Part shown: positions 1 through 64,000 of the stretch, piece by piece
Numbering within the stretch: the first letter of the stretch is position 1
Layout: every line of letters starts with the position of its first letter
Assembly (NCBI GenBank): GCA_902778935.1
Contig: CACYZT010000002.1
Coordinates: 62,001 to 126,000, forward strand
Direction of reading: 5' to 3'
Source of the DNA: an uncultured Bacteroidales bacterium
GTDB lineage: Bacteria > Bacteroidota > Bacteroidia > Bacteroidales > Paludibacteraceae
DNA: 64,000 nucleotides
The notes under the pieces: model-generated
Database searches by the model: none
What the model saw: only the letters and a program-made list of their open reading frames with translations
What the model was told of the DNA's origin: nothing
Translations under genes and position numbers: made by a program

Positions 1-293
1 TTGGAGTGAAGACAGAAGGATCTATGACTATTGCAGGAACGAAAGGATATGTATATGTTCCGGCTCCTTGGTGGAAAACAGATTACTTTGAGGTACGCTA
101 TGAAGACCAAAATCAGAATAAGAAATATTTCTACCCTTTCGTAGGTGAGGGCTTGCGCTATGAAATCAAGGACTTTGTAGCATCCATACTTTCTAATGGT
201 TCTCATTTCAATAAGATTTCGAAGAAAGAGAACATGAAAATGGCAGAAGTGCAAGAACTATATATAAAAGGAAATAATTTATATAAGCTTTGA
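1..293 (+). CDS. Gfo/Idh/MocA-family oxidoreductase, C-terminal part (cut by window edge)
   Basis: Open reading frame already running at the left edge (reading frame begins at base 3) and ending at 293. The roughly 97 visible residues have the look of the C-terminal alpha/beta domain of Gfo/Idh/MocA dehydrogenases: a G-S-M-x-I-x-G-T-K-G-Y stretch followed by W-W-K-T-D-Y-F-E. Such enzymes oxidise or reduce sugar nucleotides, and the next genes belong to surface-polysaccharide synthesis, which fits. The NAD-binding N-terminal half is outside the window, so substrate cannot be inferred. Its stop overlaps the next start. Confidence 0.6.
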   Translation, partial: GVKTEGSMTIAGTKGYVYVPAPWWKTDYFEVRYEDQNQNKKYFYPFVGEGLRYEIKDFVASILSNGSHFNKISKKENMKMAEVQELYIKGNNLYKL

Positions 294-1525
294 TACAGGA
301 AATAGATAATAAACTTTGTCCGCAGAGTGTCTGTACTGGTTGTTTCGCATGCAAACAAGTATGTGCGAAAGGGGCTGTTCATCTCAAAGAAGATAAAGGT
401 TTCTCATATCCTGTGATTGATGCTTCCCTATGCGTAGATTGTGGCCTCTGTACAAAAGTTTGCCCTGTGCTAAATCCGAGAGTGACTGTTGATGAGCACA
501 AAGGAAGAACTCTTAGCTATGCAATATGGAACAACAATCTGAAGGAGAGAATGAATAGTTCTTCCGGTGGCACATTCTCTGCGTTAGCAGACAAGGCCAT
601 CAAGGAAGGAGGCATAGTGTACGGTGCTGCATGGAATGAAGCTATGCAACTTCGGCATATTGGTGTAGAAGACCCCCATAGTTTGGAGGCATTGAGGCGG
701 TCGAAATATGTACAGAGTAATACCGATGGGGTTTTTAAGAATGCTAAATTACAGTTAAAGTCAGGAAGAGTGGTTCTATTCTGTGGTACACCTTGCCAGA
801 TTGCAGGCTTGTTATCTTTCCTCGGAAACAAGGATAACCCCAACCTGATAACGGTAGGAGTAGTCTGCCACGGAGTTCCATCACAAAGGTCATTTGACAA
901 GTATATACACGAGATAGAGGAAGAGAAATCTGTTAAGATATTTGATTGTAATTTTAGGTCAAAAAAACGCGGATGGCGTACAGGCCTAAACCTAATATTA
1001 TACACAAAAACTGCTGATAATAAGGTTATTGCGATAGATAAACTGCTGTCAGACAATGTATACATGAATGCTTTTTTAAAACAGTTTTTTTTACGTGAAT
1101 CATGTTATAATTGTCCTTTCAAAGAAGAGAATAATGGATACTATGCAGATATCATGTTATCTGATGCGTGGAGTCTTTGGGAAGCCCTTCCTTGGGGACA
1201 AGTTGATTTTGGGAAAGGAGTTTCATCTGTGATTGCAAATACTGAAAAAGGTTACAAATTTCTAAAAAGTTGTTTTGAGGAAATCACCGTTATTGAACGC
1301 CCATATGCAGAATATGCCTCTAATTCTGGATTGAGAAAAGCACATAAGCCGAGCAATAACGATACGGCTTTTGAATACCTAAAAACACATTCATGGTTAG
1401 AAACACAGTCAAAGTTTTTTCCTTTAACGCTGCGTCAAAAGATACCATTGGTTACACGTTTGATTATAGGGGAGAATTATTCCATCCTATTCAAGAAGAT
1501 TATAAAACAAATATTTCGAAGATGA
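290..1525 (+). CDS. Coenzyme F420 hydrogenase/dehydrogenase beta-subunit-like 4Fe-4S protein
   Basis: 411 residues. The N-terminus carries two 4Fe-4S clusters: a C-x5-C-x2-C-x2-C-x3-C group at about residues 10-30 and C-V-D-C-G-L-C-T-K-V-C-P at about 46-57. Then come FrhB-type motifs (F-C-G-T-P-C-Q, C-H-G-V-P-S, F-R-S-K-K-R-G-W) and a late C-Y-N-C-P-F. In Bacteroidales capsule and LPS clusters this family usually sits beside a polysaccharide pyruvyl transferase, as here; its exact redox role there is not established. The start is taken as TTG at 290 (TTGA overlap with the previous stop) because no ATG lies near. Its end overlaps the next gene by ATGA. Confidence 0.85.
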   Translation: MIQEIDNKLCPQSVCTGCFACKQVCAKGAVHLKEDKGFSYPVIDASLCVDCGLCTKVCPVLNPRVTVDEHKGRTLSYAIWNNNLKERMNSSSGGTFSALADKAIKEGGIVYGAAWNEAMQLRHIGVEDPHSLEALRRSKYVQSNTDGVFKNAKLQLKSGRVVLFCGTPCQIAGLLSFLGNKDNPNLITVGVVCHGVPSQRSFDKYIHEIEEEKSVKIFDCNFRSKKRGWRTGLNLILYTKTADNKVIAIDKLLSDNVYMNAFLKQFFLRESCYNCPFKEENNGYYADIMLSDAWSLWEALPWGQVDFGKGVSSVIANTEKGYKFLKSCFEEITVIERPYAEYASNSGLRKAHKPSNNDTAFEYLKTHSWLETQSKFFPLTLRQKIPLVTRLIIGENYSILFKKIIKQIFRR

Positions 1526-2724
1526 AGAAATTAGCTATTTTAACGTTAGTCATCAACAACTACGGAACAAAACTTCAATCATTTGCCTTGTGCAATGCCA
1601 TTAAGAAATTAAACCTTGTAGAACCTGAGGTTATTAACCTGCAAGGCTCTTGGCATGGAAGCACCGTAAAAATTAGCAGAAAGAAACAACTGCTTGATGT
1701 TCTCAAAACATATAAATTGAAGTCCGTCAAGAAAATCTTTGATTTTATCAGGTGGAGTTATCAGTTCAAGATTATCAGAAAGAATGCCGAATCATTTAAG
1801 GGTGCAGAAACCACGAAAGAAGCTCTATTTTTAGAATTCGATAAGCACATCCCTTATAGCAAAGAGGTTTATACGATAGACGATGTAAGGTCCGGCAAAT
1901 TGGCACACTACGACATGTTCTTGGTAGGAAGCGATCAGGTTTGGAATGCACCTAGAGTTGGTTGCTTGGATGTGTATATGTGTGATTTTTTGCATATGAA
2001 AAGAAGTGCCCTGTCATATGCTGCTAGTTTTGCTATTGATTCTATTCCTGATTATTTGGTAGATGATTACAGAAGGTATATACAGAACATGAAAACACTA
2101 TTGGTGAGAGAAGCCAGAGGTGTTGAATTGTGTCAAGAGATAGGAAGGACTGATGCTAAACATGTCGTAGATCCCACATTGTTGCTTGAAGGAAAGGAAT
2201 ATGAAGAGTTGACAAGAAAACCTACCGATCTCGTAGGTGATGGTGACTATATTTTAGTATACTCCCTTACTTCAAGCATGAAAATATATGAGGAAGCCAG
2301 CAAACTCGCTAAATGTAACAATTGCAAGATGGTGATGCTTAAGCGCGTTCCTTGTCCTCCACTTGCATCAGCGTTTACCAATGCTATTGATTTGTTGGAA
2401 GTTGGTCCCGCAGAATTTATCAGTCTGATTAAGTATGCTAAATGTGTAGTTACAGGCAGTTATCATGCATTGATGTTCTCCTTACTTATGCATAGCAATT
2501 TTTATATTTACATGGATGACGCAAGCGCAGAAAACAGCAGATTGCTTTCTTCTTTAGCAATGTTTGGTCTTGAAAAACAATTGTATTACGAGACATCTTC
2601 ATTACCTAAGGTATTGCCTCAAATAGATTATAGTGCCGTGGTTCCTATTCTTAATGCAAAGAGAAAAGAGTCAATGGCTTTGCTTAAAGAATCAATCGAA
2701 GGGAAATTGCAGGAACTGGGATGA
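1522..2724 (+). CDS. Polysaccharide pyruvyl transferase family protein
   Basis: About 400 residues from the ATG at 1522, which forms an ATGA overlap with the upstream stop; an in-frame start at 1393 would run deep into the previous gene and is rejected. Family marks are N-N-Y-G-T near the N-terminus, L-V-G-S-D-Q-V-W-N around residue 135, H-V-V-D-P-T-L-L-L around 215, and a T-G-S-Y-H-A-L near 315. Known members (CsaB, WcaK) add ketal pyruvate from phosphoenolpyruvate to cell-surface sugars. Paired with the preceding iron-sulfur protein it is a common Bacteroidales capsule/O-antigen module. Acceptor sugar unknown. Confidence 0.85.
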   Translation: MKKLAILTLVINNYGTKLQSFALCNAIKKLNLVEPEVINLQGSWHGSTVKISRKKQLLDVLKTYKLKSVKKIFDFIRWSYQFKIIRKNAESFKGAETTKEALFLEFDKHIPYSKEVYTIDDVRSGKLAHYDMFLVGSDQVWNAPRVGCLDVYMCDFLHMKRSALSYAASFAIDSIPDYLVDDYRRYIQNMKTLLVREARGVELCQEIGRTDAKHVVDPTLLLEGKEYEELTRKPTDLVGDGDYILVYSLTSSMKIYEEASKLAKCNNCKMVMLKRVPCPPLASAFTNAIDLLEVGPAEFISLIKYAKCVVTGSYHALMFSLLMHSNFYIYMDDASAENSRLLSSLAMFGLEKQLYYETSSLPKVLPQIDYSAVVPILNAKRKESMALLKESIEGKLQELG

Positions 2725-2751
2725 ATTAGCAAAAATAATTTTGATGTAAAT

Positions 2752-3648
2752 ATGAAAAAACTATTATTTACAGGAGCTTCAGGTTTTTTGGGATACAATA
2801 TACGACCTATCCTATCGAAGACATATGATGTATATACTATCGGTCTGACAGATGACGATGACATCAAGATAAATATGGCTAAAGAAGTGCCGCTAATTAA
2901 TACTCATTATGACGTAGTGCTTCATGCAGCAGGAAAAGCTCATACTGTACCTAAGACCGAAGCAGAGAAGCAAGTGTTCTATGATGTGAATTATCAAGGC
3001 ACTGTTAATCTCTGCAAAGCTTTGGAGACTGCCGGGATTCCTAAGGCGCTGATATTTATTAGTACTGTGGCTGTTTATGGTTGCGAATATGGTGAATTAA
3101 TTACGGAGGAGCATCCGCTGAATGGAGATTCACCCTATGCTAAAAGCAAAATTATGGCAGAGCAGTACCTTATAGAATGGTGTTCAAAGAATGGAGTCGT
3201 ACTCGGCATTCTTCGCCCTTCTCTGCTTGCAGGCAAAAACGCTCCAGGCAATCTTGGAGCCATGGTGAATGGCATCAAGAACGGATTTTATCTTAATATC
3301 GCGGGTGGTACAGTTAGAAAGAGTATTCTAATGGCCGAAGATATTGCTCGTCTATTGCCTTTGCTAGAACAAAAAGGTGGCATATATAATGTGTGTGATA
3401 GTTATCAACCTACCTTCGGTGAGATTTCTGCGTCTATTGCGAAACAACTTGGTAAGCACAAACCTATCAGCATTCCTTATTGGATGGCATGGTGCATGGC
3501 CAAGTTTGGCGACTTATTAGGCTCAAAAGCGCCCATCAATAGCTATAAGTTAGAGAAGATGACCAAATCCTTAACTTTTAGCAACGAAAAAGCCCGAAAG
3601 GAACTTGGATGGGAACCATTGGATGTACTAACGAATTATACAATATAA
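2752..3648 (+). CDS. NAD-dependent epimerase/dehydratase (extended SDR)
   Basis: 298 residues. An N-terminal Rossmann motif (T-G-A-S-G-F-L-G, residues 7-14), F-I-S-T-V-A-V-Y-G around 102 and the catalytic S-P-Y-A-K-S-K (Y-x3-K) around 130 mark an extended short-chain dehydrogenase of the UDP-hexose 4-epimerase/reductase type. In Bacteroidales polysaccharide loci this gene commonly precedes a MraY/WecA-like sugar-phosphate transferase; here that partner lies 10 kb downstream at 13932, suggesting accessory DNA has come between them. The stop overlaps the next ATG (TAATG). Substrate is not predictable from sequence alone. Confidence 0.85.
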   Translation: MKKLLFTGASGFLGYNIRPILSKTYDVYTIGLTDDDDIKINMAKEVPLINTHYDVVLHAAGKAHTVPKTEAEKQVFYDVNYQGTVNLCKALETAGIPKALIFISTVAVYGCEYGELITEEHPLNGDSPYAKSKIMAEQYLIEWCSKNGVVLGILRPSLLAGKNAPGNLGAMVNGIKNGFYLNIAGGTVRKSILMAEDIARLLPLLEQKGGIYNVCDSYQPTFGEISASIAKQLGKHKPISIPYWMAWCMAKFGDLLGSKAPINSYKLEKMTKSLTFSNEKARKELGWEPLDVLTNYTI

Positions 3649-4718
3649 TGATGTCCGGAAAGCCCCTGACGTTTGTACTTTTCGTTTTGTGTGTCGCAAT
3701 GCTAACTATCATAAACTTTAGCTCTTGCGATAAGTTGTCTGAAGAAGTTAATATTTCAGATATACCTGGTTATTACTTCGAGAACCATTATCTGGACAAT
3801 AGGGTAAATGCAATCAATAGTGCAATAGCAGAATGCTCAGGCGGTTGTGAAACATTTTTCTGGATAACAGATATGCATTGGGAGCCTGCTCTAAACACAA
3901 GGAAATCACCATTATTAATCAAGTACATTGCTTCTAAAACTGGAGTCAATAAAATACTCAATGGTGGCGATACCGGCAATTCGCAAGTTATATGCGAGAA
4001 TGCAATAGCCCAATTAAAAAATGCCATAGGTTCAAATCGCGTCTATACAGTGACAGGAAACCACGAAATAGTAGATGCTTCTAGATATGAATTACCTTTT
4101 AACAGAGTCGCTGATGAACTGAGAGGGCACAATGATGATATCGTATATGGAGATAGAGACAAATCCTATTTCTATTTTGATGATAAAAGTTCAAAAACAA
4201 GATATATCGGACTTTCTTCGTTTGGACTTTACATAAAAAACGAATGCGAGCCTTGTTATACAGAAGAGCAGTTAACCTGGTTTAAGAACATAGCTTTGGA
4301 TGTTGAATCGGGGTGGACGATTGTAGTTTTTTCTCATGCCTTGTATAATGTAAACTGCGACACAGACCATATATACACAGCTCCTTCGGGTGCTAACGAT
4401 TTCATAGAAACAATTGACAACTACAAAGGGAATGGAACTATCGCCTGCGTGCTAATTGGACATTCGCATCGAGATAGAGTACATATTGGTAGCACAGGTA
4501 TACCATATATTATATCAGCATGTGACCGTTATTCTCCATATAATAATGATATTAATGTGGATAGAATACCAGGAACAACCTCCGAACAACACTTCGAAGT
4601 CGTCATTATTGATAAAAGTAAACGTAGCATCAAACTATTTGCTATTGGCGGCAAATCAAGAGATGGTTATGATGATGATTTGGGGAATGAAGTAGATGTA
4701 AGAATAGTAAGTTACTGA
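3648..4718 (+). CDS. Lipoprotein metallophosphoesterase (calcineurin-like)
   Basis: 356 residues from the ATG overlapping the epimerase stop; that start gives a clean lipoprotein signal peptide (hydrophobic stretch, then F-S-S-C with Cys27). The five phosphoesterase blocks are visible in order: D-M-H, G-G-D-T-G-N, G-N-H-E, S-H-A and G-H-S-H. These bind a dinuclear metal centre that hydrolyses phosphomono- or diesters. An envelope location is inferred from the lipobox. Translational coupling to the epimerase suggests it belongs to the envelope/polysaccharide operon. Natural substrate unknown. Confidence 0.8.
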   Translation: MMSGKPLTFVLFVLCVAMLTIINFSSCDKLSEEVNISDIPGYYFENHYLDNRVNAINSAIAECSGGCETFFWITDMHWEPALNTRKSPLLIKYIASKTGVNKILNGGDTGNSQVICENAIAQLKNAIGSNRVYTVTGNHEIVDASRYELPFNRVADELRGHNDDIVYGDRDKSYFYFDDKSSKTRYIGLSSFGLYIKNECEPCYTEEQLTWFKNIALDVESGWTIVVFSHALYNVNCDTDHIYTAPSGANDFIETIDNYKGNGTIACVLIGHSHRDRVHIGSTGIPYIISACDRYSPYNNDINVDRIPGTTSEQHFEVVIIDKSKRSIKLFAIGGKSRDGYDDDLGNEVDVRIVSY

Positions 4719-4722
4719 TGCT

Positions 4723-5232
4723 ATGAAACAGTATTTATCGCTATTCGCAATCTTTGTTTTCCTTTCTGTGGGAAATATAAAGGGAGAAAACTCTAATGGA
4801 TATAAAGGGTTTATTGATTTCGCTGTTGGTGACGCCTACAATTTAAATACTGCTCAAACCATCAGCACCAATAATATGCAGTGGTACACTGAGATTACCA
4901 CTACTCATGGTTATATGATTAATCATTGGTTTGTAGGAGCAGGAATAGGTTATTATCATTCATATCGAGATAAAGAGAATATGTTTCCTTTTTATGCAGC
5001 AGGAGGATATACATTTGAAAAAGCGAAAGTGAAACCATTCCTTGAAGCCCGTGTCGGAATCATGTTTGATCCACTTTGGTTCGAAAAAGTACAGGCATAT
5101 GGTGCACTCAGCGTCGGTATAAATATTTATAAAGGACTATATATAGATTTAAGAGGATCTATTCTCGGCAGACCAAGTCGATTCTTTACAGCTAATGCGG
5201 CCTTCGTTATTGGCTATGCTTTTGGAAAATAG
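4723..5232 (+). CDS. Small outer-membrane beta-barrel-like secreted protein
   Basis: 169 residues. An N-terminal signal peptide (K-Q-Y-L-S-L-F-A-I-F-V-F-L-S-V-G) is followed by alternating aromatic/glycine strands ending in F-V-I-G-Y-A-F-G-K, the terminal-strand look of small Bacteroidota outer-membrane barrels. It starts 4 bp after the phosphoesterase, so is probably co-transcribed. No enzyme motif is visible. Function not assigned. Confidence 0.6.
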   Translation: MKQYLSLFAIFVFLSVGNIKGENSNGYKGFIDFAVGDAYNLNTAQTISTNNMQWYTEITTTHGYMINHWFVGAGIGYYHSYRDKENMFPFYAAGGYTFEKAKVKPFLEARVGIMFDPLWFEKVQAYGALSVGINIYKGLYIDLRGSILGRPSRFFTANAAFVIGYAFGK

Positions 5233-5279
5233 TCAATATTATCAACTTTGATTTTGGGGCATGGAATTGCGTAATGTAA

Positions 5280-5315
5280 CTTGTTCCCTTTATGCATGGC
5301 TTGTTCCCTTTATGC
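5280..5315 (+). repeat. 16-bp direct repeat, two copies 20 bp apart
   Basis: CTTGTTCCCTTTATGC occurs at 5280-5295 and again at 5300-5315, just after the barrel gene. No coding role is apparent. It lies at the left border of the accessory block, so it could be a rearrangement scar; that is inference. Confidence 0.6.
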
Positions 5316-5340
5316 CCATTTTCTGCAACCCATCAACAAG

Positions 5341-5439
5341 ATGTTCGGCACCTATTACTATTCCCCCACCATGAGCAAGATGGATTTTGATTACCAACTT
5401 GTCAGTTTCAAAGAATCATTAAAACATATTTTAAAATAA
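5341..5439 (+). pseudogene. Possible 3' remnant of an unidentified gene
   Basis: A short frame (32 codons and a stop) reads like the end of a real protein: Y-Y-Y-S-P-T-M-S-K-M-D-F-D-Y followed by Q-L-V-S-F-K-E-S-L-K. The frame stays open upstream through the 16-bp repeats with no convincing start. I do not recognise the family. It may be the tail of a gene cut off when the accessory block was inserted. Confidence 0.25.
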
Positions 5440-5517
5440 GTTCATTTTCACAAAATGTCCATAAAGATAATGTGATGTGACCTGGTATTCCTTAAACAAG
5501 TAAATCTTGAACAACAT

Positions 5518-7341
5518 ATGCCAACCATTGCCGACCTTCGATTCTCAAAATGCGCCTACTTTTATAAGTTGAAACAACATGAGACAATATCCAATGCAGA
5601 AATACATCGGATGATGATGTTAGTAACGGAAGATAAAATACGTAGGAATTATGCCGTCGATGAAGAACGTCAGCCATCAAGTGTTGCAGGTGTACAATAC
5701 TCAATGCGGGTATTCAAATGCAAACCAATACCGCCACAATTCATTGCAAATAATGGTCGGGGATGGGAAGAACAAAAGATAGGATACTTTCTATTTATAG
5801 AATACTTGGAATATATAGTCATACTTCGCAGAAATGCAACAATACCAAAGTTTATCTCCGAAAAACTTCTAAATATTGACTACGATGATCAAATTGCTAT
5901 CAAAGCAAATGCAAACACGTCGTTTAAGAAACTAAGTATGCAGAATCTTGACGGATCAGACAAGGCAATGAGATATAAATCGTTTGAAGCTCTCAATCTT
6001 ACAGATAATATCTCACCCCTTGGAATGAATCGTTATTTTGTTAGAACAGTAAAAGGAAGCAATGGAGATGACGACAACTTCTCGCTGACATTATATGCCT
6101 CACGCATAAATGAGTTCGAGTCAAATTTGACTATAGAGGACGTGTGCGAATGGGCTAAAAGAAAAATAGATGAGATAAGAACAGTTCATGGACAAGCACC
6201 TATAACTCTATTGTCATCGTTCGCCTGCCCCCAAAAATATGGGACGATATACAAAACGCTCGTGCCATCATCTATACTTTTGTTCTATGGTATGCTGTCA
6301 TCTATGAACGAAGAAACGAATACTGAGTTCTGGAGAACTGATGGTCATAGTCATAGAACGACTCAGATAGACATTGCAGTGTTTGAACGATATATCAAGA
6401 CATTCAGCAAAGCGTTTACCCAAATAAATTCAATTAGAATAGACGGACAAGATTACTACTATTTCGGCAACAATAACGCTGTAGAGATTAGAATCTTAAG
6501 TTCAGGAATCAAATTGGAATGCAAGACGTGGGAAAACATCCTAATTACAAATTCTGCTGAAGGCAAATTTGATGGTACTCTACAGGACTTTTTCAATAAT
6601 TATCAGCAATTTAACATCTGTTTTACTAGACCCGATATCGTGTATAGCAATCGGATGCTTTTTAGCGACAAGCAACTATTACAGAATATACCACAGTTGT
6701 TGAAAGTGTTGCAGCCCAAGAACTGGTTGAGAGGACTGCTTTACGAGAAGCACGACAGAGGAAGAGGTTCTTTAAGAGGTTTAAATAACTGGCATCAGGA
6801 TAGTATATTCTATCAGGTAGAACTACATGAGAAGGGGAACTTTACATACTTTATCTGTGACGACTGTAATGACGAATGGGCTGACCATATTGGTGTGTCG
6901 GAAGATAGAGTGACCTTCTATTGTTCTAAACATAAGAATTCTATTGATTCTGCATCAGATTTTCAGGATGTGGTTGGGCAGGCAATGAAGAATCTTGCAA
7001 ACCTCGCACCTACAAAACTGCAGTTAGAACATAAAGCACTATCGTGGTCTGGACCATATCAAAACTCTAATATGCTGCGTTTACGTTTTGGTAATGGAAC
7101 TATTCGGAATGCTGTTGATATATGGTATAACAATGAAAATAGTCCTAAATTTGAACGAACAATGTGCTTGGTAGTAGATTTCTTATCATATACGAGATTT
7201 GAGAAACAGTTGAAGACAATGGCTGCAACATATCCGAATAACATTGACAGCGAACTATATCAGAGATTATGGTTGCTATCTTCTTTTGTGAGTGCGTGCT
7301 TAGATATGGGCGTGAAGCCAATAATTTATTGTAAGCCATAG
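5518..7341 (+). CDS. Large protein of unknown function with a nuclease-like C-terminal core
   Basis: 607 residues, no signal peptide or membrane segment. I do not recognise the N-terminal 430 residues. Around residues 447-475 it has C-D-D-C-N-D-E-W-A-D-H-I followed by a strand ending C-S-K-H-K, then an S-A-S-D-F-Q-D-V-V-G-Q segment. This D-E-x-A-D ... K-H layout recurs, as I remember it, in C-terminal domains of defence-associated proteins and resembles a PD-(D/E)xK-like core; nuclease activity is inference. It stands alone (gaps of 285 and 183 bp) ahead of the six-gene operon. The start is the first ATG of the frame. Probably accessory. Confidence 0.5.
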   Translation: MPTIADLRFSKCAYFYKLKQHETISNAEIHRMMMLVTEDKIRRNYAVDEERQPSSVAGVQYSMRVFKCKPIPPQFIANNGRGWEEQKIGYFLFIEYLEYIVILRRNATIPKFISEKLLNIDYDDQIAIKANANTSFKKLSMQNLDGSDKAMRYKSFEALNLTDNISPLGMNRYFVRTVKGSNGDDDNFSLTLYASRINEFESNLTIEDVCEWAKRKIDEIRTVHGQAPITLLSSFACPQKYGTIYKTLVPSSILLFYGMLSSMNEETNTEFWRTDGHSHRTTQIDIAVFERYIKTFSKAFTQINSIRIDGQDYYYFGNNNAVEIRILSSGIKLECKTWENILITNSAEGKFDGTLQDFFNNYQQFNICFTRPDIVYSNRMLFSDKQLLQNIPQLLKVLQPKNWLRGLLYEKHDRGRGSLRGLNNWHQDSIFYQVELHEKGNFTYFICDDCNDEWADHIGVSEDRVTFYCSKHKNSIDSASDFQDVVGQAMKNLANLAPTKLQLEHKALSWSGPYQNSNMLRLRFGNGTIRNAVDIWYNNENSPKFERTMCLVVDFLSYTRFEKQLKTMAATYPNNIDSELYQRLWLLSSFVSACLDMGVKPIIYCKP

Positions 7342-7452
7342 TATATATAGAAATTGACAAACACCAGCTCCTATCTTATTATACGCATGTAGCATAATAA
7401 TGTAAACAACAAGCATAAAAACGGCTTTTTAATACAAAATTGATAATTATTC

Positions 7453-7505
7453 GCAAAAAGAATGGCATATGCTTGCATATGTCATTTATTTTTTGTAATT
7501 TTGCG
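7453..7505 (+). repeat. 53-bp perfect repeat carrying a promoter, copy 1
   Basis: Bases 7453-7505 are identical to 15464-15516. The block begins GCAAAAAGAATGGCATATGC and ends GTAATTTTGCG, so it includes a complete Bacteroidota promoter. Each copy sits in front of an ATPase gene. Confidence 0.95.
7473..7504 (+). promoter_or_regulatory. Promoter of the six-gene operon
   Basis: TTGCATAT at 7473-7480 and TAATTTTGC at 7496-7504, box starts 23 bp apart as at ten other sites in this window. The predicted transcription start falls just before the ATG at 7525, which supports that start over one at 7462 (which would lie upstream of the promoter). Confidence 0.8.
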
Positions 7506-7524
7506 GGCGAAATTGGATTTAGTC

Positions 7525-8835
7525 ATGTGTAGAATAAAAATTCACAATCTTGGCCCGGTGAAAGACGTAGAGTTTGTACTCAATCGTATCAATGTAATAA
7601 CCGGTCCGCAATGCAGTGGTAAGAGTACCATCGCAAAGGTGGTTTGTGCTTGTTCATGGTTAGAGAAAGATGCTGTACGTCGCCAGTCTTTGACGCATGT
7701 GACGCGCGAAGTATTCGAGCAAGTTCTGTTTACTTATCATCAGTTGGATAAATATCCGAAGCACGATGATATAGAGGTGGAGTACGATGGTGATGCATTG
7801 TATGTGCGATACACGAAAGACTCCTTTGATGTACACATGGCTGCTGGATTTGAGCAGAAATCATTAGGAAAGGTTGCTTACCTTCCTGCAGAACGAAATA
7901 TCGCAGCGATAGAGAATGTGGAGTCATTTAAGTTGCCGGAAATCAATATCCGTGGATATCTGTGGGATTGGTTCATTATTCGAACGAAATACACGGATGC
8001 TAATCCCTTGGATTTGTTTAGTCTTGGTATCAAGTACTATTATAGTAAAGAAAGAGGGGATGTACTGCGGTTAGCAAACGGAAAGGAGATTCCATTGAAT
8101 ACTGCTTCGAGTGGTTTACAATCTGTAACCCCATTGTATGCATGCATTCACTATATGACATCGTGGATTTATCAGAATAAGGAGGATGCGTCATACGAAG
8201 AGAAAGAAATGCTTGAAAAAGCTATTTATATGCGAATGTCCAGAAAAGATTATAAGGAGAAGGGCATTGATATACCTGATAATATTTTAGAAACTCAAAT
8301 TTTACCAGGTGTTTTGGATGTAACGCATAGAGTAATAGAACAAATTATTAATTCTCCAGCAGCTGATGAAATTCGGATGACTGAAGGATATGTAAACAAT
8401 ATTGCAGAACTAATTTCGCAGTTGTCTCAACCTCATTATTCTCGGATTATTTTAGAAGAGCCGGAGATGAACTTGTTCCCTCAGAGTCAGATTGATTTGG
8501 TGTATGATATGCTGAGGATGGTAGATGTCAACCGCGATTCGTTGTTCATCAATACGCATAGTCCGTATATTCTGTATGCATTGAATAACTGTATGCTCGG
8601 AGGATTGGTGAAGGATAAGATTGACGATGAAGAGTTGTTGGTGCAGCAAGATTCGTACATTGATCCGAAGTTGGTTTCGGTATGGGAGTTGCGTGATGGC
8701 GTCTTCTCGTCGAAGATGGAGAACAAAGAGAGAACCATTCAAGATGCAGAGGGATTGATTCGCTCCAATTATTTCGACCGGGTAATGCATAATGTGATGG
8801 CAGACTATCATAATTTGATGAATTACCATGATTGA
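7525..8835 (+). CDS. AAA family ATPase (OLD/AAA_15-like), first gene of six-gene operon
   Basis: 436 residues from the ATG 20 bp after the promoter. Walker A is G-P-Q-C-S-G-K-S-T at residues 27-35, in the position typical of SMC/OLD-type ATPases (M-C-R-I-K-I-H-N-L-G-P-V-K lead-in). The Walker B-like strand is I-I-L-E-E-P-E-M-N-L-F-P around residue 308 and the switch is I-N-T-H-S-P-Y-I-L around 340. There is no fused TOPRIM nuclease, unlike OLD proper; the next gene, overlapping by 8 bp, is a candidate nuclease partner. ATPase-plus-nuclease pairs of this kind are common in phage defence. Role inferred from context. Confidence 0.8.
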   Translation: MCRIKIHNLGPVKDVEFVLNRINVITGPQCSGKSTIAKVVCACSWLEKDAVRRQSLTHVTREVFEQVLFTYHQLDKYPKHDDIEVEYDGDALYVRYTKDSFDVHMAAGFEQKSLGKVAYLPAERNIAAIENVESFKLPEINIRGYLWDWFIIRTKYTDANPLDLFSLGIKYYYSKERGDVLRLANGKEIPLNTASSGLQSVTPLYACIHYMTSWIYQNKEDASYEEKEMLEKAIYMRMSRKDYKEKGIDIPDNILETQILPGVLDVTHRVIEQIINSPAADEIRMTEGYVNNIAELISQLSQPHYSRIILEEPEMNLFPQSQIDLVYDMLRMVDVNRDSLFINTHSPYILYALNNCMLGGLVKDKIDDEELLVQQDSYIDPKLVSVWELRDGVFSSKMENKERTIQDAEGLIRSNYFDRVMHNVMADYHNLMNYHD

Positions 8836-9436
8836 TGTCCCCTCAACATTCAACAAGTATCAGCAGTTTGTTAATGAGGCTTACGTGGTAGATTACACCA
8901 ATCACCCCACTAATGAACATACTGCGTTGGAGTTACTGCCGGAAACGCCGGCGGTTATGGTGGAGCATGAGGGTAAGCAAGTGCCAATGCCGTATTTTGC
9001 GCTTGTGAAGCATAATACATCACGAGATTGTGCCTTTTATGGCGTGAACTTCGAGGAGAATCATTCGTTGTTTGAAGGACATAAACAATACGAATGTTTG
9101 TTTACTCCGAAGACAGGACATAAACCTTGGGTGCTGCTATTGGAGATGAAGTATTGCAAGCTTGGCAATGAACCGCAGAACATGAATGAGGCTTTGCAGC
9201 AATTGGTGGCTACGTTGACTCATTTGGAGAGTAGAAATAAGATTAATAGGCATGAACAGCGAATCTATCTAAATATCTCAATGCCTTGGTCTGACGCGGA
9301 GCCGTTTACCAGTTTTCGGGAGACATTGAATGATGTAGCAGAGGCTTTGGCGAATGATAAAGTGATGCTTCTTGGGTATAATAAGTTGCTCATTCATACA
9401 GAGAGTGTAATCAAGTCCGCTCGGGTGGAGGTGTGA
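8828..9436 (+). CDS. Hypothetical protein, possible ExK nuclease partner of the ATPase
   Basis: 202 residues, no signal or membrane segment. Around residues 100-112 a hydrophobic strand ends in L-L-L-E-M-K-Y-C-K, an E-x-K arrangement as in PD-(D/E)xK nucleases, followed by a helix N-E-A-L-Q-Q-L. A clear upstream acidic partner cannot be fixed by eye. It overlaps the ATPase gene by 8 bp, which suggests co-translation and a complex. Nuclease function is a hypothesis only. Confidence 0.5.
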   Translation: MIDVPSTFNKYQQFVNEAYVVDYTNHPTNEHTALELLPETPAVMVEHEGKQVPMPYFALVKHNTSRDCAFYGVNFEENHSLFEGHKQYECLFTPKTGHKPWVLLLEMKYCKLGNEPQNMNEALQQLVATLTHLESRNKINRHEQRIYLNISMPWSDAEPFTSFRETLNDVAEALANDKVMLLGYNKLLIHTESVIKSARVEV

Positions 9437-9466
9437 TGGGGCGTATGGAATTGTCACGAAAGAAAG

Positions 9467-10501
9467 ATGGATTTACCTTCAACCCGATATTATGGCTCCA
9501 AGCGGAAATTAGTAGAGAATATCTGGTCTGCGTTGGATGGACTTCACCTTGAATACGAATCGGTTTTAGATTTGTTTGGAGGAACGGGAATTTTATCGTA
9601 TTACATGGCTTTGCAAAACAAGCACGTGATCTATAATGACATAATGGCTTTCAACTGCGAGATTGCGAAAGCCTTGTTATGTTCTCCTAAAGGAATTTTT
9701 ACCGAGGCCGATGCACATGATTTATTACGCGAAGATGTGGAATGTGACTATCTACATCATGTGAGAGATCTCTATGCCGGAGTGTATTATACTCAGGATG
9801 AAAATAATGCGATAGATATTGTCATTCAGAATATTAATAGAATACCAGAGGAACAACGAAGTAGTGCTTATTATATTCTTTTTCAAAGTTGTTTAATCAA
9901 ACGTCCCTTTAACATTTTTCATCGGAGAAATTTGAATTTGCGTGAGAATCATGTGAAATCGCGATTTGGCAATAAAACAACATGGGAGAAATCATTTGAA
10001 GTGTTGTTCTCGCAATTTACCAAAGAATTGAATCGATATCAGTTAGAGCAATTACCCAATGCTCAAATTTCTAACCAATCGGCACTCAATCTTGATATAC
10101 ATGCAGATTTGGTGTATATAGACACACCATATTTCTCTAAAAATAGTACTCCGATATCATATCACAACCGATATCATTTTTTAGAGGGACTGATGCACTA
10201 TGCAGATATTCCAGATCACATTAACTATGCTAAGACGAATCGTGAGTTGGATTTTGGTAGATGTAGAGAATTTGAGAATAAATTGACATATCTTGATGAC
10301 TTGCATCAATTGCTGGATATGCATCGTGATTCTATAATTGCATTGTCATATACGACCAATGGATATCCCTCTACGGAAGAACTGAGAGATGCTATGTCCC
10401 AGCATAAAGAGCATGCGCAAGTAATAGATCTTGGTGAGCATTCATTTGCTTTGAATAAAGACAACAATGAGCGGCATGAGGTGCTGATAGTAGGATATTA
10501 A
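9467..10501 (+). CDS. D12-class DNA adenine N6-methyltransferase
   Basis: 344 residues. It has the hallmark N-terminal Y-Y-G-S-K-R-K-L, the AdoMet-binding D-L-F-G-G-T-G at residues 35-41 and a motif IV variant D-T-P-Y at 219-222 (family norm D-P-P-Y), placing it in the D12/Dam class of adenine methylases. In this operon it may protect host DNA from the neighbouring ATPase/nuclease-like pair, or act in modification with the nucleotide enzymes downstream; both are inference. It starts 30 bp after the previous gene. The D-T-P-Y change is conservative and seen in some family members. Confidence 0.85.
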   Translation: MDLPSTRYYGSKRKLVENIWSALDGLHLEYESVLDLFGGTGILSYYMALQNKHVIYNDIMAFNCEIAKALLCSPKGIFTEADAHDLLREDVECDYLHHVRDLYAGVYYTQDENNAIDIVIQNINRIPEEQRSSAYYILFQSCLIKRPFNIFHRRNLNLRENHVKSRFGNKTTWEKSFEVLFSQFTKELNRYQLEQLPNAQISNQSALNLDIHADLVYIDTPYFSKNSTPISYHNRYHFLEGLMHYADIPDHINYAKTNRELDFGRCREFENKLTYLDDLHQLLDMHRDSIIALSYTTNGYPSTEELRDAMSQHKEHAQVIDLGEHSFALNKDNNERHEVLIVGY

Positions 10502-10518
10502 TATAAAATACTCATAAT

Positions 10519-11232
10519 ATGAAACAAATTTTTGATGTGCAATGTAAAATTAAATTGTCTCAAATTATTGGTTGGTCTCTTGTAGTAGCTACGTTGGTCA
10601 GCGGTACTATCTATTGGTTTTATCCTACATCATTGTGGGGAATGGTTATGGGTAGTCTTACCGCTGGTTTGATAGTTGCAATTATTCAGTTTCTTATGGC
10701 GAAACGAGAATATGAGATGTTAGAGAAAATAGAGGATTTAGAGTTAGTAAAAGTTCTTTATAATAGGGATGATAGAACGTACTATGAGAATTTGATTAGA
10801 AAATCTAACAAATCAATCAAGGTGATGGGAGTAACTGCGAAACGTTTCTTTGAACATTTTGCAGATACGCATAACGGTGCACCAGACAATGCACGAGTTT
10901 TACTGGTAGCAATGGAAAGAGGTGTGAACGTGCAGATATTACTGCCACATGAGGATTTTTTACCTGAAGATAAAAAAGATGCTCACCGTCAAGTAAAGCA
11001 CACTCTCCAGGAGATACAACGAAGAAATTATACGGGGAAGATTGAAATTAAATATTTTCTGCATACCCCTGCGCATAGCATTTTTATGGTAGATAATAAT
11101 TGTATAGTAGGGCCGGTGTTTGAGAGGGTAGAAAGTAAGTACACACCTGCATTGCACTTGAAGAAAGATAGTCCTTTTGCTGTAAAATATCTTGAGCACT
11201 TCGATGCAGAATGGAAATCACTAAATGGATAG
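10519..11232 (+). CDS. Membrane-anchored phospholipase D-like protein
   Basis: 237 residues. Two transmembrane helices lie at about residues 15-35 and 39-58, then a soluble domain. That domain has V-M-G-V-T-A-K-R-F-F near 95 and H-S-I-F-M-V-D near 185, followed by I-V-G-P. This resembles half of an HKD (PLD) site, but the lysine is missing (H-x5-D only), so catalysis is doubtful and a binding role is possible. It starts 17 bp after the methylase and overlaps the next gene by 8 bp, firmly within the operon. A membrane-tethered effector or sensor is an inference. Confidence 0.6.
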   Translation: MKQIFDVQCKIKLSQIIGWSLVVATLVSGTIYWFYPTSLWGMVMGSLTAGLIVAIIQFLMAKREYEMLEKIEDLELVKVLYNRDDRTYYENLIRKSNKSIKVMGVTAKRFFEHFADTHNGAPDNARVLLVAMERGVNVQILLPHEDFLPEDKKDAHRQVKHTLQEIQRRNYTGKIEIKYFLHTPAHSIFMVDNNCIVGPVFERVESKYTPALHLKKDSPFAVKYLEHFDAEWKSLNG

Positions 11233-12211
11233 AAGTTTAAAGATAGAAACATATTCTCGCATTCATATCACACTAATAGGAATGAATGTTGAAGGCTACC
11301 GTAGAAATGGAGGTATAGGTTTTTCTATTGACAGACCTACGATGATTTGTAAGTTTGTCCCATCAGATACGTTTCGGATAATAGACAATCGTTCGGATGC
11401 CTTAAATTATCAGGAACACGAGAGGTTACTAAGTCATTTAAAAGATCTTTATTTGCGTTATGGATGTGTTAGAACTTTTGAATGTACTATAGAAAGTGAC
11501 ATCATTCCGCATTGCGGTTTTGGTTCTTCTACGATGTTATATCTGTCAGTCACAGAGGCACTTTTCATACTCAATAATGTTCAATACAGTCGTGAGCAAT
11601 TGGTAAAAGCATCTGGAAGAGGAGGTACGTCCGGTATAGGAATCAATACCTATTTCGATGGTGGCTTTATATGTGATATTGGTGTTAAGAATACAGGTGG
11701 CAAAACCTCAATAACTCCCTCTTCTATATCGGAGAATGATAATCAGCCATTTGTGGTATATCGGCACTTAATGCCCCAATGGGAATTTGGTGTTTGTATA
11801 TCTAGACAACTTGGATTTCTTACGGAAAAAGAAGAGGTATCTTTCTTTGATCATATAAGATCTATTAATCAGTCTGAGATAAACGAAATATTATATCACG
11901 CAATATATGGTATAGTTGCTTCAATAGAAGAGAATGATTTCGCGACATTTAAGAAAGCAATAAAACATATTCAGAGCACCCAATGGAAATCATTAGAACG
12001 TTCGATTTACGGAAAGGAAATAGAATCAATCGAACAAATACTATATGATAACGGAGCAGATGCCGTAGGTATGTCAAGTTTAGGCCCGTTGCTTTTCTTT
12101 ACTTCTAATAACGTAGATCAAGTCGTTAAAAATATTAATAATAAGCATCAGGATTTGGTATGTTTCAAAACTCAATCCAATAATTCTCCACGTTTATTAT
12201 CAATACTATGA
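11225..12211 (+). CDS. GHMP-family protein similar to beta-RFAP synthase
   Basis: 328 residues. A GHMP phosphate-binding loop, I-P-H-C-G-F-G-S-S-T, lies at about 94-103, and G-R-G-G-T-S-G-I-G-I-N at 131-141 runs into F-D-G-G-F, the pattern I associate with beta-ribofuranosylaminobenzene 5'-phosphate synthase. That enzyme couples PRPP with p-hydroxy/aminobenzoate in methanopterin synthesis, a pathway not expected in Bacteroidales, so a different PRPP- or nucleotide-related reaction seems likely here. It overlaps both neighbours (8 and 4 bp), so is translationally coupled to the HAM1/kinase fusion. Confidence 0.65.
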   Translation: MDRSLKIETYSRIHITLIGMNVEGYRRNGGIGFSIDRPTMICKFVPSDTFRIIDNRSDALNYQEHERLLSHLKDLYLRYGCVRTFECTIESDIIPHCGFGSSTMLYLSVTEALFILNNVQYSREQLVKASGRGGTSGIGINTYFDGGFICDIGVKNTGGKTSITPSSISENDNQPFVVYRHLMPQWEFGVCISRQLGFLTEKEEVSFFDHIRSINQSEINEILYHAIYGIVASIEENDFATFKKAIKHIQSTQWKSLERSIYGKEIESIEQILYDNGADAVGMSSLGPLLFFTSNNVDQVVKNINNKHQDLVCFKTQSNNSPRLLSIL

Positions 12212-13827
12212 AACTATATTTCATTACATCTAATCGTGCTAAGTTGGCTAATGCTAAGCATATTTGCAAAGATTATGATATCGCCATAGTTCCGCACAAA
12301 AAACTATTCTACGGTTATGGATATCAGGAACCGCGTATTCAATTTCGTGAGCAATTGTTAGAATCAAGTATAGAAAGTGCGATTCGTAGATGGGAGAAAT
12401 ATGTTCATGGTCGAGCAAATGATAGTTTCTTCTTTATAGAAGATACGTCTGTAAGAATAGCAGCTCTGAGTAACGAAAATGAAGAGGTTCCAGGTGTAGA
12501 TGTGAAGTATTGGATGGAGGACATGACATTTGATAAATTAGATGCGCTATTGAAGGAGAGAGGGAATGATCGATCAGCGCGTGTGATGTCTCATGTCATT
12601 TTGTATATTCCTCCCCAAGTTCGCAAACAAATAGGGAAGGACAATGAGTATATTCGATTTACAAGTCATACCGATGGAATTATTTCGGAAAAAGAGCACG
12701 AGATTCAAACGAATATACTTTATCCGTGGCTAGATAATAAAACTTTTAATAAATGGTTTGTCCCGAATGGAGAAAGTATGCCGATGAGCTTATTGGACAT
12801 TGCAAGTGCTGACAGGTGTGATTTTAGGCGCGGAGCATTTGAACAAATGATTCATTTTCTTCAAGACTATAAGTTGTTAAAGCCGAAAAGAGGAGATATA
12901 AATATTATATCCCCAAAACTCTTTTCAAAGCGATTATTGTTTTGTGGAGAGACTTGTGCCGGAAAGTCAACAGCTGGTCGTTACTTATTGGAGAAATATG
13001 GACTATACCATATAGAGGCAAGTGACTTTATGGGTGTTATCTATCATGAGACATGTGGCAAGGATACAACAATAAACAAGCATGATTTTGCATCGAGACT
13101 TTTAAAAGCAGAACCAACTGTTATAGCAGAGCAAGTGGTTCAATATATTATGAGCAAGGGATTAGAGGATAGTTTTGTCGTAACGGGTTTTCGTAATAAT
13201 GAGGAGATAGATTATTTTGTTAAAAACTTTGCTATTCTAGATGAGTATTCCTTTTATATCGAATCAAGTGAGGGTGTTCGATTTGATAGATGGGTGCGTA
13301 GACGACGAGATCCACACGCTGTATATTCCAGGGAAGAATTTGCAAGAATCAATGATGTGCAAAGCGGGATGGGAGTTTGTGAAATTAAAAATAGAAAGGG
13401 AATCCAAATTATCAAGAATGACTTTAAAAATCATAAATCGTATTATGATGCATTAGATAATGTCGTAAGCGATATTGACACTATATATGAAGAAAAAGTA
13501 GCAGACAGAATAAAGCATTTTCAGAATACAAAACAATTGTCGCTGGAGAAGTGTATATTATTGACACTTGCGTTTGAGTATTTGACAGATGAGAATATAT
13601 ATTTTACGACAGCTCAGATTGCTAAAAAAATTAATGCATTATTTCCGTCTATAGAAAGAAAAAAAAACAAAAACAATGTAAGCCGTTATTTCAATATGTC
13701 TTTGTATCCATACTATGAATTAAGTACACGAGAAGAAAAGATTGTCTACAAATTATCCCCACTTGGATATTCAGAGGCATTGCTGATGCTTAAACATTTG
13801 GAAAATAAAAAAATAGGCATTAAATAG
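12208..13827 (+). CDS. HAM1-like NTP pyrophosphatase / P-loop kinase / C-terminal domain fusion
   Basis: 539 residues with three parts. Residues 1-220 resemble non-canonical purine NTP pyrophosphatases: T-S-N-R-A-K at 7-12, then F-I-E-D-T-S-V near 76-82 and V-P-G-V-D-V-K near 94. Residues 240-420 are a P-loop kinase: G-E-T-C-A-G-K-S-T at 247-255, V-V-T-G-F-R-N-N-E-E near 324, R-F-D-R-W-V-R-R-R-R near 358, like dephospho-CoA-kinase/UPF0200 proteins. The C-terminal 90 residues look helical, possibly winged-helix. ATGA overlap with the GHMP gene. Such a fusion suggests cleaning or making an unusual nucleotide; I do not know a characterised equivalent. Confidence 0.75.
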   Translation: MKLYFITSNRAKLANAKHICKDYDIAIVPHKKLFYGYGYQEPRIQFREQLLESSIESAIRRWEKYVHGRANDSFFFIEDTSVRIAALSNENEEVPGVDVKYWMEDMTFDKLDALLKERGNDRSARVMSHVILYIPPQVRKQIGKDNEYIRFTSHTDGIISEKEHEIQTNILYPWLDNKTFNKWFVPNGESMPMSLLDIASADRCDFRRGAFEQMIHFLQDYKLLKPKRGDINIISPKLFSKRLLFCGETCAGKSTAGRYLLEKYGLYHIEASDFMGVIYHETCGKDTTINKHDFASRLLKAEPTVIAEQVVQYIMSKGLEDSFVVTGFRNNEEIDYFVKNFAILDEYSFYIESSEGVRFDRWVRRRRDPHAVYSREEFARINDVQSGMGVCEIKNRKGIQIIKNDFKNHKSYYDALDNVVSDIDTIYEEKVADRIKHFQNTKQLSLEKCILLTLAFEYLTDENIYFTTAQIAKKINALFPSIERKKNKNNVSRYFNMSLYPYYELSTREEKIVYKLSPLGYSEALLMLKHLENKKIGIK

Positions 13828-13878
13828 TTATTAGACACCATAAGTTTGTTATTCGACACAAATAATTCATTTTTTTGA

Positions 13879-13887
13879 TAAATTTGC
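13879..13887 (+). promoter_or_regulatory. Probable -7 box for the sugar-phosphate transferase gene
   Basis: TAAATTTGC lies 44 bp before the ATG at 13932. The upstream box is not the usual TTGCATAT; instead TTATTAGACA and TTATTCGACA occur at about 13828 and 13849. The TTATTCGACA word also occurs twice at 19228-19270, once within another promoter, so it may be an operator or alternative -33 region. Confidence 0.5.
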
Positions 13888-13931
13888 GCATATAAGATTT
13901 TAAAATTTTGCACACAAAAATCGGTCGAGCT

Positions 13932-14918
13932 ATGAACATATATCTTACTTATTGTATAATCTTCGTTCTTTTGTTGGCAATAGAACTGATTTATTTCCGT
14001 GTTGCGGATAAGTTTAATATTATCGACAAGCCGAACGAGCGGTCGTCGCATAGTTCGGTGGTACTGCGGGGAGGTGGCGTCATATTCCTATTTGGAGCAT
14101 GGATTTGGAGTGCTTTCTTCGGATTTCATTATCCGTGGTTTCTTGCCGGATTGACCATCGTATGCGGCATCAGTTTCTGGGATGATGTTCGTTCCCTACC
14201 CGACTCTATGCGGCTTATAGCGCAGTTCACAGCTATGTTTTTGATGTTTGCAGAATTTGGAATTCTGAACTGGGAGAGCTGGTGGATAATCATCTTAGCT
14301 TTGATTATCTGCGTGGGAATTATCAATGCGTACAACTTCATGGACGGCGTCAACGGCATCACCGGCGGATATTCATTTGCGGTACTGATTCCGTTAATGA
14401 TACTCAACCACTCGTTGCATTTCATTGAGATGTCTTATCTCGTTGTAGCGGCTATCGCGTGTGTCGTATTCAGTTACTTCAATTTCCGTCCGAAAGGAAA
14501 GGCAAAGTGCTTTGCCGGGGATGTAGGCAGTATCGGTATGGCCTTTATCGTGTTGTTGCCATTAGGAAAACTGATTTTGCAGACCGGAGATTTTAGCTAT
14601 ATCATTCTGCTTGTTGTGTATGGCGTAGATACCATCTTGACCATCTGCCATCGTATCATGCTGCATGAGAATCTCGGACAAGCGCACCGCAAACATGCTT
14701 ATCAACTCATGGCCAATGAATTGCATATCCCTCATGAGGTTGTTTCGCTGTCCTATATGGCGATTCAGTTAATTGTATCGCTGGGATTGGTGTACATCAG
14801 CCATTGGCACTGGGTATATGCTATTGTCGCGATTGTTGTCCTATGCGCAGCATACCTCATTTTTATGAAGAAGTATTATCATTTGCATGCAGAGTACCTG
14901 CAAAGCCTTGAGGGATGA
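13932..14918 (+). CDS. MraY/WecA-like undecaprenyl-phosphate sugar-1-phosphate transferase
   Basis: 328 residues, about ten membrane helices. Family motifs: D-K-P-N-E-R-S-S-H near residue 33, N-A-Y-N-F-M-D-G-V-N-G near 135, F-A-G-D-V-G-S near 196 and H-R-K-H-A-Y-Q near 255. It transfers a HexNAc-1-phosphate from a UDP-sugar to undecaprenyl phosphate at the inner membrane, the first lipid-linked step of O-antigen or capsule synthesis. The start is the ATG after the promoter box at 13879 rather than the in-frame codon at 13908. It is probably the normal partner of the epimerase at 2752. Confidence 0.88.
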   Translation: MNIYLTYCIIFVLLLAIELIYFRVADKFNIIDKPNERSSHSSVVLRGGGVIFLFGAWIWSAFFGFHYPWFLAGLTIVCGISFWDDVRSLPDSMRLIAQFTAMFLMFAEFGILNWESWWIIILALIICVGIINAYNFMDGVNGITGGYSFAVLIPLMILNHSLHFIEMSYLVVAAIACVVFSYFNFRPKGKAKCFAGDVGSIGMAFIVLLPLGKLILQTGDFSYIILLVVYGVDTILTICHRIMLHENLGQAHRKHAYQLMANELHIPHEVVSLSYMAIQLIVSLGLVYISHWHWVYAIVAIVVLCAAYLIFMKKYYHLHAEYLQSLEG

Positions 14919-14920
14919 AA

Positions 14921-14966
14921 GGGTTTAAGAGTTCAAGGGTTCAAGAAGTTTAAGAAGTTTAAGAGT
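14921..14966 (+). repeat. Simple-word array (GTTTAAGA/GTTCAAGG)
   Basis: A run of near-repeats GGGTTTAAGA, GTTCAAGG, GTTCAAGA, GTTTAAGA fills the whole gap between the transferase and wbuC, up to the wbuC start. The same word family recurs at 23581-23602. Confidence 0.7.
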
Positions 14967-15368
14967 ATGGTAATAACGAACGAATTATTAAATCATCTCA
15001 GCGCACAGGCGAAGGTTAATCCGCGATTGAGGCAGAACTATGACTTGCGCAATTCGGATGCAGACCAGAGTCAACGGATGCTGAATGCATTAGAGCCGGG
15101 GACCATTGTGCCTATTCATCGACACAGGACATCGTCAGAGATTGTGACGATTGTGCGCGGTGCCATACGTGAATATTTCTATGACGAGAACGGGACGGTG
15201 ACGGAAACGATTGAGTTACGCCATGGTTGTTCCGTGCCGCTATTGGTTGTCCTGAAGGGTGTATGGCATAACCTGGAATGCCTTGAGCCGGATACCATCA
15301 TCTACGAAAGCAAAGACGGAGCGTACCAGCCCATGGCTGCAGAGGATGTGATGGCGGTTCATGGTTAA
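14967..15368 (+). CDS. wbuC: WbuC-family cupin-fold metalloprotein
   Basis: 133 residues. The cupin core is visible as G-T-I-V-P-I-H-R-H-R-T-S-S-E around 48-61 (two His and one Glu of the metal site) and a late G-V-W-H-N-L-E. The lead-in L-R-Q-N-Y-D-L-R-N-S and Q-S-Q-R-M-L-N-A-L-E-P-G are typical of WbuC proteins found in O-antigen loci; their reaction is not established. The C-terminal codons run into a GGTTCAT word array, so the last few residues may derive from repeat sequence. Confidence 0.85.
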   Translation: MVITNELLNHLSAQAKVNPRLRQNYDLRNSDADQSQRMLNALEPGTIVPIHRHRTSSEIVTIVRGAIREYFYDENGTVTETIELRHGCSVPLLVVLKGVWHNLECLEPDTIIYESKDGAYQPMAAEDVMAVHG

Positions 15369-15444
15369 GGGGGATGAATGGTTCACGGTTAACGATTCAT
15401 GGTGATGGATGGTTCACGGTTCACGGTTCATGGTTAATGGTTAC
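15357..15444 (+). repeat. GGTTCAT/GGTTAAT/GGTTCAC word array
   Basis: About ten degenerate copies of a 7-bp word GGTT(C/A)A(T/C) run from the last codons of wbuC to just before the 53-bp promoter repeat. One of at least eight such arrays in this window. Confidence 0.85.
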
Positions 15445-15463
15445 GATTTTTTGAAAAAAATCT

Positions 15464-15516
15464 GCAAAAAGAATGGCATATGCTTGCATATGTCATTTAT
15501 TTTTTGTAATTTTGCG
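15464..15516 (+). repeat. 53-bp perfect repeat carrying a promoter, copy 2
   Basis: Identical over 53 bases to 7453-7505. The copies lie 8,011 bp apart in direct orientation, so recombination between them would remove the six-gene operon plus the transferase and wbuC. Confidence 0.95.
15484..15515 (+). promoter_or_regulatory. Promoter of the DUF4143 ATPase gene
   Basis: TTGCATAT at 15484-15491 and TAATTTTGC at 15507-15515, box starts 23 bp apart. The transcript would begin just before the 33-bp tandem repeat leader and reach the ATG at 15612. Confidence 0.8.
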
Positions 15517-15525
15517 CCGAATTTG

Positions 15526-15611
15526 TTGGAAAAACGGACAAAATGCGGACAATATACATTGGAAAAAAGGACAAAACAAGCAAAATTAGTATTGAAAAAA
15601 CGGACAAAGTT
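15526..15611 (+). repeat. 33-bp period tandem repeat in the leader of the ATPase gene
   Basis: The core TTGGAAAAACGGACAAAA recurs with small changes at 15526, 15559 and 15592, an exact 33-bp period. It fills the stretch between promoter and start codon. In another frame it encodes an 11-residue repeat (L-E-K-R-T-K), but no good start exists there, so a regulatory or coding-relic origin is equally possible. Confidence 0.8.
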
Positions 15612-16955
15612 ATGCTTAATCGACACATTGACAGCGTAATAGAACGGCATTATGCCACAACCAAGAAGGCTTTGCTACTTTCCGGAGCAAGACAGGTAGG
15701 TAAAACATTTGCTATCAGACGATACGCCAAGCAAGCCGGTTTGGATCTAGTAGAGATGAATTTCCTCCTACAACCTGAAACGAAGCGTATTCCGGAGGGT
15801 GCAGCGAACGTACAGGAACTACTGCTGCGTATCTCTGCATATGCCAATAGGCCGTTAGAGCCCGGCAAGACGCTAATCTTCTTTGACGAAGTGGAGGAGT
15901 ACGCAGATATCCTAACGTGGGTAAAAGCACTGGTGGATGAGGGACGATTCAAATATGCGTTGAGCGGTTCGTTGTTAGGATTAGAACTGAATGACGTCCG
16001 TTCTGAACCGGTTGGATATATGTCCGAATTCCAGATGTTTCCATTGGATTTCGAAGAGTTCATCCGTAATTTGGGAGTATCGGAAGATGTGCTGAAATCA
16101 GTACATGAATCGTGGGAGCAGCACAAGTTGGTGGACAATTATATACATGAGAAGTTGATTCGTTTGTTCAATCTCTACTTGATAGTCGGAGGTATGCCGG
16201 CTGCGGTGCAGACGTATGTGGATACGAACGATTTGCAACGCGTACTGCTGGAGCAACAATCTATTCTAACGCTATATCGGAGAGATATTGCACGCTACGA
16301 TCCGGACGACAAACTCTACATCAATGATATTTTCGAGTTGATTCCATCTGAACTGAACGCCAAGAACAAACGTTTCATCCTCAAGGATCTCAACGAGCAC
16401 ATCAAGTTCTCTCGGCACGAGAACAGTTTTGTATGGCTACGCGATGCAGATATGGCGCTGCCCACCTACAATGTAGAGGAACCGCGTGTGCCGCTAAAAC
16501 TGAATGAATTGCGCAATCTATTCAAGTTGTTCCAAAACGACGTGGGTCTTTTGGCATCGCAGTACGTAGGAGGTATTCAGCTGAAGATACTGCAAGGCGA
16601 CGTAAATATCAATAACGGAGCAATATACGAGAATGCAGTGGCGCAGGAACTGCATGCACATGGATGGAAATTGCGGTATTTCAACAGCAAGAAGCAAGGT
16701 GAGGTGGATTTTCTGTTAGAGCAAGACGATGTGATTATTCCGTTAGAAGTGAAGTCCGGGAAGGACTATCAGCGGCATGCGGCATTGAGCAATATAATGA
16801 AGAATAAGGAGTATGGAATTCATCGTGCGATTGTGCTGAGTAATGATAATCTATCCGAGAGCGAAAATGTTGTGTATGCACCGATTTATATGACGATGTT
16901 CCTGCATCATCGTGAGCCACAAGAACCGATGGTGTATAAGCCAGAGTTGCCGTAG
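15612..16955 (+). CDS. AAA ATPase with C-terminal DUF4143-type nuclease-like domain
   Basis: 447 residues from the ATG at 15612; an in-frame ATG at 15543 would lie inside the tandem-repeat leader. Walker A S-G-A-R-Q-V-G-K-T-F is near residues 23-32 and Walker B I-F-F-D-E-V-E near 87. The C-terminal half ends with E-V-D-F-L-L-E then L-E-V-K-S-G-K-D near 380, the restriction-endonuclease-like fold of DUF4143. Members are widespread in Bacteroidales, often in many copies; their function is unknown, with mobile or defence roles suggested. It shares its promoter sequence with the ATPase at 7525. Confidence 0.85.
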   Translation: MLNRHIDSVIERHYATTKKALLLSGARQVGKTFAIRRYAKQAGLDLVEMNFLLQPETKRIPEGAANVQELLLRISAYANRPLEPGKTLIFFDEVEEYADILTWVKALVDEGRFKYALSGSLLGLELNDVRSEPVGYMSEFQMFPLDFEEFIRNLGVSEDVLKSVHESWEQHKLVDNYIHEKLIRLFNLYLIVGGMPAAVQTYVDTNDLQRVLLEQQSILTLYRRDIARYDPDDKLYINDIFELIPSELNAKNKRFILKDLNEHIKFSRHENSFVWLRDADMALPTYNVEEPRVPLKLNELRNLFKLFQNDVGLLASQYVGGIQLKILQGDVNINNGAIYENAVAQELHAHGWKLRYFNSKKQGEVDFLLEQDDVIIPLEVKSGKDYQRHAALSNIMKNKEYGIHRAIVLSNDNLSESENVVYAPIYMTMFLHHREPQEPMVYKPELP

Positions 16956-16987
16956 AAATAAAAGTTCTTAGCCACAAGGGCATGATT

Positions 16988-17020
16988 AATTCATGGTTAA
17001 TGATTAAGGGTTAATGATTT
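16988..17020 (+). repeat. GGTTAAT word array
   Basis: Degenerate repeats of ATGGTTAATGATTAAGGGTTAATG lie between the ATPase and recQ. Same family as the arrays at 15357, 22932, 25184 and 35264. Confidence 0.7.
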
Positions 17021-17065
17021 TTGAAAAATACGGGGAAAGTATAAAAAGAATGGGGAGTTGTGTCA

Positions 17066-19117
17066 ATGCTACAAACACTAAAGAAATATTTCGGATATGA
17101 TTCTTTTCGACTATTACAACGGGAAATTATTGAGCATGTGATGGCCGGAGGCAATGCATTGGTGTTGATGCCTACCGGCGGAGGCAAGTCCCTTTGCTAC
17201 CAAATCCCAGCTCTGATGCGTCAGGGAGTTGGTGTTGTAATCTCTCCGCTTATTTCGCTGATGAAAGACCAAGTGGATGCGCTACGCGCTAACGGCATCG
17301 CAGCGGCGGCTATCAACAGCAATAACACCGAAGCCGAGAACCGGGCTATAATTGATCTTTGCCTACATGGTCAATTGAAACTGCTATATATCTCACCGGA
17401 ACGCTTTGTCATAGAGCAAAAACGCTTTCTTTCACGTATTCCTATTTCGCTATTTGCTATCGATGAGGCGCATTGTATCTCTCAATGGGGGCACGATTTC
17501 CGTCCGGAATACACCCAACTAGCTGATATTCGTTCAACATTCCCTGACGTACCTATCATGGCATTAACTGCCACTGCGGACAAAGTAACAAAAGAAGATA
17601 TTCTGCAACAATTGAATATTACAGACGCACAGCAGTTTATCAGTTCTTTCAACCGCCCGAACCTGAGTCTGCAAGTGTGCAGAGGCTATTCAGCTGCTGA
17701 CAAACTGAAACATATTTTGGCACTAATCCGCCTCCATCCCTATGAGAGCGGAATCATCTACTGTCTGGCGCGCAAAACGACCGAAGAATTAGTTGCGAAA
17801 CTCCAACGATACGGCATCTCTGCTGCTGCTTATCATGCCACACTCAGTTCTGAGGATCGCAACCGCGTGCAAGATGATTTTGTTAACGACCGTGTGCAAG
17901 TTGTGTGCGCCACCATCGCTTTCGGAATGGGCATTGACAAGAGCAACGTGCGTTTTGTCATCCATTATAACTTACCTAAAAGTATTGAAAACTACTACCA
18001 GGAAATAGGTCGTGGTGGACGAGACGGACTACCATGTGAGACAATTCTTTTCTATAACCTGCAAGACATCATTCTACTCAAACGGTTTGCACAAGAATCC
18101 GGACAAAGAGAAATTAACGAAGAGCGGTTGAATAGAATGCAAGAATACGCAGAAGCACAAGTTTGCCGAAGACGAATCTTGCTAAATTATTTTGGGGAAG
18201 TGTCTGAATGTCAGTGCGGTAACTGCGATGTATGCAATAATCCGCCGGAACAATTCGATGGCACACGTTATGCTCAAATGGCTCTATCTGCCATTATACG
18301 AGCCAACGAACAAGTGGGATTTACTACCACTATTGATATCCTGCGCGGTAATGCCACAAGGGAGGTTCTGACACATGGTTATTCACAACTTCCCACATTC
18401 GGTGTTGGTCAAGAGTTTTCTTTCCGTGAATGGCATGACTACCTACTACAAATGCTTCAAATGGGTTTGATTGAATTAGATTACAAAGAAAATCGACATA
18501 TACATGTAACGGCATTAGGCAAATCCGTACTCTTCAAATGTAAAACCGTACAGCTTTCAAAGGTTGTCAAAGAAGACTTGCGTGTCAAGAACAAACGCAC
18601 AAAAATTTCCGCTTTGACGAATATACAAATTGCGAAACTATCATCCATTTCCACAACCAAACCGGTACTCGTTGAGGATAAAGAACTTTTCGAACGTCTG
18701 CGTCAATTACGCATACAGATTGCCCGCGAGGAGCATCTCCCACCCTATATTATTTTCTCGGACAAGACACTCCACGAACTCGCCACTTACAAACCACAGA
18801 ACATAGCCGCTTTCGGCATGATATATGGAGTTGGAGAAAACAAACAAGCCAAATACGGTGCAATTTTTATTGAAGCTATTATTGGCAAAAAAGTAGAGGA
18901 GGTAGAAAAACCTCCAGTACAACCGACTTCAACCAAATCACACATGCAGGAGCAAAAGGAATTACACGCAAATGCATATGTGCAGTGGTCTGAGAGCGAG
19001 GATAAAGAGTTGAAACGCCTATACGAGCAAGGATTTCAAATAAAAGATCTATCTATCATCTTCCAACGTAATACCGGTTCTATCAGGAGTAGGTTAAAGA
19101 AATTAGGATTAATTTAA
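17066..19117 (+). CDS. recQ: ATP-dependent DNA helicase RecQ
   Basis: 683 residues from the ATG 8 bp after a GGGGAG ribosome site (17052-17057); a GTG at 17060 would be too close to it. A superfamily-2 helicase core includes P-T-G-G-G-K-S, D-E-A-H-C-I-S-Q-W-G-H near 132 and G-R-G-G-R-D-G near 315. Four zinc cysteines follow at about 366-393, then the winged-helix RQC domain, an HRDC domain (L-F-E-R-L-R-Q-L-R near 540) and a C-terminal Myb/SANT-like helix bundle. It unwinds 3'-5' in recombination repair. Full length for the long Bacteroidota form. A second, shorter RecQ lies at 26828. Confidence 0.93.
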   Translation: MLQTLKKYFGYDSFRLLQREIIEHVMAGGNALVLMPTGGGKSLCYQIPALMRQGVGVVISPLISLMKDQVDALRANGIAAAAINSNNTEAENRAIIDLCLHGQLKLLYISPERFVIEQKRFLSRIPISLFAIDEAHCISQWGHDFRPEYTQLADIRSTFPDVPIMALTATADKVTKEDILQQLNITDAQQFISSFNRPNLSLQVCRGYSAADKLKHILALIRLHPYESGIIYCLARKTTEELVAKLQRYGISAAAYHATLSSEDRNRVQDDFVNDRVQVVCATIAFGMGIDKSNVRFVIHYNLPKSIENYYQEIGRGGRDGLPCETILFYNLQDIILLKRFAQESGQREINEERLNRMQEYAEAQVCRRRILLNYFGEVSECQCGNCDVCNNPPEQFDGTRYAQMALSAIIRANEQVGFTTTIDILRGNATREVLTHGYSQLPTFGVGQEFSFREWHDYLLQMLQMGLIELDYKENRHIHVTALGKSVLFKCKTVQLSKVVKEDLRVKNKRTKISALTNIQIAKLSSISTTKPVLVEDKELFERLRQLRIQIAREEHLPPYIIFSDKTLHELATYKPQNIAAFGMIYGVGENKQAKYGAIFIEAIIGKKVEEVEKPPVQPTSTKSHMQEQKELHANAYVQWSESEDKELKRLYEQGFQIKDLSIIFQRNTGSIRSRLKKLGLI

Positions 19118-19255
19118 CGAATGCAAATAATTGAAGGAAATGGTAGAAGGTGTTGGCACCGATAGACCAGTTGTCTAAATCACTAATCCTAATTATAGAG
19201 TAAGAAGAATCTCTAAAAAAAAATGCAATTATTCGACAAAAAGTAACGATTTCAT

Positions 19256-19287
19256 TTGCTTATTCGACAAAAAATAACTATCTTTGC
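19256..19287 (+). promoter_or_regulatory. Promoter upstream of ogt
   Basis: TTGCTTAT at 19256-19263 and TATCTTTGC at 19279-19287, box starts 23 bp apart. The TTATTCGACAAAA word within it also occurs at about 19229, 31 bp upstream, a possible operator pair. Confidence 0.7.
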
Positions 19288-19299
19288 AGCGGAATTTGA

Positions 19300-19386
19300 A
19301 AAGACAGGAACAAAGTACGCATTACACCCAAAGGTCTGGACCTCTTCGCCCAACTTACCGACAACACCTCGGAAAGCCAAGAATAA
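19300..19386 (+). pseudogene. Possible MarR-type regulator 3' remnant
   Basis: A 28-codon frame closed by TGA just upstream reads D-R-N-K-V-R-I-T-P-K-G-L-D-L-F-A-Q-L, which resembles the wing and start of the last helix of MarR-family repressors, then stops 6 bp before ogt. No start or N-terminal part remains. Short matches like this can arise by chance. Confidence 0.3.
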
Positions 19387-19392
19387 CTTGCC

Positions 19393-19905
19393 ATGACAAA
19401 TACCGCCACATATATCTCGCCTCTGGGGTCTATCATCATAGAAAGTGACGGCGAGGCCATAACGAGTCTGCGGTTTTGTAGGGAGCAAAACTCAGCAACA
19501 CAAGGAGAATATGCCCCCAAAGCAACAACTACCCCACCGCCGATTATCGCGGAAACCATCCAATGGTTAGATGATTATTTTGCGGGCAAACGACCATGTA
19601 ATGTGCCGCGGCTCAATCCGCAAGGCACAGACTTTCAAAAGCGCGTATGGCAGGCATTACTGACCATTCCATATGCTCAGACCAAGACTTACGGAGAAAT
19701 CGCCAAGATGGTGGATTGCCGTTCCGCACAAGCGGTCGGACAAGCCTTGGGAGCCAATCCTATTGCCCTCATCATCCCCTGCCACCGAGTCATTGCCGCA
19801 CATGGCAAAATTGGCGGGTACGAATACGGAACGGAGATAAAAAAGAAACTTCTGGAACTGGAAGGAAATCCTACTAAAACATCCGTAATGCTAACGAGAT
19901 GGTAA
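19393..19905 (+). CDS. ogt: Methylated-DNA--protein-cysteine methyltransferase
   Basis: 170 residues, the usual Ogt length. The active-site stretch I-P-C-H-R-V-I-A (Cys about 132) is intact, preceded by the helix-turn-helix Y-G-E-I-A-K and followed by G-G-Y-E-Y-G. It removes methyl groups from O6-methylguanine in a suicide reaction. Start ATG at 19393; the leader carries a probable gene remnant after the promoter at 19256. Confidence 0.93.
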   Translation: MTNTATYISPLGSIIIESDGEAITSLRFCREQNSATQGEYAPKATTTPPPIIAETIQWLDDYFAGKRPCNVPRLNPQGTDFQKRVWQALLTIPYAQTKTYGEIAKMVDCRSAQAVGQALGANPIALIIPCHRVIAAHGKIGGYEYGTEIKKKLLELEGNPTKTSVMLTRW

Positions 19906-19933
19906 CGTAAATGACTGCTAAAACAAAGCAACT

Positions 19934-20245
19934 ATGATAACTATTCAACACCAAGAGACCGAGAAGAGCGGCGTTTTTGAGGCGTGGATGCAAGCCACCG
20001 AAGAAAGCGCATGTACCGAACCGATGCAAGTAGGCGAAATGACATACCAACGCCCTACTCCCGAGCGGATGATCATTGACCACACACGCGTCTTTGAGGG
20101 CTTTGAAGGCCGCGGTATCGCCCGTCAGATGGTTCTTGCCGCTGTGGACTTTGCGCGTGCCAACAACCGCCAGATCATCCCTGTCTGCTCCTACGCGCAA
20201 GCTTTCCTCAACCGCACGGAGGAATACAAAGACGTACTGGAGTAA
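19934..20245 (+). CDS. Small GNAT-fold N-acetyltransferase (YjdJ type)
   Basis: 103 residues. The acetyl-CoA loop appears as G-F-E-G-R-G-I-A-R-Q-M-V near residues 57-68, after a typical H-T-R-V strand, with a closing I-P-V-C-S-Y-A sequence. This is the compact single-domain GNAT family of YjdJ-like proteins; substrate unknown. It starts 28 bp after ogt and is probably co-transcribed. Confidence 0.85.
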   Translation: MITIQHQETEKSGVFEAWMQATEESACTEPMQVGEMTYQRPTPERMIIDHTRVFEGFEGRGIARQMVLAAVDFARANNRQIIPVCSYAQAFLNRTEEYKDVLE

Positions 20246-20652
20246 GCAACATAGCGCCATCCCAACTCTGCGAAGTACGAAAAAGTTTATATTTAACCGA
20301 AAATGCGTAAGGAATAAATATTTTTTGCACACTAATTAATTTTTTTTTCGTTAAATAATTGCATATTTGATTTTTTTTATATCGTAACTTCAAGGACACT
20401 GACATAGATTATTCTATGTATTGTACTAATCCTCAAAGTGGGGACTTTTCGGTTGCAATACTCGTAGTGCCATCCGAGGCACTCCTTCACCTGTCGAAAT
20501 TACGTCCGCACAAACGTGCAAACAACAATCTTTTCTAAAAAAATACAAATTATACAAGCATATTTGGTTTTTTTGAGGCAAAATCTTGCATATTTGATTT
20601 TTTTTTAGTAATTTTGTAGCGAATTTAAAAAGATAATGCTAAAATCAATATT
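20246..20652. other. Gene-free stretch between GNAT gene and sodB remnant
   Basis: About 400 AT-rich bases. It holds two occurrences of TTGCATATTTGATTTTTTTT (20359 and 20586); only the second has a good TAATTTTGT box and is called a promoter. A 6-bp hairpin AGTGCC/GGCACT lies at 20466-20483. I see no gene. Confidence 0.6.
20586..20617 (+). promoter_or_regulatory. Promoter of the sodB pseudogene
   Basis: TTGCATAT at 20586-20593 and TAATTTTGT at 20609-20617, box starts 23 bp apart, 36 bp before the first ATG. The promoter is intact although the gene is broken. Confidence 0.75.
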
Positions 20653-21194
20653 ATGCTGACAATTATTTTTTCGCTAATGACATTGCCGTATGCGGCGGAG
20701 GCACTGGAGCCGGTGATAAGCAAGGAGACGATTGAGTATCACTACGGCAAGCACTTGCAGGCATATGTGGATAACCTCAACAAACTGATTGCCGGGACGG
20801 AATATGAAGGGATGACATTAGAGGAGATCGTATGCAAATCGCAAGGCGGTATCTTCAACAACGCCGGTCAGATACTGAACCATAACCTATCGTCAAAGCT
20901 ATTATTCGGGATTTTGGGTCGTTCGAGGCATTCAAGGCGGAGTTTGAGCAGAAAGGCGTGACGCTGTTCGGTTCTGGATGGGTATGGTTAGCCGCAGACA
21001 AAAACGGGAAGCTGGTCATCACACAAGAGCCGAATGCCGGCAATCCGATTACCAAAGGTCTAAAGCCGCTGCTGACGATGGATGTATGGGAGCATGCGTA
21101 TTATATCGACTATCGCAACCGCCGCGCAGCGCATCTGCAGGCACTATGGCAGATTATCAATTGGGAGGAAGTCGAGCGGAGGTATAATGGTTAA
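20653..21194 (+). pseudogene. sodB: Superoxide dismutase (Fe/Mn), disrupted by deletion and frameshift
   Basis: The first frame (from 20653) gives the N-terminal half of an Fe/Mn superoxide dismutase with Y-H-Y-G-K-H (metal His) and ends after N-H-N-L with nonsense. The correct reading resumes in another frame at about 20907 with [11 protein letters not shown] and continues through W-V-W-L-A and D-V-W-E-H-A-Y (metal Asp and His) to the stop at 21194. From memory of the family, about 20 codons are missing at the join, so this is a small deletion plus frameshift rather than a single-base error. No active enzyme is expected from one frame. Confidence 0.85.
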
Positions 21195-21208
21195 TGGTTA
21201 ATGGTTAA
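21186..21208 (+). repeat. GGTTAAT word array
   Basis: Three copies of TGGTTAA overlap the end of the sodB pseudogene and the leader of the S37 peptidase. Confidence 0.7.
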
Positions 21209-21221
21209 AAATAACATACGG

Positions 21222-22907
21222 ATGAGAAAAATCATACTCTTTATCATAACGATGTTCATGGCGATGCATGGAGCAGCGCAAAACGGGAGTGTTCCTCAGT
21301 GGGTGCAGGATCTGCAAACATTGAACCAGGGTTTTATCGATTCTATGTCATATTATCCGCCGGATACAGCGGCGCCGAACACGACGACATATATCATCTA
21401 TTTCCATCAGCCGGTGAAGCACGCTGTGCCCGATGGTCCTTCTTTCCCGATGCGCGCGCTGATCACGGTCGATAACAGCATGGATCCCACGACCGCTGTC
21501 AATCATCTCTATTGCACGGGCTATGCGCTGTATCAGTCGTTTGTCGATAGCCCTGATGACACGTTTAAGAAAGAGGCCAACAGTTGTGCAGAAGAGATTG
21601 CCAACCGGTATAGAGCCAACTATATCTCTATCGAGCATCGGTATTATGCTTTCTCCGCGCCATCGCAATGCTGGACCAACCTCGATGACCTGCGGGCGGA
21701 AGAAGCGGCAGAGGATTTCCATAATCTCGTGGTTGCGCTCAAGAAAGTGCTGAAAGGCAAATGGGTGATGAGCGGTGTGAGCAAAGGCGGAATCACCACC
21801 CTGCTCCAACATACGTTCCACCCCGAAGACATGGATATCTACGTTCCCTATTCCGCGCCATTCTTTGACTCCGACCGCGACACGACGATGCAGACCTATT
21901 GGTATCAAAACGGCTGGAATCAGGAGTTCCGCGATATGTTCATGTCTATTCGTCGACAAGGCATCTCGGAGGACATGCAGAAGATTTACAACATCTTCTA
22001 TAAGATGACCTTCGACGGCAATACATCTGATGCGCATGCAGACACTATCTATGGCAGTTATCTGACGAATGTTGCCCTTTTCGGCTATGAGGAACATACG
22101 TATTCTGACACGGCATCGATTCGCAAACAACTCTACAAGAACACCAGCGTCATGCAACAATACGGCTTTACCGATTATTGCGACACGGTCTATGCCTATA
22201 TGTTCGAGAAATGCACTTTCTCCTTGGATAGTTTTGGTCGTTGGATAGATACGCTTCGTGCTTATCCGGACGCCAAGCAGATGCCGCGTAGAAAAGTGGC
22301 ACGCAGGAGAGCATATGAGCCTTTCGGTATCACGGAGGATGAATGGTGGGTGCGCGAGAACGGAAAGATTGTCGATAATCATGCATACTCCTACCAAGCC
22401 AAATGCGAACTGGGTTATTATGACCTGCGGTACAATCTGATTGTGGGCGAACAAGCAGCCCCGGCATGGAATGCGACTTATAAGAAATACGTAGGTGTCC
22501 TGCGCAACTTCGAGACTCCGTGGTGCAAGAACCTTACATTCAACCGCAGCCTCTATGACCGGGCGATGACGGCTACGCAAAATGCCACCAAACCCATCAT
22601 CCTTATTTACGGAGAAGATGACACCTGGACCGGAGCAGCAGTAAAAGATGCGTTCATCAATGGCAGCACTGTGAAGAAGTTTATTCTGCCTGCGCAGAAC
22701 CATTCGGTCACTTTCTCGTCCAATACCGACCAAGGCAAATGCGATGCTATCCGCGCTATTCTGGATGGTGTCCTCGGTGCTCCGCAGGATATCGAACAAC
22801 TCTCCTTTGAGGGAGTTGAACCGGCACGTAAAGTACTCCGCAACGGCCAGATATTCATCCTCCGCGGCGACAAGACCTACACCCTCACCGGCACAGAAGT
22901 ACAATAA
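21222..22907 (+). CDS. Secreted S37-family serine aminopeptidase with C-terminal sorting tail
   Basis: 561 residues from the ATG at 21222, which puts a signal peptide (R-K-I-I-L-F-I-I-T-M-F-M-A) at the very start; ATG 21201 lies in the repeat array. The nucleophile motif G-V-S-K-G-G is near residue 187; likely Asp and His partners are in Y-G-E-D-D-T-W and Q-N-H-S-V-T-F. S37 peptidases (PS-10) remove N-terminal tripeptides. The last 25 residues, A-R-K-V-L-R-N-G-Q-I-F-I to T-G-T-E-V-Q, match tails on two other secreted proteins here and look like a type IX secretion signal. Confidence 0.85.
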   Translation: MRKIILFIITMFMAMHGAAQNGSVPQWVQDLQTLNQGFIDSMSYYPPDTAAPNTTTYIIYFHQPVKHAVPDGPSFPMRALITVDNSMDPTTAVNHLYCTGYALYQSFVDSPDDTFKKEANSCAEEIANRYRANYISIEHRYYAFSAPSQCWTNLDDLRAEEAAEDFHNLVVALKKVLKGKWVMSGVSKGGITTLLQHTFHPEDMDIYVPYSAPFFDSDRDTTMQTYWYQNGWNQEFRDMFMSIRRQGISEDMQKIYNIFYKMTFDGNTSDAHADTIYGSYLTNVALFGYEEHTYSDTASIRKQLYKNTSVMQQYGFTDYCDTVYAYMFEKCTFSLDSFGRWIDTLRAYPDAKQMPRRKVARRRAYEPFGITEDEWWVRENGKIVDNHAYSYQAKCELGYYDLRYNLIVGEQAAPAWNATYKKYVGVLRNFETPWCKNLTFNRSLYDRAMTATQNATKPIILIYGEDDTWTGAAVKDAFINGSTVKKFILPAQNHSVTFSSNTDQGKCDAIRAILDGVLGAPQDIEQLSFEGVEPARKVLRNGQIFILRGDKTYTLTGTEVQ

Positions 22908-22931
22908 TTTGGCACGGTTTTTGAGGGAAGG

Positions 22932-22971
22932 ATTAATGGTTCATGGTTCATGGTTCATGGTTAATGGTTAA
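22932..22971 (+). repeat. GGTTCAT/GGTTAAT word array
   Basis: Five consecutive 7-bp words (ATGGTTC three times, then ATGGTTA) in the gap between the peptidase and rubrerythrin genes. Confidence 0.85.
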
Positions 22972-23005
22972 AATATTTTTTATTCACATTTAAAATCAAA
23001 ACATT

Positions 23006-23548
23006 ATGAAAGACTTAAAAGGAACAAAGACAGAGAAGAATCTGATGGAAGCATTTGCCGGCGAGAGCATGGCACGGAATAAATATACGTTTTTTGCATC
23101 AAAAGCCAAGAAAGACGGTTATGTGCAAATAAGCAAGATTTTCGAAGAGACCGCTGCGAACGAGAAAGAGCACGCAGAGTTGTGGTACAAATACCTGAAC
23201 GGCGGTAAGATAAGCGGTACGGAAGCGAATCTGGCTGATGCTGCTGCAGGCGAGAATGCAGAGTGGACGGATATGTATGCCCGCATGGCCAAAGAGGCGG
23301 AGGAAGAAGGATTTGACGAGATAGCAGAGAAATTTGAGATGGTGGGCGCTATCGAGAAGCACCACGAGGAGCGCTACCGCAAACTGCTGAAGAATATCGA
23401 AGACAAAATCGTGTTCTCACGTGAGGGCGACTGCATCTGGCAGTGCTCCAACTGCGGACATATCGTTGTGGGCAAGGCTGCTCCGGAAGAGTGCCCTGTT
23501 TGCCACCATGCACAGGCGTATTTCCAGCTGCTGGCGGAGAACTATTAA
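23006..23548 (+). CDS. rbr: Rubrerythrin
   Basis: 180 residues, standard length. The ferritin-like diiron domain shows [13 protein letters not shown] and E-K-E-H-A-E with later E-K-H-H-E-E-R-Y; the C-terminal rubredoxin site is C-S-N-C-G ... C-P-V-C. It reduces peroxide in anaerobes, using NADH or ferredoxin-linked donors. It may carry the oxidative-stress role left by the broken sodB nearby; that link is inference. Confidence 0.95.
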
Positions 23549-23602
23549 TGGTTCATGGTTCACGGTTCATGGTTAAACGGTTTAAGAAGTTTAAGGGTTC
23601 AT
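23546..23602 (+). repeat. GGTTCAT array followed by GTTTAAGA words
   Basis: Two word families adjoin: GGTTCATGGTTCACGGTTCATGG, then TTTAAGAAGTTTAAGGGTTCATG, which runs into the ATG of the next gene. Confidence 0.75.
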
Positions 23603-25181
23603 GTTGATTAAGACACATAGTGCTGCGCCGGTAGGGATAGATGCTGTACATGTGACGATAGAGGTGCATGCAGTGCCGGGATTCGATTTCACATTAGTGG
23701 GACTCCCGGATGTGTCCGTCAAGGAATCGCACGAGCGTATCATGGCCGCTCTGACGGTGAATGGGATGGAGAAGCTGCACCGTGCGTTCACCATCAACAT
23801 GTCACCTGCAGATATCCGTAAAGAGGGAGCCTCGTTTGACCTGCCGTTAGCCATCGGTATGTTGGCCGGTTGCGAACAAGTGAAGGCGAAACTGCTGGAG
23901 CAATACATGATTATGGGTGAGTTGTCGCTGGACGGTTCGTTGCAACCGATTCGCGGCGCACTGCCCATTGCACTATGTGCACGAAAAGAAGGTTTTAAGG
24001 GATTGATTGTACCTGCTGCCAATGCCAACGAAGCAGCGGTGGTGGAAGGGCTGGATGTATATGGGATGGAGAGTCTATGCGAGGTGGTACGGTTTTTGAA
24101 CGGAGAGAAGAAAGACGATCTCCATCCTGATGAACACTTCGAGCCGGTACATGTCGATACGCAAGCGCTGTTTGACGAATTGGCCTTTCCTTCGGATTTG
24201 GATTTCTCGGACGTACGCGGACAATTCAAGGTGCGCCGCGCGATGGAAGTTGCCGCTGCAGGCGGACATAACATGATTATGGTTGGTCCTCCGGGAGCAG
24301 GTAAGAGCATGATTGCCAAGCGGTTACCATCCATCCTTCCGCCGCTGACACTGGAAGAAGCGCTTGAGACGACGAAGATACATTCGGTAGCCGGATTGAT
24401 GAACAAGCGCAATGGCGCGAGCGGTTCGCTGATTGTACAGCGCCCTTTCCGCGCACCGCATCACACGATAACGGACGTTGCGCTGGTCGGCGGAGGAACG
24501 AATCCGCATCCCGGTGAGATAAGTTTGGCACACAACGGTGTGCTGTTTCTCGACGAGTTGCCGGAATACAAGCGGTCAGCACTGGAAGTGATGCGTCAGC
24601 CGCTGGAAGACCGACACATCACCGTAGCTCGTACCAAAGAGACGGTCGATTATCCGGCATCGTTCATGCTCGTAGCCGCCATGAACCCATGCCCCTGCGG
24701 ACATTACGGAGAGAACAACCCGGCTCATCCGTGTACCTGCACGCCGGCTCAGGTGCATCGATATCTGAGTAAGATTAGCGGGCCGCTATTGGACCGAATC
24801 GATATCCAATGCGAGATTGAGGCGGTGCCGTATGAGCAGTTACGCGACACACAACCGGGCGAGAGTTCAGCTGTGATGCGGGAACGAGTGCTGAAAGCGA
24901 GAGCCATTCAGAATGAGCGTTTTAAGCACAGTAAGTTGGTTCACTGCAACGCAATGATGAATGCGAAGATGGTACGTCAGTACTGCGCCTTAGATGCCGA
25001 ATGCGACAAACTGCTGGAGTTCACGATGGGTAAGTTAGGGTTGAGTGCCCGTGCTTACGACCGTATCCTGAAAGTGGCACGAACGATAGCTGATTTATCA
25101 GGAACAGAGAATATACAGAAACAACACCTATTAGAAGCTATTTCCTACCGCTCGCTTGACCGCAATACATGGGCAGGGTGA
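23601..25181 (+). CDS. YifB/ComM family Mg-chelatase-like AAA+ ATPase
   Basis: 526 residues. An N-terminal ChlI-like domain ([18 protein letters not shown]) leads to an AAA+ core with Walker A G-P-P-G-A-G-K-S near residue 230, L-F-L-D-E-L-P-E-Y near 315 and a C-terminal lid. ComM is a branch-migration helicase aiding integration of incoming DNA during transformation in Gammaproteobacteria; the role in Bacteroidales is untested. The start ATG emerges directly from a simple-word array. Confidence 0.93.
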
Positions 25182-25183
25182 GG

Positions 25184-25236
25184 GATGGTTAATGGTGAAT
25201 GGTGAATGGTTAACGGTTAATGGTTAATGATTAATG
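25184..25236 (+). repeat. GGTTAAT/GGTGAAT word array
   Basis: Seven or eight 7-bp words fill the gap between the YifB/ComM gene and gltX, ending with the gltX start codon (ATGG). Confidence 0.85.
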
Positions 25237-26826
25237 GATAGAAGAGTAAGAGTACGTTTTGCGCCAAGTCCAACGGGCGCGTTACATATCGGCGGTGTAC
25301 GAACCGCATTGTATAACTATTTGTTTGCACGCCAGCACGGCGGCGACATGTTGCTTCGTATCGAAGATACTGACAGCACGCGCTTTGTGCCCGGAGCCGA
25401 GGAGTATATCCTGGAGGCGCTTGATTGGCTCGGAATCGGCATTGACGAAGGTCTGCGCATGAAAAAAGGAGCTAAAGAAATCGAAGCGGTGGGTTCGCAT
25501 GGTCCTTATCGTCAGTCTGAGCGTCGGGAGATTTATCATACATACGTGAAGCAGTTGCTGGACAGCGGCCATGCGTATATTGCTTTTGACACGCCGGAGG
25601 AACTGGAAGCCAAGCGCACGGAGATACCGAATTTTCAATACGATGCCCGTACACGAATGCAGATGCGTAACTCGCTGACGATGCCGGCAGAGGAAGTGAA
25701 GCGACTAGTGGACGGCGGCGAGAAATATGTGGTTCGATTCAAAGTAGAGCCCAACGAAGATGTGCATGTACATGATTTGATCCGCGGCGAAGTGGTCATC
25801 AACAGTAACATATTGGACGACAAAGTGCTGTATAAATCGGCAGACGACCTGCCGACATACCATTTGGCGAACATCGTGGACGACCATCTGATGGAGATTA
25901 GTCATGTCATCCGCGGCGAGGAATGGTTACCTTCTGCCCCACTCCACGTGCTGCTGTACAGAGCGTTCGGTTGGGAAAACACGATGCCGCAGTTTGCGCA
26001 TCTGCCGTTGCTGCTTAAGCCGGACGGAAATGGCAAGCTGAGCAAGCGCGACGGCGACCGATTAGGTTTCCCCGTGTTCCCATTGGAATTCCACAACGAG
26101 AAAGACGGCACAGTCAGCAGCGGTTACCGCGAGAGCGGATATCTGCCTGAGGCGGTGATTAACTTCCTGGCATTGCTCGGTTGGCACGGAAGCGGAGACA
26201 AAGAGCTGTACACGATGGACGAGTTGATTCAGGAATTCAGCCTTGACCGCGTGTCCAAAGCCGGCGCGAAATTCGATTACGAGAAGGGCAAATGGTTCAA
26301 CCACCAATATCTTCTCCAGAAGTCCGATGAAGAACTCGCTGAGTTATTCATGCCGATATTGGAGACAAAAGTAGAAAGTAGAAAGACAATAGCTGAAGTC
26401 GCCAAAGTCATCGGCTTGACGAAAGACCGCGTGAATTTTGTGAACGAACTCTGGGAGCAGGTGAACTATTTCTTCGTAGCTCCGACCGAGTATGACGAGA
26501 AATCGTTGGCTAAACGCTGGAAAGAAGACTCACCGCGCCACATGCAGGAGTTGATAGCGGTTCTGGAGAACGTGAGTGAAGAGGACTGGCACAAGAACTA
26601 CGAGACGACGGATGACAAGGGAAATGCCGTTATTCGTTGGCATCTGGACGATGTGGTCATGCCTTGGATTGCGGAGCATGAATACGGCGTAGGCATTGTG
26701 ATGAATGCGTTCCGTATCTGTCTCGTTGGAGCAGCCCGCGGTGTGCATATCTGGGCTATTACCGATGTGCTGGGAAAAGAAGAAACTTTGGCACGCGTGC
26801 GAGCAGCACTCCGTGCGTTAAACTGA
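25234..26826 (+). CDS. gltX: Glutamate--tRNA ligase
   Basis: 530 residues, class I synthetase. The HIGH motif is [11 protein letters not shown] near residue 11 and the KMSKS equivalent is G-K-L-S-K-R-D near 270; G-P-Y-R-Q-S-E-R and R-G-E-E-W-L are also present. It charges tRNA-Glu in the cytoplasm. Slightly longer than the roughly 505-residue relatives I recall; one extra piece around 26368-26390 is coded by AGTAGAAAGTAGAAAG, a simple-word run. The next gene begins 1 bp after the stop. Confidence 0.96.
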
Positions 26827-26827
26827 T

Positions 26828-28531
26828 ATGACCTCGCGAGAAGCGTTAAATAAGTATTTCGGATACGATGATTTTCGTCCCCTACAGGCGGAAATCATCG
26901 CTTCTGTTTTAGAGGGACGTGACACGTTGGCGCTGATGCCTACGGGCGGCGGCAAGAGTATATGCTTTCAGGTGCCGACACTGGTGATGGCGGACGCTCA
27001 TCCGGACAAACGGTTGTGCCTCGTTATCACGCCGTTGATAGCATTGATGCGTGACCAAGTGGCGAATCTGCAAGAACGCGGAATACAGGCGGCGGCTATC
27101 TATACCGGCATGAGCTGGGATAAACAGCGCATCGCGCTGGATAACTGTTTGTACGGCGAGCCTTACCATTTCCTCTATTGCAGCCCTGAACGTCTGGAGA
27201 GCGAGGAGTTTCGCAAGCGTCTGGCAGACTTGCCTGTAGGTCTGATAGCCGTGGATGAGGCACACTGTATCTCACAATGGGGTTATGATTTTCGTCCTTC
27301 GTATCTGAATATAGCGGCTGTGCGGGAGTTACTGCCGGGTGTGCCGGTTCTGGCGCTGACCGCTACTGCTACGCCGGAGACGATAGACGATATACAAGCG
27401 AAGCTGGGTTTTGCAGAGAAACACGTGCTGCGTAAGTCTTTCCACCGCGAGAACCTGCAATATATCGTTCGGCGGACGGACAAGAAAGACGAGCAAGTGG
27501 CGCATATCTTGAGCCGTGTGCCGGGGAGCGCGATTGTGTATGTACGAAACCGAAAACGGGCACAGGAGTTGGCGGAATGGTTAAGGGTTAATGGTTCAGG
27601 GTTCACGGTGGATTACTATCATGCGGGATTGACGACGCAAGAGCGGAATGCGCGACAGGCGGCATGGACAAGCGGAGAGACACGCGTCATCGTGGCGACC
27701 AACGCTTTCGGAATGGGGATCGACAAACCCGATGTGCGCGTGGTGATTCATTATGATTTGCCGAACACCTTAGAGAGCTATTATCAGGAGGCGGGTCGTG
27801 CAGGACGCGACGGCAAGACGGCTTATGCGGTGCTGCTATATAACGAGAAAGAGGACAAGGCAAAAGCGCGGAAGCGCGTGACGGACAACTATCCGCCGAA
27901 GGAATTTGTGGAGCAGGTCTATCAAAAGACGATGGACTTTCTGCAAATAGGCGCGGGTAGCGGTTTAGGTCACCGGTTCATGCTACATATCGACCAACTC
28001 TGCCATGTGATGAAACTGCCTGTGCTGCAGACCTACTCCGCCCTGCATATATTGTCACAAGCGGGCTATATTGATTTCGAAGAAGAGCACGAGACACAGC
28101 CGCGCGTGCAGATTCTTGTGCCGCGTCATCAGTTAGGCGAATACAATCTCTCGCGCGAACAAGCGGAACTGTTAGACATACTGATGCGTGGTTATACAGG
28201 CATCTATACCGATTTGCAGTATGTGCGCGAAGCGGACAATGAGGCGACACATCAGTTGTTAGTATCGTTGGCGCAGCGCGGAATAATCACGTATATCCCT
28301 CGTTCTGTAGGTTGCAGCCTTACTATGACGAACGAGCGAGAAGCAGAAATCTACCTCTCGCCCGCTATCTATGAGGAGCGTCAGAAACGCTATGTGCAGA
28401 AGTTGCAAGCCATGGTGGAATATGCCGACCAGACGCAATTCTGCCGCGAACAAGTGCTACTCGCTTACTTCGGAGAGACCGATGCTGTCGCTTGCGGCCA
28501 CTGCGACGTCTGTCGAGTCCTCGCCCAATAG
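26828..28531 (+). CDS. RecQ-family DNA helicase, short form without HRDC
   Basis: 567 residues. P-T-G-G-G-K-S, D-E-A-H-C-I-S-Q-W-G-Y near 142 and G-R-A-G-R-D-G mark a RecQ-type helicase; the zinc cysteines (C-R-E-Q ... C-G-H-C-D-V-C) come at the extreme C-terminus and no HRDC follows. Residues near 249-260 (R-V-N-G-S-G-F-T-V) are coded by a GGTTAATGGTTCAGGGTTC run at 27574-27612, identical in kind to the intergenic arrays, inserted in frame. Its last 75 bp overlap the convergent AsmA/DUF748 gene. Confidence 0.88.
   Translation: MTSREALNKYFGYDDFRPLQAEIIASVLEGRDTLALMPTGGGKSICFQVPTLVMADAHPDKRLCLVITPLIALMRDQVANLQERGIQAAAIYTGMSWDKQRIALDNCLYGEPYHFLYCSPERLESEEFRKRLADLPVGLIAVDEAHCISQWGYDFRPSYLNIAAVRELLPGVPVLALTATATPETIDDIQAKLGFAEKHVLRKSFHRENLQYIVRRTDKKDEQVAHILSRVPGSAIVYVRNRKRAQELAEWLRVNGSGFTVDYYHAGLTTQERNARQAAWTSGETRVIVATNAFGMGIDKPDVRVVIHYDLPNTLESYYQEAGRAGRDGKTAYAVLLYNEKEDKAKARKRVTDNYPPKEFVEQVYQKTMDFLQIGAGSGLGHRFMLHIDQLCHVMKLPVLQTYSALHILSQAGYIDFEEEHETQPRVQILVPRHQLGEYNLSREQAELLDILMRGYTGIYTDLQYVREADNEATHQLLVSLAQRGIITYIPRSVGCSLTMTNEREAEIYLSPAIYEERQKRYVQKLQAMVEYADQTQFCREQVLLAYFGETDAVACGHCDVCRVLAQ
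27574..27612 (+). repeat. GGTTAAT word array inside a RecQ-like coding sequence
   Basis: AATGGTTAAGGGTTAATGG and the next twenty bases (TTC AGG GTT CAC GGT words) are the same 7-bp word family seen between genes, here read in frame within the helicase. Confidence 0.85.
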
Positions 28532-30268
28532 GGTTTGAATCTCTTCCATCTCCTGTTCACTTACCGACTTTCGGTCATTAACGCCCATGAGCGGCCCGAA
28601 GAACACTTTGAGGAGTGCTCGTCCGATAACCTTGTTGAGTTTGAATTTCGGGTTGGTTGCATCGCCGGAGAGAGGCACATCGAGCACAATCATATCCTGC
28701 GCCGAAGTAAGCATGCTGACACCCGTGCGCACCGGGATATTCTTATATTTGGCTTTACTAAGCCGCTCTTTCTTGCCTACACGCGGATGATCGATGATGA
28801 TGCGGTTGGTACCGTTCATTTTACCGGATAGCACGTCTATATGCGATTCGAGACTCAGGTCTCCGCCGTTAAGCGGATAGCCGGTGTAGTTCTGGCAAAG
28901 CGGGCTGAAATCCTCCAGTTTAACGCCTTTCAGGTTCAAATTCATTCGCGTGTCTTGTTTCGCGAGGTCCAAACCGCCTGTGAAATCCGCCTTCATCTGT
29001 GCATCGGACGTGAGCGTAGCCTTGAGGTTAACGCTGTTACGTCCGTTCGTAGCGATATTGGTTCCTTTCACTTCCAGCGTCTTAATCGCATACTCCCATT
29101 CGCGCTTCATCGAATAATCATGATACGTGAGGTCATGTCCGGTAATACGGACTTGCTTGGCCATCCATACAAGGGATTTTGACGTTGGCTTTGACTTTGG
29201 CGCTGGCTCTTGGCTGATCGAGTCCGGTATTTCGGTATCCAGGCTGTCTTCCAGTTCTTCTTTATCCGGCTCTTTGAGCAAACGGGAAAGCGTATTCCAT
29301 GTCTCGTGTACTTCGTAGTTTCCTGTGATACCGGAGATGACGAGTGTATCAAGAATGAAGGTCTTGGTGCTCAGATCGCCTTTATTGAGCGCCACGCGCA
29401 ACTCTTCTATCGACGCTATCTCGTCCCGACGGGTATCTTGGATGCTGAGACCTGTCATGGCGATATTTCCGCTGAGTTGGAGATTATTGATGTTATCGAG
29501 GCTTCCATCGACACGCACGGAACCGTTGAGTTTAGCACCCAGACCGCTGATATTGAGGAAATCCTGTACGAGCGGCAGGACGACATCGGTATGGACGTCG
29601 AAGAGGTTCAGTTTCACCGCATAACGGTTCGATTGCATCTTATATCCCGCGATAACACCTACTCTACCTCCGGTCGGCAAGCCGAACTCGAGACCGGCGT
29701 TGGTCTGCGTGTTATCGAAATAGAGTCCGGGGATGTTAAGCGAGATATCCTCCAGTTTCCACTGTTTGTCGCTTACCACATCGCGGTAACGGATAGAGCC
29801 GTTGTTGATTCGAATATCATTAAGAGCCACCGTCCACTCGCTCTTCGCGGTATCTTTTGGCATCTGTTCTTCGAGACTGTCTTTGGATGCAAAGCGCTCG
29901 ATGATGTCCGAGAAATTGAGTTTGTCGTTGCTCTTGAGCACTTGCCCGTTGAAGTCGTCAAGATGGATGGCGCGAATCTTGACGGTTTTGGCAATGAGTT
30001 GCGGGTAAGCGATTTGCACATACAGACGGTCGAACGAGACGAAGTCCGTTTCGCCGTTGGGTTCCTTGCATTGAAATCCTCGGATGGTCACGCCGCCCCA
30101 ATAGGGATTGATGATGACGCGGTCAGCATGGAGCTGACGTCCCACGATACGCTCGCCATAGTTATTTACGACATACTTGGCAGCAGGCGAAGCGACGGCA
30201 AGTATCAATGCAAAGAGGAGCACTATTGCTAGTGCTCCCCATCCACATATCTTCCAAAATGTTTTCAT
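28457..30268 (-). CDS. AsmA/DUF748-like inner-membrane-anchored protein
   Basis: 603 residues. One N-terminal membrane helix (A-L-A-I-V-L-L-F-A-L-I-L-A-V-A) is followed by a long periplasmic region with G-V-T-I-R-G-F-Q and I-R-A-I-H-L-D-D, typical of AsmA/DUF748 proteins that help lipid transport or outer-membrane assembly. It overlaps tsf by one base (TAATG on the minus strand), so is translationally coupled to the ribosomal operon. The 3' end lies antisense to the RecQ-like gene over 75 bp. Confidence 0.75.
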   Translation of the reverse strand: MKTFWKICGWGALAIVLLFALILAVASPAAKYVVNNYGERIVGRQLHADRVIINPYWGGVTIRGFQCKEPNGETDFVSFDRLYVQIAYPQLIAKTVKIRAIHLDDFNGQVLKSNDKLNFSDIIERFASKDSLEEQMPKDTAKSEWTVALNDIRINNGSIRYRDVVSDKQWKLEDISLNIPGLYFDNTQTNAGLEFGLPTGGRVGVIAGYKMQSNRYAVKLNLFDVHTDVVLPLVQDFLNISGLGAKLNGSVRVDGSLDNINNLQLSGNIAMTGLSIQDTRRDEIASIEELRVALNKGDLSTKTFILDTLVISGITGNYEVHETWNTLSRLLKEPDKEELEDSLDTEIPDSISQEPAPKSKPTSKSLVWMAKQVRITGHDLTYHDYSMKREWEYAIKTLEVKGTNIATNGRNSVNLKATLTSDAQMKADFTGGLDLAKQDTRMNLNLKGVKLEDFSPLCQNYTGYPLNGGDLSLESHIDVLSGKMNGTNRIIIDHPRVGKKERLSKAKYKNIPVRTGVSMLTSAQDMIVLDVPLSGDATNPKFKLNKVIGRALLKVFFGPLMGVNDRKSVSEQEMEEIQTLLGEDSTDVAVAASDSIGLSEVSE

Positions 30269-31260
30269 TATTCAGCGGATAATGTGATGCGGCGGAAATC
30301 AAGGATTTGCACGCCTTTTGCTTTGAGGATATCCTTCACAAGCTCTTTGGACTCGCTCATGATATAAGCCTGCTCGAAGAGAGTGTTCTCTTTGAGGAAC
30401 TTACCAAGACGTCCCTGTGCAATCATTTCGATTTTCTTAGCCTGGTTAGCGAGGTTAGCCTCTGCCTCAGCCGCTACAGTAGCTTTGATTTCGCGAGCCT
30501 GCTTAGCCTGCTCAGCGGTAATCCAGCCCTTAGCCTGGTTGGACTCGATGTGGTCATCGCTGTCCACGTGAGCGGGGTTGATACCTGCTTTACGGATAGC
30601 GTTCTCCACAGCTTTGTTGATCTCGTCCTGTTTGGTTTTCTCGATAGCGACGTCGAGCTCATGCTTCTTCACCTCTTCAGCTACGTGGTCAGCGTCGAGC
30701 GCGATCGGGCTCATGGCAGCTACCTGCATGGAGATGCCGTGAACGGTCTCTTTGTCTGCGCCTTCTGCAGCAGCAACGAGCGAGCTGAGTTTGTTACCAA
30801 GGTGGTTGTAAGCATCTACTACGGGAGCCTCAAGGCAAGCGTAGTCAGCCAACTCCATCTTCTCGCCGGTTACACCCGAGCGCTCGGTGATGATTTCAGC
30901 CACGGTGAAGTTACCGATCTTGAGGTTTTTGAGTTCCTCACCCGATTTCACTTTGTTATCCAGAGCGGCGTCGAGGATGAGTTTCACCATACCTACGAAG
31001 TCTTCGTTTTTAGCGACGAAGTCGGTCTCGCATTTCACGCCAACGATAGCGCCGAAGTTACCTTTCACTTTCGCGAGTACGCAGCCCTCGGAAGCCTCAC
31101 GGTCGCTACGCTTTGCAGCGATAGCCTGTCCGCGCTTACGGAGGAGGTCTTTTGCTACTTCGAAGTCGCCGTTAGCCTCTTCCAAGGCTTTCTTCACGTC
31201 CATCATACCGGCACCGGTGATGTCACGCAATTTCTTGATATCTGCTAATGTTACAGCCAT
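30268..31260 (-). CDS. tsf: Translation elongation factor Ts
   Basis: 330 residues. The N-terminal UBA-like domain ([16 protein letters not shown]) and the EF-Tu contact motif C-E-T-D-F-V-A-K-N are intact. It is the guanine-nucleotide exchange factor for EF-Tu. Placed after rpsB, the conserved order. Length is usual for Bacteroidota, which carry an insertion relative to E. coli. Confidence 0.97.
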
Positions 31261-31296
31261 AGTAATTTACGATTTGACGATTTACGATTTACGATT
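31261..31296 (-). repeat. ATTTACGA word array between tsf and rpsB
   Basis: Four degenerate copies of GATTTACG fill the 37-bp gap. The same words recur at 33259-33290 (before rplM) and 53795-53850 (before pyrH). Confidence 0.7.
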
Positions 31297-31297
31297 A

Positions 31298-32143
31298 TTA
31301 CTCTGCGTCCTCTGCTTTGGGCTCTTCAGCTTTGGGCTCCTCAGCTTTCTCCTCTGCTTTGGGAGCAGCTTTGCGGATACGCTGACGACGCTCTTTGTGT
31401 GCAGCGGGTGCTTCGGTGTTAGCCTGAGCCTCTGCAGCCTCTTCGTCAGCTTTCTCTACCTTGCGCTCCTCGAGACCCTCTTTGATAGCATCGCAAACAG
31501 CGGTGAGGATGACGTCGATAGCCTTGGTTGCATCATCGTTAGCAGGGATGACGAAATCGATATTGTTCGGGTTTGAGTTGGTATCTACGATACCGAAAAC
31601 AGGAATTCCGAGACGGTTAGCCTCTGCAACAGCGATTTTCTCTTTGATAACATCGACTACGAACACAGCGCTCGGCAGACGAGTCATGTCAGCGATAGAA
31701 CCGAGGTTCTTCTCAAGTTTCTCGCGTTGACGGGTGATTTGCAGTTTCTCGCGCTTGGACATGTTGTCCATCGTGCCGTCGGAAGCCATTTTGTCGATTT
31801 GGCTCATTTTCTTCACAGCCTTGCGGATGGTCGGGAAGTTAGTAAGCATACCGCCAGCCCAACGCTCTGTGATGTACGGCATACCTACTTCCTGTGCATG
31901 AGCAGCAACCACTTCCTGAGCCTGCTTTTTCGTACCCACGAAGAGGACTTTGCGTCCGCTGCGTGCAAGATTTTTCAGAGCCTCTGCAGCCTCGTCAATC
32001 TTAACAGCTGTTTTGTTGAGGTCGATGATGTGAATACCATTACGCTCCATGTAGATGTAAGGAGCCATGGCGGGATTCCATTTGCGTTTGAGGTGACCGA
32101 AATGAGCGCCAGCCTCGAGCAATTGATCAAAATTTGTTCTCAT
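31298..32143 (-). CDS. rpsB: 30S ribosomal protein S2
   Basis: 281 residues. Core motifs H-F-G-H-L-K-R-K-W-N-P-A-M, V-G-T-K-K-Q-A and R-W-A-G-G-M-L-T-N are intact. The C-terminus carries an extra tail of about 55 residues rich in Ala, Glu and Lys with repeated E-E-P-K-A-E, probably disordered. Part of the rplM-rpsI-rpsB-tsf operon, with a long structured leader of its own. Confidence 0.97.
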   Translation of the reverse strand: MRTNFDQLLEAGAHFGHLKRKWNPAMAPYIYMERNGIHIIDLNKTAVKIDEAAEALKNLARSGRKVLFVGTKKQAQEVVAAHAQEVGMPYITERWAGGMLTNFPTIRKAVKKMSQIDKMASDGTMDNMSKREKLQITRQREKLEKNLGSIADMTRLPSAVFVVDVIKEKIAVAEANRLGIPVFGIVDTNSNPNNIDFVIPANDDATKAIDVILTAVCDAIKEGLEERKVEKADEEAAEAQANTEAPAAHKERRQRIRKAAPKAEEKAEEPKAEEPKAEDAE

Positions 32144-32364
32144 TTTTTTAATGAATAATGATTAATGATTAATTAATATCTCCGTTTATCTTTATTCAAT
32201 GCGCACGCGTACACGTTCATTATTAGGTACGCGCATAATGAATATTCTTTTCTCGTTTACTCGAACGATTTATTCTTTGTTAATTATTCATTATTCATTG
32301 AACAAAGACAACTGCGGAGTAATTCTTTGCAGAAGTCTCCGCAGTTTGGATTTGTTCCAACGTA
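32144..32364 (-). promoter_or_regulatory. rpsB leader with two hairpins
   Basis: The 221-bp gap between rpsI and rpsB holds, in transcription order, a perfect 10-bp hairpin (arms 32338-32347 and 32311-32320, AACTGCGGAG) and a second stem (CGCGTAC / GTACGCG, about 32205-32237). The first is not followed by a long U run. It may be an attenuator or processing site, and the second part of an S2-responsive leader; both are inference. Confidence 0.5.
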
Positions 32365-32751
32365 TTAACGCTTGCTGAACTGGAAGTGCTTACGAGCTTT
32401 GGGTTGTCCCGGTTTCTTACGCTCAACCTCACGAGCGTCACGGGTCATGAAGCCCTCTGCCTTCAATGCAGCTTTGTCTTCGGGATTGATTTTCACCAGT
32501 GCGCGAGCGATAGCGAGGCGAAGAGCCTCTGCCTGGCCTTTGAAGCCACCGCCGTCAAGGGTTACCTTGATATCGTATTTCTCAGCAGCCTCGAGTTTGT
32601 TCAGCGGCTGGAGAACGATGTAGCGCAGAATAGAAGACGGGAAATACGTCTCGATGTCGCGGCCGTTAATAACGATTTTGCCGGCACCTTCATTTACGTA
32701 AACGCGGGCTACTGCCTCTTTACGACGTCCTAATGCATTAACTGTTTCCAT
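32365..32751 (-). CDS. rpsI: 30S ribosomal protein S9
   Basis: 128 residues, full length. N-A-L-G-R-R-K-E-A-V-A-R-V at the N-terminus, G-G-G-F-K-G-Q-A-E-A-L-R in the middle and the basic tail K-A-R-K-H-F-Q-F-S-K-R that reaches the P-site tRNA. Follows rplM with a 9-bp gap. Confidence 0.97.
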   Translation of the reverse strand: METVNALGRRKEAVARVYVNEGAGKIVINGRDIETYFPSSILRYIVLQPLNKLEAAEKYDIKVTLDGGGFKGQAEALRLAIARALVKINPEDKAALKAEGFMTRDAREVERKKPGQPKARKHFQFSKR

Positions 32752-32760
32752 GTACTTCTA

Positions 32761-33222
32761 TTATTTGAGGGTGTTAATATCAATTGTTTTGGGTTGTTGA
32801 GCCTGCATATTGTGCTCTGCGCCGTCGAAGATGTAGAGATGAGCAATCTGACGAGCGCCCAGACGATTCTTAGGCAGCATACCTTTTACTACTTTGCGAA
32901 CGAGTTTGTCAGCGCCTTTAGCCAACAGGTCAGCCGGCGTGAACTCACGTTGACCACCCGGGAAGCCGGTGTAACGAACGTAAACGCGGTCATTCCATTT
33001 GTTGCCGGTCAACTGAACTTTTGCAGCGTTGATGATGATTACGTTGTCGCCACAGTCCACATTGGGAGTGTAGGACGGTTTGTACTTACCGCGGAGCAAT
33101 TTCGCTACCTTGGTGCACATACGGCCGAGAATCTGGCCTTCAGCATCCACAACGACCCACGCTTTCGCTTCCTGAGCCGCCTCTTTGCTTACCGATGCTG
33201 TTTTGTACGAATTGTATTCCAT
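32761..33222 (-). CDS. rplM: 50S ribosomal protein L13
   Basis: 153 residues from the ATG at 33222 (M-E-Y-N-S-Y-K-T), matching the usual Bacteroidota start; an in-frame ATG at 33243 would add seven residues. W-V-V-V-D-A, L-R-G-K-Y-K-P-S-Y and N-V-D-C-G-D-N-V-I-I-I-N-A mark L13. First gene of the operon, driven by the promoter at 33401-33432. Confidence 0.97.
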   Translation of the reverse strand: MEYNSYKTASVSKEAAQEAKAWVVVDAEGQILGRMCTKVAKLLRGKYKPSYTPNVDCGDNVIIINAAKVQLTGNKWNDRVYVRYTGFPGGQREFTPADLLAKGADKLVRKVVKGMLPKNRLGARQIAHLYIFDGAEHNMQAQQPKTIDINTLK

Positions 33223-33400
33223 TAATGTTGTTTGTTTTTGCAAGACCGACGGACATCATTTACGATTTACGATTTACAAATGTACGATGTACAGTTTCAC
33301 GTTAATCCACCGCCCAATCTTACGGTTAATAATTGTTATTTTTATTCCTTTTCATGCTGATTGTCCCAACGTGTGTTGAGCCTCTCGCGCGAAAAAGCCT

Positions 33401-33432
33401 GCAAAATTACTACTTTTTTTTGACATGACCAA
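33401..33432 (-). promoter_or_regulatory. Promoter of the rplM operon
   Basis: On the minus strand TTGGTCAT (33432-33425) and TAATTTTGC (33409-33401), box starts 23 bp apart. The upstream box lies in a 61-bp repeat shared with the ATPase promoter at 34692-34723. Confidence 0.8.
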
Positions 33433-33473
33433 ATATTTTTGCTAAAAAATTTATTTTTTAAGTATTTTTGGCT
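33413..33473 (-). repeat. 61-bp direct repeat, copy downstream of the ATPase gene
   Basis: Matches 34704-34764 over 61 bases with one difference (T/C). The copy ends on the last base of the ATPase stop codon and supplies the -33 region of the rplM promoter. Together the two copies exactly bracket the ATPase gene. Confidence 0.93.
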
Positions 33474-34639
33474 TATATATTATACCCCATACCGTATTTG
33501 CTCTGAATCCAGAGGGTAAGAAAGATATCGCTGAGTTGATATTGTTTATTACCATCTGTATCAAAGTATTCAGAGAGCCAACCATCCGCTCGCAGTTTAC
33601 GCACAACTGATTGCACGGAGCTTGCGGAACCTAAACGGTATTTACTAACGAACTCACTTCCGGTTATTTGCGAGACCACTCCTTTACGGCCAACAGCATA
33701 AAGCACCTCTTTCTGCGGCACACTCATCGTCATAAGACGCGTTCGATAGTCATAATCATTAGAAGAAAGGATTTCGTCTATAGCACGCCTGACTGTATTA
33801 ATATCACAATTTTCATTTTCTAAGGTTAAAGAAAAGGCGACATTCATAATTTTTTGCATTGCAAAGGTATTACCGTCCACCAACACATAAACGCGATTAA
33901 TGGTCTCCTCGTCAATATGTTTCCCATATTCCTCAAAATGCGACATAGCAAACTCGGCATACTTAGTTTGTTCAATTTTCTCCAACGACATCATTGTTGC
34001 GCTTGCATAGAAGGGACGATTATAGTCCATAAACATCTGCCCCAGCAAATGTCGTTCAGAACCGGCAAAAACAAAATTGCAATTACTCATATGCTGAATA
34101 TGCGTGCGCAAAATCGCCTCCACATTTTTCTCGGGAAATTGCGCAACACGCTGAAACTCATCTATTGCCACTATACAGCGCTGTTCAGCACTATCCAGAA
34201 AGCGGAAGATTTCTTCTATTGTATAAACAGGATTGTCAATATGACCGATAGACAACGTGAATTTAGGAAGATTAGTTACCGGATCGAACCCAAATTCGCC
34301 ATGTAACGAACGAACTGTTTGCAAAAAGAGTTTCATAAGTTTACTCTCTATTGTACCTGCTGATTCAAAAACAGCCTTCCCCAGTTCATATGTAAACTCC
34401 TGAAGATTCGTTGTTTGCAGAATATCCACAAATATTGTCAAGTAGTTGTCCTTGATAGCGGGTTGCGCAAAACAATGGTCAATCAACTGTGTTTTCCCTA
34501 TACGTCTTGGCGCAACAAGAACCACATTATTACCATTCGTAATCCACCGAACCAGTTGCTCGGTTTCCTGTTCGCGGTCGCAGAAATATGCATCAGGTAT
34601 CGTTCCTTTGATAACAAACGGATTTTCAAGTGCTTTCAT
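33473..34639 (-). CDS. Archaeal-type ATPase (AAA_14/ATPase_2-like) with winged-helix C-terminus
   Basis: 388 residues from the ATG at 34639 (M-K-A-L-E-N-P-F); three more codons are open upstream. Walker A A-P-R-R-I-G-K-T-Q-L near residue 43 and Walker B I-V-A-I-D-E-F-Q-R near 165, with the sensor stretch F-V-F-A-G-S-E-R. The C-terminal part (about 300-388) reads like a winged helix. Family members are frequent and mobile in Bacteroidales; function unknown. The gene plus its promoter lies between 61-bp direct repeats, which suggests acquisition or duplication as a unit. Confidence 0.8.
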   Translation of the reverse strand: MKALENPFVIKGTIPDAYFCDREQETEQLVRWITNGNNVVLVAPRRIGKTQLIDHCFAQPAIKDNYLTIFVDILQTTNLQEFTYELGKAVFESAGTIESKLMKLFLQTVRSLHGEFGFDPVTNLPKFTLSIGHIDNPVYTIEEIFRFLDSAEQRCIVAIDEFQRVAQFPEKNVEAILRTHIQHMSNCNFVFAGSERHLLGQMFMDYNRPFYASATMMSLEKIEQTKYAEFAMSHFEEYGKHIDEETINRVYVLVDGNTFAMQKIMNVAFSLTLENENCDINTVRRAIDEILSSNDYDYRTRLMTMSVPQKEVLYAVGRKGVVSQITGSEFVSKYRLGSASSVQSVVRKLRADGWLSEYFDTDGNKQYQLSDIFLTLWIQSKYGMGYNI

Positions 34640-34691
34640 AATTACCAAATTTGAATTATTCGATTTTAATTATTAAATTTTAATAATCGCT

Positions 34692-34723
34692 GCAAAGGTA
34701 TTGCTTTTTTTTGACATGACCAA
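34692..34723 (-). promoter_or_regulatory. Promoter of the archaeal-type ATPase gene
   Basis: Minus-strand TTGGTCAT (34723-34716) and TATACCTTTGC-like box (TACCTTTGC, 34700-34692), box starts 23 bp apart, 53 bp before the ATG. Same upstream box as the rplM promoter. Confidence 0.75.
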
Positions 34724-34764
34724 ATATTTTTGCTAAAAAATTTATTTTTTAAGCATTTTTGGCT
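34704..34764 (-). repeat. 61-bp direct repeat, copy upstream of the ATPase gene
   Basis: Partner of 33413-33473. Includes the T8 run, GACATGACCAAATA and the AT-rich stretch ending TTTTTGGCT. Confidence 0.93.
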
Positions 34765-34771
34765 ATAACGG

Positions 34772-34939
34772 AAAGTAAATAAACCCAGATAAACCCCGAC
34801 TTGGCTATTAGTCCTTTGGACTTTCGTGTCTTAGTTCGATAGAGCACCTTGGTAAGCGAGCGTCCCCGATGCTCTACCGTTCTAATCCACACTCTTGCGA
34901 GTTAATAGCCAAAGTCGGCAATAAACATAGATAAATTTA
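34772..34939. repeat. 168-bp structured element, copy A (cloverleaf-like fold)
   Basis: About 93% alike to 35507-35673 by eye. An outer inverted repeat (CCGACTTGGCTATTA 34796-34810 with TAATAGCCAAAGTCGG 34903-34918) encloses three hairpins: AGTCC-TTT-GGACT (34810-34822), TAGAGCA (34840-34846) with TGCTCTA (34870-34876), and ACTC-TTGC-GAGT (34891-34902). Flanks AATAAACCCAGATAAA and AATAAACATAGATAAA are near-direct repeats. Not a tRNA. Could be a small RNA, a repeat-derived palindrome or a non-autonomous mobile element. Confidence 0.75.
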
Positions 34940-35185
34940 TTGAAATTGAATTATTGAATTTGAATAATTGAAATTGAATAATCGCTGCAAATCGATAGTG
35001 TCCAATAACAAAAATCCGTAAAAAGCTCGTATATGATATGCGAAGGGATGAAGGAACGAATGTTTGTTTTTAGAGAAAAGGGGCACAAAAAGTATATATA
35101 TACTACGTATATATATAGAAAAGGTGGGCTAAAAAAGGCTGATTTGGGGCAAAAAAGAGGTTTTATAGAGGCTTGACGTAGGCTG

Positions 35186-35229
35186 AATAACCCACTAATC
35201 ACCCGCTAATCACCCGCTAATCACCCACT
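35186..35229. repeat. 11-bp tandem repeat, four units
   Basis: Four units of AATCACCCGCT (first and last slightly changed) in exact 11-bp register, one helical turn. A different 11-bp repeat of four units occurs at 38458-38501. Confidence 0.85.
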
Positions 35230-35263
35230 TTTGTGTCGTATTTGGGGCGGTGAAAGAACGGAA

Positions 35264-35349
35264 ATGGGTAATGGTTAATGGGTAATGGTTAATGGTTAAT
35301 GGTTAATGGTTAATGGTTAATGGTTAATGGTTAATGGTAAATGGTTAAT
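35264..35349. repeat. GGTTAAT tandem array, about eleven units
   Basis: The longest and most regular of the 7-bp arrays (TGGTTAA repeated almost perfectly), not adjacent to any start codon. Confidence 0.9.
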
Positions 35350-35377
35350 ATACAAGTCTAAAGAAGATGAGGGAACA

Positions 35378-35412
35378 AAAAACTCCCGCGACTTTCACAA
35401 GCAGCGGGAGCA
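35378..35412 (-). terminator. Rho-independent terminator for the secreted repeat-protein transcript
   Basis: On the minus strand, arms CTCCCGC (35410-35404) and GCGGGAG (35389-35383) are followed by TTTTTTG. It lies 280 bp past the stop at 35688, so the transcript would include structured element B. Confidence 0.75.
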
Positions 35413-35506
35413 CCAACTTTTTACTTTAACTTATTTAACCATCGTGCAGAAGCACGTGGCTTTGGTATGTATTTTATGTTGTTGGCTTTCTAAAGTAAGT
35501 CTATCT

Positions 35507-35673
35507 AAAGTAAATAAACCCAGATAAACCCCGATTTGGCTAAGAGTCCTTTGGACTTTCGTGTCTTAGTTCGATAGAGCACCTTGGTAAGCGAGCTTCC
35601 CGATGCTCTACTGTTCTAATCCACACTCTTGCGAGTTAATAGCCAAAGTCGGCAATAAACATAGATAAATTTA
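35507..35673. repeat. 168-bp structured element, copy B
   Basis: Second copy of the element at 34772-34939, same orientation. The three inner hairpins are kept. The outer stem changes CCGAC to CCGAT, still pairing by a G-U wobble with GTCGG on the transcript, though two other outer pairs are lost (TTAG to AGAG). It lies 15 bp after the stop of the minus-strand secreted protein gene. Confidence 0.75.
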
Positions 35674-35687
35674 CAAATTCTACGTCA

Positions 35688-38396
35688 TTATTTGATGCAA
35701 GCACCGAAGACGTTGTAAACATGTCCGTTCTTCTCGATGAAGATCTGACCGTCACGCAGAACCTTAACAGCCTTTACATCGTCCTCTGTGTTGTCCAGAG
35801 CGGTAGGAGTAATAGTTCCGGTGATAGCGACATCTACATATGCTATGTAAATATTTCCCGTGCTTGAGTTTAAAACCAATGTTCCTGACTGGTCTGTTAA
35901 TTCCACTACTCCCATGTAATTCTCATAAGTCTCTGCTGTTATACCGTCAACCATACTCTCTTGAGGTTTATTTTGAGCCACGTCGTTCACCATTAAATAT
36001 TTTTCAGTAATCTTGTACGAACCATACTTAATCGTAACAGTCGCCAATTTGTTAGCGGGAATAACAATTGACATACTGGTCTTGCCGCCAAACAATTTAA
36101 TGAACGAATTGATGATATTGTCTTTTTTATCCCATCCTGCCTTTTTAATAACTAACTGAGGATTGCCTGCTGTACCGAAAGTTTTGTCCTTCGTGCCTTC
36201 GTCATTTCCCGTTACCTCTTCACCTGTGAACGATAACCATTTATCATCGGCGGTCATAACAGAACAATCATACAGAACAGTAGCCTCGACGAACGTAGCA
36301 CTAACTGTTACGTCATAAGCAGGCATGGTAAACTGATTGTTTGTAACAGTAACTTTTGTGCTCTCATCGCCGGTCTTATATACACTCCAACTACCTAACT
36401 TAAATCCGCTATTAGGAGTTGCAGCCAATGTTACTGTTTTACCATAATCGGCAGTAGTGTTTTCATTTACAGCCGACTCCTCACCAACTTTGATGGTATA
36501 ATTACCATTTGTCGGAGCGGTATAAGTAATGTTGTATGTGTTAGGCGTACGAGAGAAGTTTGCTGTTGCAGTAAGATTAGTTGTTACCGATTGACCATTC
36601 GTTACACCGCTCCAACTATCAAATGCATAAGTGTATTCAGCACTTGCTTCAGCAGGAGTAGCAGTCAATGTTAATCCTCCACAAGTAATAACATTATCCG
36701 CAATTGAAAGTTCATCTCCGCTTGTTACAATAATAGATGACGGAGCTACTGTGCCCCAACCTTCCTCGTTTACAGCACCTGTAATTTCCGGTTTAGCTAC
36801 TGGAGCTGCGGTAGTAGTAAACGTTGCTGATTTAGCAGTTGTTTCGCCTTCACAATAATCACCACCTGCACTAACAGTAGTAATAGTGTAGTAATATGTG
36901 GTACTTTCAGAAAGACCAGTCGCTGCTTGGCTACCGGAAGTAGCGGGAGTAATGTTGCTATAAGTTGCAACTTTACTATCATCACTATACTTGAAGACTT
37001 CAATTGTCAAACTGCTAACGCCAGTAGTTTTATCCATTGTAAATGGTAAAGAAGCGCTATTGTAAGTTACATTTGTTGCTGTACCAGTTGCCGCTACTCC
37101 TATCGGTGTGCATTCTTCAGAAACATTACCTGTAATGGATACAGGAGATTTGACGTAAGTACGTTTACTTGTTACTCCCCATTGATATAGAATCACATCG
37201 ACATTTCCCTTAAATATTTTACCAGTAAATGCACCCGATGCAAACTCGATGTCAGAGTCGGCACTACTTGCACAAGCTAATTCTTCAGACTCAACGCTCG
37301 TTACACCGTCTGTGAGAACAAGTTTCATCTTCATGTTGCTGGTACTATTAGCAAACACCTTCATGCTCACTGCAGATGGTGTAAATGTATAACCATCAGC
37401 GACCGTAAATTGCAATGCCACATATTGCGATGCACTAAAGTCTGCCGCATGACCTGTTATTTGTCCACAATAACCATCTTTACTGTTACTCGAACCAATT
37501 GAAAGAGTAGAAGTCGAGAATGCAGTGGAAGATGAGGATAGTTTAGTAACTCCAGAAACTGCAGCACTAACAGCGTCAGATCCTTTTGTCAAAGTATAAG
37601 TAACAGTACCTGTTCCTGTTGCAGGATAAGCCCATTGAGCAAATAATTTGATATTGGTAGTTACATTAGATATTTCATCTCCAGCATTATATGTAACACC
37701 TGTTCCATCTGCATTCGTATTCCAACCTGCAAATTCTTTACCAGTATTTGCTAGATTGCCTGTGTTGCCTAATACTACGACATCAGCACCACTTGTATAT
37801 GGACTATTAGCATCAACAGGAACAGTTCCAGAAGTAGCACCATTAGGATAGTATACTACTGTAGGATGATCTGCCGGGGCGGCGTCGTATGTTACTACGA
37901 TATCATCAAAATCCGCTCTTTGGTTTGTTCCACCTGACTTGAAAATCGTAAATGTATAACTACCACCTGCTGTAGGAGTTGTAACAGTAAAGGTGTAATT
38001 GCCAGGATTAAAAGCACTACTTGTAAAAGCGGGGTCCCATGTGCCAGCGTCAGCACTCTCTTTTATTGCCGTAGGACTATTTGATTTATTACCAACCGCA
38101 AAACGTATACTTTTAATTCTGTAATCTGATGATGTACTAATGGTTAATGATTGTCCATCGCCAAACAACTGCACTCGTGCAGAACTGATTTTGACATTGT
38201 TACTACTACTACCCTTAGTCCAATCATACGTTACGTTGCTGATTGTTTGATCTAAATCATCGTTTATTGTAGATGTAGTAATGGTTCCTGCTGCAATCAG
38301 GTCACTTACATCATATGTCGATGTCTGATCCGCCGCCCACAGGCTGGTTGTGAACAAAGCCAATAAGGCCAAAGATAATAAGAAAAGTTTTTTCAT
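35688..38396 (-). CDS. Large secreted repeat protein with C-terminal sorting tail
   Basis: 902 residues. Signal peptide K-K-L-F-L-L-S-L-A-L-L-A-L-F to A-A-D. A Listeria/InlB-type repeat lies around 185-255 (F-A-G-W-N-T-N-A-D-G-T-G, then L-F-A-Q-W-A); a fibronectin-like stretch follows around 430-525; two bacterial-repeat units lie around 560-700 (L-T-A-T-P and L-A-A-T-P-N-S-G-F). It is rich in Ser and Thr, suggesting a surface adhesin or scaffold. The tail A-V-K-V-L-R-D-G-Q-I-F-I-E-K-N-G matches those of the S37 peptidase and the protein at 63337. Ligand unknown. Confidence 0.8.
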   Translation of the reverse strand: MKKLFLLSLALLALFTTSLWAADQTSTYDVSDLIAAGTITTSTINDDLDQTISNVTYDWTKGSSSNNVKISSARVQLFGDGQSLTISTSSDYRIKSIRFAVGNKSNSPTAIKESADAGTWDPAFTSSAFNPGNYTFTVTTPTAGGSYTFTIFKSGGTNQRADFDDIVVTYDAAPADHPTVVYYPNGATSGTVPVDANSPYTSGADVVVLGNTGNLANTGKEFAGWNTNADGTGVTYNAGDEISNVTTNIKLFAQWAYPATGTGTVTYTLTKGSDAVSAAVSGVTKLSSSSTAFSTSTLSIGSSNSKDGYCGQITGHAADFSASQYVALQFTVADGYTFTPSAVSMKVFANSTSNMKMKLVLTDGVTSVESEELACASSADSDIEFASGAFTGKIFKGNVDVILYQWGVTSKRTYVKSPVSITGNVSEECTPIGVAATGTATNVTYNSASLPFTMDKTTGVSSLTIEVFKYSDDSKVATYSNITPATSGSQAATGLSESTTYYYTITTVSAGGDYCEGETTAKSATFTTTAAPVAKPEITGAVNEEGWGTVAPSSIIVTSGDELSIADNVITCGGLTLTATPAEASAEYTYAFDSWSGVTNGQSVTTNLTATANFSRTPNTYNITYTAPTNGNYTIKVGEESAVNENTTADYGKTVTLAATPNSGFKLGSWSVYKTGDESTKVTVTNNQFTMPAYDVTVSATFVEATVLYDCSVMTADDKWLSFTGEEVTGNDEGTKDKTFGTAGNPQLVIKKAGWDKKDNIINSFIKLFGGKTSMSIVIPANKLATVTIKYGSYKITEKYLMVNDVAQNKPQESMVDGITAETYENYMGVVELTDQSGTLVLNSSTGNIYIAYVDVAITGTITPTALDNTEDDVKAVKVLRDGQIFIEKNGHVYNVFGACIK

Positions 38397-38457
38397 AATA
38401 ATTTAATTTTAGTTAAATGATTAATAATGTTGTTTATTTGGTTGATAAATATAAATT

Positions 38458-38501
38458 ATACTCCGTGTTTACTCCGAGATTACTCCTCGATTACTCCTCG
38501 A
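38458..38501. repeat. 11-bp tandem repeat TTACTCCTCGA, four units
   Basis: Four units in exact 11-bp register in the leader region of the secreted protein gene (minus strand) and just before the terminator at 38526. May be a protein-binding array. Confidence 0.85.
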
Positions 38502-38525
38502 TTACCCTTACTGGAGATGACATAC

Positions 38526-38560
38526 AAAAACCAGACATGAGAATTCTCATGTCCGGCAAA
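38526..38560 (-). terminator. Terminator of the ParE-like toxin-antitoxin operon
   Basis: A perfect 10-bp palindrome GACATGAGAA/TTCTCATGTC (38534-38553) with GG/CC extension is followed on the minus strand by GTTTTTG. It lies 20 bp after the toxin stop. Confidence 0.75.
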
Positions 38561-38578
38561 AAAGATGATTTGTATTGT

Positions 38579-38899
38579 TTAGTGCTCGAAACGAGCGACT
38601 AAGGTCTCTGGGTCTTGACGCACATCCCAAACATCCGCAATCTCAATGCAATCTCCGGCTACTCGATAAATAACCTTCGTCCATTGCCCGATAACCAGCC
38701 GACGAAACTCATAACGGCTGCCGGCTAACCACGGTTCTTGCTGACCAAGCGTTGGATTCTTTTTAAGTTTGTTCACTTCCTTTTCCACATCGGATATATA
38801 TTTCCGTGCTCTGGGTGTGCCAAACTCATCCGCAACATAGTCAATGATATGTCCGTAAGCCATTTCGGCTCGCTTTGACCATTTGATGCTCTTAATCAT
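38579..38899 (-). CDS. RelE/ParE-family toxin
   Basis: 106 residues. I-K-W-S-K-R-A-E near the start, D-Y-V-A-D-E-F-G, then Y-E-F-R-R-L-V-I-G and V-I-Y-R-V-A-G-D near 75-85 match the RelE/ParE fold. Such toxins cut mRNA on the ribosome or poison gyrase; which applies cannot be told from sequence. It overlaps the antitoxin gene by 8 bp. Confidence 0.85.
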   Translation of the reverse strand: MIKSIKWSKRAEMAYGHIIDYVADEFGTPRARKYISDVEKEVNKLKKNPTLGQQEPWLAGSRYEFRRLVIGQWTKVIYRVAGDCIEIADVWDVRQDPETLVARFEH

Positions 38900-39149
38900 A
38901 GACTTCTGCGTAACGATGCTCCAAACGTTGGTTCATTCGTGCTGTAACTTCGTCATTGGTGTAATAATCGCCTCGTTCAATCTCAGCGACCCCCGCCTCC
39001 GCATCTGCTATCAGCTTCTGCTTGACAGCATCGCTCGGTTGGCGTAATTGACGCAAGTTATTTTGCATTTCAGAAATTACTTGTTCTTGCTCCGCTACGG
39101 AAAGCGTCAGCATAACAGCAATGAGACTTTTTAACGTTTCCTGTGCCAT
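38892..39149 (-). CDS. Antitoxin of the ParE-like pair
   Basis: 85 residues, helical and charged, with D-A-E-A-G-V-A-E-I-E-R-G-D-Y-Y-T-N-D-E-V near the C-terminus, the part likely to wrap the toxin. It precedes the toxin with an 8-bp overlap and has its own promoter at 39177-39208, so probably represses itself. The DNA-binding fold is not obvious. Confidence 0.75.
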   Translation of the reverse strand: MAQETLKSLIAVMLTLSVAEQEQVISEMQNNLRQLRQPSDAVKQKLIADAEAGVAEIERGDYYTNDEVTARMNQRLEHRYAEVYD

Positions 39150-39176
39150 GAATATTCGTGTTTTGCGATTTTGCTC

Positions 39177-39208
39177 GCAAAATTACACTTTTTTTTTGAC
39201 ATACGCAA
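39177..39208 (-). promoter_or_regulatory. Promoter of the ParE-like toxin-antitoxin operon
   Basis: Minus-strand TTGCGTAT (39208-39201) and TAATTTTGC (39185-39177), box starts 23 bp apart, 28 bp before the antitoxin ATG. Confidence 0.8.
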
Positions 39209-39577
39209 GGATTTACGCAAAAATCTTTCTTTTTTGCCAATTTTGTAGTCAATACTTCAAAGATCAAATATAATAATGTTCGCGCGTGGCGCACATATAC
39301 ATATAAGAAAAGCGCAGGACTTTTATTATTACTTGTCCTGCACTCTTGGGCCTTAGGATGCCTTGTCAAACAGTACAAGCAACCGAAGCCTACGCCGAAC
39401 GTATATATAGTTTACCCTTTCCTAAGAAAGGTCATATATACCCAACATAGACATCTATTGTTGCTTTGCTTTGACTTGACGTTTTGAAGTTTCCTAAGTT
39501 TCAAGAGTGTCAAAACAAGCGTCAATAAACGCTATTATATGTACTTACTTTTTTACGTTGTTAAGCCCAACGGTTTC
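39209..39577. other. Gene-free stretch with hairpins between two toxin-antitoxin pairs
   Basis: Contains a 7-bp hairpin GCAGGAC/GTCCTGC (39314-39341), a two-part hairpin GTATATAT ... CCTTTC-CTAA-GAAAGG ... ATATATAC (39401-39441) and a looser inverted repeat around 39475-39525 (TTGACG/CGTCAA). No credible coding frame. Confidence 0.55.
39306..39341 (-). terminator. Possible terminator after the YoeB-like operon
   Basis: Minus-strand arms GCAGGAC (39341-39335) and GTCCTGC (39320-39314) with a 14-base loop, followed by GCTTTTCTT. It lies 240 bp past the toxin stop, so could also be a small-RNA end. Confidence 0.4.
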
Positions 39578-39850
39578 TTATTTGTCATCGTAATGACCAT
39601 AGGCTGCTATTACTAACACAACAACCTCTGTGTCATATATACTATAAACAAGTCTATGTTTTTTATTTATTTGTCTGGACCAACGTCCCTCAGGTTTGCC
39701 TTTTAACGGCTCCGGATGTCCGGTTCCTGTCTTGGGGTGGGCTTTCAGTTCCTCAATAAAAGCAACTACTTTTCTATAGGAAGCAGGTTCGCTCTTTTTG
39801 AGTCGTGCTATGTCCAACAACGCTTGCTCGCGATATTCAATCTCATACAT
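39578..39850 (-). CDS. Txe/YoeB-family addiction-module toxin
   Basis: 90 residues, the usual YoeB length. E-P-L-K-G-K-P-E-G-R-W-S-R-Q-I around residues 47-61, H-R-L-V-Y and the C-terminal A-A-Y-G-H-Y form the ribosome-dependent mRNase signature (the final H-Y is catalytic in YoeB). Overlaps its antitoxin by 8 bp. Confidence 0.93.
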   Translation of the reverse strand: MYEIEYREQALLDIARLKKSEPASYRKVVAFIEELKAHPKTGTGHPEPLKGKPEGRWSRQINKKHRLVYSIYDTEVVVLVIAAYGHYDDK

Positions 39851-40097
39851 AGCCCAACCGTTTTAGCATGTCATCCAAGGATTCATTGGGCAACATTTTA
39901 TATTTAGGGCCCTTATCCGCCTCGTCTAAGCGACGGAAATATTCCTCTTTGGACATCAATGTAGGGTCATGAGAGAGCTCGTCTGCAAGTTTCTTCAAAT
40001 ACTTTGCAGCACGCTTAAGCATACCTTCGTCTTCCGAAAGCACACCCAAACTACGATATATCTCTGCATTCAATTGTAAAGCGGTCATAACTACCAT
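39843..40097 (-). CDS. Antitoxin of the YoeB-like pair
   Basis: 84 residues from the ATG at 40097, 14 bp after the promoter box; an in-frame ATG at 40151 would lie upstream of the promoter. The C-terminus is acidic and helical (S-K-E-E-Y-F-R-R-L-D-E-A). It resembles antitoxins paired with Txe/YoeB toxins in Bacteroidales by position more than by any DNA-binding motif I can name. Confidence 0.75.
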   Translation of the reverse strand: MVVMTALQLNAEIYRSLGVLSEDEGMLKRAAKYLKKLADELSHDPTLMSKEEYFRRLDEADKGPKYKMLPNESLDDMLKRLGYV

Positions 40098-40111
40098 TTT
40101 CAATTTTCGCT

Positions 40112-40143
40112 GCAAAATTACTAATAATTTTTGATATATGCAA
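40112..40143 (-). promoter_or_regulatory. Promoter of the YoeB-like toxin-antitoxin operon
   Basis: Minus-strand TTGCATAT (40143-40136) and TAATTTTGC (40120-40112), box starts 23 bp apart. Confidence 0.8.
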
Positions 40144-40196
40144 ATTTGCAAAGCATATTTTACAAAAATTCCACAAAAACAAACAAAAAGTACACA

Positions 40197-40220
40197 GTTA
40201 GACCGGCTTCGCCTGTAAGA
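40197..40220. repeat. AGACCGGCTTCGCC-type short repeat, intergenic copy
   Basis: GTTAGACCGGCTTCGCCTGT and four more bases: an intergenic example of the family that sits in frame in uvrA and rsgA. Confidence 0.75.
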
Positions 40221-40266
40221 AACTTTACGTTATGCACGCACGGACGATATTTTTTTGCTAAAAAAA

Positions 40267-40298
40267 TTGCGTATTTGAAAAATTTGTAGTACCTTTGT
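40267..40298 (+). promoter_or_regulatory. Promoter of the methylmalonyl-CoA decarboxylase / uvrA operon
   Basis: TTGCGTAT at 40267-40274 and TACCTTTGT at 40290-40298, box starts 23 bp apart, 23 bp before the ATG at 40322. Confidence 0.8.
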
Positions 40299-40321
40299 AC
40301 CCAAATTCGTATAAATACACT

Positions 40322-41128
40322 ATGGGACAACCTGCAATATTGAAAATCAACGACCGGATAGCTTGGATTACCATGCACGACGCGGAGCATTTTAACTGCT
40401 TAAGCGAAGCGATGTGCTCGGCAATCATTCAGGCTATCGACGAGGCGTACGCTGCTGAGTGTGTGGGAATTATCATTACCGCCGAGTGCAAACGCGGAGT
40501 GTGGTCCGCCGGACATAATATCCATGAGTTGCCCGTTGACGGTTCCGACCCGCTTTCCTACGAAGTGCCGATGGAACAGCTGCTTCGCAAGGTGCAAGAC
40601 ATCCCTATTCCTGTCATTGCCTGCGCTAACGGTACCGTTTGGGGCGGAGCGTGCGACCTGTGTCTGAGTTGTGACATGATTGTAGCTGCTGACACCGCTA
40701 CCTTTGCCATCACACCGGCGAAGATAGGTATTCCTTATAACGCGTCGGGTATCATGCATTTCATCAACCAGCTCGGCATCAACAAAGCCCGTGAGATGTT
40801 TTTTACCGCCAACCCCATTACTGCGCAGGACGCGCTGAACGTAGGTCTGGTAAACCATATCGCACCGGAAGAGCAGTTAGATGCGCTGTTAGAGGAGAAA
40901 TTCTGTGCTCCGCTTCGCCGTAACTCCGTGCTGAGCGTCTCTGCCATCAAACGGCAGTTCCGTATCCTCAGTCGTGCGGCTTCGACCATGTCCAGCGAGA
41001 GTTTCGAGCGTATCAACGCCTACCGCACAAAAGTGTATCGGGGCGAAGACTACAAGGAAGGTATCAACTCCTTCTTCGAGAAACGCCCGCCTCAATACAA
41101 AGGCAAAGCAGCAGATTTGGACGAATAG
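40322..41128 (+). CDS. scpB: Methylmalonyl-CoA decarboxylase (crotonase family)
   Basis: 268 residues from the ATG after the promoter; an in-frame start at 40295 would overlap the promoter box. W-S-A-G-H-N-I-H-E-L-P and D-P-L-S-Y match the E. coli enzyme closely from memory, including the active-site His in A-G-H and the Tyr in I-P-Y-N. V-W-G-G-A forms part of the oxyanion hole. It converts methylmalonyl-CoA to propionyl-CoA and CO2, fitting a propionate-forming anaerobe. Other crotonase functions are possible but less likely. It lies 5 bp before uvrA. Confidence 0.8.
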   Translation: MGQPAILKINDRIAWITMHDAEHFNCLSEAMCSAIIQAIDEAYAAECVGIIITAECKRGVWSAGHNIHELPVDGSDPLSYEVPMEQLLRKVQDIPIPVIACANGTVWGGACDLCLSCDMIVAADTATFAITPAKIGIPYNASGIMHFINQLGINKAREMFFTANPITAQDALNVGLVNHIAPEEQLDALLEEKFCAPLRRNSVLSVSAIKRQFRILSRAASTMSSESFERINAYRTKVYRGEDYKEGINSFFEKRPPQYKGKAADLDE

Positions 41129-41133
41129 AGACC

Positions 41134-43902
41134 ATGCTCCCAAGCGAAGGAAACATAGAAATTATCGGTGCGCGGGTTCATAACCTGAAGAATATCAGCG
41201 TGACCATTCCGCGCAAACGGCTGACGGTGATCACGGGCCTGAGCGGCTCGGGTAAGTCATCGTTGGCGTTCGATACCATCTTCGCCGAAGGTCAACGCCG
41301 GTACATGGACACGTTCTCTTCCTACGCCCGCGGGTTCATCGGACAGATGCAGCGTCCGGACGTGGATAAGATAACCGGCTTGAGTCCCGTCATCTCCATT
41401 GATCAGAAGACCACCAGCCGCAATCCGCGTTCTACCGTAGGCACCGTGACGGAAGTGTATGACTTCCTTCGTCTGCTCTATGCCCGTGCTGCGGTCGCCT
41501 ATTCTTACCTGTCCGGCAAACCGATGATTAAGTTCACCGACGAACAAATCATCGACCTCATCGTTCGCGAATATGCGGGCAAGAAGATATTACTGCTTGC
41601 GCCGATGGTGAGCGGACGTAAAGGACACTACAAAGAGCTGTTTGAGACCATCCGCAAGAAAGGATTCGTCAACGTGCGTGTGGACGGCGAGGTGCAAGAG
41701 ATCGTGCCGAACATGAAAGTGGACCGCTACAAGACGCACAACATCGAAGTGGTGGTGGACAGGCTAAAGATAAGACCGGCTTCGCCTGACGGAACACAGA
41801 CCGCTTCGCTGACAGACCGCTCCGCTGACAGAGAACAGGATTTACGGCGGTTACGGCAATCAGTCGATAGAGCGATGACGCAAGGCAACGGAATTATGAT
41901 GATCGCTGACGCTGACAGACCGTCCGAAGGACTGACAGACCGCTCCGCTGTTAGACCGGCTTCGCCTGTTAGATTTTTCTCACGCAATCTGATGTGCCCG
42001 GAGACAGGACTGAGTTACGCCGAACCGGCTCCGCACACCTTTTCCTTCAACAGCCCGTCCGGTTGGTGCCCGTGCTGCAAAGGATTAGGCAAAGTAAAGG
42101 CGAACGGCGAATGGCGGACGGCAAACGAGGACGCAGCGAACGACGCCGTGGACGAAGCCATCCGCGAAGAGAACTGGTGGGAACAGCTGCAGGAGATTTC
42201 GGCATCCGCCAATACCATTCCCGACGAAGAAAACGAGGAAGAGAAAGAAGAATGGATAGAGTGTCCGGAGTGTCACGGCTTGCGATTGAACAAAGAGGCA
42301 CTCAGTTATAAACTCGGGCCCTACTCCATCTCCGACATGGTGAACATGGATATCGATGTGCTGCTCGACACCCTCTCGGGCATCAGCAAACAGTTGACAC
42401 CCAAACAAAACGCTATAGCCGAACCCATCCTCAAAGAGATTTGCGCCCGTTTGCGGTTTATGCAATCCGTAGGATTGAGTTATCTCAGTCTCAACCGCAG
42501 CAGCGAGAGCCTGTCCGGCGGAGAGAGCCAACGAATACGCTTGGCTACGCAGATAGGAAGCCGATTGGTGAACGTGCTCTATATCCTCGATGAGCCGTCA
42601 ATCGGTCTTCATCAACGCGACAACCAGCGGCTTATCAACAGCCTCAAGGAATTGCGCGATTTGGGCAACTCGGTTATCGTCGTTGAACACGACGAACAGA
42701 TGATGCGCGAGGCGGACTGGATAGTGGACATCGGTCCGAAAGCCGGCCGTTTGGGCGGCAAAGTGCTGTTCAGCGGAACGCCAAGCGATCTGTTGAAAAC
42801 AGATACGCTAACTGCTGCCTATTTGCGCGGAGACAAGACCGTGACTGACGCTGAAAGACCGGCTTCGCCTGACAGAGAACAGACCCAGGTTGACCTGCTG
42901 ACAGACCGCGGCAAGGCCGCTGACAGACAAATTGTGTTATCCGGTTGTACGGGCAATAATCTGAAGAATGTGACGTTGCGTATTCCGTTAGGAAAGATGG
43001 TGTGCATAACGGGTGTGAGTGGCAGCGGAAAGAGTTCGCTCATCAACCAGACGCTCTACCCTATTCTCAGTCAGAAATTCTACCGCAGCAAAAAGCAGCC
43101 ACTGCCCTACGAAGCGATAGAAGGCGTTGAGTTCATCGATAAAGTGATTAATGTCGATCAGTCGCCTATCGGTCGTACGCCCAGAAGCAATCCGGCTACC
43201 TATACCAACGTATTCAACGACATCCGCGAACTGTTTGCCGCCATTCCCGAATCAAAGATTCGAGGCTGGAAGACAGGACGGTTCAGTTTTAACATGAAAG
43301 GCGGTCGATGCGAGGAATGTATGGGCAACGGCTACAAGACCATTCAGATGCATTTCATGCCCGATGTGTACGTGCCATGCGAAGTGTGCGGCGGTCAGCG
43401 CTACAACCGCGAGACGCTGGAGGTGCGATGGAAAGGAAAGACCATCGCGGACGTGCTCGACATGACGGTTAACCAAGCCGTTGAGTTCTTCGAACCGCAG
43501 CCGAAGATACTTCGCAAAATCAAAACAATCCAGGACGTCGGATTAGGCTACATCAAACTCGGACAGGCCTCAACAAGCCTCTCCGGCGGAGAGAGTCAGC
43601 GCATCAAACTGGCGACCGAACTATCCCGTCCGTCCACAGGCAAAACGCTCTATATCCTCGACGAACCGACCACCGGTCTGCATTTCGAAGATATACGCGT
43701 GCTGTTAGGTGTGCTACGCCAATTAGTCGATAAAGGCAACACGGTGGTTATCATCGAGCATAACACCGATGTCATCCGTGCCTGCGACTGGATTATCGAT
43801 TTGGGTCCCGAAGGAGGCAGAGGCGGAGGAACCATTGTGGCAGAAGGAACCATTGAAGACCTTCGCGCTAATACAGAAAGCATAACAGGAAGATTTATAT
43901 GA
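41134..43902 (+). CDS. uvrA: Excinuclease ABC subunit UvrA with in-frame repeat insertions
   Basis: 922 residues. Two ABC modules (G-L-S-G-S-G-K-S-S near 36 and G-V-S-G-S-G-K-S-S near 630), two signature motifs L-S-G-G-E-S-Q-R-I and zinc modules C-P-C-C and C-E-E-C ... C-E-V-C are intact. It finds bulky DNA lesions with UvrB. Three segments look foreign and share wording (R-P-A-S-P, L-T-D-R): coded by 41773-41836, 41905-41973 and 42844-42929. The first two fall near the UvrB-binding region, the third in the linker before the second ABC module. A further simple-word stretch at 42099-42140 codes K-A-N-G-E-W-R-T-A-N-E. Confidence 0.95.
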   Translation: MLPSEGNIEIIGARVHNLKNISVTIPRKRLTVITGLSGSGKSSLAFDTIFAEGQRRYMDTFSSYARGFIGQMQRPDVDKITGLSPVISIDQKTTSRNPRSTVGTVTEVYDFLRLLYARAAVAYSYLSGKPMIKFTDEQIIDLIVREYAGKKILLLAPMVSGRKGHYKELFETIRKKGFVNVRVDGEVQEIVPNMKVDRYKTHNIEVVVDRLKIRPASPDGTQTASLTDRSADREQDLRRLRQSVDRAMTQGNGIMMIADADRPSEGLTDRSAVRPASPVRFFSRNLMCPETGLSYAEPAPHTFSFNSPSGWCPCCKGLGKVKANGEWRTANEDAANDAVDEAIREENWWEQLQEISASANTIPDEENEEEKEEWIECPECHGLRLNKEALSYKLGPYSISDMVNMDIDVLLDTLSGISKQLTPKQNAIAEPILKEICARLRFMQSVGLSYLSLNRSSESLSGGESQRIRLATQIGSRLVNVLYILDEPSIGLHQRDNQRLINSLKELRDLGNSVIVVEHDEQMMREADWIVDIGPKAGRLGGKVLFSGTPSDLLKTDTLTAAYLRGDKTVTDAERPASPDREQTQVDLLTDRGKAADRQIVLSGCTGNNLKNVTLRIPLGKMVCITGVSGSGKSSLINQTLYPILSQKFYRSKKQPLPYEAIEGVEFIDKVINVDQSPIGRTPRSNPATYTNVFNDIRELFAAIPESKIRGWKTGRFSFNMKGGRCEECMGNGYKTIQMHFMPDVYVPCEVCGGQRYNRETLEVRWKGKTIADVLDMTVNQAVEFFEPQPKILRKIKTIQDVGLGYIKLGQASTSLSGGESQRIKLATELSRPSTGKTLYILDEPTTGLHFEDIRVLLGVLRQLVDKGNTVVIIEHNTDVIRACDWIIDLGPEGGRGGGTIVAEGTIEDLRANTESITGRFI
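41773..41836 (+). repeat. In-frame short repeats in uvrA, block 1
   Basis: Three tandem variants: AGACCGGCTTCGCCTGAC, AGACCGCTTCGCTGAC, AGACCGCTCCGCTGAC. Each has a small GC hairpin between TGACAGA words. Confidence 0.85.
41905..41973 (+). repeat. In-frame short repeats in uvrA, block 2
   Basis: Units GACAGACCGTCCGAAGGACT, GACAGACCGCTCCGCTGT and TAGACCGGCTTCGCCTGT in sequence, the last identical in core to the intergenic copy at 40197-40220. Confidence 0.85.
42099..42140 (+). repeat. GGCGAAC/GGCGAAT word run in uvrA
   Basis: GGCGAACGGCGAATGGCGG and neighbours: a 7-bp word run in frame. The same word pair occurs in waaA at 48204-48225. Confidence 0.65.
42844..42929 (+). repeat. In-frame short repeats in uvrA, block 3
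   Basis: AGACCGGCTTCGCCTGACAG, then ACAGACCGCGGCAAGGCCGC (hairpin GCGGC/GCCGC) and a closing TGACAGAC. Confidence 0.8.
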
Positions 43903-45752
43903 TAACGAACGCGCTTGCCATCATTGCTATCGTCATGACCACCATTCTGTTTGTACCGATGGTGTGTCATAAGATACGTATCCCAAGCATTGTGGGATTT
44001 ATCCTTGTGGGCATAGCCGTCGGACCGTACGGATTTAATCTGTTAGGCGAGAGCACGGCTATCCAGGCGTTGGGCAAAATAGGTATGCTGTATATCATGC
44101 TTCAAGCGGGTATCGAGGTGGACGTGAACGATTTTCGTCAGCAACGCACGCGAGCTATCATATTCGGATTCTATTCATTCATCTTGCCGTTCGGCTTAGG
44201 TATAGCCACCAGTCTTTTGATGGGATTCAACGGCGTGACGAGTGCGTTACTCGGAGCTATGTACGGCAGTCACACGCTGATGACTTACCCGATTGTCAAC
44301 CGTTACGGCGTACAGAAAAACGCGGCGGTGAACATAGCGGTCGGCGGAACGATGCTTACGATCACCCTCTCGCTGCTCGTGCTGGCTATCCTGCGCAATC
44401 AGATGGAGGACATGAGCGAACCGTACGCCGGCTGGATTTTGGCAGGAAAGATAGTGCTGACACTGGCTATCATCGTACTGCTCTTCCCATGGTTGGCACA
44501 GCGCTATTTCAAACGCCGTTCGGACGCTACCAGCGGTTTCCTCATTGTGATGACGATGATGGTTGTCTCGGCTCTGTTAGCCGACTGGGCAGGACTCGAG
44601 AGTATCCTCGGTGCCTTCATCTGCGGTGTGTCGCTTAACCGCCTGGTGCCTAATCTGAGCCCTATCATGCAGCGAATCAATTTCGTAGGCAGCAACCTCT
44701 TCGTTCCGCTGTTTCTGTTGGGCGTCGGTATGATGATCAATGTATCGCTTCTCTGGAGCGGCTGGACCACTATCGTCTTAGCCATCGTCATGGTTGGTAC
44801 CAAACTGCTGGGCAAATGGCTTGCGTCCTGGCTGGCGCAGAAGAGTTTTGGCTTACAAGTGCTGCAAGGCCAACTGCTCTTCGGTCTTACCCACGCCACA
44901 GCAGCCGGCACGCTCGCCATCGTAACCATCGGTTACGAGACCGGTATTTTCAGTCCGGAAATCCTCAATGCAGCCGTGCTGATGATTCTTGTGCTGTGCT
45001 CGTCCGCTTCGTTCGTCACGGAGTATGCCGCCAAGCAGTTGGCGCTGCAGGAAGAGGCACGTCTGGAAGCCGATAAAACGGATGACAGCTGGCTGCTGAT
45101 GACGATAGAGGAGAACCGCCCGAGCGAACTGCAGGAACTAAGCGAACTGAGTGAATTGCACGACCCCAATTATGCTGACGAAAGCGACTGGACAGAAGCT
45201 ATCCAACTCATCAACGGACAGAGCAAAGCCACCATCGTCTATCACCCGAACCAACCAATCAACACCATCTCGCGTCTGTTAGTAGCCGTGCCGCGTTACG
45301 CGGAGAAAGAGTACGACTTCATCTCCTGTTTCGGTCTGGTTCGGCGTTTGAGCAGCCAACTCGGAGCCAAAGTGATATTCTATACCAACGCCGAGACACA
45401 AACGGCTCTGCAGGCTTTCTGCCGACGCAAAGGCAAGTATCTGCGGGCATCGTATCGCGAGATGGAAGACTGGGAAGACGTTCTGATGATAGCCAAACAG
45501 ATGAGACCGGACGACATGATTGTGATGATTAACGCCCGTCCTTCCACTCCATCGTACAACCCGCTCTTTGACCAAGTACCGAATATGCTACAACGCTTCT
45601 TCAGCGACCATAGTTATATCGTCGTGTACCCCGAGCAACAAACGGGTAACGCTGTGCCGGATATCCTCACAGGCGACAACCCGCAGGCATCCGGAACATG
45701 GAAAATTCTTAGTGCGATAAAGCGTGCGGTCTTATCTTTTCAACAAAGATAA
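43899..45752 (+). CDS. CPA2-type cation:proton antiporter with cytoplasmic regulatory domain
   Basis: 617 residues. About twelve membrane helices over residues 1-385 (I-V-G-F-I-L-V-G-I-A-V-G-P, G-M-L-Y-I-M-L-Q-A-G-I-E, L-L-A-D-W-A-G-L-E-S-I-L-G) mark a Kef/NapA-like exchanger of the inner membrane. The remaining 220 residues resemble a universal-stress-protein-like domain. Na+ or K+ specificity is not readable. Start overlaps uvrA stop by ATGA; the 3' end overlaps the convergent exosortase gene by 44 bp. Confidence 0.88.
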   Translation: MITNALAIIAIVMTTILFVPMVCHKIRIPSIVGFILVGIAVGPYGFNLLGESTAIQALGKIGMLYIMLQAGIEVDVNDFRQQRTRAIIFGFYSFILPFGLGIATSLLMGFNGVTSALLGAMYGSHTLMTYPIVNRYGVQKNAAVNIAVGGTMLTITLSLLVLAILRNQMEDMSEPYAGWILAGKIVLTLAIIVLLFPWLAQRYFKRRSDATSGFLIVMTMMVVSALLADWAGLESILGAFICGVSLNRLVPNLSPIMQRINFVGSNLFVPLFLLGVGMMINVSLLWSGWTTIVLAIVMVGTKLLGKWLASWLAQKSFGLQVLQGQLLFGLTHATAAGTLAIVTIGYETGIFSPEILNAAVLMILVLCSSASFVTEYAAKQLALQEEARLEADKTDDSWLLMTIEENRPSELQELSELSELHDPNYADESDWTEAIQLINGQSKATIVYHPNQPINTISRLLVAVPRYAEKEYDFISCFGLVRRLSSQLGAKVIFYTNAETQTALQAFCRRKGKYLRASYREMEDWEDVLMIAKQMRPDDMIVMINARPSTPSYNPLFDQVPNMLQRFFSDHSYIVVYPEQQTGNAVPDILTGDNPQASGTWKILSAIKRAVLSFQQR

Positions 45753-46314
45753 CCCACAGCCCGAACAGCATTGCGTAGAACAAGTATTTGAAGATGTAAT
45801 TATGCAGCACCTCGAACCAATCGGGATGATGCTCTATGAGCAATGCGATGAGGAATATCCGAAGGATATTAAATACATAGCAGCAGAGCCATCCGAGGAG
45901 GATGTACAATAACTTTGCTATGGAAAATTTGAGAATTTGAGAATTTGAAGATTTGAAAATTGGCCGTACGGTCAAGATGAGGCAGAGCCAGATGAAACTT
46001 TGCTTCAAGCCAGAGCAACCCCAAATAATCGTGGTGCCGACACCTGACGCGAAACGAATCGTGTGCTCGTCAGCCATATACACCGTGTCGCGAAAAAGAC
46101 TCAGCAACCCATAGACCACAGACGCGATATGACATGCCATGAACTCAAACGGCGCCGTCACATCCAATCCGAACCATGTCACCTGTTCGCCATGCTCATC
46201 GCCGTTCATCGTCCACTTCCAGAAATAGTTCGCTACCAGCAGTGTGACAACGAACACGATGACGTCCCTGTATGGACGTAATTGCGATTTGAGATGTGCG
46301 AAAGAGTATTTCAT
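45709..46314 (-). CDS. Exosortase/archaeosortase-family membrane protein
   Basis: 201 residues, several membrane helices. The catalytic triad of the family is visible: Cys in W-G-C-S-G-L-K-Q (near 100), Arg in N-I-L-R-I (near 151) and His in L-H-N-Y-I-F-K-Y (near 170). Exosortases cleave and re-attach C-terminal sorting tails, though no PEP-CTERM-like substrate is visible in this window. The loop between helices near residue 118-131 (F-K-S-S-N-S-Q-I-L-K-F) is coded by an ATTTGAGA word array. It overlaps tsaD by 4 bp, so follows it in an operon. Confidence 0.8.
   Translation of the reverse strand: MKYSFAHLKSQLRPYRDVIVFVVTLLVANYFWKWTMNGDEHGEQVTWFGLDVTAPFEFMACHIASVVYGLLSLFRDTVYMADEHTIRFASGVGTTIIWGCSGLKQSFIWLCLILTVRPIFKSSNSQILKFSIAKLLYILLGWLCCYVFNILRIFLIALLIEHHPDWFEVLHNYIFKYLFYAMLFGLWVIFVEKIRPHALSH
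45924..45961 (-). repeat. ATTTGAGA/ATTTGAAG word array inside the exosortase gene
   Basis: Four to five degenerate 8-9 bp words in a loop-coding region; the same array lies between waaA and hisS at 49270-49304. Confidence 0.85.
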
Positions 46315-47357
46315 ATCCGTGTCTTGGCATAAGGCACTTCATCGATGGCACAGAAATCGTGGTCGAGGTATTTGAAATAGCCTGCCTGACAGACCATCGC
46401 AGCATTGTCGGTCGTGAAACTGAACGGCGGGATAAAGACATCCCAATGGTATCGCTTTCCGTAATCAACGAAAGCCTGACGAAGCGCACTATTTGCACTC
46501 ACTCCGCCGGCAACGGCTACAGACTTGATTTTGAGGTCATTAGCAGCCTTTTTGAGTTTACGCATCAGTATATCCACTACCGTTGCCTGCAGGCTGGCGC
46601 ACATGTCTTCGCGTAAGTTAGGCACGCGTTCTGCCAATTCATCAATCGTCTCCACGCCGTACTCCTTGAGCATGTCGCGAAGCGTATAAAGGAAGGACGT
46701 TTTGAGGCCGGAGAAAGAGTAGTCATAGCCCGGTATATTCGGTTTGGCGAACGGATACTTGGTGGCATCGCCGAGTTTCGCCAGCTTGTCAATCCACGGT
46801 CCGCCGGGATAAGGAAGACCAAGCACTTTCGCGCACTTGTCGAACGCTTCGCCCGCCGCATCATCAATCGTCTGACCGATGATTTCCATATTGTTATAGG
46901 CCTTGACAAGCACTATCTGACTGTTTCCGCCGCTCACGAGCAGACACAAGAAGGGCAAAGACGGGTGGTTCAACCCCGTGCCGTCTTCCACAAAATGCGC
47001 CAACACATGGCCCTGCAGGTGATTCACATCAATCAGCGGTACATCCAGCGCCAGCGCCAGGCCTTTCGCAAACGAAGTGCCTACGAGCAACGAACCCAAC
47101 AGACCCGGACCACGCGTGAAAGCAATCGCACTGATGTCCTCTTTCGTCACGCCGGCACGCTTCAACGCCGTATCCACTACCGGCAGGATATTCTGCTGAT
47201 GCGCACGGCTCGCCAACTCAGGCACCACGCCTCCATACTCCTCATGCACTTTCTGCGAAGCGATGACATTGCTTCGCAAGATACCATCCACAATGACGGC
47301 AGACGAGGTGTCGTCACAACTCGATTCAATCGCTAATATAACTACCGGTTTTTCCAT
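46311..47357 (-). CDS. tsaD: tRNA threonylcarbamoyladenosine synthase subunit TsaD
   Basis: 348 residues. I-E-S-S-C-D-D-T-S near the start, the metal site H-L-Q-G-H, L-L-V-S-G-G-N-S-Q near 140 and the late V-A-G-G-V-S-A-N mark the Kae1/TsaD family. With TsaB/E it transfers the threonylcarbamoyl group to A37 of ANN-decoding tRNAs. Full length and intact. Driven by the minus-strand promoter at 47377-47408. Confidence 0.97.
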   Translation of the reverse strand: MEKPVVILAIESSCDDTSSAVIVDGILRSNVIASQKVHEEYGGVVPELASRAHQQNILPVVDTALKRAGVTKEDISAIAFTRGPGLLGSLLVGTSFAKGLALALDVPLIDVNHLQGHVLAHFVEDGTGLNHPSLPFLCLLVSGGNSQIVLVKAYNNMEIIGQTIDDAAGEAFDKCAKVLGLPYPGGPWIDKLAKLGDATKYPFAKPNIPGYDYSFSGLKTSFLYTLRDMLKEYGVETIDELAERVPNLREDMCASLQATVVDILMRKLKKAANDLKIKSVAVAGGVSANSALRQAFVDYGKRYHWDVFIPPFSFTTDNAAMVCQAGYFKYLDHDFCAIDEVPYAKTRI

Positions 47358-47376
47358 ACAATTTCTAAAATCGGGT

Positions 47377-47408
47377 GCAAAGGTACATAATTTTTCTCAA
47401 TTGTGCAA
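47377..47408 (-). promoter_or_regulatory. Promoter of tsaD-exosortase
   Basis: Minus-strand TTGCACAA (47408-47401) and TACCTTTGC (47385-47377), box starts 23 bp apart, 20 bp before the tsaD ATG. Confidence 0.75.
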
Positions 47409-47435
47409 ATAATTTTAGGAAAAACGCGCGTGCGC

Positions 47436-47467
47436 TTGCGTATATCCATTTTTTTTTGTAACTTTGC
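47436..47467 (+). promoter_or_regulatory. Promoter of the barrel-protein/waaA transcript
   Basis: TTGCGTAT at 47436-47443 and TAACTTTGC at 47459-47467, box starts 23 bp apart. Divergent from the tsaD promoter 27 bp away. Confidence 0.85.
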
Positions 47468-47513
47468 AGCCGATTTATAACAAACATTATTAATCACTTA
47501 AAATTTTAAAGAT

Positions 47514-48047
47514 ATGAAAAAGATTTTAACACTTTGTTTGGCAGCGATGTTAGCCGTTGTGACAGTTTCCGCTAAGGATTACAAAGTTAGTCTGGGTATG
47601 GTAGGCGGTTCGGGTATCGGTGTTCAGTTCAAAGCCCTGCCGGTTGAGCACTTCGCTATCATGGAGGAGTTCGGTTATCTGGGTTGCTATGCGGCTGCAG
47701 GTTCCGTTAACGGTAACAGTTTTAACATCGGTTACATGGGTGCCGTTGACCAAGTGGTATTGGCTTATCAGACCAGCCCGTTAGCAGAAGGTAATGGTAT
47801 CAAACTGCATGTGTATGCCGGTGGTCAGGTTAAAGTGGGCTACATCAACATGGGTAATGATGCCGGTCTTATCGGTTTAGGTGCCGCTGCAGGTATCGAG
47901 GCCAACATGAGCAATGCGCCAATCGCGTTCTCGTTTGACTTCCGTCCGGGTTATGGTTGCCTGCTGATGAACAACGGAGGCAACAATATTGCAACCACTA
48001 ATCTCTTTGACTGGTCTTTGAACCTTGGCGTTCGTTACACATTCTAA
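47514..48047 (+). CDS. Secreted outer-membrane beta-barrel-like protein
   Basis: 177 residues. Signal peptide K-K-I-L-T-L-C-L-A-A-M-L-A-V-V ending A-K-D. Glycine-rich alternating strands end with L-N-L-G-V-R-Y-T-F, an aromatic terminal residue as in outer-membrane barrels. No recognised function. The GTG start of waaA follows its stop with no gap and in the same frame. Confidence 0.7.
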   Translation: MKKILTLCLAAMLAVVTVSAKDYKVSLGMVGGSGIGVQFKALPVEHFAIMEEFGYLGCYAAAGSVNGNSFNIGYMGAVDQVVLAYQTSPLAEGNGIKLHVYAGGQVKVGYINMGNDAGLIGLGAAAGIEANMSNAPIAFSFDFRPGYGCLLMNNGGNNIATTNLFDWSLNLGVRYTF

Positions 48048-49280
48048 GTGAGCAGTAAGTTCAGTACATTGTTTAAGGGGCAGCGTGCGACGCTGGACGC
48101 GGAGCACAAGGCTATTCTGGAGAACAACCGCGGCGCTGTGTGGATTCACGCAGCGTCCGTCGGTGAGTTCGAACAGGCACGAACGCTGATTGAGAAGCTA
48201 AAGGCTAATGGCGAACGGCGAAAGGTGGTTGTTACATTCTTTTCGCCATCGGGATACGAAGCACGGAAGAACTACGATCAGGTCGATGCTGTTCTGTACT
48301 TACCATTTGCCACGCGCCGCAAAGCCAAACGATTCTTAGATGCTTTGCAGCCAAGCATGGCTATTTTCGTCAAATACGAGTTCTGGCCTGCGTATCTCAA
48401 AGAGCTCAAAAAACGCGCCATTCCAACTTACAGCATCTCCGCTATCTTCCGTCCTACCCAGCGATTCTTCCGCTGGTACGGTCACGCTTCCCTTAACCTG
48501 CTCAAATGCTTCACGCATATCTATGTGCAGGACGAAGCGTCACGACGACTGCTGGCGGAACACGGCATTCACGATTGTTCCGTAGCCGGCGACACGAGGT
48601 TTGACAGAGTCAAACAGATCGCTGACGCTGTAAGAGAAAAGACCCAGGCAGGGCCCGCTGTAAGACAATTGACACCTGTAGCGCAGTTTGTACAAGGATG
48701 CGAACGCGTCATCGTAGCCGGCAGTACATGGCCGAAAGATGAAGAACTGCTGGCGCAGGTAATGGCAAATGACGAATGGACGAACGGTGAAGGATGCAAA
48801 CTGATTCTTGTACCGCACGAGTTGGACGAGGAGCATCTGCACACGATTTTCAAGATTTTTGAGGGACGGTTCGTGCGCTACTCCGCCATCAGCGGTCAGA
48901 TGCCCGAGCAGAGCCGGCTGAACATCCTGCAGCGGGCGAATGTGCTGCTCATCGACACCATCGGACTCCTGTCGTCCATCTATCGCTTCGGACAAGTAGC
49001 TTATATAGGCGGCGGGTTCGGCGTAGGAATACACAACACCATCGAAGCGGCAGTGTATGGTGTGCCTGTCGTTTTCGGACCAAACTATCACCATTTCCGC
49101 GAGGCGCAAGGACTGATTGACGCGGGCGCTGCGCGGAGCATCAAGGACCATAGCGAATTGAAGGCGGCGCTTGATACCGCACTCGAGCAACATGAGACCA
49201 TCGGCGCCAAGGCGGCAGAATATGTGCAGTCGGAACTCGGCGCGACAGAGAAAATATACTCAAGTATATTTGAGATTTGA
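48048..49280 (+). CDS. waaA: Kdo transferase WaaA, apparently lacking the N-terminal membrane anchor
   Basis: 410 residues. The donor/acceptor domains are recognisable: V-W-I-H-A-A-S-V-G-E near residue 27 (catalytic Glu), V-A-G-S-T-W-P-K-D near 223 and G-G-G-F-G-V-G-I-H-N-T-I-E-A near 322. It adds Kdo to lipid A precursors. The first 20-30 residues, normally a membrane helix, are missing: the gene starts with GTG directly after the previous stop. Foreign-looking in-frame pieces are coded at 48204-48225 and 48622-48682. Peripheral attachment could still occur through basic patches. Confidence 0.88.
   Translation: MSSKFSTLFKGQRATLDAEHKAILENNRGAVWIHAASVGEFEQARTLIEKLKANGERRKVVVTFFSPSGYEARKNYDQVDAVLYLPFATRRKAKRFLDALQPSMAIFVKYEFWPAYLKELKKRAIPTYSISAIFRPTQRFFRWYGHASLNLLKCFTHIYVQDEASRRLLAEHGIHDCSVAGDTRFDRVKQIADAVREKTQAGPAVRQLTPVAQFVQGCERVIVAGSTWPKDEELLAQVMANDEWTNGEGCKLILVPHELDEEHLHTIFKIFEGRFVRYSAISGQMPEQSRLNILQRANVLLIDTIGLLSSIYRFGQVAYIGGGFGVGIHNTIEAAVYGVPVVFGPNYHHFREAQGLIDAGAARSIKDHSELKAALDTALEQHETIGAKAAEYVQSELGATEKIYSSIFEI
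48622..48682 (+). repeat. In-frame short repeats in waaA
   Basis: CTGACGCTGTAAGAGAAAAG, CCGCTGTAAGACAATTGACA and CCTGTAGC: CTGTAAGA words as in rsgA and the intergenic copy at 40197. Confidence 0.65.
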
Positions 49281-49304
49281 AGATTTGAAGATTTGAAAAT
49301 TTGA
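49270..49304 (+). repeat. ATTTGAAG word array between waaA and hisS
   Basis: Four words (TTTGAGA, TTTGAAGA twice, TTTGAAAA) that include the last codons of waaA. Confidence 0.8.
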
Positions 49305-49312
49305 ATACAAAT

Positions 49313-50749
49313 ATGGCACAGAAACCAAGCATACCCAAAGGCACGCGAGACTTCGGACAAGTCGAAATGGCGCGCCGAAACTATATCTTTGACACCATCA
49401 AAGGGGTGTTCTCGTTGTACGGCTTTCAGCAGATTGAAACGCCGGCGATGGAGAACATCGGTACGCTGATGGGCAAGTACGGCGAGGAAGGCGACAAGCT
49501 CCTTTTCCGTATTCAGAACAGCGGCGAGAAAGCGGCGCTCGCGCCGGAGAAAGGTCTGCGTTACGACCTGACCGTTCCGTTTGCGCGGTACGTGGTACAG
49601 CACCGCGAGGAACTCAGTTTCCCCTTCAAGCGCTATCAGATTCAACCCGTTTGGCGGGCCGACCGTCCGCAGAAAGGCCGTTACCGCGAGTTCTACCAGT
49701 GCGATGTCGATGTAATCGGCTCGGACAGCCTGCTCGGCGAGTTGGAGTTGATACAGATTGTTGAGGAAGTCTATCGCCGCCTGGGCATCAATGTGTGTCT
49801 GCATATCAATAACCGTAAGATTTTAGCCGGTATAGCCGAGGTCATCGGTGCGCCGGACAAGATAGTCGATATCACCGTAGCCATCGACAAGTTAGACAAG
49901 ATTGGCGTGGAGGCAGTGAACGCAGAGTTGGCAGAACGCGGACTTACGGATGAGGCTATCAAGGCATTGCAACCTATCTTAACAACCCCATCTCAAAATG
50001 TTCTACGGACGACCACTGGGCGTCCGATCGAGCAGAGCTCTTCACCCGCACAAGGGAGGGAGAATAATCCCCAAGCCAAATTAGCGGAGTTGCGTGAGTA
50101 CCTCGCTTCAAGCGAAATCGGTCTGAAGGGCGTAGCTGAGATGGAAGAAATCTTTGAATTAGTAGAAAGTACAAAGACCTTGCTCGATTCGGACGACCAC
50201 CGGCAGTCCTCCGTGCTTAAAGATGAAAGCCATTTCTCTATAGAACTCGATTTGTGTCTGGCGCGCGGATTGAATTATTACACCGGTGCCATCTTCGAAG
50301 TGAAAGCGCTTGACGTGCAGATGGGAAGTATCACCGGCGGCGGTCGTTACGATAACCTCACCGGCATCTTCGGTCTGCCGGGCGTGTCGGGCGTGGGAAT
50401 TTCGTTCGGTGCCGACCGTATCTATGATGTGCTGACGGAGTTGGATTTATTCCCGAAGGAGTTACAATCGACTACGCAGGTACTATTCGCGACCTTTGGC
50501 GCAGAAGAATTGCGTTATGCGTTAGGTTGGGCGAAGGAGTTGAGAGCACAAGGTATCGCTGTAGAGGTATATCCTGAACCGACCAAGATGAAGAAACAGA
50601 TGAGTTATGCCGACGCGAAGCAGATTCCGTTCGTAGCGATTGTAGGAAGCGACGAGATGGCGCAGAACAAAGTGATGCTCAAAGAGATGAGTTCCGGAAA
50701 TCAACAGCTGGTTGATTTGCCTGAACTCGTTAAATCGTTAAAGGGTTAA
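49313..50749 (+). CDS. hisS: Histidine--tRNA ligase with in-frame insertions
   Basis: 478 residues from the ATG at 49313 (a TTG at 49301 would add four). Class II motifs: P-K-G-T-R-D-F, motif 2 [17 protein letters not shown] and A-R-G-L-N-Y-Y-T-G. About 25 residues longer than relatives I recall, because of two insertions between domains (around residues 223-250 and 285-303). Each is coded by DNA holding the same hairpin word, CGGACGACCAC-YGG-NNGTCC, at 50006-50026 and 50190-50209. The enzyme is probably active since catalytic motifs are intact. Confidence 0.95.
50006..50209 (+). repeat. Two copies of a 20-bp hairpin element within hisS
   Basis: 50006-50026 and 50190-50209 share CGGACGACCAC, one variable base, GG and GTCC; arms GGAC/GTCC can pair. 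They lie in the two segments that look inserted. Confidence 0.65.
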
Positions 50750-50786
50750 AATGGTTTTTATTTTATAAAAACGTTAAACAGTTACT

Positions 50787-51326
50787 ATGGCTGATACGAA
50801 TAAACAGTTCGATGAAGTGACGGCCAAATGCCGGGCTATCTTCGTGGATAAAATGCAGGATTACGGCGCATCGTGGCGCATCTTCCGTCTGCATGGCATC
50901 ACGGACCAGTTGTATATCAAGGTGTGCAACATCCGTCAGCGTCAAGAGACGGGCGTGAGTCTGGTGGGTGACGGCATTGAGGATAACTTGCGTGCCGTGG
51001 TCAATTACGGCGTGACGGCTATCATTCAGGGCCGCAAGGGTTATTCAGATGCGGTGGACATGACGAACGAGGAGGCGCTGCAGAACTACGACCTCGTGCT
51101 CAACGAAGCCAAAGAACTGATGATGCGCAAGAACCACGACTACGGCGAGGCATGGCGCGAGATGAGCAAGGAAGGTATCGTCGATATGATTCTTGCGAAA
51201 ATCATTCGTATCAAGACCATCCTCGAGCACGAAGGAAAGACCATCGCTTCCGAAGGCGTGGAAGGCAATTATTTCGATATCATCAACTACGCAATATTTG
51301 ACCTCATACATTATAGCGAGGCCTAA
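50787..51326 (+). CDS. DUF1599 protein (nucleotide-modification-associated family)
   Basis: 179 residues built from two similar halves: K-M-Q-D-Y-G-A-S-W-R near residue 28 and K-N-H-D-Y-G-E-A-W-R near 112, each with a following I-K-V/I-R-I helix. The repeated H/Q-D-Y-G-x-x-W motif defines DUF1599; a nucleotide-related role has been proposed in the family, not shown. Gene order DUF1599-DoxX-tpiA is one I recall as conserved in Bacteroidales. Confidence 0.85.
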   Translation: MADTNKQFDEVTAKCRAIFVDKMQDYGASWRIFRLHGITDQLYIKVCNIRQRQETGVSLVGDGIEDNLRAVVNYGVTAIIQGRKGYSDAVDMTNEEALQNYDLVLNEAKELMMRKNHDYGEAWREMSKEGIVDMILAKIIRIKTILEHEGKTIASEGVEGNYFDIINYAIFDLIHYSEA

Positions 51327-51331
51327 GGACA

Positions 51332-52504
51332 ATGGACAAAGGACAAAAGATAAAACACATCATAGGAAGCATAGCCCGTACATTACTCGGACTGACATTT
51401 ATCTTCTCGGGCTTCGTGAAGGCGGTTGACCCGCTGGGCACGGTCTATAAGATAGAAGACTATCTCAAAGCCTTCGGCGGGTTCTTCACTGACTTCCTTC
51501 CTTTAGCCGGCGCAGCGGCGGTTCTGCTCATCTTAGTGGAATGGCTGTTAGGTTGGGCTATGTTGCTCAATATCCGCACGAATTGGACGGCATGGATTTC
51601 GCTGGCGTTCTATCTGGTTATGACACCTCTCACGCTTTGGATTGCGCTGACGAACCCTGTGAGTGACTGCGGTTGTTTCGGCGACGCACTCGTGCTGACC
51701 AATTGGCAGACATTCTGGAAGAACGTAGTGCTACTATGCCTTGTTATTATCCTGCTGTGCTGCAAGAAGTCAATACCGCAGTTATTCAGTAACTGGGTAG
51801 AACTATGTATCGTGCTCGTCACATTGGCCGGCGGGTGTGGTATTATGGCATATAGTTATACGCATTTGCCACCGCTCGACTTCCGTCCGTACAAAGTAGG
51901 CAATCACATCCCTACCCTCATGGAGATTCCTGAAGACGCGGAGCCCGATGTCTATGAGACGACGCTCATCTACGCCAACGATGAAGGAGAGGAACAGGAG
52001 TTCACACTGGAGAACTATCCGAAGAACGACCCCAAATGGACGTTTGTCGATCAGAAATCCGTGCTCGTTAAGAAAGGATTTGAAGCTCCGATACATGACT
52101 TCGAGATTATCAATCTGCAGTACGACGATATCACATACGATGTATTGGAATCCGAAGAACCCGTGACGCTGGTAGTGATGTACGACCTCAAGAAAACCGA
52201 CCGCACACAGATGGACAAAGTGTTCCACTTGTACAAAGAGTGTGCGGACAGAGGGGAACAATGCTATTTTCTCACCGGCTCGGGCGAAGAAGACATCTTC
52301 GGATTTGCTGCGGAGACAGGTTTTTACGATTATCTGGAATCGTTTGTAGTAGATGAGGAGTTAGAAGACTGGGAGTTCATCGTGCAAAGCACATTCTGTT
52401 ACACAGACCCCGTGACGCTCAAGACTATCGTGCGTGCCAACCCGGGCATGATCGTTGTGCAGAACGGAACAATTATAGAGAAACATAACTTAAAACAATT
52501 ATAA
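51332..52504 (+). CDS. DoxX/MauE-family membrane protein with C-terminal thioredoxin-like region
   Basis: 390 residues. Four or five membrane helices in residues 10-175 ([27 protein letters not shown]) are typical of the BT_3928/DoxX family. The rest looks like an extracytoplasmic thioredoxin-type fold, but no C-x-x-C is present there. The first codons, ATGGACAAAGGACAAAAG, are part of a GGACAAA word run that begins before the start. Role unknown; possibly envelope redox. Confidence 0.8.
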
Positions 52505-52506
52505 AA

Positions 52507-53259
52507 ATGGCAAGAATTAAAATGGTTGCAGGTAACTGGAAAATGAACAAGAACCTGCAGGAAGGTGTAGCACTGGCTACCGAATTGAAAGAAGCAGTAA
52601 AGAACCCGAAATGCGCCGTTGTTATCGGTACGCCGTTCATCCATCTGGCTACCGTAGCTGAGTTGCTCAAAGGCTCGGCTATCAAAGTGGCAGCAGAGAA
52701 CTGCGCAGACCACGAGAAGGGTGCTTATACCGGCGAAGTAAGCGCAGAGATGGTTAAATCGACCGGTGCCGAGTACGTTATCCTCGGTCACTCGGAGCGT
52801 CGTCAATACTACGCAGAGAGCTATGAGATGCTGGCCGAGAAAGTACGTCTGGCACTCGCTAACGGTCTGAAAGTAATCTTCTGCATCGGTGAGGTAAAAG
52901 AAGAGCGCGAGGCAGGCAAGCAGAACGAGGTAGTGAAAGCTCAACTCGAGGGCTCCGTATTCGGTCTGAGCGCAGAGGAGTGGAAGAACATCACGCTGGC
53001 TTACGAACCCGTTTGGGCAATCGGTACCGGTCTGACCGCTACGCCGGCACAGGCACAGGAGATTCACGCATATATCCGCGGACTCGTGGCTGACAAATAC
53101 GGCAAAGAGGCAGCAGACAACACTACTATCCTCTATGGTGGCAGCTGCAACGAGAAGAACGCAGCAGAGCTCTTCGCTTGCCCGGACATCGACGGTGGCC
53201 TCATCGGCGGTGCAGCCCTCGTAGCAGAGAAATTCCTGGCGATTATAGCAGCGCGTTAA
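52507..53259 (+). CDS. tpiA: Triosephosphate isomerase
   Basis: 250 residues, full length. G-N-W-K-M-N-K (Lys), I-L-G-H-S-E-R-R (His) and [11 protein letters not shown] (Glu) give the complete active site, with Y-G-G-S-C at the phosphate loop. Interconverts dihydroxyacetone phosphate and glyceraldehyde 3-phosphate. Starts 2 bp after the DoxX gene. Confidence 0.98.
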
Positions 53260-53265
53260 ATTGTT

Positions 53266-53793
53266 ATGGCACTTGTAAAATCTATCAATAGAAACGGTGA
53301 GATTCTTACCCCGCACATCGCTGATGACGTCTTCATGGCAGAGAACGCCACGGTTGTCGGCGATGTGACGGTGGGAGAAGGCTCGAGTCTGTGGTTTAAC
53401 TCGGTGCTGCGAGGCGATGTGAACACCATCGTCATCGGTAAGCATTGTAACATCCAGGACGGTGCTGTGCTGCACACGCTCTATCAGAAATCGACCATCA
53501 AACTCGGCGACTATGTGTCCGTGGGTCACAACGTGACTATTCACGGTGCCGACGTGGATGACTATGCGTTAATCGGTATGGGTGCTACCCTACTCGACGA
53601 TGCGCATGTGGGCGAAGGAGCGATAGTGGCTGCCGGCGCGCTGGTACTCAAAGGCACGCAGATAGGCCCTCATGAGATTTGGGGTGGTGTGCCGGCGAAG
53701 TTTATCAAGAAAGCCGACCCTGCCCAGACGGCGGAGATAAACAAGAAGATTGCCAATAACTACGCCATGTATGCGAGTTGGTATAAAGAGTGA
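53266..53793 (+). CDS. Gamma-class carbonic anhydrase-like protein
   Basis: 175 residues of left-handed beta-helix repeats (A-T-V-V-G-D-V-T-V-G, S-V-G-H-N-V-T-I-H-G). Metal-ligand histidines are present in V-G-H-N-V and I-H-G and upstream in V-L-H-T-L. Members are zinc or iron carbonic anhydrases or related acyl-carrier binding proteins. Lies 6 bp after tpiA. Confidence 0.88.
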   Translation: MALVKSINRNGEILTPHIADDVFMAENATVVGDVTVGEGSSLWFNSVLRGDVNTIVIGKHCNIQDGAVLHTLYQKSTIKLGDYVSVGHNVTIHGADVDDYALIGMGATLLDDAHVGEGAIVAAGALVLKGTQIGPHEIWGGVPAKFIKKADPAQTAEINKKIANNYAMYASWYKE

Positions 53794-53794
53794 C

Positions 53795-53850
53795 GATTGG
53801 ACGTCCAATAAATCGTACAATCGTAAATGGTTAAATCGTAAATTATAACA
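53795..53850 (+). repeat. AATCGTAAAT word array before pyrH
   Basis: Degenerate words AAATCGTAC, AATCGTAAATGG, AAATCGTAAAT fill the gap to pyrH. Same words, opposite strand, precede tsf and rplM. Confidence 0.6.
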
Positions 53851-53852
53851 CT

Positions 53853-54557
53853 ATGTATAAGAGAATCCTTTTAAAGTTATCTGGTGAGAGTTTGGCCGGA
53901 GAAAGCAAGCAAGGTATAGACACCGAGCGGCTCAGCCAATACGCCGAGCAAGTGAAGGCTATCGCGCAGAAAGGCGTACAGGTAGGAATCGTCATCGGCG
54001 GTGGAAACATCTTCCGCGGCATGTCGGGTGCCCAAAAAGGTTTCGACCGCGTCAAAGGTGACCAGATGGGCATGTTAGCGACAGTTATCAACGCCTTGGC
54101 TTTGGCTTCGGCATTGGAAGCGATTGGTCAACCGGTACGCGTACTGACTGCCATCCGTATGGAGCCTATCGGCGATTTCTACAGCCCCGCCAAGGCTCAA
54201 CGTCTGTTGGACAAAGGCAATGTAGTTATTCTGGCAGGTGGAACGGGTGCTCCGTATTTCACCACCGACACCGGTTCGTCGCTCCGTGCGCTGGAAATTA
54301 AGGCGGAGGTGATGCTCAAAGGAACACGCGTGGACGGTATCTATACTGCCGACCCGGAGAAAGACCCGATGGCTACGAAGTTCAGCGAGATAACCTACGA
54401 CGAAGTCATCCGCCGCGGACTCAAAGTGATGGACCTTACCGCCACCGTCATGTGCAAGGAGAACGGAATGCCCATCTACGTCTTTAACATGGATATTCCA
54501 GGTAACCTGGAGAAAGTTATCAACGGAGAATCCATCGGTACGCTGGTGACTCCTTAA
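53853..54557 (+). CDS. pyrH: Uridylate kinase
   Basis: 234 residues. K-L-S-G-E-S-L-A-G, G-G-G-N-I-F-R-G and G-G-T-G-A-P-Y-F-T-T-D-T mark the hexameric bacterial UMP kinase, which makes UDP from UMP and ATP. Followed by frr, the conserved order. Confidence 0.98.
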   Translation: MYKRILLKLSGESLAGESKQGIDTERLSQYAEQVKAIAQKGVQVGIVIGGGNIFRGMSGAQKGFDRVKGDQMGMLATVINALALASALEAIGQPVRVLTAIRMEPIGDFYSPAKAQRLLDKGNVVILAGGTGAPYFTTDTGSSLRALEIKAEVMLKGTRVDGIYTADPEKDPMATKFSEITYDEVIRRGLKVMDLTATVMCKENGMPIYVFNMDIPGNLEKVINGESIGTLVTP

Positions 54558-54599
54558 AATAGATATTCATTATTAATTATTCATTTTTTCATTGATACT

Positions 54600-55163
54600 A
54601 TGGAAGACGAACTTGAATTGTATCAAAATGCTGCTGAAGAACAAATGCAGTCAGCCGTAGCACACTTGGACGACACGCTCCAACACATCCGTGCCGGCAA
54701 AGCGAACCCGCGTATTCTTGACCCTATCAAGATTGACTACTACGGCACGATGTCTCCGCTGAGCAGTTGTGCCACCGTCACCACGCCTGACGCACGCACT
54801 ATCGCTATCACGCCGTGGGAGAAGAAACTCATTGGCGATATCGAGCGCGCTATCATCAACTCCAATATCGGTTTGGCTCCATCGAATAACGGCGAGACGA
54901 TTCGTCTTATTCTGCCGCCGCTGACCGAAGAGCGTCGTCGTGAACTGTGCAAGCAGTGCAAGGCCGAGGCAGAGAGCGCGAAGATGTCTATCCGCAATGC
55001 CCGTCGTGATGCCATCGAGGAATTCAAGAAACTCGTGAAGAACGGTTTGAGCGAAGACGTGGAGAAAGACGCCGAGGAAGAAATGCAGAAGACCCACGAT
55101 AAGTATATCGCCAAGGTTGATGCACTCTATGCCGCCAAAGAAAAAGAAATCATGACGGTATAG
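54600..55163 (+). CDS. frr: Ribosome recycling factor
   Basis: 187 residues. [30 protein letters not shown] and R-R-x-A-I-E-E-F-K are the family core. With EF-G it splits post-termination ribosomes. Its stop overlaps the GTG start of rsgA. Confidence 0.97.
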
Positions 55164-56164
55164 TGAGGGGTCTCGTCATCAAGTCAACGGGTAGCAGTTA
55201 CATCGTCCGGCTGGACGATGGTTCGGATGTGGAGTGCCATATCAAAGGCAATTTCCGCATCCGTGGTATCCGTTCGACCAACCCCGTCGCTGTGGGCGAC
55301 TATGTAGAAGTCAGTCTTACAGGCGATGCCGGTCCTACAGCGCAAGCGGTCTTACAGCAAAGCGGTCTTACAGGCGATGCCGGTCACATCGGTTGGATTA
55401 CCGATGTATGCGAGCGGCGCAACTACATTATCCGTAAGTCCACCAACCTCAGCAAAGAGAGCCATATACTGGCAGCTAACATCGACCAGGTAGCGCTGCT
55501 CGTGACGGTAAATCATCCGGCAACGAGCACCACGTTCATTGACCGATTTCTCGCTACCTGCGAGGCGTATCGCGTGCGCGCGATACTTATTTTTAATAAG
55601 ACCGACCTGCTCACGGATGAAGAGCTCGAACGTTTGGCAGAACTGCGCGCACTCTATGAATCCATCGGCTACGAGACGATGGCTATCAGCGCCAAGAATC
55701 TCACAGACAAAGTCGGTCTATTACGCCTCCTGCAAGGACGCGTAACGCTTTTCTCCGGCAATTCAGGTGTAGGAAAGAGCACGCTGCTCAATGCGCTCTT
55801 CGGACGTGAGGTCACGCGTACCGGCAAGATCTCCGATGTCCATAACACCGGCATGCATACCACCACATTCTCGGAGATGTATTGTCTTTCAGACGAAGGC
55901 GGTCAGCCAACCCAAGGTTGGCTAATTGACACGCCGGGTATCAAAGGTTTCGGCACGATTGATTTCGAGCGAGAAGAGGTAAGTCATTATTTCCCGGAGA
56001 TTTTCGAGGCAAGCAGAGAATGTCGGTTTGGTAACTGCACGCACACGAACGAACCCGGTTGTGCCGTGCAGGAGAAACTAATAACGGGAGATATCGCTAT
56101 CTCCCGCTACGAATCCTATTTATCGATATTGAACGACTCTACAGAAGGAAAGTATCGAGCGTAG
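55163..56164 (+). CDS. rsgA: Ribosome-assembly GTPase RsgA with in-frame insertion
   Basis: 333 residues from the GTG overlapping the frr stop. The circularly permuted GTPase order is clear: N-K-T-D, then G-N-S-G-V-G-K-S-T and D-T-P-G, with zinc ligands C-R-F-G-N-C-T-H ... C. It matures the 30S subunit. Residues about 51-75 (L-T-G-D-A-G-P-T to L-T-G-D-A-G-H), in the OB-fold loop, are coded by short repeats at 55314-55387 and have no place in relatives I recall. Its last 26 bp are antisense to korB. Confidence 0.95.
   Translation: MRGLVIKSTGSSYIVRLDDGSDVECHIKGNFRIRGIRSTNPVAVGDYVEVSLTGDAGPTAQAVLQQSGLTGDAGHIGWITDVCERRNYIIRKSTNLSKESHILAANIDQVALLVTVNHPATSTTFIDRFLATCEAYRVRAILIFNKTDLLTDEELERLAELRALYESIGYETMAISAKNLTDKVGLLRLLQGRVTLFSGNSGVGKSTLLNALFGREVTRTGKISDVHNTGMHTTTFSEMYCLSDEGGQPTQGWLIDTPGIKGFGTIDFEREEVSHYFPEIFEASRECRFGNCTHTNEPGCAVQEKLITGDIAISRYESYLSILNDSTEGKYRA
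55314..55387 (+). repeat. In-frame short repeats in rsgA
   Basis: GTCTTACAGGCGATGCCGGTC occurs twice around two GCGGTCTTACAG units. On the other strand these are TGTAAGACCGGCATCGCC-like, the uvrA family in reverse orientation. Confidence 0.85.
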
Positions 56165-57170
56165 CTGTCAGTTCATCGAAGGTCTTGGCTTTGGCCTTTT
56201 CCCTTATTTCCTGTATTTGTTTATTCACCGCCTGGTCGTAGGTCTCGGCTTCTACGGAACGGATGACACCTAAGGCTATTGGCAGTTCGCTGTCGGTCTG
56301 TGCCTCAACGCTCTGTACGCGGTCCTGTCCCATGAGGGCTAACAGACGATGGAGCGTCGGGTCGGCTTGGTGTGCGTCATGAACAAGCACGCGCGGGTCA
56401 TCCGCCGGCACAACGATGATACGCGGTACGAAAGTCTGCGGGTCTATCTCTACCGCCAGACCCTTGTCATTCTCCTTACCGAAAATCATCTTCTCGCCAT
56501 GTTTGAGTACTATCGAGTGCTCAGCGCGTTGCTCGCGGTCCGCTATCCATGCGTGCGTGCCGTTATTGAAAATAACGCAGTTCACAAGGCACTCCACGAC
56601 AGAGCATCCCTTATGCTGCTGCGCGGCTACGAGACAATCGACCGTCGTCGGCATATCGACATCCAATGTACGGGCGAAGAACGTACCTCCTGCGCCGAGC
56701 ACCAGTTGTGCCGGCACGAACGGACGCTCTACCGTACCAAAGGGCGAAGACTTGGATACAAAGCCTTTGGGGCTGGTGGGCGAATACTGACCTTTGGTCA
56801 GACCGTAGATGCGGTTATTGAACATGCAGACGTTGAGGTCCACGTTTCGGCGTATCTCGTGAATGAAATGGTTACCGCCGATAGCCAGGCAGTCGCCGTC
56901 GCCGGACATCTGCCAAACGGTCAGTTCGGGATGGCTGGTTTTCACGCCGGTAGCTATGGCACCGCCGCGGCCGTGGATAGTGTTGAAGCCGTAGGTATTG
57001 AGATAGTGCGGCATGCGGCTTGAGCAACCGATACCGGATATGACGGCTACATCGTGCGTCGGGATACCTATCTGCGCCATGGCTTTCTGCAGCGCCATAC
57101 AGATGGCATGGTCGCCACATCCCGGGCAGAAACGTACATATTGATCAGATTTGAAATCACTTGCTTGCAT
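56139..57170 (-). CDS. korB: 2-oxoacid:ferredoxin oxidoreductase, beta subunit
   Basis: 343 residues from M-Q-A-S-D-F (three further codons are open to 57179). F-C-P-G-C-G-D-H near the start and the thiamine diphosphate site G-D-G-D-C-L-A-I-G-G-N-H-F ... N-N fit the beta subunit. With KorA it oxidises 2-oxoglutarate or another 2-oxoacid to the acyl-CoA, reducing ferredoxin. The start overlaps the end of korA by 14 bp. The 3' end is antisense to rsgA over 26 bp. Confidence 0.9.
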   Translation of the reverse strand: MQASDFKSDQYVRFCPGCGDHAICMALQKAMAQIGIPTHDVAVISGIGCSSRMPHYLNTYGFNTIHGRGGAIATGVKTSHPELTVWQMSGDGDCLAIGGNHFIHEIRRNVDLNVCMFNNRIYGLTKGQYSPTSPKGFVSKSSPFGTVERPFVPAQLVLGAGGTFFARTLDVDMPTTVDCLVAAQQHKGCSVVECLVNCVIFNNGTHAWIADREQRAEHSIVLKHGEKMIFGKENDKGLAVEIDPQTFVPRIIVVPADDPRVLVHDAHQADPTLHRLLALMGQDRVQSVEAQTDSELPIALGVIRSVEAETYDQAVNKQIQEIREKAKAKTFDELTATLDTFLL

Positions 57171-59001
57171 AATTGACAATCCTTTCTACAGCAAACGGCT
57201 GTCCTTGTATTTCGTTGTATTGCTCGAATTCGATGCCCGGTACTTGTGCGCGCAGGTAGGAAGCGAACTGACCGGTATTGAGTTCGCACACGATGATGCG
57301 TTTGTATCGGCTCAGCACCTCACGGGTGTTACGCGGCAGCGGGCAGATATAATTGAATTGCGCGAGGGCGCAGTTGAGCTCGTTGGCGGCAGCATGCAGA
57401 TGTCCCTCCGTGCTACCCCATCCTACGAGCAAGGTATCGCTCTCGACATTGCCTTGTATCTTCAAGTCGGGTATCCGGTTCGCTATCTGCGCTATCTTCG
57501 CCTGGCGGGCACGAACCATGGTCTCGTGGTTCTCGGGGTTGGTAGAGATAGTACCTCTCTGTGCGTCCCGCTCGAGACCGATGTTACGATGCTCGTATCC
57601 CTCCATGCCGGGGAAAGCCCAGTAACGGACGCCGCGTTCGTCACGCAGCGCAGGGTTGAACTTTCCTTTGAGTTCCTCCGGCACGCTCTGCGGATGGATA
57701 GCAGGCAGTTCTGCCATTTTGGGTACGCGCCAGAGTGCCGTTCCGTTCGCCAGATAGGTATCCGTGAGCAGAATGACCGGCGTCATGTTCTCCAGCGCCA
57801 GACGACATGCTTCGTAGGCGAAGTCAAAGCAGTTAGCGCTACTCGAAGCCGCGAGGACAACCGCCGGACACTCGCCGTTACGGCCGTAGAGCGCCTGCAG
57901 CAGGTCGGTCTGTTCGGTTTTGGTAGGCAGACCGGTGGAAGGGCCACCGCGCTGCACATCGACGACGACGAGCGGCAGCTCCGCCATAACCGCCAGACCG
58001 ATGGCTTCGGACTTGAGGCTCAGACCGGGACCGCTGGTTGAGGTACAAGCGAGGTCACCGGCGAAAGCCGCACCTATAGCGGTGCATACACCGGCTATCT
58101 CGTCCTCCGCCTGCACAGCCATGACGTTCTGGTCCTTGCGGCCTGCCAACTCATGCAGGATATCGGTCGCAGGCGTGATAGGATACGAACCGAGGAAGAG
58201 ACGTTTGCCTGCTTTCTCGGCAGCAGCTATCAGTCCCCATGCCGTCGCTTTGTTGCCGGCGATAGAGGTGTAGGTACCGTGCGCCTCGTTCGGATGGCCG
58301 TCCAGATGAATCTGGGTGATATTGAGCGCAAGGTTCTGACCGTAGTTATAGCCATCGACCATCACTTTGGTGTTCGGAGCGATGAGGGCAGGTTTCTTTT
58401 TGAATTTGTCCTCCAGCAGGTGAATCGCCTCGTCCATCGGTTCATCGAACAGCCAGCAGATGAGTCCCAAGGCGAACATGTTACGGCTCTTGAGAATGGA
58501 TTTGTTGTCCATGCCGGATTCCGCCAAGGACTCTTTGGTGAGCGTGGTCAGCGCCACCGGCACTATCTGCACGGTCTCGGGGATACCGAGTTCCGTGAAG
58601 GGATTATCCGTATGGTACTGCGCTTTCTCCAGGTCTTTGTCCGTCAGCGAGTCCGTATCGACGATGACGATGGCATGGCGGTGAAAGAGCGCGAACTCAT
58701 CCTCGAAATGCGCTTGGGGATGGTTGAAATGCGAACCCAAGGTACACACTTTAAGTGCCGCGGCATTCATCGCCACGATGACATCCGCTTTGTCTCCGGG
58801 CGTATAGACGCTTGAACCGAGCTGCACTTGGAAACCACTCACGCCGCCTAATGTTCCTTGCGGCGCTCTAATCTCTGCCGGGAAATCCGGCAGCGTGGAG
58901 ATCTCATGGCCGAGAATAGCGCTGAGCGACGAGAAAAGGTTTCCCGTCAGCTGCATACCATCGCCGGAGTCTCCACAAAATCGAACTACAATATTCTTCA
59001 C
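57157..59001 (-). CDS. korA: 2-oxoacid:ferredoxin oxidoreductase, alpha subunit (gamma-alpha fusion)
   Basis: 614 residues. An N-terminal gamma domain (F-C-G-D-S-G-D-G-M-Q-L-T-G) is fused to the alpha domain (S-Y-P-I-T-P-A-T-D, T-S-T-S-G-P-G-L-S-L, R-G-G-P-S-T-G-L-P-T-K-T-E-Q). Such 610-620 residue fusions are usual in Bacteroidota. Substrate is most likely 2-oxoglutarate; pyruvate enzymes are longer. It has its own promoter at 59028-59059. Confidence 0.92.
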   Translation of the reverse strand: MKNIVVRFCGDSGDGMQLTGNLFSSLSAILGHEISTLPDFPAEIRAPQGTLGGVSGFQVQLGSSVYTPGDKADVIVAMNAAALKVCTLGSHFNHPQAHFEDEFALFHRHAIVIVDTDSLTDKDLEKAQYHTDNPFTELGIPETVQIVPVALTTLTKESLAESGMDNKSILKSRNMFALGLICWLFDEPMDEAIHLLEDKFKKKPALIAPNTKVMVDGYNYGQNLALNITQIHLDGHPNEAHGTYTSIAGNKATAWGLIAAAEKAGKRLFLGSYPITPATDILHELAGRKDQNVMAVQAEDEIAGVCTAIGAAFAGDLACTSTSGPGLSLKSEAIGLAVMAELPLVVVDVQRGGPSTGLPTKTEQTDLLQALYGRNGECPAVVLAASSSANCFDFAYEACRLALENMTPVILLTDTYLANGTALWRVPKMAELPAIHPQSVPEELKGKFNPALRDERGVRYWAFPGMEGYEHRNIGLERDAQRGTISTNPENHETMVRARQAKIAQIANRIPDLKIQGNVESDTLLVGWGSTEGHLHAAANELNCALAQFNYICPLPRNTREVLSRYKRIIVCELNTGQFASYLRAQVPGIEFEQYNEIQGQPFAVERIVNYASK

Positions 59002-59027
59002 GTTTTTCTATGTTTTTCAATCAGCAT

Positions 59028-59059
59028 GCAAAATTACAACTTTTTTTGCATATATGCAA
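59028..59059 (-). promoter_or_regulatory. Promoter of korA-korB
   Basis: Minus-strand TTGCATAT (59059-59052) and TAATTTTGC (59036-59028), box starts 23 bp apart, 27 bp before the korA ATG. Confidence 0.85.
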
Positions 59060-59363
59060 GATTTTTCAAAGAAAAATAGAAAAAGCGCATTTTTCGTGCG
59101 ATTTTTCCGGCTGTGGCTTTCGCTTTAGCCATTGACGATTATAAAAAAAACGAATAAATATTTGCATATATCAAAAAAAAGTAGTAAATTTGCAGAAAAT
59201 TTCGAAAGAGGATTGTGCCGTAGAGGTGTTTGCGGCGGAAGAATAGGTTATGAGAAGGGTGACAAAGGCATAAGCAACCTTTGAGCACCCTTTCATCATC
59301 CTTTGAGCACCCTTTGGGACCTGCTGGAGAGAACGCGGAAAAGAGGCGGGAGATGATAGAATA
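59060..59363. other. Gene-free stretch with a plus-strand orphan promoter
   Basis: Between korA and the lipoprotein gene. It holds a strong plus-strand promoter (59162-59193) with no good gene after it, and a 16-bp direct repeat CCTTTGAGCACCCTTT at 59278-59293 and 59300-59315. Confidence 0.6.
59162..59193 (+). promoter_or_regulatory. Orphan promoter pointing into the 3' end of the lipoprotein gene
   Basis: TTGCATAT at 59162-59169 and TAAATTTGC at 59185-59193, box starts 23 bp apart. The first frames downstream are short (for example M-R-R-V-T-K-A at 59250). It may drive a small or antisense RNA. Confidence 0.7.
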
Positions 59364-60269
59364 TTATAATTTTTTAACCAAGAAAAATGAGAGAGAAGAA
59401 ATGGCACCAGAACCAAACATAAACGGTTGTAACTGCAAGATTAATTCCGGGTTATCTGTTAATAATTCTTCAATTTCCTTGGGGTAAAAATTCAAAAGGT
59501 CTTTTAAAGTGAGATTTCCTTCATCTATGTCAATCAAATTGCCACGGATTAGCCATAAATTCACCAGGGCCTCATCCGGCATATCTTTGAATAAGTCCGT
59601 ATTTAGTACAGCTAACCCGTTGTCCTCGATAATATCTACATTTGCAACAGAAATGTCATGTGGGGGTTGTGAGATGGTTACCCCATTCCATTCGGTGATG
59701 ACTACTATACCGTTTTGATTATTTGCATCTCCATTCCATTCTATGATGAAATTATCGTAATAACATAACGGAAGAGGGTTACAATTATCAATTACCGGTC
59801 GAATGATGCTAATAGGTGTTGCTGATTGAATACTATAGGTAAAAGATGAAGTGTGATAATCGCCCGAACTCATTGCCTTGCTTCTTATTTGAAGAGGAGA
59901 ATTCTGCTCTTCATTAGTCAGACGCCACGAGCGAGTCAACTGCAATTCTGTTGATTTACCATCGTTTTTTAATTGATAATCATCGTGAATCTGCAATTGT
60001 GAATTGTCTTTAAGCGTTATGGCATTATCTTCGGCTCTCAGCACGCGGTCATACTGATGACCGATAGTATCCTCCGGATACTTTCGCGAAATGCTTGATA
60101 TGAAAGACTCTTTTCCACTAAAATACCAGTCAATATAGGAAGATTCCCCTTTGTAGATAATATTGAGTTTGGAATCACGTTGTGTGTTGGAGCCATTTTT
60201 GTTCGGATCATTAGGTGAGCAAGCCACCAGTCCAATAAGTGATAGCACTATAAATAATTTTGTTTTCAT
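59364..60269 (-). CDS. Lipoprotein of unknown function
   Basis: 301 residues. Lipobox L-V-A-C at 14-17 after a short signal peptide. The rest is Ser/Asn/Asp-rich and beta-type with no motif I recognise; one strand pair reads F-I-I-E-W-N-G-D and V-I-T-E-W-N-G. The leader shares about 25 bp with that of the next lipoprotein upstream. Probably cell-surface or periplasmic. Confidence 0.65.
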   Translation of the reverse strand: MKTKLFIVLSLIGLVACSPNDPNKNGSNTQRDSKLNIIYKGESSYIDWYFSGKESFISSISRKYPEDTIGHQYDRVLRAEDNAITLKDNSQLQIHDDYQLKNDGKSTELQLTRSWRLTNEEQNSPLQIRSKAMSSGDYHTSSFTYSIQSATPISIIRPVIDNCNPLPLCYYDNFIIEWNGDANNQNGIVVITEWNGVTISQPPHDISVANVDIIEDNGLAVLNTDLFKDMPDEALVNLWLIRGNLIDIDEGNLTLKDLLNFYPKEIEELLTDNPELILQLQPFMFGSGAISSLSFFLVKKL

Positions 60270-60309
60270 AATCGTAACTAATATGAGTTAATGATATATG
60301 ATACTTTTT

Positions 60310-60735
60310 TCATTGCTTATATAGTGTTAACGGTTTTATATAAGGGGTCATTATTCCTCCGTCACATGAGAAGGAATCGATGGTAAGCATATTGTCGTTA
60401 ACAGAGTAACCGGACACAAAAGTATAGAACATAGAGTCCCTGCGAGCATTTTCATTTATATATAAATAATATCCGGAAAAGGTTATTCGCTGTTTCTTCA
60501 CCGAATATTTCATTTTGGCATAAATCCCTCCCCAATCAGGTATAATCTCCCATGTCGTATCCATTTTTTCAACAAAATTCAGATAACCATCGGCATCAAA
60601 TGTGATAGACCTAACGGTATTCTTCACATGATAAGGTTCAGACCATTTGCCAATTAACTCATTCATCTCAGGATTGTTGGTGCTGCATGCACCTAAAACA
60701 ACTGCTATTATGGCAAATAATAAGTACTTTTTCAT
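60310..60735 (-). CDS. Small lipocalin-like lipoprotein
   Basis: 141 residues. Lipobox L-G-A-C (Cys17). L-I-G-K-W-S near residue 27 and repeated beta strands suggest a lipocalin-like barrel of the kind common in Bacteroidota lipoproteins. A -7 box TACTTTTGC lies on the minus strand at 60788-60780. Function unknown. Confidence 0.65.
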   Translation of the reverse strand: MKKYLLFAIIAVVLGACSTNNPEMNELIGKWSEPYHVKNTVRSITFDADGYLNFVEKMDTTWEIIPDWGGIYAKMKYSVKKQRITFSGYYLYINENARRDSMFYTFVSGYSVNDNMLTIDSFSCDGGIMTPYIKPLTLYKQ

Positions 60736-60779
60736 AATCGTAACTAATTTGTGTTAATAAGATTGAAACTTTTTCGGCT

Positions 60780-60788
60780 GCAAAAGTA
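60780..60788 (-). promoter_or_regulatory. -7 box before the lipocalin-like lipoprotein
   Basis: Minus-strand TACTTTTGC with CAG after it. The upstream element does not match the usual TTGCATAT form, so the promoter may be weaker or regulated. Confidence 0.5.
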
Positions 60789-60798
60789 CTGCATTTTG

Positions 60799-61842
60799 TT
60801 ATTTTCCTGCGCTCTCGGCATTATCAAAATATTTACCGGCGTAAGTGCCATAATTCTTACCTGTTACTACACCCTGCTTATAGTAGTCACACAAGAGTTT
60901 TATCACCATGTCCACATCTTTGGTGTTTTCTATAAGTATCTTGCCATTAGCATCTATTTTAAGTTTGTAGTCCTCTGCCTTTGCCGCCTTCTTCATTTTG
61001 GTAATCATGCTGTTATCCAGCGTTCCATAATTATGCAGTTTTTGTAGTCTGACCAATTTCTTATGAATAGCCGTATTTTTCCCGATTTCCGCAGTGATAT
61101 GTTCCAATCCTACAATTTTGTCCAATTGATTCAGTTCTCGTACCACAGAGAGTGCCTGTTCTTGAAAGTCTTCAGCCAAACCGACCATTGTCTCAAATTG
61201 AGATTTTTGCAGAATATAAAAAATGTTAGAGTAAAACACACAGTCGATGGAAGCATCAAGTTTGATAGCGCCGCCTTTGAATTTCTCAAGTTTATTACTC
61301 TGGGTATTGAACAGGGCCATGAGGTTTTTGGTCAACCGGGGATTATTATCATTTTCATCCACAACGATATTGCCTGCATTCAGTTTTCTGAAAGTATACA
61401 TATATTTCCGAGTGCTGTCATCTATATATGATAACTCGACGCAATACGCCCAGATAAGTCCTTGATTTGATAAATCATTAAAATCCTGCATAGTCTGAAT
61501 AGCCGTTCTGCTGGGAAGTTGCTCATTAATAACTTTTGCGAATGAGCCTACTTTATTGAGTTCTGAATAGGTAAAAATTTGCTCTTGGTCGTCTGCAATA
61601 ACTTCGTAAGGCAACATCTCTAGCCTTTTGTTAATAGCATGTTGGATTTGTTCCTGTACTAAATTGCGCAAGTAGCCACTAACATCCTCGTTGATATCCA
61701 CTCTTAGAGTTGAGAAATCGTATTTGTCAAGAGCCCTACGACGTCCGACCAAGTTCTCTTTCTCTTTGCGAGTAATAAAATACAAGTTTAACGAATCTGC
61801 TTCAGAGATGCAGTCTAAGATTGTTTGTAAACGATTTTCCAT
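60799..61842 (-). CDS. kwaB: KwaB-like protein (DUF4868), Kiwa defence
   Basis: 347 residues, cytosolic. The C-terminal two-thirds fit DUF4868 as I know it: a Y-M-Y-T-F-R-K-L-N-A-G strand near 160, I-D-C-V-F-Y-S-N-I-F-Y-I near 210 and the following F-E-T-M-V-G-L helix. KwaB is the soluble partner in Kiwa, where a membrane protein KwaA senses phage attack and KwaB acts on phage DNA. It starts 11 bp after the four-helix membrane gene, the Kiwa order. About 30 residues longer than the E. coli form I recall. Confidence 0.65.
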   Translation of the reverse strand: MENRLQTILDCISEADSLNLYFITRKEKENLVGRRRALDKYDFSTLRVDINEDVSGYLRNLVQEQIQHAINKRLEMLPYEVIADDQEQIFTYSELNKVGSFAKVINEQLPSRTAIQTMQDFNDLSNQGLIWAYCVELSYIDDSTRKYMYTFRKLNAGNIVVDENDNNPRLTKNLMALFNTQSNKLEKFKGGAIKLDASIDCVFYSNIFYILQKSQFETMVGLAEDFQEQALSVVRELNQLDKIVGLEHITAEIGKNTAIHKKLVRLQKLHNYGTLDNSMITKMKKAAKAEDYKLKIDANGKILIENTKDVDMVIKLLCDYYKQGVVTGKNYGTYAGKYFDNAESAGK

Positions 61843-61853
61843 ATTATCAAACT

Positions 61854-62468
61854 TTATTGGTTATTACTAAAATACAATTTGCGTCCGATGGGATATATGT
61901 TTATTTCATCCCCTTCAACTATGTATTTATTGGAGGCAATCACGATAATTGACCGGTTTTTCCCCATCTCCTCGTATTCGATTTCATACAAGCCATATAA
62001 AATTGCTAAAATCGGATTTATTGCGACAAGAGATGAATTGACATATATCAAGTATATTATCGCCAGTACGAATAACATGAATAGCATATCATAACCATTT
62101 TGTACATCATACACAAATGGGATTATATATGTCGCAATATAACTGATAGTCTCTGCACTTTTGTCTGCAATATTTTTTACTATTATTTTTTGCTGATTGG
62201 TTTTTGACGTGCTTTTCAAGTTTCGCAGCAGAAATATGGTGCCAAAGGAAGAATAAACAAGAAAGCATATTATCAACGTAACTGCCCAAAATTGCTGAAC
62301 AAACACCCATATTGCAGTCAAATCACATCCGCCCCAATGCAAATATTCGGCTTTGGCGATAAGTGTTTTGACTGCAAGGATAATCAGCAAAGGGGAATAT
62401 GATAGGCCGAACAGCGCTAACTGCGCACACCTGGTAAGGTTATTAATTCGTTGGGCGTCGTTAGTCAT
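61854..62468 (-). CDS. kwaA: KwaA-like four-helix membrane protein, Kiwa defence
   Basis: 204 residues. Four membrane helices at about 16-34, 55-75, 128-143 and 145-160, with S-P-L-L-I-I-L-A-V-K in the first and Y-I-A-T-Y-I-I-P-F and A-I-N-P-I-L-A later, a pattern I associate with KwaA. The C-terminal 45 residues are soluble. Paired directly with a DUF4868 gene. The identification rests on pairing, topology and short motifs, so needs a profile search. Confidence 0.62.
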   Translation of the reverse strand: MTNDAQRINNLTRCAQLALFGLSYSPLLIILAVKTLIAKAEYLHWGGCDLTAIWVFVQQFWAVTLIICFLVYSSFGTIFLLRNLKSTSKTNQQKIIVKNIADKSAETISYIATYIIPFVYDVQNGYDMLFMLFVLAIIYLIYVNSSLVAINPILAILYGLYEIEYEEMGKNRSIIVIASNKYIVEGDEINIYPIGRKLYFSNNQ

Positions 62469-62486
62469 AGTAGACGTTTTAGCATA

Positions 62487-63029
62487 TTATTCGGTTTCTG
62501 AAACTTTAATAGTATCTACATCTTTCATAGCACTATTATCAACTATCACTTGATCTTGTGTAGAGGTATTATTCACCATGCTCGGTTGTGAAATCTGTTG
62601 CTTCGTATTCGAAGAAAGAGGATGTATAAACATGCCTAATAAAAACATAAATGAAACGACAAAGCATGCCGATACTTTCAACACAAAGAATATAAAACTG
62701 CGTTTGCTTATCCGCAGGTCGGCCGGTTTATATACCCTCTCCACATAGTCCGTTGTTGTGCCTTGTTCCATTTTCTGCGCATGGTGATGATAAGAGCAGG
62801 TATCCCAAAAATAATGCATCACATCCAATAGCAAATATACAAAACCAAATGCTATAGTTACTTTCAAGAAAACATTCGTTTCTTGATATTTTCCGTCAAC
62901 GAACATCAACAACCAGCATGAGCCGATTATAGCAAATACTATTTTACGGATTAACTCGGATCCTTTGCTTGATTGGTCGTATTTATACTTGTTTGCTTCT
63001 TTAATTTTCTGTTCTAATTCATTTTCCAT
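62487..63029 (-). CDS. Membrane protein of unknown function in the Kiwa-like operon
   Basis: 180 residues. A charged N-terminal helix is followed by membrane helices near 28-45, 53-75 and 110-133, then a Ser/Thr/Gln-rich tail of about 45 residues, probably disordered. No enzyme motif. It lies 18 bp before the KwaA-like gene and overlaps the GGPC gene by 11 bp, so belongs to the same transcript. Not part of Kiwa as described. Confidence 0.55.
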   Translation of the reverse strand: MENELEQKIKEANKYKYDQSSKGSELIRKIVFAIIGSCWLLMFVDGKYQETNVFLKVTIAFGFVYLLLDVMHYFWDTCSYHHHAQKMEQGTTTDYVERVYKPADLRISKRSFIFFVLKVSACFVVSFMFLLGMFIHPLSSNTKQQISQPSMVNNTSTQDQVIVDNSAMKDVDTIKVSETE

Positions 63030-63282
63030 ATATTTTACGGGTTTTTATTACACTTAGTTTATTTCCGCAAGGACCGCCGCATGGTCCTCCACACGGACCT
63101 CCATGAGATGATGTTGTAACAGGTCCACGAAAGATGAGGGATATAAGGCTCTTGTTTTTGAGAACAATCCCTTTCGAGACGGACGATGTAGACACAGGGA
63201 CTATCATTGTTCTTTTATAACCCATTGTCGGTATCGTTATTTCAACCCGAACTTTCCGTGTTTTAGAATGTTTTTTTACCAT
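63019..63282 (-). CDS. Small basic protein with three GGPC repeats
   Basis: 87 residues, strongly basic at both ends (M-V-K-K-H-S-K-T-R-K). Near residue 60 it has H-G-G-P-C-G-G-P-C-G-G-P-C-G-N: three exact G-G-P-C units. Cysteine spacing of four could bind metal, crosslink or be modified; a peptide precursor is a possibility but no maturation enzyme lies beside it. First gene of the Kiwa-like operon, overlapping the next by 11 bp. I do not recognise the family. Confidence 0.55.
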   Translation of the reverse strand: MVKKHSKTRKVRVEITIPTMGYKRTMIVPVSTSSVSKGIVLKNKSLISLIFRGPVTTSSHGGPCGGPCGGPCGNKLSVIKTRKIYGK

Positions 63283-63336
63283 AATCAGTATATTAAATAT
63301 CTGCTTACCGAAATACTTGATTGATTTATTAAATCT

Positions 63337-63813
63337 TTATTCTTTCTTTTGCCCCTGAATCGTATATATCACATCTCCTCGGCGGATGAAGAGTTGACCA
63401 TTACGGATGAACTTGGAAATCGTTTGTGAATGCAGTTCCAAAATGTCATCTATATCTGTAGGATAAGTGCCTCTCGCGATGAACATACGTCCCATTACAC
63501 AATTACCAACTTGGACATATAAAACATAATGTCCTCGTTCTAAAAATGATATATCAATATCATCTTGGGATTGTATATCGTAATAAACCTGAAGAATAGA
63601 ATCATTCGCATCGGCAATCCAAACGCTATCCACATAAGGCGGTTCTGTCGTCCCGTTATTACTAAGGTCGTATTTGAGAATATTCCTGTTAATTGAAATC
63701 GCATATTTTATATGGCTATATTCTTCGCACGGGTCCTCAGCATATAGAGAAAGAGCACTAAAGACAGCACCAAACAATAAAAATATAATTCTAAGACAAT
63801 CTTGGTATTTCAT
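63337..63813 (-). CDS. Secreted protein ending in a sorting-domain-like region
   Basis: 158 residues. A signal peptide (I-I-F-L-L-F-G-A-V-F-S-A-L-S-L-Y-A) is followed by beta-type sequence; L-E-R-G-H-Y-V-L-Y-V-Q-V-G then G-R-M-F-I-A-R-G resembles a type A sorting domain of type IX secretion. The final I-R-N-G-Q-L-F-I-R-R-G-D matches the tails on the S37 peptidase and the 902-residue protein. Little else remains, so the protein is nearly all sorting signal. Function unknown. Confidence 0.65.
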   Translation of the reverse strand: MKYQDCLRIIFLLFGAVFSALSLYAEDPCEEYSHIKYAISINRNILKYDLSNNGTTEPPYVDSVWIADANDSILQVYYDIQSQDDIDISFLERGHYVLYVQVGNCVMGRMFIARGTYPTDIDDILELHSQTISKFIRNGQLFIRRGDVIYTIQGQKKE

Positions 63814-63818
63814 AGATA

Positions 63819-64000
63819 TTATCTCTTCATAAACATTCTACTATATGTATTACCGTCTGCAATAACTGTTAAGATATAGTAACCTCGTGTTAGTGAACTT
63901 ATATTTATAGGTTCGCCTGAACCAACTTGTGGCGTAGTATATGAACCACCATATTGATCCGTAATTTGGACAGAATTAATCGTAAGTTCAGAAAGATTAA
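63819..64000 (-). CDS. C-terminal end of a secreted protein with T9SS type A sorting domain (cut by window edge)
   Basis: About 60 codons reading in from the right edge to a stop at 63819-63821. The sequence G-E-P-I-N-I-S-S-L-T-R-G-Y-Y-I-L-T-V then Y-S-R-M-F-M-K-R is a textbook type A C-terminal sorting domain of the Bacteroidota type IX secretion system. The rest of the gene is outside the window. It is followed 5 bp later by the gene at 63813. Confidence 0.75.
   Translation of the reverse strand, partial: NLSELTINSVQITDQYGGSYTTPQVGSGEPINISSLTRGYYILTVIADGNTYSRMFMKR

What the first reader, a model, noticed from the sequence alone, without database searches (positions are those of the whole stretch)
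7525..13827. Six-gene operon with no named equivalent: ATPase, nuclease-like, adenine methylase, membrane PLD-like, GHMP, HAM1/kinase fusion
Seen: six co-directional genes with overlaps of 8, 8 and 4 bp or gaps of 30 and 17 bp, behind one promoter at 7473-7504 and nothing between. Known: AAA/OLD-like ATPases with nucleases and adenine methylases are restriction or defence parts; HAM1 proteins destroy non-canonical NTPs; beta-RFAP-synthase-like proteins use PRPP. Inference: a single system that combines DNA methylation, nucleotide chemistry and a membrane component, perhaps making or policing an unusual nucleotide during phage attack. It sits as an insert within a polysaccharide locus.
Basis: partly seen in the sequence, partly recalled or inferred. 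Interest (0 to 1): 0.85.

Follow-up and report, generated by a model that had tools for sequence, protein, structure and literature searches.

The report
Mobile four-gene nucleotide-chemistry cassette
Four of the six genes form an apparently undescribed travelling gene set, shared by distant bacteria, that joins a DNA-marking enzyme to enzymes that look built to make and control an unusual nucleotide; the first two genes look like a separate, already listed candidate virus-defence pair sitting next door.

Summary
The six genes are real and packed as described, but most likely two units. Genes 1-2 (ATPase, 202-aa ExK protein) look like a divergent PDC-M29 pair, a listed phage-defence candidate that occurs without the rest in three Bacteroidota plasmids. 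Genes 3-6 (D12 adenine methylase, membrane PLD-fold protein, beta-RFAP-synthase-like protein, HAM1-kinase-winged-helix fusion) are a conserved mobile cassette. In 22 further loci (rhizobia, Sphingomonas, Cupriavidus, methanotrophs, Prevotella and others) the last three genes lie together in 22 of 22 (some copies broken) and the methylase in 18 of 22; the ATPase pair is beside it in 0 of 22 (upstream DNA visible in 20). The four proteins diverge in step. Gene 5 is closest in the PDB to ForT, the C-nucleotide synthase of formycin, and keeps its PRPP-binding residues; gene 6 keeps HAM1 catalytic residues but shows changes at base-pocket positions, and has an intact kinase P-loop; gene 4's PLD domain has lost HKD residues. 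Best reading: a mobile, probably anti-phage cassette that makes or polices a C-nucleotide, with methylation as self-mark. Defence and substrate are inferred, not shown. Nothing searched here names the combination. The operon promoter shares a palindrome with three others ahead of accessory, mostly defence-candidate genes.

The parts
9467..10501 (+). Cassette gene 1: D12-class N6-adenine DNA methyltransferase, 344 aa; motif IV reads DTPY here, DPPY in the 12 relatives aligned
   Evidence: PF02086 67.5 bits; PADLOC MTase_II 152 bits; alignment A8
10519..11232 (+). Cassette gene 2: two N-terminal hydrophobic helices + PLD-fold domain without the HKD lysine, 237 aa; probably a binding/sensor or scaffold part
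   Evidence: AlphaFold2 mean pLDDT 90.2; Foldseek TrmBL2, Nuc, Zucchini; alignment A6
11225..12211 (+). Cassette gene 3: beta-RFAP-synthase-family (GHMP fold) protein, predicted PRPP-dependent C-nucleotide synthase, 328 aa
   Evidence: TIGR00144 156 bits over cut-off 113.5; ForT 6yqq E 1.4e-40; PRPP residues
12208..13827 (+). Cassette gene 4: HAM1 pyrophosphatase domain (~1-225) + NMP-kinase-like P-loop domain (~240-425) + C-terminal winged-helix-like domain (~446-538, read from the model's helix-strand order), 539 aa
   Evidence: PF01725 51 bits; AdkA-like 3lw7 E 2.6e-12; model and Foldseek; alignment A5
7525..8835 (+). Separate unit, gene A: AAA_15 ATPase, divergent PDC-M29A
   Evidence: PDC-M29A 171.9 bits; relatives L030-L032
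8828..9436 (+). Separate unit, gene B: 202-aa protein with an E-[LM]-K ... Q motif (PD-(D/E)XK-like by eye), probably the divergent PDC-M29B partner
   Evidence: alignment with partners of three ATPase relatives; of those partners only L032's is PDC-M29B, 161 bits; the window protein itself has no PADLOC hit
7440..7505 (+). Promoter element with 24-bp palindrome-like operator (7462-7485) before the six genes; second copy at 15451-15516
5518..7341 (+). Neighbouring defence candidate PDC-S71, not part of the cassette
   Evidence: 475.5 bits

Best explanation
Genes 3-6 are a self-contained mobile cassette. Shown: conserved order, packed junctions, matched divergence, patchy spread. Inferred: the GHMP-fold protein uses PRPP and an aromatic acid to make a C-linked ribonucleotide (as ForT and beta-RFAP synthase do); the kinase part of gene 6 raises it to the di-/triphosphate; the HAM1 part, with changed pocket residues, cuts that triphosphate back to the monophosphate or binds it as a signal, so that one protein sets its level. 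The methylase marks host DNA as self, and the winged-helix end of gene 6 and/or the membrane PLD-fold protein reads the trigger. On infection by unmarked DNA the analogue builds up and blocks phage (and perhaps host) nucleic-acid synthesis. Genes 1-2 are a separate PDC-M29-like ATPase-nuclease defence candidate sharing the promoter.
For: Cassette: PLD-fold, GHMP and HAM1-kinase genes together in 22 of 22 non-window loci, methylase in 18 of 22 (L006 and L007 are near-identical plasmids); junctions -37 to +17 bp in 15 of 15 loci measured, window included; distance correlations 0.72-0.93 over 11 loci, reached by 0-8 of 5000 permutations. Chemistry: ForT E 1.4e-40; ForT R19/H99/T106/R135/S139, which contact PRPP (PMC8183095), align with R12, H96, T103, R132, S136, kept in 15, 13, 14, 15 and 15 of 15; three ordinary GHMP kinases of the same genome reach 5.4, 1.4 and -1.2 bits against the family profile. 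HAM1: K12, E41, E78-D79 and R207 invariant in 15 of 15, while human ITPase S176-H177 read D-F in 15 of 15 and the probable E22 position reads H (14) or N (1); the genome keeps its own standard RdgB elsewhere. Mobility: TIGR00144 in 1 of 296 genomes of the phylum, the window's own; HAM1-kinase in 5 of 151, 1 of 397 and 2 of 399 genomes of three host groups, the centre genome counted; relaxases, a transposase and an integrase among neighbours. Defence setting: neighbours in this genome; a type I methylase (HsdM) beside the L018 cassette.
Against: No experiment. Defence genes are not consistent neighbours elsewhere: of ten neighbour proteins picked by eye and scanned with Pfam, several are ordinary (T6SS IcmF and TagF, threonine dehydratase, IlvD, HD domain), and of nine of these scanned with PADLOC two hit, neither clearly a defence gene. 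The methylase is missing or a remnant in up to 4 of 22 loci, and some cassettes are broken. The window methylase has DTPY, not DPPY, so may be inactive. The HAM1 pocket argument is only suggestive: H177 is listed as dispensable in human ITPase and some viral HAM1 domains also vary at S176/H177. The aromatic partner is unknown and no enzyme for it is in the cassette. The equivalog model for true beta-RFAP synthase is not reached (191.6 of 328 bits). No match was found in phage records or viral contigs.
Confidence: 0.42

Rival explanations
1. Depletion, not synthesis: on infection the GHMP-fold enzyme burns PRPP and the HAM1 and kinase domains drain NTPs, stopping phage and host growth (abortive infection). 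The same parts, but no special product matters.
For: PRPP-binding residues and both nucleotide active sites are kept; nucleotide depletion is a known defence style (recalled).
Against: The invariant change at HAM1 pocket positions and the strict pairing with a C-C bond-forming enzyme family argue for one particular nucleotide; ITPase binds only NTPs with certain bases tightly (PMC5075207 passages).
Confidence: 0.2
2. Nucleotide-replacement kit: synthase + NMP kinase + NTP pyrophosphatase put an unusual nucleotide into host nucleic acid, as phage T4 does with hydroxymethyl-dCMP (gp42, gp1, gp56; recalled), together with adenine methylation as a modification-type self mark.
For: The enzyme trio has the same logic; a DNA methylase is encoded with it in 18 of 22 loci.
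Against: The predicted product is a ribonucleotide and no reductase or polymerase is in the cassette; no restriction nuclease was recognised in it.
Confidence: 0.1
3. Accessory metabolism or small-molecule production: a mobile operon making a C-ribonucleotide cofactor or antibiotic, unrelated to phages.
For: The family is known from methanopterin and from formycin/pyrazofurin pathways (PMC6787355, PMC8724604, passages); several hosts are methanotrophs; neighbours are often not defence genes.
Against: No exporter, phosphatase or ring-building enzyme among the four genes; a DNA methylase and a membrane PLD-fold protein have no obvious place in such a pathway; rhizobia, Prevotella and others carry it too.
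Confidence: 0.13
4. One reading: ATPase and nuclease are the effector of the methylase/nucleotide genes.
For: One promoter, 30-bp gap between genes 2 and 3. In Persicobacter a PDC-M29 pair also stands directly before a DNA methylase, of type III, so such pairs may work with a methylase.
Against: 0 of 22 other cassettes have the pair (20 with visible DNA there); the pair's relatives lack the cassette in three Bacteroidota plasmids, and two of these show no methylase as next gene; the pair is a listed two-gene candidate.
Confidence: 0.06

Closest known systems
ForT / PyfQ C-glycoside synthases and beta-RFAP synthase (TIGR00144)
   Same: Fold, whole-length homology, PRPP-binding residues, Arg matching R26/R33
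   Different: Below the beta-RFAP-synthase equivalog cut-off; sits with a DNA methylase and a HAM1-kinase fusion, not in a methanopterin or antibiotic pathway
HAM1/ITPase house-cleaning pyrophosphatases (RdgB)
   Same: Fold and catalytic residues
   Different: SHR signature is DFR, probable E22 position is H/N, fused to a kinase and a winged helix; the genome has a normal RdgB besides
Kongming (KomABC)
   Same: HAM1-fold part (KomBC entries 8zsg, 9v0g appear in the Foldseek list)
   Different: No SIR2 or deaminase domain reported for the six genes; a PRPP-type synthase, kinase and DNA methylase instead (Kongming make-up recalled)
PDC-M29 (PADLOC candidate) - for genes 1-2 only
   Same: ATPase + small ExK partner in the same order
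   Different: Divergent; partner not recognised by the PDC-M29B models
Methylase-based defence such as DISARM (methylase + PLD protein; recalled)
   Same: A DNA methylase beside a PLD-fold protein
   Different: No helicase or DUF1998 protein; PLD domain lacks the HKD lysine and is membrane-anchored

Membership tests
beta-RFAP synthase family (TIGR00144) | Score over the subfamily cut-off | tested here: met
   156.1 bits against 113.5
beta-RFAP synthase family (TIGR00144) | PRPP-binding residues of ForT | tested here: met
   R12, T103, R132, S136 and H96 kept in 15, 14, 15, 15 and 13 of 15
true beta-RFAP synthase (NF040726, methanopterin) | Score over the equivalog cut-off | tested here: not met
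   191.6 bits against 328
C-nucleotide synthase | C-C bond formation between PRPP and an aromatic acid | not testable with these tools
   needs enzyme assay
HAM1/ITPase | Family profile and catalytic residues | tested here: met
   PF01725 51.3 bits over 22.5; K12, E41, E78-D79 in 15 of 15
HAM1/ITPase | Purine pocket incl. SHR signature | tested here: not met
   D-F-R in 15 of 15, the R kept; RdgB equivalog cut-offs far off (33.1 of 203 and 25 of 145 bits)
HKD phospholipase D / nuclease | PLD fold | tested here: met
   (query TM-scores of the listed matches 0.34-0.47)
HKD phospholipase D / nuclease | HxKxxxxD catalytic motif | tested here: not met
   K position (placed by eye) is I/F/M/V in 17 of 17; H in 14 of 17
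D12 adenine methyltransferase | Profile and motifs incl. DPPY | tested here: inconclusive
   PF02086 met; window copy DTPY, 12 of 12 relatives DPPY
PDC-M29 (genes 1-2) | M29A ATPase followed by M29B | tested here: inconclusive
   A 171.9 bits; B no model hit, though it aligns with three partners, of which one is M29B and two also get no hit
Kongming | KomA deaminase, KomB HAM1, KomC SIR2 (recalled) | tested here: not met
   only a HAM1 domain found (Pfam at E 0.1)
DISARM | DrmA helicase, DrmB, DrmC, methylase (recalled) | tested here: not met
   no Drm name among the PADLOC hits shown for genes 3-6
phage-defence system (function) | Protection against phage | not testable with these tools
   needs plaque assay

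The most novel reading that the evidence does not exclude
A bacterial immune cassette that manufactures its own C-nucleoside antiviral: a formycin-type C-nucleotide is made inside the cell, charged by a fused kinase, policed by a fused HAM1 domain and let loose only against DNA that lacks the cassette's methyl mark.
Probability: 0.2. Interest if true: 0.92.

Novelty: categorically new. Interest (0 to 1): 0.7.

Why it matters
C-nucleotides are a proven bioactive chemistry (formycin and pyrazofurin in actinobacteria; the ForT paper PMC8183095 points to the antiviral C-nucleoside GS-5734). A portable bacterial cassette that seems to make and control one, wired to DNA methylation, would be a new logic of immunity and a source of new C-C bond-forming enzymes. 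Even if the product idea is wrong, a four-gene unit kept together across distant proteobacteria and Bacteroidota deserves a name and a test.

Tried and rejected
Six-gene unity: tested by searching ATPase and 202-aa genes in the cassette loci; no match in 22 (in L016 and L022 the contig ends too early to tell). HKD nuclease effector: rejected on residues. Phage-borne cassette: no match in phage records or viral contigs. Relatives of the HAM1-kinase in the same phylum: nothing real in 295 others (one hit at 18 bits with stops in frame was dropped as chance). Relatives of the 202-aa protein: none in 295 other genomes of the phylum or in plasmids. Empty-site comparison: only one near relative with the downstream GT4 gene was informative; in it (L046) the 4.4 kb upstream of that gene, to the contig end, hold other small ORFs and no cassette; the second relative (L047) shared too little. 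PDB searches with the HAM1 domain alone, the PLD protein and the methylase found nothing by sequence. Paper searches for the combination found no description: 1 unrelated paper; 0; 31, 15 listed; 0; 1 unrelated; 0; 9,082 at two of four terms; the ten listed hold the word ribofuranosylaminobenzene 0 times; 14, 10 listed; open-licence PMC only. Searches were for background on the families. Defence islands in other hosts were tried on ten (Pfam) and nine (PADLOC) neighbour proteins chosen by eye, later four and six more, among them an HsdM and an integrase beside cassettes: the context is mobile, not consistently defensive. In some searches at most three candidates per genome were scored. Junction gaps were measured in 14 of 22 other loci plus the window; L007 (frameshifts), L015, L016, L017, L021, L022, L023 and L059 were left out (broken, cut by contig ends, without methylase, or fetched later). 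The distance test used 11 of 23 loci, those present in all four alignments A5-A8; plasmid loci were left out of those alignments and L012 of the synthase one by my choice.
Full report
1. What is there. The six ORFs, overlaps and gaps are exactly as reported, with the ATPase better started at 7525. Domain assignments were checked with Pfam, PADLOC, NCBIfam and PHROGs. The block lies in a polysaccharide region.

2. Two units, most likely. A full-length search for the HAM1-kinase protein in plasmids found four records; their neighbourhoods show methylase - small membrane protein - beta-RFAP-synthase-like - HAM1-kinase in that order. One scan of 84,980 species genomes gave 17 more loci (a lower bound, since it works through two short peptide patterns), and a group search one more (G1249). 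In all 22 loci the last three genes are together, some copies broken or cut by contig ends. The methylase is beside them in 18 of 22 (in L016 only its end is visible at the contig edge, and in L007 it matches in shifted pieces); L017 has an 83-aa remnant, L015 and L021 have none there or elsewhere in the genome at E 1e-5, and L022 starts 0.5 kb upstream of the membrane gene and shows none. The ATPase and the 202-aa gene match at E 1e-3 in 0 of 22; 20 of the 22 show the DNA where they would be. Broken copies: L007 (several genes in shifted pieces; near-identical to L006), L015 (split PLD-fold gene), L017 (HAM1-kinase in two pieces).

3. Unit A. The ATPase scores 172 bits against PADLOC PDC-M29A. 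Three Bacteroidota plasmids carry a relative followed at once by a 161-170-aa gene and no cassette gene in the fetched flanks; the Persicobacter pair is a clean PDC-M29A (488 bits) + PDC-M29B (161 bits), the other two ATPases score 179 and 166 bits and their partners get no PADLOC hit. The window's 202-aa protein shares the E-[LM]-K and downstream Q with these partners, but no PDC-M29B model reaches it. In Bacteroides finegoldii the pair also sits inside a polysaccharide locus. In Persicobacter it lies between an Orf5/DUF262-type gene and a type III methylase, so a link of such pairs with a methylase cannot be ruled out.

4. Unit B is inherited as a block. For the 11 loci present in all four alignments, pairwise distances of the four proteins correlate at 0.72-0.93; 0 to 8 of 5000 permutations reach the value. 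This keeps host relatedness in, so it shows shared history rather than proving function. Junctions are -37 to +17 bp in 15 of 15 loci measured; 11 of 15 have a 4-bp overlap of methylase and membrane gene and 11 of 15 an 8-bp overlap of synthase and HAM1-kinase (start codons partly chosen by closeness to the window protein). Distribution is thin and scattered: 1 of 296 (the window's own genome; a second hit of 18 bits dropped), 5 of 151, 1 of 397, 2 of 399, the last three counts including the genome used as centre. TIGR00144 itself occurs in only 1 of 296 genomes of the phylum, the window's own. Neighbours include two relaxases and a transposase and an integrase.

5. The synthase. Its only solved relatives at E 0.001 are three ForT entries, best E 1.4e-40. 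In the ForT-PRPP paper (PMC8183095, main text read) Arg19, His99, Thr106, Arg135 and Ser139 contact PRPP, and Arg19, Thr106 and Arg135 are essential for binding; the aligned residues here are kept in 15, 13, 14, 15 and 15 of 15 sequences. The Arg matching ForT R33, which that paper equates with Arg26 of RFAP synthase (important for pABA binding in M. thermautotrophicus, PMC6787355, passages), is kept in 15 of 15; in ForT it lies 18 A from PRPP. As a control, three ordinary GHMP kinases of the same genome score 5.4, 1.4 and -1.2 bits against the 15-sequence profile; ForT scores 143 bits against the four-sequence profile. The second substrate cannot be read from sequence.

6. The HAM1-kinase-winged-helix protein. 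The AlphaFold model (mean pLDDT 83.8, pTM 0.60) matches HAM1 enzymes and, for the middle domain, AdkA-like kinases. Against the genome's own RdgB the catalytic positions are kept, but the SHR signature has become DFR in 15 of 15 and the probable E22 position H or N (which RdgB residue is E22 is my reading). E22, W151 and R178 are listed as essential, S176 as intermediate and H177 as dispensable for human ITPase, and some viral HAM1 domains vary at 176-177 too (PMC12846526 Table 6 and PMC5075207, passages); R178 is kept here. Alignment around W151/D152 is uncertain because of an insertion. So the domain probably cleaves or binds a triphosphate, perhaps of a base other than hypoxanthine or xanthine (inference).

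7. The membrane protein. Two hydrophobic stretches (seen in most of 17 sequences by hydropathy; both as helices in the model) and a PLD fold (mean pLDDT 90.2), matching TrmBL2, vaccinia F13, Nuc and Zucchini with modest TM-scores. The HKD lysine position is I/F/M/V in 17 of 17 and the histidine is kept in 14 of 17, so the usual nuclease or lipase activity is unlikely; TrmB-like ligand binding is a guess.

8. Mechanism. Synthase + NMP kinase + NTP pyrophosphatase is the set of activities needed to make, charge and limit one unusual nucleotide. Together with a DNA methylase and scattered, mobile distribution this most resembles a defence cassette whose weapon is a nucleotide analogue. Shown: gene set, order, homology, residue conservation. 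Inferred: product, trigger, target, defence. The window's own methylase has DTPY instead of DPPY, so this copy may be altered.

9. Known or not. PADLOC has no significant model for genes 4-6 (the best is 11 bits). Paper searches in open-licence PMC gave no description; subscription papers are largely unseen and PADLOC-DB is of 2023, so an unseen description is possible.

10. Side result. A promoter element with the palindrome ATGGCATATGCTTGCATATGTCAT stands at 7462 and 15473 (66-nt repeat, 92%; 0 expected in shuffles of the window) and, with two mismatches, at two more places of the same contig. The four head the six-gene operon, the DUF4143 gene (PDC-S01), a RhuM-like gene (PDC-S05; name by eye) and a small membrane/coiled gene without a PADLOC hit, followed by an AriA-like ATPase: a possible shared switch of accessory defence genes.

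Noticed in passing
window 7440-7505 and 15451-15516; L052 (same contig, outside the window) near 1003 and 5377: Palindromic promoter element present four times in the genome (up to 2 mismatches), each time on the same strand of one contig and ahead of accessory genes, mostly phage-defence candidates: PDC-M29-like operon, PDC-S01, RhuM-like/PDC-S05, and a small gene followed by an AriA-like ATPase.
   Followed up: partly
window 5518-7341: Upstream neighbour is a strong match to PADLOC candidate PDC-S71 (475.5 bits), so the block sits in a run of defence candidates.
   Followed up: partly
L032:2803-8665: In Persicobacter a PDC-M29 A/B pair is nested between an Orf5/DUF262-type gene and a type III DNA methylase, hinting that such pairs may ride in or join restriction loci.
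   Followed up: partly
L010:5946-7223 and L017:6256-7497: An ATPase of the DUF4143/AAA_14 type (by eye) lies just upstream of the cassette in Prevotella (overlapping the methylase by 4 bp) and in a methanotroph; the window has one downstream. Common genes, possibly chance.
   Followed up: no
L015:8198-9010, L017:8210-8965: Two methanotroph cassettes with lost or remnant methylase share a divergent version of the membrane PLD-fold protein.
   Followed up: no
L021:7417-8214: A cassette without methylase has a NYN + OST-HTH (LOTUS) protein in the place where the methylase usually is.
   Followed up: partly
L046:7843-17037: A same-genus relative with a 95% identical GT4 gene has other small ORFs directly upstream of it instead of the cassette, and lacks window 15355-20652 (DUF4143, RecQ, MGMT region) at this site.
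   Followed up: partly
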